Assembly (NCBI GenBank): GCA_003448025.1
Contig: DLXL01000168.1
Span: 1 to 7,808, forward strand
Length of the DNA stretch: 7,808 nt
Direction: 5' to 3'
Source: Saprospirales bacterium
GTDB lineage: Bacteria; Bacteroidota; Bacteroidia; Chitinophagales; Saprospiraceae
The translations under genes were made by a program, and so were the position numbers. This document shows, one piece after another, positions 1-7,808 of the stretch. Under the pieces are notes generated by a model, which saw only the letters and a program-made list of their open reading frames with translations, was not told the DNA's origin and made no database searches. The first letter of the stretch is position 1; each line of letters opens with the position of its first letter.

Positions 1-351
1 AAAACCGCCTTCTGCCTTATTGGCCCCCCCTTCTCTGATGTATCCTATTGGATCAAACTTGCTTACCTTGCGTTGAAAAGGAAGTGCACACAGTTCTTTG
101 CGTTGTTTTTTGACTACATAGCAACGGAGTTCCACATTGACCTCCCAATCATCAATATCGAACAGCTTGTTGTGGAAGGAAAGTTCTGCGTAGATATAGG
201 AGGTTTCCAGGCGATCAAACACCTGGCGATATTTCTTTTTATTATCTGCCAACCACTCTGTGGATGCATAAATTTTCAATTCTTTGAATTTCCAGTTCTT
301 ATGACCTGGAACATCATTTTGAATGATTGGCGGGTTTGGGTCGAAATCCAT
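1..351 (-). CDS. Conserved-looking hypothetical protein, N-terminal part (runs off left edge)
   Basis: The minus strand is open from an ATG at 351 to the window edge, giving exactly 117 codons. An in-frame TGA lies two codons upstream (TGA AAT ATG), so the start is well fixed. The visible protein begins MDFDPNPPIIQ and is soluble, rich in charged and aromatic residues, with no signal peptide or membrane segment. Segments such as FKELKIYASTEWLADNKKKY (residues 22-41), YIYAELSFHNKLFD and DWEVNVELRC read like a folded, selected protein, unlike the opposite-strand frame. I do not firmly recognise the family. I have a weak recollection of similar N-terminal segments in large Bacteroidota proteins annotated as AAA ATPases, but nothing ATPase-like is visible here. 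It is divergent from the next gene and unrelated to the cys operon. A run of seven C (24-30) lies in its coding sequence. Confidence 0.72.
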   Translation of the reverse strand, partial: MDFDPNPPIIQNDVPGHKNWKFKELKIYASTEWLADNKKKYRQVFDRLETSYIYAELSFHNKLFDIDDWEVNVELRCYVVKKQRKELCALPFQRKVSKFDPIGYIREGGANKAEGGF

Positions 352-368
352 ATTTCAGCGTAAGTTTG
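335..368 (+). promoter_or_regulatory. Possible Bacteroidota-type promoter for the outer-membrane protein gene
   Basis: TTTG at 335-338 and TAAGTTTG at 361-368 match the -33 (TTTG) and -7 (TAnnTTTG) elements of Bacteroidota promoters, but the spacer of 22 bases is slightly long. The -7 box is identical to the one before the cys leader. It would leave a 5' untranslated region of about 165 bases before the start at 535. It may be chance. Confidence 0.25.
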
Positions 369-534
369 GTTATTGGGGTAGCGGGATTGGCGTGTTAGGC
401 AAATGTGCGAACTTTAGACGTAAGCACAAAGTGATTTTTACTTTTTTATCCAGGTGAACCAACTCAAAGTACCCAAATTGTCGTCAATCATGGAAACAGA
501 TCAACTTTTTACTCCATATTGCAGGTTTTTAACC

Positions 535-1137
535 ATGAAAAGCACCCTTATACTTCTGTTGAGTTTATTATTTCTCTCCGGTCGGGTCATTGCTCAAGAT
601 ACTGACCAGGAAAAAGAGAAGCCTTTCCTTGTTATCTTAACGGGTATTGGGGTTCAATGGTTTGATGTGGGGCGGAAATTAACCTCCTTATCGATTGAAC
701 GACCCTTGAATGCTAATGTCCATTTCGGCCTGCAGGGTAGTTATTATTTCCCCAAATCAGCAGATTATTATGGATTTCTCATGCACGACAATGGATTTGA
801 AGCCGGTTTATACCTTAAATACTTCCTTCATGGAAGATTCTCAGGAAGAAAGAGTGGGTTATATCTGGGACCAGAAATTCGTTTTGGCAAACAAAAGTTC
901 CGATATGTGAATGATATTTTTTTCCCGCTACCGCCATCACCCGACATGATACAAGGCTCTTCAACAGATTTTAAATTGGCGTTTCGCTGGGGTATACAAC
1001 GCCAGATCGGGCATGCCGTGCTGGAATTAGCTTGCCCGATTGGCGTGGCTTTTGTGCAATCAGATTATGAACAGGCTTATGAGAATGGTGGTAAATTCAT
1101 CATGATGCCTTTGTTTCAGCTAGGATATGCTTTTTGA
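535..1137 (+). CDS. Secreted outer-membrane beta-barrel-like protein, function unknown
   Basis: This is a 200-residue protein. I chose the ATG at 535, not the in-frame GTG at 454 or ATG at 490, because it gives a clean signal peptide: MK, then a hydrophobic core (LILLLSLLFLSG), then VIA followed by Gln, predicting cleavage after residue 20. The rest is rich in Gly and aromatic residues in alternating amphipathic stretches (for example FGLQGSYYF, GLYLKYFLHG, GLYLGPEIRFG), and the chain ends FQLGYAF with a C-terminal Phe, the usual outer-membrane beta-barrel signal. An eight- to ten-strand porin-like or OmpA-like barrel is likely; no ligand or enzyme motif is visible. An AGG at 523-525 is a weak Shine-Dalgarno candidate. 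The gene lies upstream of the cys leader with no clear terminator between, but a new promoter follows, so it is probably a separate unit. Confidence 0.7.
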   Translation: MKSTLILLLSLLFLSGRVIAQDTDQEKEKPFLVILTGIGVQWFDVGRKLTSLSIERPLNANVHFGLQGSYYFPKSADYYGFLMHDNGFEAGLYLKYFLHGRFSGRKSGLYLGPEIRFGKQKFRYVNDIFFPLPPSPDMIQGSSTDFKLAFRWGIQRQIGHAVLELACPIGVAFVQSDYEQAYENGGKFIMMPLFQLGYAF

Positions 1138-1344
1138 TGTAGACTTAGTGTCCCGCTTTTTTTCGAATTAACACTTTGTTTAGCAAAAACAAGTACCAAA
1201 TAAAAAAACGAAATTTTGCCAATTTTCTAACTTTAATTCCTTTATTGCAAGTTTATACTACTTAAAAGCATGAAAAACACACCTAAGCATAATCCGGATC
1301 TTGTATTCAAACTTCTGCAATGAATTATTTATTTGACAGAAGTA
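1138..1344. other. AT-rich intergenic stretch, no gene seen
   Basis: This lies between the outer-membrane protein gene and the cys promoter. It is AT-rich. The only fold near the upstream stop codon is a weak 6-bp hairpin (UUGUUU 1176-1181 with AAACAA 1187-1192) without a U-tract, so I do not call a terminator. A 17-codon ATG ORF at 1270-1323 has no composition or motif to support it. The right end holds an inverted repeat, listed separately. Confidence 0.5.
1311..1343. promoter_or_regulatory. Inverted repeat just upstream of the cys promoter (possible operator)
   Basis: ACTTCTG at 1311-1317 and CAGAAGT at 1337-1343 are perfect 7-base inverted arms separated by 19 bases. The right arm ends one base before the proposed -33 element of the cys promoter, a position suited to an activator. 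It could also be a chance repeat in AT-rich DNA. Confidence 0.25.
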
Positions 1345-1377
1345 CTTGCACATGTTCCAGGAATGCCCATAAGTTTG
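1345..1377 (+). promoter_or_regulatory. Bacteroidota-type promoter of the cys leader and operon
   Basis: CTTG at 1345-1348 and an exact TAAGTTTG at 1370-1377, with a 21-base spacer, fit the -33/-7 promoter pattern of Bacteroidota (TTTG and TAnnTTTG). The expected transcript start is near 1381-1384. It lies directly before leader peptide 1, whose ATG is at 1382, so the message would be leaderless or nearly so. No comparable promoter is visible between the two terminators or between terminator 2 and the first large gene, so this is the best candidate for driving the whole operon. Confidence 0.5.
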
Positions 1378-1381
1378 CAGC

Positions 1382-1474
1382 ATGATTTTAACGAATTCCT
1401 TTAACGCTAATTGTTGTTGTTGTTGTCCGGCTACGGCTCTCCGAAGCGGTCGCAACTTCTCATGTACGCGTTGA
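1382..1474 (+). CDS. Cysteine-rich leader peptide 1 (attenuator)
   Basis: This is a 30-codon ORF that starts ATG ATT TTA and ends CGT TGA. The peptide begins MILTNSFNAN, continues with five consecutive Cys codons, all TGT (1412-1426), then PATALRSGRN, and ends FSCTR, with a sixth Cys near the end. An in-frame TAA at 1370-1372 (inside the -7 promoter box) leaves ATG 1382 as the only ATG start. The peptide itself is unlikely to matter; as in trp or his leaders, the ribosome's progress through the Cys run would sense charged Cys-tRNA. It is followed 46 bases later by terminator 1. A run of TGT could be a simple triplet repeat, but the short ORF, the terminator, the second independent copy and the cysteine operon downstream together argue for a leader. 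There is no Shine-Dalgarno sequence. Confidence 0.72.
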   Translation: MILTNSFNANCCCCCPATALRSGRNFSCTR

Positions 1475-1532
1475 ACCTCTGGAATTTTTCAGCGCAATTA
1501 CATCAGAATTTTTGCGCCAGAAGCCCTTCGGA
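1440..1532 (+). promoter_or_regulatory. Candidate antiterminator of attenuator module 1, enclosing a hairpin
   Basis: UCCGAAGCGGU (1440-1450), inside leader 1 and 13 bases after its Cys run, repeats the start of the terminator's 3' arm. It can pair with the terminator's 5' arm GCCCUUCGGA (1523-1532): seven contiguous Watson-Crick pairs, a bulged C1447, two more G-C pairs and a G-U pair. Between them lies a hairpin with a 6-bp stem, GCGCAA (1492-1497) with UUGCGC (1512-1517), which would bring the two strands together. A ribosome stalled at the first Cys codons would leave 1440-1450 free, so forming this helix would prevent termination. GAAG (1443-1446) can instead pair with CUUC (1456-1459), a possible weak competitor. 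Pairings were found by eye, without energy calculation. Confidence 0.5.
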
Positions 1533-1556
1533 AATACTCCGAAGGGCTTTTTTTTT
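1521..1556 (+). terminator. Intrinsic terminator 1 (leader attenuator)
   Basis: A perfect 12-bp stem, AAGCCCUUCGGA (1521-1532) with UCCGAAGGGCUU (1538-1549), has a 5-base loop, and the U-run extends from 1548 to 1556. The U-tract is on the plus-strand side only; on the minus strand the stem is followed by CTGG. It follows leader peptide 1 and lacks a large gene in front of it, which marks it as an attenuator, not the end of an operon. Confidence 0.85.
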
Positions 1557-1578
1557 ACCATTCAATTTTACCCTTAGC

Positions 1579-1671
1579 ATGTCCCATTTTTTCCTTCACT
1601 CTTGTACTTGTTGTTGCTGTTGCTGTCAGGACCCACCCGCCGGGAGCTTGCAAACAGTTATTGGAGTTTAG
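1579..1671 (+). CDS. Cysteine-rich leader peptide 2 (attenuator)
   Basis: This is a second 30-codon ORF, ATG 1579 to TAG 1669-1671. The peptide begins MSHFFLHSCT, followed by six consecutive Cys codons (1609-1626, TGT TGT TGC TGT TGC TGT), then QDPPAGSLQT and VIGV; with the Cys at 1603-1605 it has seven Cys. Mixed TGT and TGC codons show that Cys is kept rather than a DNA triplet repeat. The frame stays open upstream to about 1411, but that would read through terminator 1, so the 30-residue form is preferred; it equals leader 1 in length although the two peptides otherwise look unrelated. No Shine-Dalgarno sequence is visible. Terminator 2 begins 33 bases after the stop. The likely role is sensing of charged Cys-tRNA for the sulfate-assimilation genes that start at 1765. 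Confidence 0.75.
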   Translation: MSHFFLHSCTCCCCCCQDPPAGSLQTVIGV

Positions 1672-1718
1672 GATAACATTCTGACATACAATAACGTACA
1701 CAGCAAAGCCCTTCGGCG
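1638..1718 (+). promoter_or_regulatory. Candidate antiterminator of attenuator module 2, enclosing a hairpin
   Basis: CGCCGGGAGCUU (1638-1649), in leader 2 and 11 bases after its Cys run, resembles the terminator's 3' arm (CGCCGAAGGGCUU). It can pair with the terminator's 5' arm (1706-1718): CGCCG with CGGCG, two G-U pairs, one mismatch, one G-C pair, a bulged C and CUU with AAG. The helix would enclose a hairpin GUUAUUG (1657-1663) with CAAUAAC (1689-1695), whose loop contains the leader's stop codon. This is the same plan as module 1: Cys run, antiterminator strand, inner hairpin, terminator. Pairings were found by eye. Confidence 0.5.
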
Positions 1719-1739
1719 AGATTCGCCGAAGGGCTTTTT
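1705..1739 (+). terminator. Intrinsic terminator 2 (leader attenuator)
   Basis: A perfect 15-bp stem, AAAGCCCUUCGGCGA (1705-1719) with its complement (1723-1737), has a 3-base loop and runs into a short U-tract ending at 1739. It shares the core AAGCCCUUCGG/CCGAAGGGCUU with terminator 1. It ends only 25 bases before the first operon gene, leaving no room for a promoter, so it must be read through or bypassed for the operon to be expressed. That placement is diagnostic of an attenuator. Confidence 0.85.
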
Positions 1740-1764
1740 CTATTTCACCAAAACGCTTTCGAAT

Positions 1765-2223
1765 ATGTCTGGCTCAAACAACGTGGTATGCCCCATTTCC
1801 ACAAAAAGAATTAATGAAAATGTAGTGCGACTGGTTGCCCTATTGGTCATTGCAGTGGCCGTACTGGGTTGGTTAACTGGCTCCAGGCTGGTATTCCTGC
1901 TACTGGCTTTTGATTTTGGTTTGCGCGCCTTCAGTTCCGGATATTACAGTCCACTGCGACTGGCTGCTCAATGGATTGCTCAAAAAAGCTCGCTGAGTGT
2001 AAAGCTCACCGATGCTGCTCCTAAAAAATTTGCTGCTGGAATCGGACTCGTATTTGGCTTTTCCATTGCACTGGCTCTAACCCTCCACTGGGACGCCATA
2101 GCTGCCGTACTGAGCGGAGTTCTTGTGTTTTGCGCTTTCCTGGAATCAGCTTTGAGCTTTTGTGTTGGCTGCGTGGTTTACAGCTTGTTAAACCGTTTTT
2201 TAGTCCTCACTTCGATAAAATAA
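1765..2223 (+). CDS. DUF4395-type integral membrane protein
   Basis: This 152-residue protein is the first structural gene of the operon. It begins near a Cys-Pro pair (Cys9-Pro10), followed by NENVVRLVAL, an FDFGLRAF stretch (residues 49-56), DAAPKKFAAGIGL (83-95) and a C-terminal FCVGC (132-136). These features fit the DUF4395 family as I know it. Hydrophobic segments at about 21-39, 41-56, 90-107, 110-128 and 130-147 predict four to five membrane helices in the inner membrane. Conserved-looking cysteines (9, 123, 133, 136; the last two as CxxC) suggest thiol or metal chemistry, but no reaction is established for the family. The stop is 8 bases before cysH, so the two are tightly coupled. 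Its place directly behind the Cys attenuators implies a part in sulfur uptake or in handling sulfite, sulfide or thiols; this is inference. No Shine-Dalgarno sequence is seen at ATG 1765. Confidence 0.82.
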   Translation: MSGSNNVVCPISTKRINENVVRLVALLVIAVAVLGWLTGSRLVFLLLAFDFGLRAFSSGYYSPLRLAAQWIAQKSSLSVKLTDAAPKKFAAGIGLVFGFSIALALTLHWDAIAAVLSGVLVFCAFLESALSFCVGCVVYSLLNRFLVLTSIK

Positions 2224-2231
2224 GCTCCAAA

Positions 2232-2954
2232 ATGCACATTTCAGCCAATATTTTACCAGAACTAAAGGAAGCTCATGCGCAAATTCAGGAGCAGGGCCCC
2301 ATGGTAACCCTGGCCTGGATTGCTGAAAAATTCCCGGGGCTTGTCACCTTCAGCACCAGCTTCGGCATAGAGGATCAGATTATTGCTCACCTCATTTTCA
2401 GTCAGCAACTTCCCATTGAAGTCTTTACCCTGGATACCGGACGGCAGTTTACGGAAACCTACAGTACCTGGACCAGAACTCTGGAACGATACGGGCAGCC
2501 CATCTCTGTGTATGCTCCGAAAGCAGAATCGTTGGAACACATGTTGACTACACAGGGTCCCAACGGATTTTACGAATCTGTGGAAAAGCGCAAACAATGC
2601 TGCCAGGTAAGGAAAGTAGAGCCTCTGGAAAGGGCACTGGCTGGTAAAAAGCTCTGGATCACCGGCATCCGGGCAGAACAATCTGCCAACCGGCAACATA
2701 TGAGCTCCCTGGAGTGGGATGATAGCCATCAATTACTCAAGTTTCATCCCTTGTTCGACTGGCCATTTGAGCAGGTAAAATCCTTCGTGAAGGAGCATAA
2801 AGTACCCTACAACGCATTGCACGACAAAGGTTTTGTAAGCATTGGATGCGCTCCCTGCACCAGAGCAATTACGCCGGGAGAAGATTTCCGGGCAGGCCGG
2901 TGGTGGTGGGAAGATGCCTCCAAAAAGGAGTGTGGATTGCATCAGGCTAATTGA
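2232..2954 (+). CDS. cysH: Assimilatory adenylyl-sulfate (APS) reductase
   Basis: This 240-residue cytoplasmic enzyme reduces APS to sulfite and AMP, using thioredoxin or a similar thiol donor. Family motifs are STSFGIED (41-48), LDTGR (67-71) and GIRAEQS (145-151), together with the C-terminal catalytic Cys in KKECGLH (Cys234). The paired cysteines KRKQCCQVRK (Cys123, Cys124) and CAPC (Cys206, Cys209) form the CC/CxxC set that binds a [4Fe-4S] cluster. This marks APS reductase (EC 1.8.4.10) rather than the cluster-free PAPS reductase of E. coli. I chose ATG 2232, 8 bases after the upstream stop; the in-frame ATG at 2130 would add 34 residues, overlap the DUF4395 gene and is unlike the family N-terminus. 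The absence of an APS kinase nearby agrees with direct use of APS. Confidence 0.93.
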   Translation: MHISANILPELKEAHAQIQEQGPMVTLAWIAEKFPGLVTFSTSFGIEDQIIAHLIFSQQLPIEVFTLDTGRQFTETYSTWTRTLERYGQPISVYAPKAESLEHMLTTQGPNGFYESVEKRKQCCQVRKVEPLERALAGKKLWITGIRAEQSANRQHMSSLEWDDSHQLLKFHPLFDWPFEQVKSFVKEHKVPYNALHDKGFVSIGCAPCTRAITPGEDFRAGRWWWEDASKKECGLHQAN

Positions 2955-3027
2955 CTTTTTGCTTGCAGCAAGCCACAGGCTGTCGGCTAATCTACCCGGA
3001 AAAACCCTCATCATTCAACCTCAGCAC

Positions 3028-3936
3028 ATGTCCCGATCATTCGACTATCTAGATCATTTAGAAGCCCAGGCCATTCACATCTTGCGTGAAGTGGCCGGCC
3101 AATTTGAACGTCCCGCGTTACTGTTTTCAGGTGGAAAAGACTCCATTACCCTGGTGAGATTGGCAGAAAAGGCCTTCCGGCCTGGAAAATTTCCCTTTCC
3201 GCTGGTACATGTGGATACCGGGCACAATTTTCCGGAAGTGTTGGCTTACCGCGACCAGCTTGCCAAAAAACTTGGAGAACAATTGATTGTCAGGAAAGTA
3301 GAAGATACGATTAAGCGGCAGGGATTAACAGATGGTTCCGGAAAGTTTCCAACCCGAAATGCCCTTCAAACCTATACCCTGCTGGAGCTGATTGAAGAGT
3401 TTGAATTTGATGCGTGTATAGGCGGCGCACGCAGAGATGAAGAAAAAGCGCGCGCCAAGGAGCGCATCTTCAGCATTCGCGACGAGTTCGGGGCATGGGA
3501 CCCCAAGCGGCAGCGCCCGGAACTGTGGGACACATACAATGGCGCCATCCGAAAAGGCGAAAATGTGCGGGTTTTTCCTATTTCAAACTGGACCGAACTG
3601 GATGTATGGCAGTACATCCGACGGGAACAAATTGAGTTGCCGGATATCTATTTTTCACATTCCAGGAATTGCGTGGTGATGCCCGGAGGACAATTGTTGG
3701 CTGTTACGCCTCATATTCGGCTTGATTCAGAAGATATTACTGCAGTGCGAAATGTGCGCTTCCGTACGGTTGGCGACGCTACCTGCACAGCGGCAGTAGA
3801 AAGCAGGGCAAGCACCATTGAGGATATTATTCAGGACATACTCACCACCAAAATTTCGGAAAGAGGCGCCACCCGGCTCGACGACAGGCTTTCGGAAGCT
3901 GCTATGGAAGACCGGAAAAAGAACGGCTACTTCTGA
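3028..3936 (+). CDS. cysD: Sulfate adenylyltransferase subunit 2 (ATP sulfurylase small subunit)
   Basis: This 302-residue protein has the same length as E. coli CysD as I remember it. It catalyses adenylation of sulfate with ATP to give APS, driven by GTP hydrolysis in CysN. Visible motifs are the PP-loop SGGKDS (34-39), HVDTGHNFPE (61-70), GGARRDEEKAR (132-142) and the typical C-terminus RGATRLDDR (279-287) ending DRKKNGYF. ATG 3028 is chosen because it gives the standard N-terminus (SFDYLDHLEAQAIHILREV begins at residue 4); an in-frame ATG at 2842 would overlap cysH by over 100 bases in another frame. The 73-base gap after cysH contains no terminator. CysN follows after 150 bases. Confidence 0.95.
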   Translation: MSRSFDYLDHLEAQAIHILREVAGQFERPALLFSGGKDSITLVRLAEKAFRPGKFPFPLVHVDTGHNFPEVLAYRDQLAKKLGEQLIVRKVEDTIKRQGLTDGSGKFPTRNALQTYTLLELIEEFEFDACIGGARRDEEKARAKERIFSIRDEFGAWDPKRQRPELWDTYNGAIRKGENVRVFPISNWTELDVWQYIRREQIELPDIYFSHSRNCVVMPGGQLLAVTPHIRLDSEDITAVRNVRFRTVGDATCTAAVESRASTIEDIIQDILTTKISERGATRLDDRLSEAAMEDRKKNGYF

Positions 3937-3953
3937 GAAGAAGGCAGGAAGAA

Positions 3954-3988
3954 CACGAAGGCGCGAAGACACAAAGGCACGAAGGCGC
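3954..3988. repeat. Degenerate CACGAAGG-type intergenic repeat
   Basis: CACGAAGGCGC occurs at 3954-3964 and again at 3978-3988, with a degenerate unit (CGAAGACACAAAGG) between. Runs of this CACGAAGGC flavour are, from general experience, common between genes in Bacteroidota. It lies just after the cysD stop codon, forms no clear hairpin and has no known function. Confidence 0.6.
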
Positions 3989-4046
3989 TAAGTATCATTT
4001 GGGATTGCTCTTAAATAACCACCAATACCAAACCGAACGCCAACTC

Positions 4047-4086
4047 AAACACACAAACACTCAAACACTAAAACACTAATACACTC
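4047..4086 (+). repeat. Five 8-bp tandem repeats ending at the cysN start codon
   Basis: Five consecutive 8-base units, AAACACAC, AAACACTC, AAACACTA, AAACACTA and ATACACTC, fill 4047-4086, and the ATG of cysN follows directly at 4087. The tract contains no G on the plus strand, so the mRNA here should be unstructured. It may serve as a ribosome landing tract in the absence of a Shine-Dalgarno sequence, or copy number may tune translation. Confidence 0.85.
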
Positions 4087-5370
4087 ATGAATATTCTGAA
4101 ATTTATAACTGCCGGATCGGTAGATGATGGGAAAAGCACACTGATTGGTCGGCTGTTGTTTGATTCCAAGGCGGTTTCGCACGATATCTTACACACGCTG
4201 GAAAGACAGAGTCGCAACAAAAATGCCGGCGAACTGGATCTTTCTTTGCTGACAGACGGATTGCGGGCAGAACGCGAGCAGGGCATCACGATTGATGTGG
4301 CTTATAAATATTTCAACACCTCCAAACGCAAGTTCATCATTGCTGATGCTCCGGGGCATGTTCAGTATACCCGAAATATGGTTACTGGCGCCAGTAATGC
4401 AGACTTGGCCATTATTCTGGTGGATGCACGCCAGGGTATTGTGGAGCAAACCCACCGCCATAGTCTGATTGCAGCCCTGATGGGCATTCCACACATCCTG
4501 GTGGCCGTGAATAAAATGGACCTGGTGGGATACGACGAGCAGGTGTTTTACAAAATTGCACTTGACTACCAGAAACTGGCCCAAAAACTGGGCTTGCAGG
4601 AAGTAAAAATCATCCCGATCAGTGCCGTAGTGGGCGATAATGTGGTGCACAGATCCAATCATACGCCCTGGTATACCGGCGAAACCTTGCTGCAACATCT
4701 GGAAACCGTAGAAATCAGTCACGACCTTCCGGAAGATCAGGCCAGATTCCAGGTACAGTATGTGATCAGACCCGGCCATGATGATTATCATGATTACCGA
4801 GGTTATGCCGGCGCCCTGCGCAGTGGTTTCTTCAGAAAAGGCGACCGTGTGAGGGTTCTCCCTTCAGGTATTGAAACCACCCTTAAAGCTATTGAAGTAC
4901 ACCAAAAAGAAGTAGCTGAAGCCTTTGCACCACAACCTGTAGTGCTGCATCTGGCAGATGATATTGATGTGTCAAGAGGCGATTCCCTGATACGGGTTGA
5001 AGATGCACAACCTGTTGTTTCCCAGGATATTGAGCTGGAAATATGCTGGATGAGCGACCGCCCTCTTAAAGTTGGCGACCGCTACCTGCTAAGGCACAAT
5101 GCTGCGCACACCAAGGCCGTGGTGAAAGAAATTTATCACCGGGTGGACGTACATTCTTTCGAGCCACATGCCATTGATGCCATTCAACTGAATGATATAG
5201 CCCGAATCAAACTGAGGACTGCTCGTCCACTCGTGTTTGATGCTTATCGCCAAAACCGGGCCAGCGGAGGACTCATCCTGATCAACGAGACCACGTTTGA
5301 TACCGTTGCGGCAGGCATGCTCAGAGAACTTCCCCGCGAAGAACCCGCCACCACTGAATTTGATATTTAA
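4087..5370 (+). CDS. cysN: Sulfate adenylyltransferase subunit 1 (GTPase)
   Basis: This 427-residue translation-factor-type GTPase pairs with CysD to activate sulfate. GTPase motifs appear in order: P-loop GSVDDGKST (10-18), GITID (66-70), DAPGH (87-91), NKMD (142-145) and ISA (178-180), followed by beta-barrel domains typical of EF-Tu relatives; ERQSRNK and LTDGLRAEREQGITID are characteristic of CysN. The protein ends after these domains (EEPATTEFDI), so there is no fused CysC APS-kinase domain as in NodQ-type proteins. That agrees with the cluster-bearing APS reductase encoded upstream, which needs no PAPS. The ATG at 4087 abuts an 8-bp repeat tract. The next gene begins after a 136-base gap full of hairpins. 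Confidence 0.95.
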   Translation: MNILKFITAGSVDDGKSTLIGRLLFDSKAVSHDILHTLERQSRNKNAGELDLSLLTDGLRAEREQGITIDVAYKYFNTSKRKFIIADAPGHVQYTRNMVTGASNADLAIILVDARQGIVEQTHRHSLIAALMGIPHILVAVNKMDLVGYDEQVFYKIALDYQKLAQKLGLQEVKIIPISAVVGDNVVHRSNHTPWYTGETLLQHLETVEISHDLPEDQARFQVQYVIRPGHDDYHDYRGYAGALRSGFFRKGDRVRVLPSGIETTLKAIEVHQKEVAEAFAPQPVVLHLADDIDVSRGDSLIRVEDAQPVVSQDIELEICWMSDRPLKVGDRYLLRHNAAHTKAVVKEIYHRVDVHSFEPHAIDAIQLNDIARIKLRTARPLVFDAYRQNRASGGLILINETTFDTVAAGMLRELPREEPATTEFDI

Positions 5371-5385
5371 ACCGCAACAAAATTA

Positions 5386-5426
5386 TCGCCCCGATGGGGC
5401 TACTGGAATGTCGCCCCGATGGGGCT
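5386..5426. repeat. Two copies of a palindromic REP-like element (25-base period)
   Basis: TCGCCCCGATGGGGCT occurs at 5386-5401 and 5411-5426, separated by ACTGGAATG. Each copy is a hairpin with a GCCCC/GGGGC stem and a GAT loop, and the two copies could also pair with each other. There is no U-tract, so this is not an intrinsic terminator. From memory, GCCCCGATGGGGC palindromes are dispersed in many Bacteroidota genomes, in the manner of REP elements. Here it sits 15 bases after the cysN stop. Confidence 0.8.
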
Positions 5427-5430
5427 TGGG

Positions 5431-5462
5431 AGGGCCTAGAGGCCCTGGCGAACTTCGTTCGC
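5431..5462. repeat. Two further adjacent hairpins
   Basis: AGGGCC (5431-5436) pairs with GGCCCU (5441-5446) across a TAGA loop, and GCGAAC (5448-5453) pairs with GUUCGC (5457-5462) across a UUC loop. With the two REP-like palindromes just before, this makes four hairpins in 75 bases. No U-tract follows. They may slow 3' decay of the cysDN part of the message or modulate expression of the downstream genes. Confidence 0.65.
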
Positions 5463-5466
5463 GTTT

Positions 5467-5506
5467 GCTCGCTCACTCATTCATCACTTACTCACTCACT
5501 CACGCC
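5467..5506 (+). repeat. Tetranucleotide tract ending at the methyltransferase start codon
   Basis: Ten 4-base units (GCTC GCTC ACTC ATTC ATCA CTTA CTCA CTCA CTCA CGCC) fill the 40 bases before the ATG at 5507. The tract has only three G and should be single-stranded in RNA. It equals in length (40 bases) and position the 8-bp repeat before cysN, although the sequence differs. Confidence 0.75.
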
Positions 5507-6376
5507 ATGTCTCATTTTTTTGATTTCCAATCCTTTAACGAGAAAAAAACGGGCATCAATATTCCGGTTTCCACCCTTGTATCCGGCGTTTCCAAACCCA
5601 AACTGACGGTAGTCGGTGCAGGAATCGGCGACCCGGACCATATTACGCTCAAGGCCATTAAGGCTTTGCAAACCGCCGATGTGGTGCTGTATGATGCACT
5701 GGTGAACGAAAGTTTGCTCGACTATGCACCAGCGCTGGCCGCCAGAATTTTTGTTGGCAAGCGTCGCGGCGCTAAATCATACACACAAGAGGAAATTCAC
5801 GAACGCATTGTGGCCTACGCCAAATGCTGCGGGCATGTGGTGCGGCTGAAAGGTGGAGATCCATTTGTATTCGGCAGAGGATTGGAGGAATTGCAATATG
5901 CGCAGGCGTATGGACTGGAAACGGCCTATGTGCCCGGAATTTCCAGTGCAATTGCAGGAGCAGCCGCAGCAGGTATTTCGGTAACGCTGCGTGGAGTGAG
6001 CAGAAGCTTCTGGACAATAACAGCTACCACCGATACAGGTGAACTGAATCCGGATATCCTGGCAGCCGCTCAAAGCGACGCAACAGTGGTGGTGCTGATG
6101 GGCCTTGCCAAGTTGAAGGAAATTGGTCGGATTTTTCAGAATGCCGGAAAATCCGACTGGCCCGTTGCTGTGATCCAAAACGCTACCTGCGAGCAACAAA
6201 AATCCACTTTTGGCACTGTCACCAATATACTCGACCAGGTGGAGCAATTTCAGATCGGAAGCCCGGCGGTCATCATTCTAGGTCCGGTGGTTGAACATCG
6301 CTGGCAGGCAGAAGACACTGAAGATCAGGCACTTGCATTGGAGTTGCTGCGCCTTTCCAGCACAGAAGTATTTTGA
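5507..6376 (+). CDS. cobA: Uroporphyrinogen-III C-methyltransferase (siroheme pathway)
   Basis: This 289-residue enzyme of the SUMT/CobA family transfers two methyl groups from S-adenosylmethionine to uroporphyrinogen III, giving precorrin-2 on the way to siroheme, the cofactor of sulfite reductase. Motifs are VVGAGIGDPDHITLKA (35-50; the family usually has GAGPGDP, here Ile replaces Pro), RLKGGDPFVFGRG (113-125), VPGISSAIAG (142-151) and QNATCEQQKSTFGT near the C-terminus. It is a stand-alone methyltransferase: the dehydrogenase/ferrochelatase half of E. coli CysG is not fused and must be elsewhere. I chose ATG 5507; the in-frame ATG at 5297 would overlap cysN by 74 bases and read through the hairpins. 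The first 30 residues (MSHFFDFQSF...) precede the usual domain start and form a short extension. CysJ begins 22 bases after the stop. Confidence 0.9.
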   Translation: MSHFFDFQSFNEKKTGINIPVSTLVSGVSKPKLTVVGAGIGDPDHITLKAIKALQTADVVLYDALVNESLLDYAPALAARIFVGKRRGAKSYTQEEIHERIVAYAKCCGHVVRLKGGDPFVFGRGLEELQYAQAYGLETAYVPGISSAIAGAAAAGISVTLRGVSRSFWTITATTDTGELNPDILAAAQSDATVVVLMGLAKLKEIGRIFQNAGKSDWPVAVIQNATCEQQKSTFGTVTNILDQVEQFQIGSPAVIILGPVVEHRWQAEDTEDQALALELLRLSSTEVF

Positions 6377-6398
6377 AATAAGGTAAATACTACACTAC

Positions 6399-7808
6399 AT
6401 GACAACGCCCAAACTTGCTCCCATAGATCAGGATTTGTTGCAACGGCTAACCAACGGCCCAACGGTGCTCCAGCAAATGTGGCTGAGTGGTTATTTATAT
6501 GCCCTGGCTTCGCAATCTGAGGTGGCTGTTTTGCCTCAGTCCATCCAGCAGTCCCAGGCGCCATCAGAACTTCCGGACCCACCCGTGATAACGGTGTTGT
6601 ATGGATCACAAACCGGGAACAGCAAAAAAGCAGCGCAAAAAGCAGTAGCCAGCCTACAGACACAAGGATGGAAAACCAACCTGGCGGATTTGAACGACTA
6701 CCCAACCCGCCAGCTCAAATCCGAAAAACGCATCCTGCTCGTGGTGAGTACCCAGGGAGAAGGCGAACCTCCGGCGTCAGCCGAAGAATTCTATCAATGG
6801 TTGATGAGCAACCGGGCGCCCCGATTGGAAGGCCTGGAGTTTGCGGTGTGTGCCCTGGGCGATAAATCTTACCTGAAATTCTGCCAAACCGGAAAAGACT
6901 TCGATGCCAGACTGGAGGCATTGGGCGCCCGCCGATTGAGTGCGCGGGTAGATTGCGACGTTGATTTCGAAGCACCTGTGGAAGCATGGATTCAGCAGTT
7001 GCTGAAAGACCTGCCCGTTCCGGCATCCGCCGCCTCCAAATCGGTTGCACTGCAGTATGTTGACACCGCCAAAAGTAATGGCCATTTTCAGGAAAAACAG
7101 AGTCAATACGACCGAAAAAGTCCATTTCAGGCTGCATTACTGGCTAAAACACCTTTGAATGGTCGGGGATCCAAAAAAGAAACCTGGCATCTGGAGTTTT
7201 CGCTGGAGGGTTCCAACCTATCCTATCAGCCGGGAGATGCGCTCGGTATTTATCCGCAGAATCCGCCTGCGCTTGTGAAGGAAGTGCTGTATGCCGCTAT
7301 GTTGAACGGTCATAAGCTCGTGACGTACAATGGCCGGGAAATGCCGTTCAGGCAGGTATTGCTTAAAGAAGTAGAGTTGAGCGTGCTCACGAAAGAGATG
7401 TTGGAAAACTATGCAGCATGGACCAACAATGCCCGGATCAAAGCCATTCTGGCCGATCCGACGGCCCTGAAAACTTTCCTGTACGGCAGGAATGTTGCCG
7501 ATTTATTGCGGGAATTCCCTGCGGCTTTGTCGGAAGAAACCCTATTGCAGTTCCTGCGCAAAATGCCTCCACGCTTGTACTCTATAGCCTCCAGTCCGGA
7601 AGTATACCCGGATGAGGTGCATTTAACGGTTGCTGCAGTAAGGTATTTATTCAATGATCGGGCGCATGCGGGGGCAGCCTCCACCTTCCTTGCCGACAGG
7701 GTTGAAGCCGACGATAAGGTGCCGGTGTTTGTAGCGCAAAATGAATATGTCAAACTGCCGGAAAACGATCAAACCGATATCATCATGGTTGGCCCTGGCA
7801 CCGGGGTT
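6399..7808 (+). CDS. cysJ: Sulfite reductase (NADPH) flavoprotein alpha subunit, partial at right edge
   Basis: The frame is open from ATG 6399 to the window end, 470 complete codons, and lacks its C-terminus (the family is about 600 residues). Order: an N-terminal helix region with WLSGYLYAL (28-36) as in CysJ; a flavodoxin domain with the FMN loop YGSQTGNS (68-75), STQGEGEPP (117-125) and ALGDKSY (152-158); a linker; an FAD domain with SYQPGDALGIYP (275-286), RLYSIASS (392-399) and GAASTFLADR (425-434); and the start of the NADPH domain, MVGPGTGV (463-470). It passes electrons from NADPH via FAD and FMN to the sirohaem subunit CysI, which is probably encoded next. The start is supported by the family-like N-terminus. 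Nitric-oxide-synthase or P450 reductase relatives are unlikely given the neighbours. Confidence 0.93.
   Translation, partial: MTTPKLAPIDQDLLQRLTNGPTVLQQMWLSGYLYALASQSEVAVLPQSIQQSQAPSELPDPPVITVLYGSQTGNSKKAAQKAVASLQTQGWKTNLADLNDYPTRQLKSEKRILLVVSTQGEGEPPASAEEFYQWLMSNRAPRLEGLEFAVCALGDKSYLKFCQTGKDFDARLEALGARRLSARVDCDVDFEAPVEAWIQQLLKDLPVPASAASKSVALQYVDTAKSNGHFQEKQSQYDRKSPFQAALLAKTPLNGRGSKKETWHLEFSLEGSNLSYQPGDALGIYPQNPPALVKEVLYAAMLNGHKLVTYNGREMPFRQVLLKEVELSVLTKEMLENYAAWTNNARIKAILADPTALKTFLYGRNVADLLREFPAALSEETLLQFLRKMPPRLYSIASSPEVYPDEVHLTVAAVRYLFNDRAHAGAASTFLADRVEADDKVPVFVAQNEYVKLPENDQTDIIMVGPGTGV

What the first reader, a model, noticed from the sequence alone, without database searches (positions are those of the whole stretch)
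1345..1767. Tandem polycysteine attenuators in front of a sulfate-assimilation operon
One promoter is followed by two complete modules, each with a 30-codon leader ORF (5 and 6 consecutive Cys codons) and an intrinsic terminator, then six sulfur genes. The two leader peptides have equal length but otherwise unrelated sequence, and the second uses mixed TGT/TGC codons, so selection acts on Cys codons and not on a DNA repeat. Leader-peptide attenuation is classical for trp, his and leu. Polycysteine upstream ORFs have, to my knowledge, been described in mycobacteria, but a doubled transcriptional Cys attenuator in Bacteroidota is not something I know. Two terminators in series would give tighter repression and a steeper response to Cys-tRNA than one.
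Basis: partly seen in the sequence, partly recalled or inferred. Interest (0 to 1): 0.93.

Follow-up and report, generated by a model that had tools for sequence, protein, structure and literature searches.

The report
Doubled cysteine-sensing switch before sulfur genes
Two short reading frames packed with cysteine codons, each followed by a predicted transcription-stop hairpin, sit in series in front of a bacterium's sulfur-assimilation genes and likely let those genes be read only when cysteine runs short; the same design recurs before other cysteine genes in related bacteria.

Summary
In detail: a Bacteroidota-type -7 box (1370-1377), leader 1 (1382-1474, 5 Cys), terminator 1 (1519-1556), leader 2 (1579-1671, 6 Cys), terminator 2 (1705-1739), then DUF4395, cysH, cysD, cysN, a uroporphyrinogen methyltransferase and cysJ. 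In the window's genus 19 of 20 cysH loci carry a polycysteine leader plus terminator; the exception is cut by a contig end. I collected 119 distinct leader regions, mostly from the order: 80 single, 39 double, before cysK, sulfite/nitrite reductase, cysH, cysE, cysS, metY and others. First leaders are likely leaderless; second leaders lack their own -7 box (0 of 39). It works like classical leader-peptide attenuation, for cysteine, in series. The listed results of my library searches showed no same-signal tandem leader-peptide attenuator and no polycysteine attenuator in Bacteroidota. The response to cysteine is untested.

The parts
1346..1377 (+). Predicted Bacteroidota promoter: TTG 1346-1348 and -7 box TAAGTTTG 1370-1377; predicted +1 at 1382
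   Evidence: Sequence; TAnnTTTG within 22 nt of the ATG in 24 of 80 single and 14 of 39 first leaders, shuffled expectation 0.0095; box at -12 to -5 in F. psychrophilum (passage of PMC9723704)
1382..1474 (+). Leader ORF 1, 30 codons, five consecutive Cys codons at 1412-1426; likely leaderless
   Evidence: conserved in the genus
1440..1450 (+). Predicted antiterminator element 1 (TCCGAAG, bulged C, GGT), pairs with 1523-1532
   Evidence: Duplex -16.2 kcal/mol, 2% of shuffled leaders as good
1519..1556 (+). Predicted intrinsic terminator 1 with T tail
1579..1671 (+). Leader ORF 2, 30 codons, six consecutive Cys codons at 1609-1626; no -7 box upstream
1638..1649 (+). Predicted antiterminator element 2 (CGCCGGG, bulged A, GCTT), pairs with 1706-1718
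   Evidence: Duplex -15.5 kcal/mol, 5% of shuffled leaders as good; its orthologues in G020 and G060 do no better than 43% and 13% of shuffles
1705..1739 (+). Predicted intrinsic terminator 2 with T tail
1765..2223 (+). DUF4395 protein, first gene of the operon
   Evidence: PF14340, E 1.4e-32
2232..2954 (+). cysH, phosphoadenylyl- or adenylyl-sulfate reductase
3028..3936 (+). cysD, sulfate adenylyltransferase small subunit
4087..5370 (+). cysN, sulfate adenylyltransferase large subunit
5507..6376 (+). Uroporphyrinogen-III C-methyltransferase (siroheme pathway)
6399..7808 (+). cysJ-like sulfite reductase flavoprotein, cut by the window end
   Evidence: TIGR01931, 511 bits, below its cut-off of 668 on this truncated protein; Pfam flavodoxin and FAD-binding domains

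Best explanation
Two polycysteine leader ORFs, each with its own predicted terminator hairpin, lie in series before the sulfate-assimilation operon and likely act as two ribosome-mediated transcription attenuators that sense cysteine-charged tRNA. Transcription is predicted to start at the A of leader 1's ATG (1382), so leader 1 would be translated as a leaderless message. When Cys-tRNA is plentiful the ribosome would run to the stop codon, cover the antiterminator element just after the Cys run, and let terminator 1 form. When Cys-tRNA is scarce the ribosome would stall on the Cys codons, leaving the element free to capture the terminator's 5' arm, so that RNA polymerase reads on. The same choice would then be made at leader 2, which has no promoter box of its own, before the sulfur genes are reached. 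Shown here: ORFs, Cys runs, hairpins, complementary elements that vary together with their terminators, conservation, gene neighbours. Inferred: transcription start, translation, stalling, read-through, and multiplication of the two gates.
For: Anatomy. Conservation at 19 of 20 cysH loci of the genus. Own leader-terminator pairing averages -14.6 kcal/mol in 130 modules, shuffled leaders -9.2, swapped terminators -10.6 (5000 deals: sd 0.22, best -11.6); 88 modules without CCCTTCGG terminators give -13.3 against -9.7. 85% of best duplexes start 6-18 nt past the last Cys codon, 26% in shuffles. The element CGAAG, found in 44 of 158 modules, stands in all three phases of the leader frame (17, 8, 19), so RNA and not peptide is kept. 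-7 box exactly 4 nt before the ATG in 24 of 38 boxed first or single leaders; no box within 70 nt of 39 second leaders. Downstream genes of 119 regions are largely those of cysteine supply, including cysS.
Against: No transcript or expression data. 41 of 130 modules do not beat 95% of their shuffled leaders; 79 of 130 do not beat 95% of foreign terminators with another core; leader 2 orthologues in G020 and G060 are among the weak ones. Leader 1 of the window pairs with terminator 2 better than with its own, and over 39 doubles leader 1 prefers its own terminator in only 24, leader 2 in 29. Shuffled leaders also capture 6 or more terminator-arm bases in 101 of 158 folds (native 157). Only 38 of 119 first or single leaders have an exact -7 box within 22 nt. 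Peroxiredoxin, ATP-grasp and TonB receptor genes are not textbook cysteine genes.
Confidence: 0.87

Rival explanations
1. The polycysteine ORFs act mainly by translation or Rho: a stalled or released ribosome changes access to the next start site or to Rho, as described for mycobacteria, and the hairpins matter little.
For: Mycobacterial polycysteine ORFs are leaderless and tune translation of downstream genes (review passage, PMC9031893); Chitinophagaceae and kin show Cys runs ending at the stop codon without clear terminators.
Against: Hairpin with T tail at all 28 aligned modules of the genus, co-varying with the leader element; in the window about 90 nt lie between leader 2's stop and the first gene's ATG.
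Confidence: 0.07
2. The hairpins are ordinary terminators of the upstream gene, or the second module is a decaying duplicate, and the Cys ORFs encode small proteins of their own, for example metal-binding peptides.
For: Cys-rich peptides can bind metals (established knowledge); the second leader's element in the window differs from the usual CCGAAGCGG.
Against: Outside the Cys run the peptides are not conserved and the element is read in three phases; module 2 is kept in three species with 6 Cys codons and a hairpin; doubling recurs at other genes.
Confidence: 0.04
3. A metabolite riboswitch or T-box controls the terminators, and the Cys runs are incidental.
For: Terminators upstream of biosynthetic genes are also typical of riboswitches (established knowledge).
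Against: No Rfam family reaches its threshold; none of 7 Bacteroidetes/Chlorobi genomes had a T-box in a 2008 survey (passage of PMC2494555); in the alignments the conserved columns are the ATG, Cys codons, pairing element and hairpin.
Confidence: 0.02

Closest known systems
Classical ribosome-mediated leader-peptide attenuators (trp, his, leu of enterobacteria; recalled)
   Same: Leader ORF with a run of regulatory codons, antiterminator against terminator, operon of the same amino acid
   Different: Cysteine; two complete modules for one signal; likely leaderless first leader; one simple antiterminator pairing instead of the 1:2, 2:3, 3:4 set
Polycysteine leaderless short ORFs of mycobacteria (Canestrari et al. 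2020; not held; seen as citations and passages in PMC9031893 and PMC13236596) and the 2005 prediction for cys operons (passages of PMC1262725)
   Same: Runs of Cys codons before cys operons; leaderless
   Different: No terminator hairpins were found there and attenuation is described at translation; here intrinsic terminators with matching antiterminators, and doubling
uORFC-8-2 motif before cysS of Rhodobacterales (passages of PMC8632094)
   Same: Cys codons, stems and a terminator; predicted ribosome-mediated attenuation
   Different: Usually two Cys codons, alphaproteobacteria, single
Tandem attenuators of Salmonella mgtCBR (abstract of PMC3641672)
   Same: Two leader ORFs in one leader mRNA
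   Different: There the two answer different signals (ATP and proline), called a singular example; here both carry Cys runs
Leader-peptide hints in transcript maps of Flavobacterium psychrophilum and Bacteroides thetaiotaomicron (passages of PMC9723704 and PMC7366714)
   Same: Same phylum; short ORFs in 5' regions, in F. psychrophilum before amino-acid operons
   Different: No cysteine leader or doubling in the passages seen; their supplements could not be read here

Membership tests
Ribosome-mediated leader-peptide transcription attenuator | Short ORF with a run of codons for the regulated amino acid | tested here: met
   5 and 6 consecutive Cys codons; 0 of 5000 shuffles reach 4
Ribosome-mediated leader-peptide transcription attenuator | Intrinsic terminator between leader ORF and structural genes | tested here: met
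   Predicted hairpins with T tails, 1519-1556 and 1705-1739; no 3'-end data
Ribosome-mediated leader-peptide transcription attenuator | Mutually exclusive antiterminator within reach of the stalled ribosome | tested here: met
   Pairing elements co-vary with terminators over 130 modules; 41 of 130 modules weak on their own
Ribosome-mediated leader-peptide transcription attenuator | Controls genes of that amino acid's supply | tested here: met
   cysH, cysD, cysN, cysJ-like; cysK, cysE, cysS, metY elsewhere
Ribosome-mediated leader-peptide transcription attenuator | Read-through depends on charged tRNA | not testable with these tools
   Needs expression data
Mycobacterial polycysteine leaderless attenuators | Leaderless polycysteine ORF | tested here: inconclusive
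   Polycysteine met; leaderless predicted from the -7 box 4 nt before the ATG, no 5'-end data
Mycobacterial polycysteine leaderless attenuators | No intrinsic terminator; control at translation or by Rho | tested here: not met
   Terminator hairpins present
T-box or other Rfam leader families | Match to the family's covariance model | tested here: not met
   0 matches at gathering threshold in the window; sub-threshold hits only
mgtCBR-type tandem attenuators | Two leader ORFs in series that answer different signals | tested here: not met
   Both ORFs carry Cys runs

The most novel reading that the evidence does not exclude
Bacteria of the order Chitinophagales, and in a Met/Cys version some Flavobacterium, run their cysteine regulon by serial Cys-tRNA attenuators: a leaderless first gate and an internally translated second gate sensing the same tRNA, whose leaks multiply to give a sharp off-state. 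Same-signal doubling is a recurrent design here, near-standard before the sulfite/nitrite reductase gene.
Probability: 0.6. Interest if true: 0.88.

Novelty: new variant of a known kind. Interest (0 to 1): 0.82.

Why it matters
How Bacteroidota sense cysteine is, as far as I know, open (recalled). If true, this gives a simple, directly testable control that spans genes from cysE to cysS in a large environmental order; the first same-signal tandem leader-peptide attenuators in what my searches listed; a role for leaderless messages, which are rare in the phylum (5.5% of F. psychrophilum mRNAs, PMC9723704 passage; about 3.7% of B. thetaiotaomicron 5' UTRs under 10 nt, PMC7366714 passage); and a natural test of whether two attenuators in series multiply. 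Leaders of this kind could also help to annotate genes of cysteine supply.

Tried and rejected
DUF4395 as a search handle: 5 of 60 relatives, own included, have it, and viral contigs gave nothing; cysH was used instead. Plasmid search with 1300-1800: no match. No tRNA in the window. Rfam sub-threshold hits, best E 0.014 (His_leader), rejected. Counting genomes by model hits was rejected as a measure of prevalence: many hits cover only the terminator or are other amino-acid leaders. 'A polycysteine attenuator before every Bacteroidota cysH' was rejected: in the phylum sample (145 of 296 genomes with a match) only the best loci were held; none of the 29 besides the own one (L045-L073) has a Cys run of 3 or more with a separate terminator. 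Permuting terminators ignores relatedness, so shuffles and different-core swaps stand beside it; on different cores only 51 of 130 modules beat 95% of foreign terminators. Four modules were dropped before the pairing test for a leader stretch under 30 nt. The collection of 119 regions used filters (ATG start, 11-60 codons, one run of 4 Cys or more, hairpin -12 kcal/mol or better, 28 nt from Cys run to hairpin; loci L009-L227), so regions failing them are not counted.

Full report
What is there. The window lies on a contig of G000, a draft genome of 648 contigs and 5.3 Mb. On the + strand it holds a Bacteroidota-type promoter, two leader ORFs with 5 and 6 consecutive Cys codons, two terminator-type hairpins, and six genes: DUF4395, cysH, cysD, cysN, a uroporphyrinogen-III methyltransferase and a cysJ-like flavoprotein cut by the window end. 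No ORF with 4 consecutive Cys codons appears in 5000 dinucleotide shuffles of 1345-1767, and the scan finds none elsewhere in the window. Both modules fold far better than shuffles (z -4.9 and -4.4).

Whose genome. 

Conservation in the genus. A cysH search of the 42 genomes held for the genus finds it in 20. At 19 of these 20 loci a leader with 4-7 consecutive Cys codons and a terminator lies upstream. The twentieth (G033) has only about 120 nt of contig left past the match, and a double leader sits near the end of another contig of that genome. Doubles occur in G000, G020, G060, G010 and, on the split contig, G033: the own locus and its four nearest relatives by CysH identity (91, 88, 73, 69%), which suggests one doubling in this lineage. 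The exact hairpin AGCCCTTCGG-loop-CCGAAGGGCT was sought in five genomes of the genus: 6 sites in 4 of them, all 6 at cysteine leaders, so it belongs to the element and is not the genome's common terminator.

The missing piece. After the Cys run 17 of the 28 aligned genus modules carry CCGAAGCGG. It can pair with GCCCTTCGG of the terminator's 5' arm, with one bulged base. CGAAG, present in 44 of 158 modules, stands in all three phases of the leader frame (17, 8 and 19), for example as RSG, EAA or PKG in the peptides: RNA, not peptide, is kept. In other genera both partners change together: GGAAAGGC in the leader with GCCTTTCC in the terminator in L114, L116, L121 and L122. In 130 modules own pairing averages -14.6 kcal/mol, shuffled leaders -9.2, swapped terminators -10.6; 89 of 130 beat 95% of their shuffles, 41 do not. 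85% of the best duplexes start 6-18 nt past the last Cys codon, against 26% for shuffles; this is about where the front of a ribosome stalled on Cys would end (inference). In the window the pairs are 1440-1450 with 1523-1532 (2% of shuffles as good) and 1638-1649 with 1706-1718 (5%); for the second leaders of G020 and G060 the shuffles do as well in 43% and 13%, so element 2 is the weaker case.

Start of transcription. An exact -7 box TAnnTTTG lies within 22 nt of the ATG in 24 of 80 single and 14 of 39 first leaders, against 0.0095 per leader in shuffles, and the gap is exactly 4 nt in 24 of these 38. In F. psychrophilum the box spans -12 to -5 (passage of PMC9723704), which puts +1 on the A of the ATG: leader 1 is predicted to be leaderless. 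Second leaders have no exact box within 70 nt (0 of 39, against 19 of 39 first and 42 of 80 single), so they would be reached only by read-through of terminator 1.

A regulon. With a covariance model of 28 genus modules and one of 81 modules I searched genus and family, then order and phylum, and fetched further stretches. After filters and removal of copies 119 regions remain: 80 single, 39 double, none triple. By first downstream gene (single/double): cysK 22/10, NirA-type sulfite or nitrite reductase 5/17, cysH 16/2, DUF4395 0/3, another PAPS-reductase-domain gene 5/0, 1-Cys peroxiredoxin 10/2, cysE 6/0, RimK-like ATP-grasp 6/0, metY 2/0, TonB receptor 2/0, cysS 1/0, unassigned 5/5. One or two representatives of each new class were named by hmmscan; the rest were assigned by BLAST to them. 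Runs reach 11 Cys codons (L112). These counts describe what was collected, not prevalence.

Beyond the order. Of 29 other cysH loci from a phylum-wide sample none has a polycysteine leader with a separate terminator, but one (L062) has two Met/Cys-rich leaders, each with a terminator. Among 80 named cysH loci Flavobacterium limnosediminis and F. humi show such a double Met/Cys leader and F. urocaniciphilum a single one. Some Chitinophagaceae have Cys runs ending at the stop codon without a clear terminator, perhaps another mechanism. Polycysteine leaders with terminators also turned up in members of the phylum outside the order (L199, L201, L202, L210, L212).

Mechanism and limits. The anatomy commits me to ribosome-mediated transcription attenuation by Cys-tRNA, twice in series. 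Folding the RNA left free by a ribosome stalled on Cys captures 6 or more bases of the terminator arm in 157 of 158 modules, against 13 of 158 for a ribosome at the stop codon; but shuffled leaders reach 101 of 158 and the released state simply offers less RNA, so the means (10.5-10.8 stalled, 6.6 shuffled, 1.4 released) say more than the counts. Modules are not fully private: leader 1 of the window pairs with terminator 2 at -18.3 and with its own at -16.2; over 39 doubles leader 1 prefers its own terminator in 24 and leader 2 in 29. Order of synthesis would still favour the own partner for leader 1 (inference). That two gates multiply is arithmetic, not evidence.

Novelty. I saw the listings, capped at 10-25 papers each, of ten searches of the held open-access library and passages or abstracts of nine papers. 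They showed mycobacterial polycysteine ORFs, a Rhodobacterales cysS leader with two Cys codons, tandem attenuators for different signals in Salmonella, and general hints of leader peptides in Flavobacterium and Bacteroides; none showed polycysteine attenuators in Bacteroidota or same-signal tandem leader peptides. Most subscription journals are missing from that library and supplements could not be read, so this is no proof of absence.

Noticed in passing
L207 (match near 1501): Two leader ORFs in series rich in Ile/Val codons, each with a terminator: doubling may not be special to cysteine.
   Followed up: no
L215; L216 and L218: A Thr-rich leader with terminator (L215) and Met-rich leaders, two in series (L216, L218), found by the same model at phylum scale.
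   Followed up: no
L062, L280, L300, L305 upstream of cysH: Leaders mixing Met and Cys codons with terminators, doubled in L062, L300 and L305.
   Followed up: partly
L054, L055, L059, L242, L263, L265 upstream of cysH: Cys-rich leader ORFs with Cys runs at or near the stop codon and no clear separate terminator, mostly Chitinophagaceae or Chitinophagales.
   Followed up: no
L120, L133, L141, L145, L148: Polycysteine leaders before a RimK-like ATP-grasp gene of unknown substrate.
   Followed up: no
L092, L163: Polycysteine leaders before TonB-dependent receptor genes, perhaps for uptake of a sulfur compound.
   Followed up: no
window 454-1137: ORF of 227 codons upstream of the promoter with no Pfam match.
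   Followed up: no
window about 5388-5424: The palindrome GCCCCGATGGGGC stands twice in the spacer between cysN and the methyltransferase gene.
   Followed up: no
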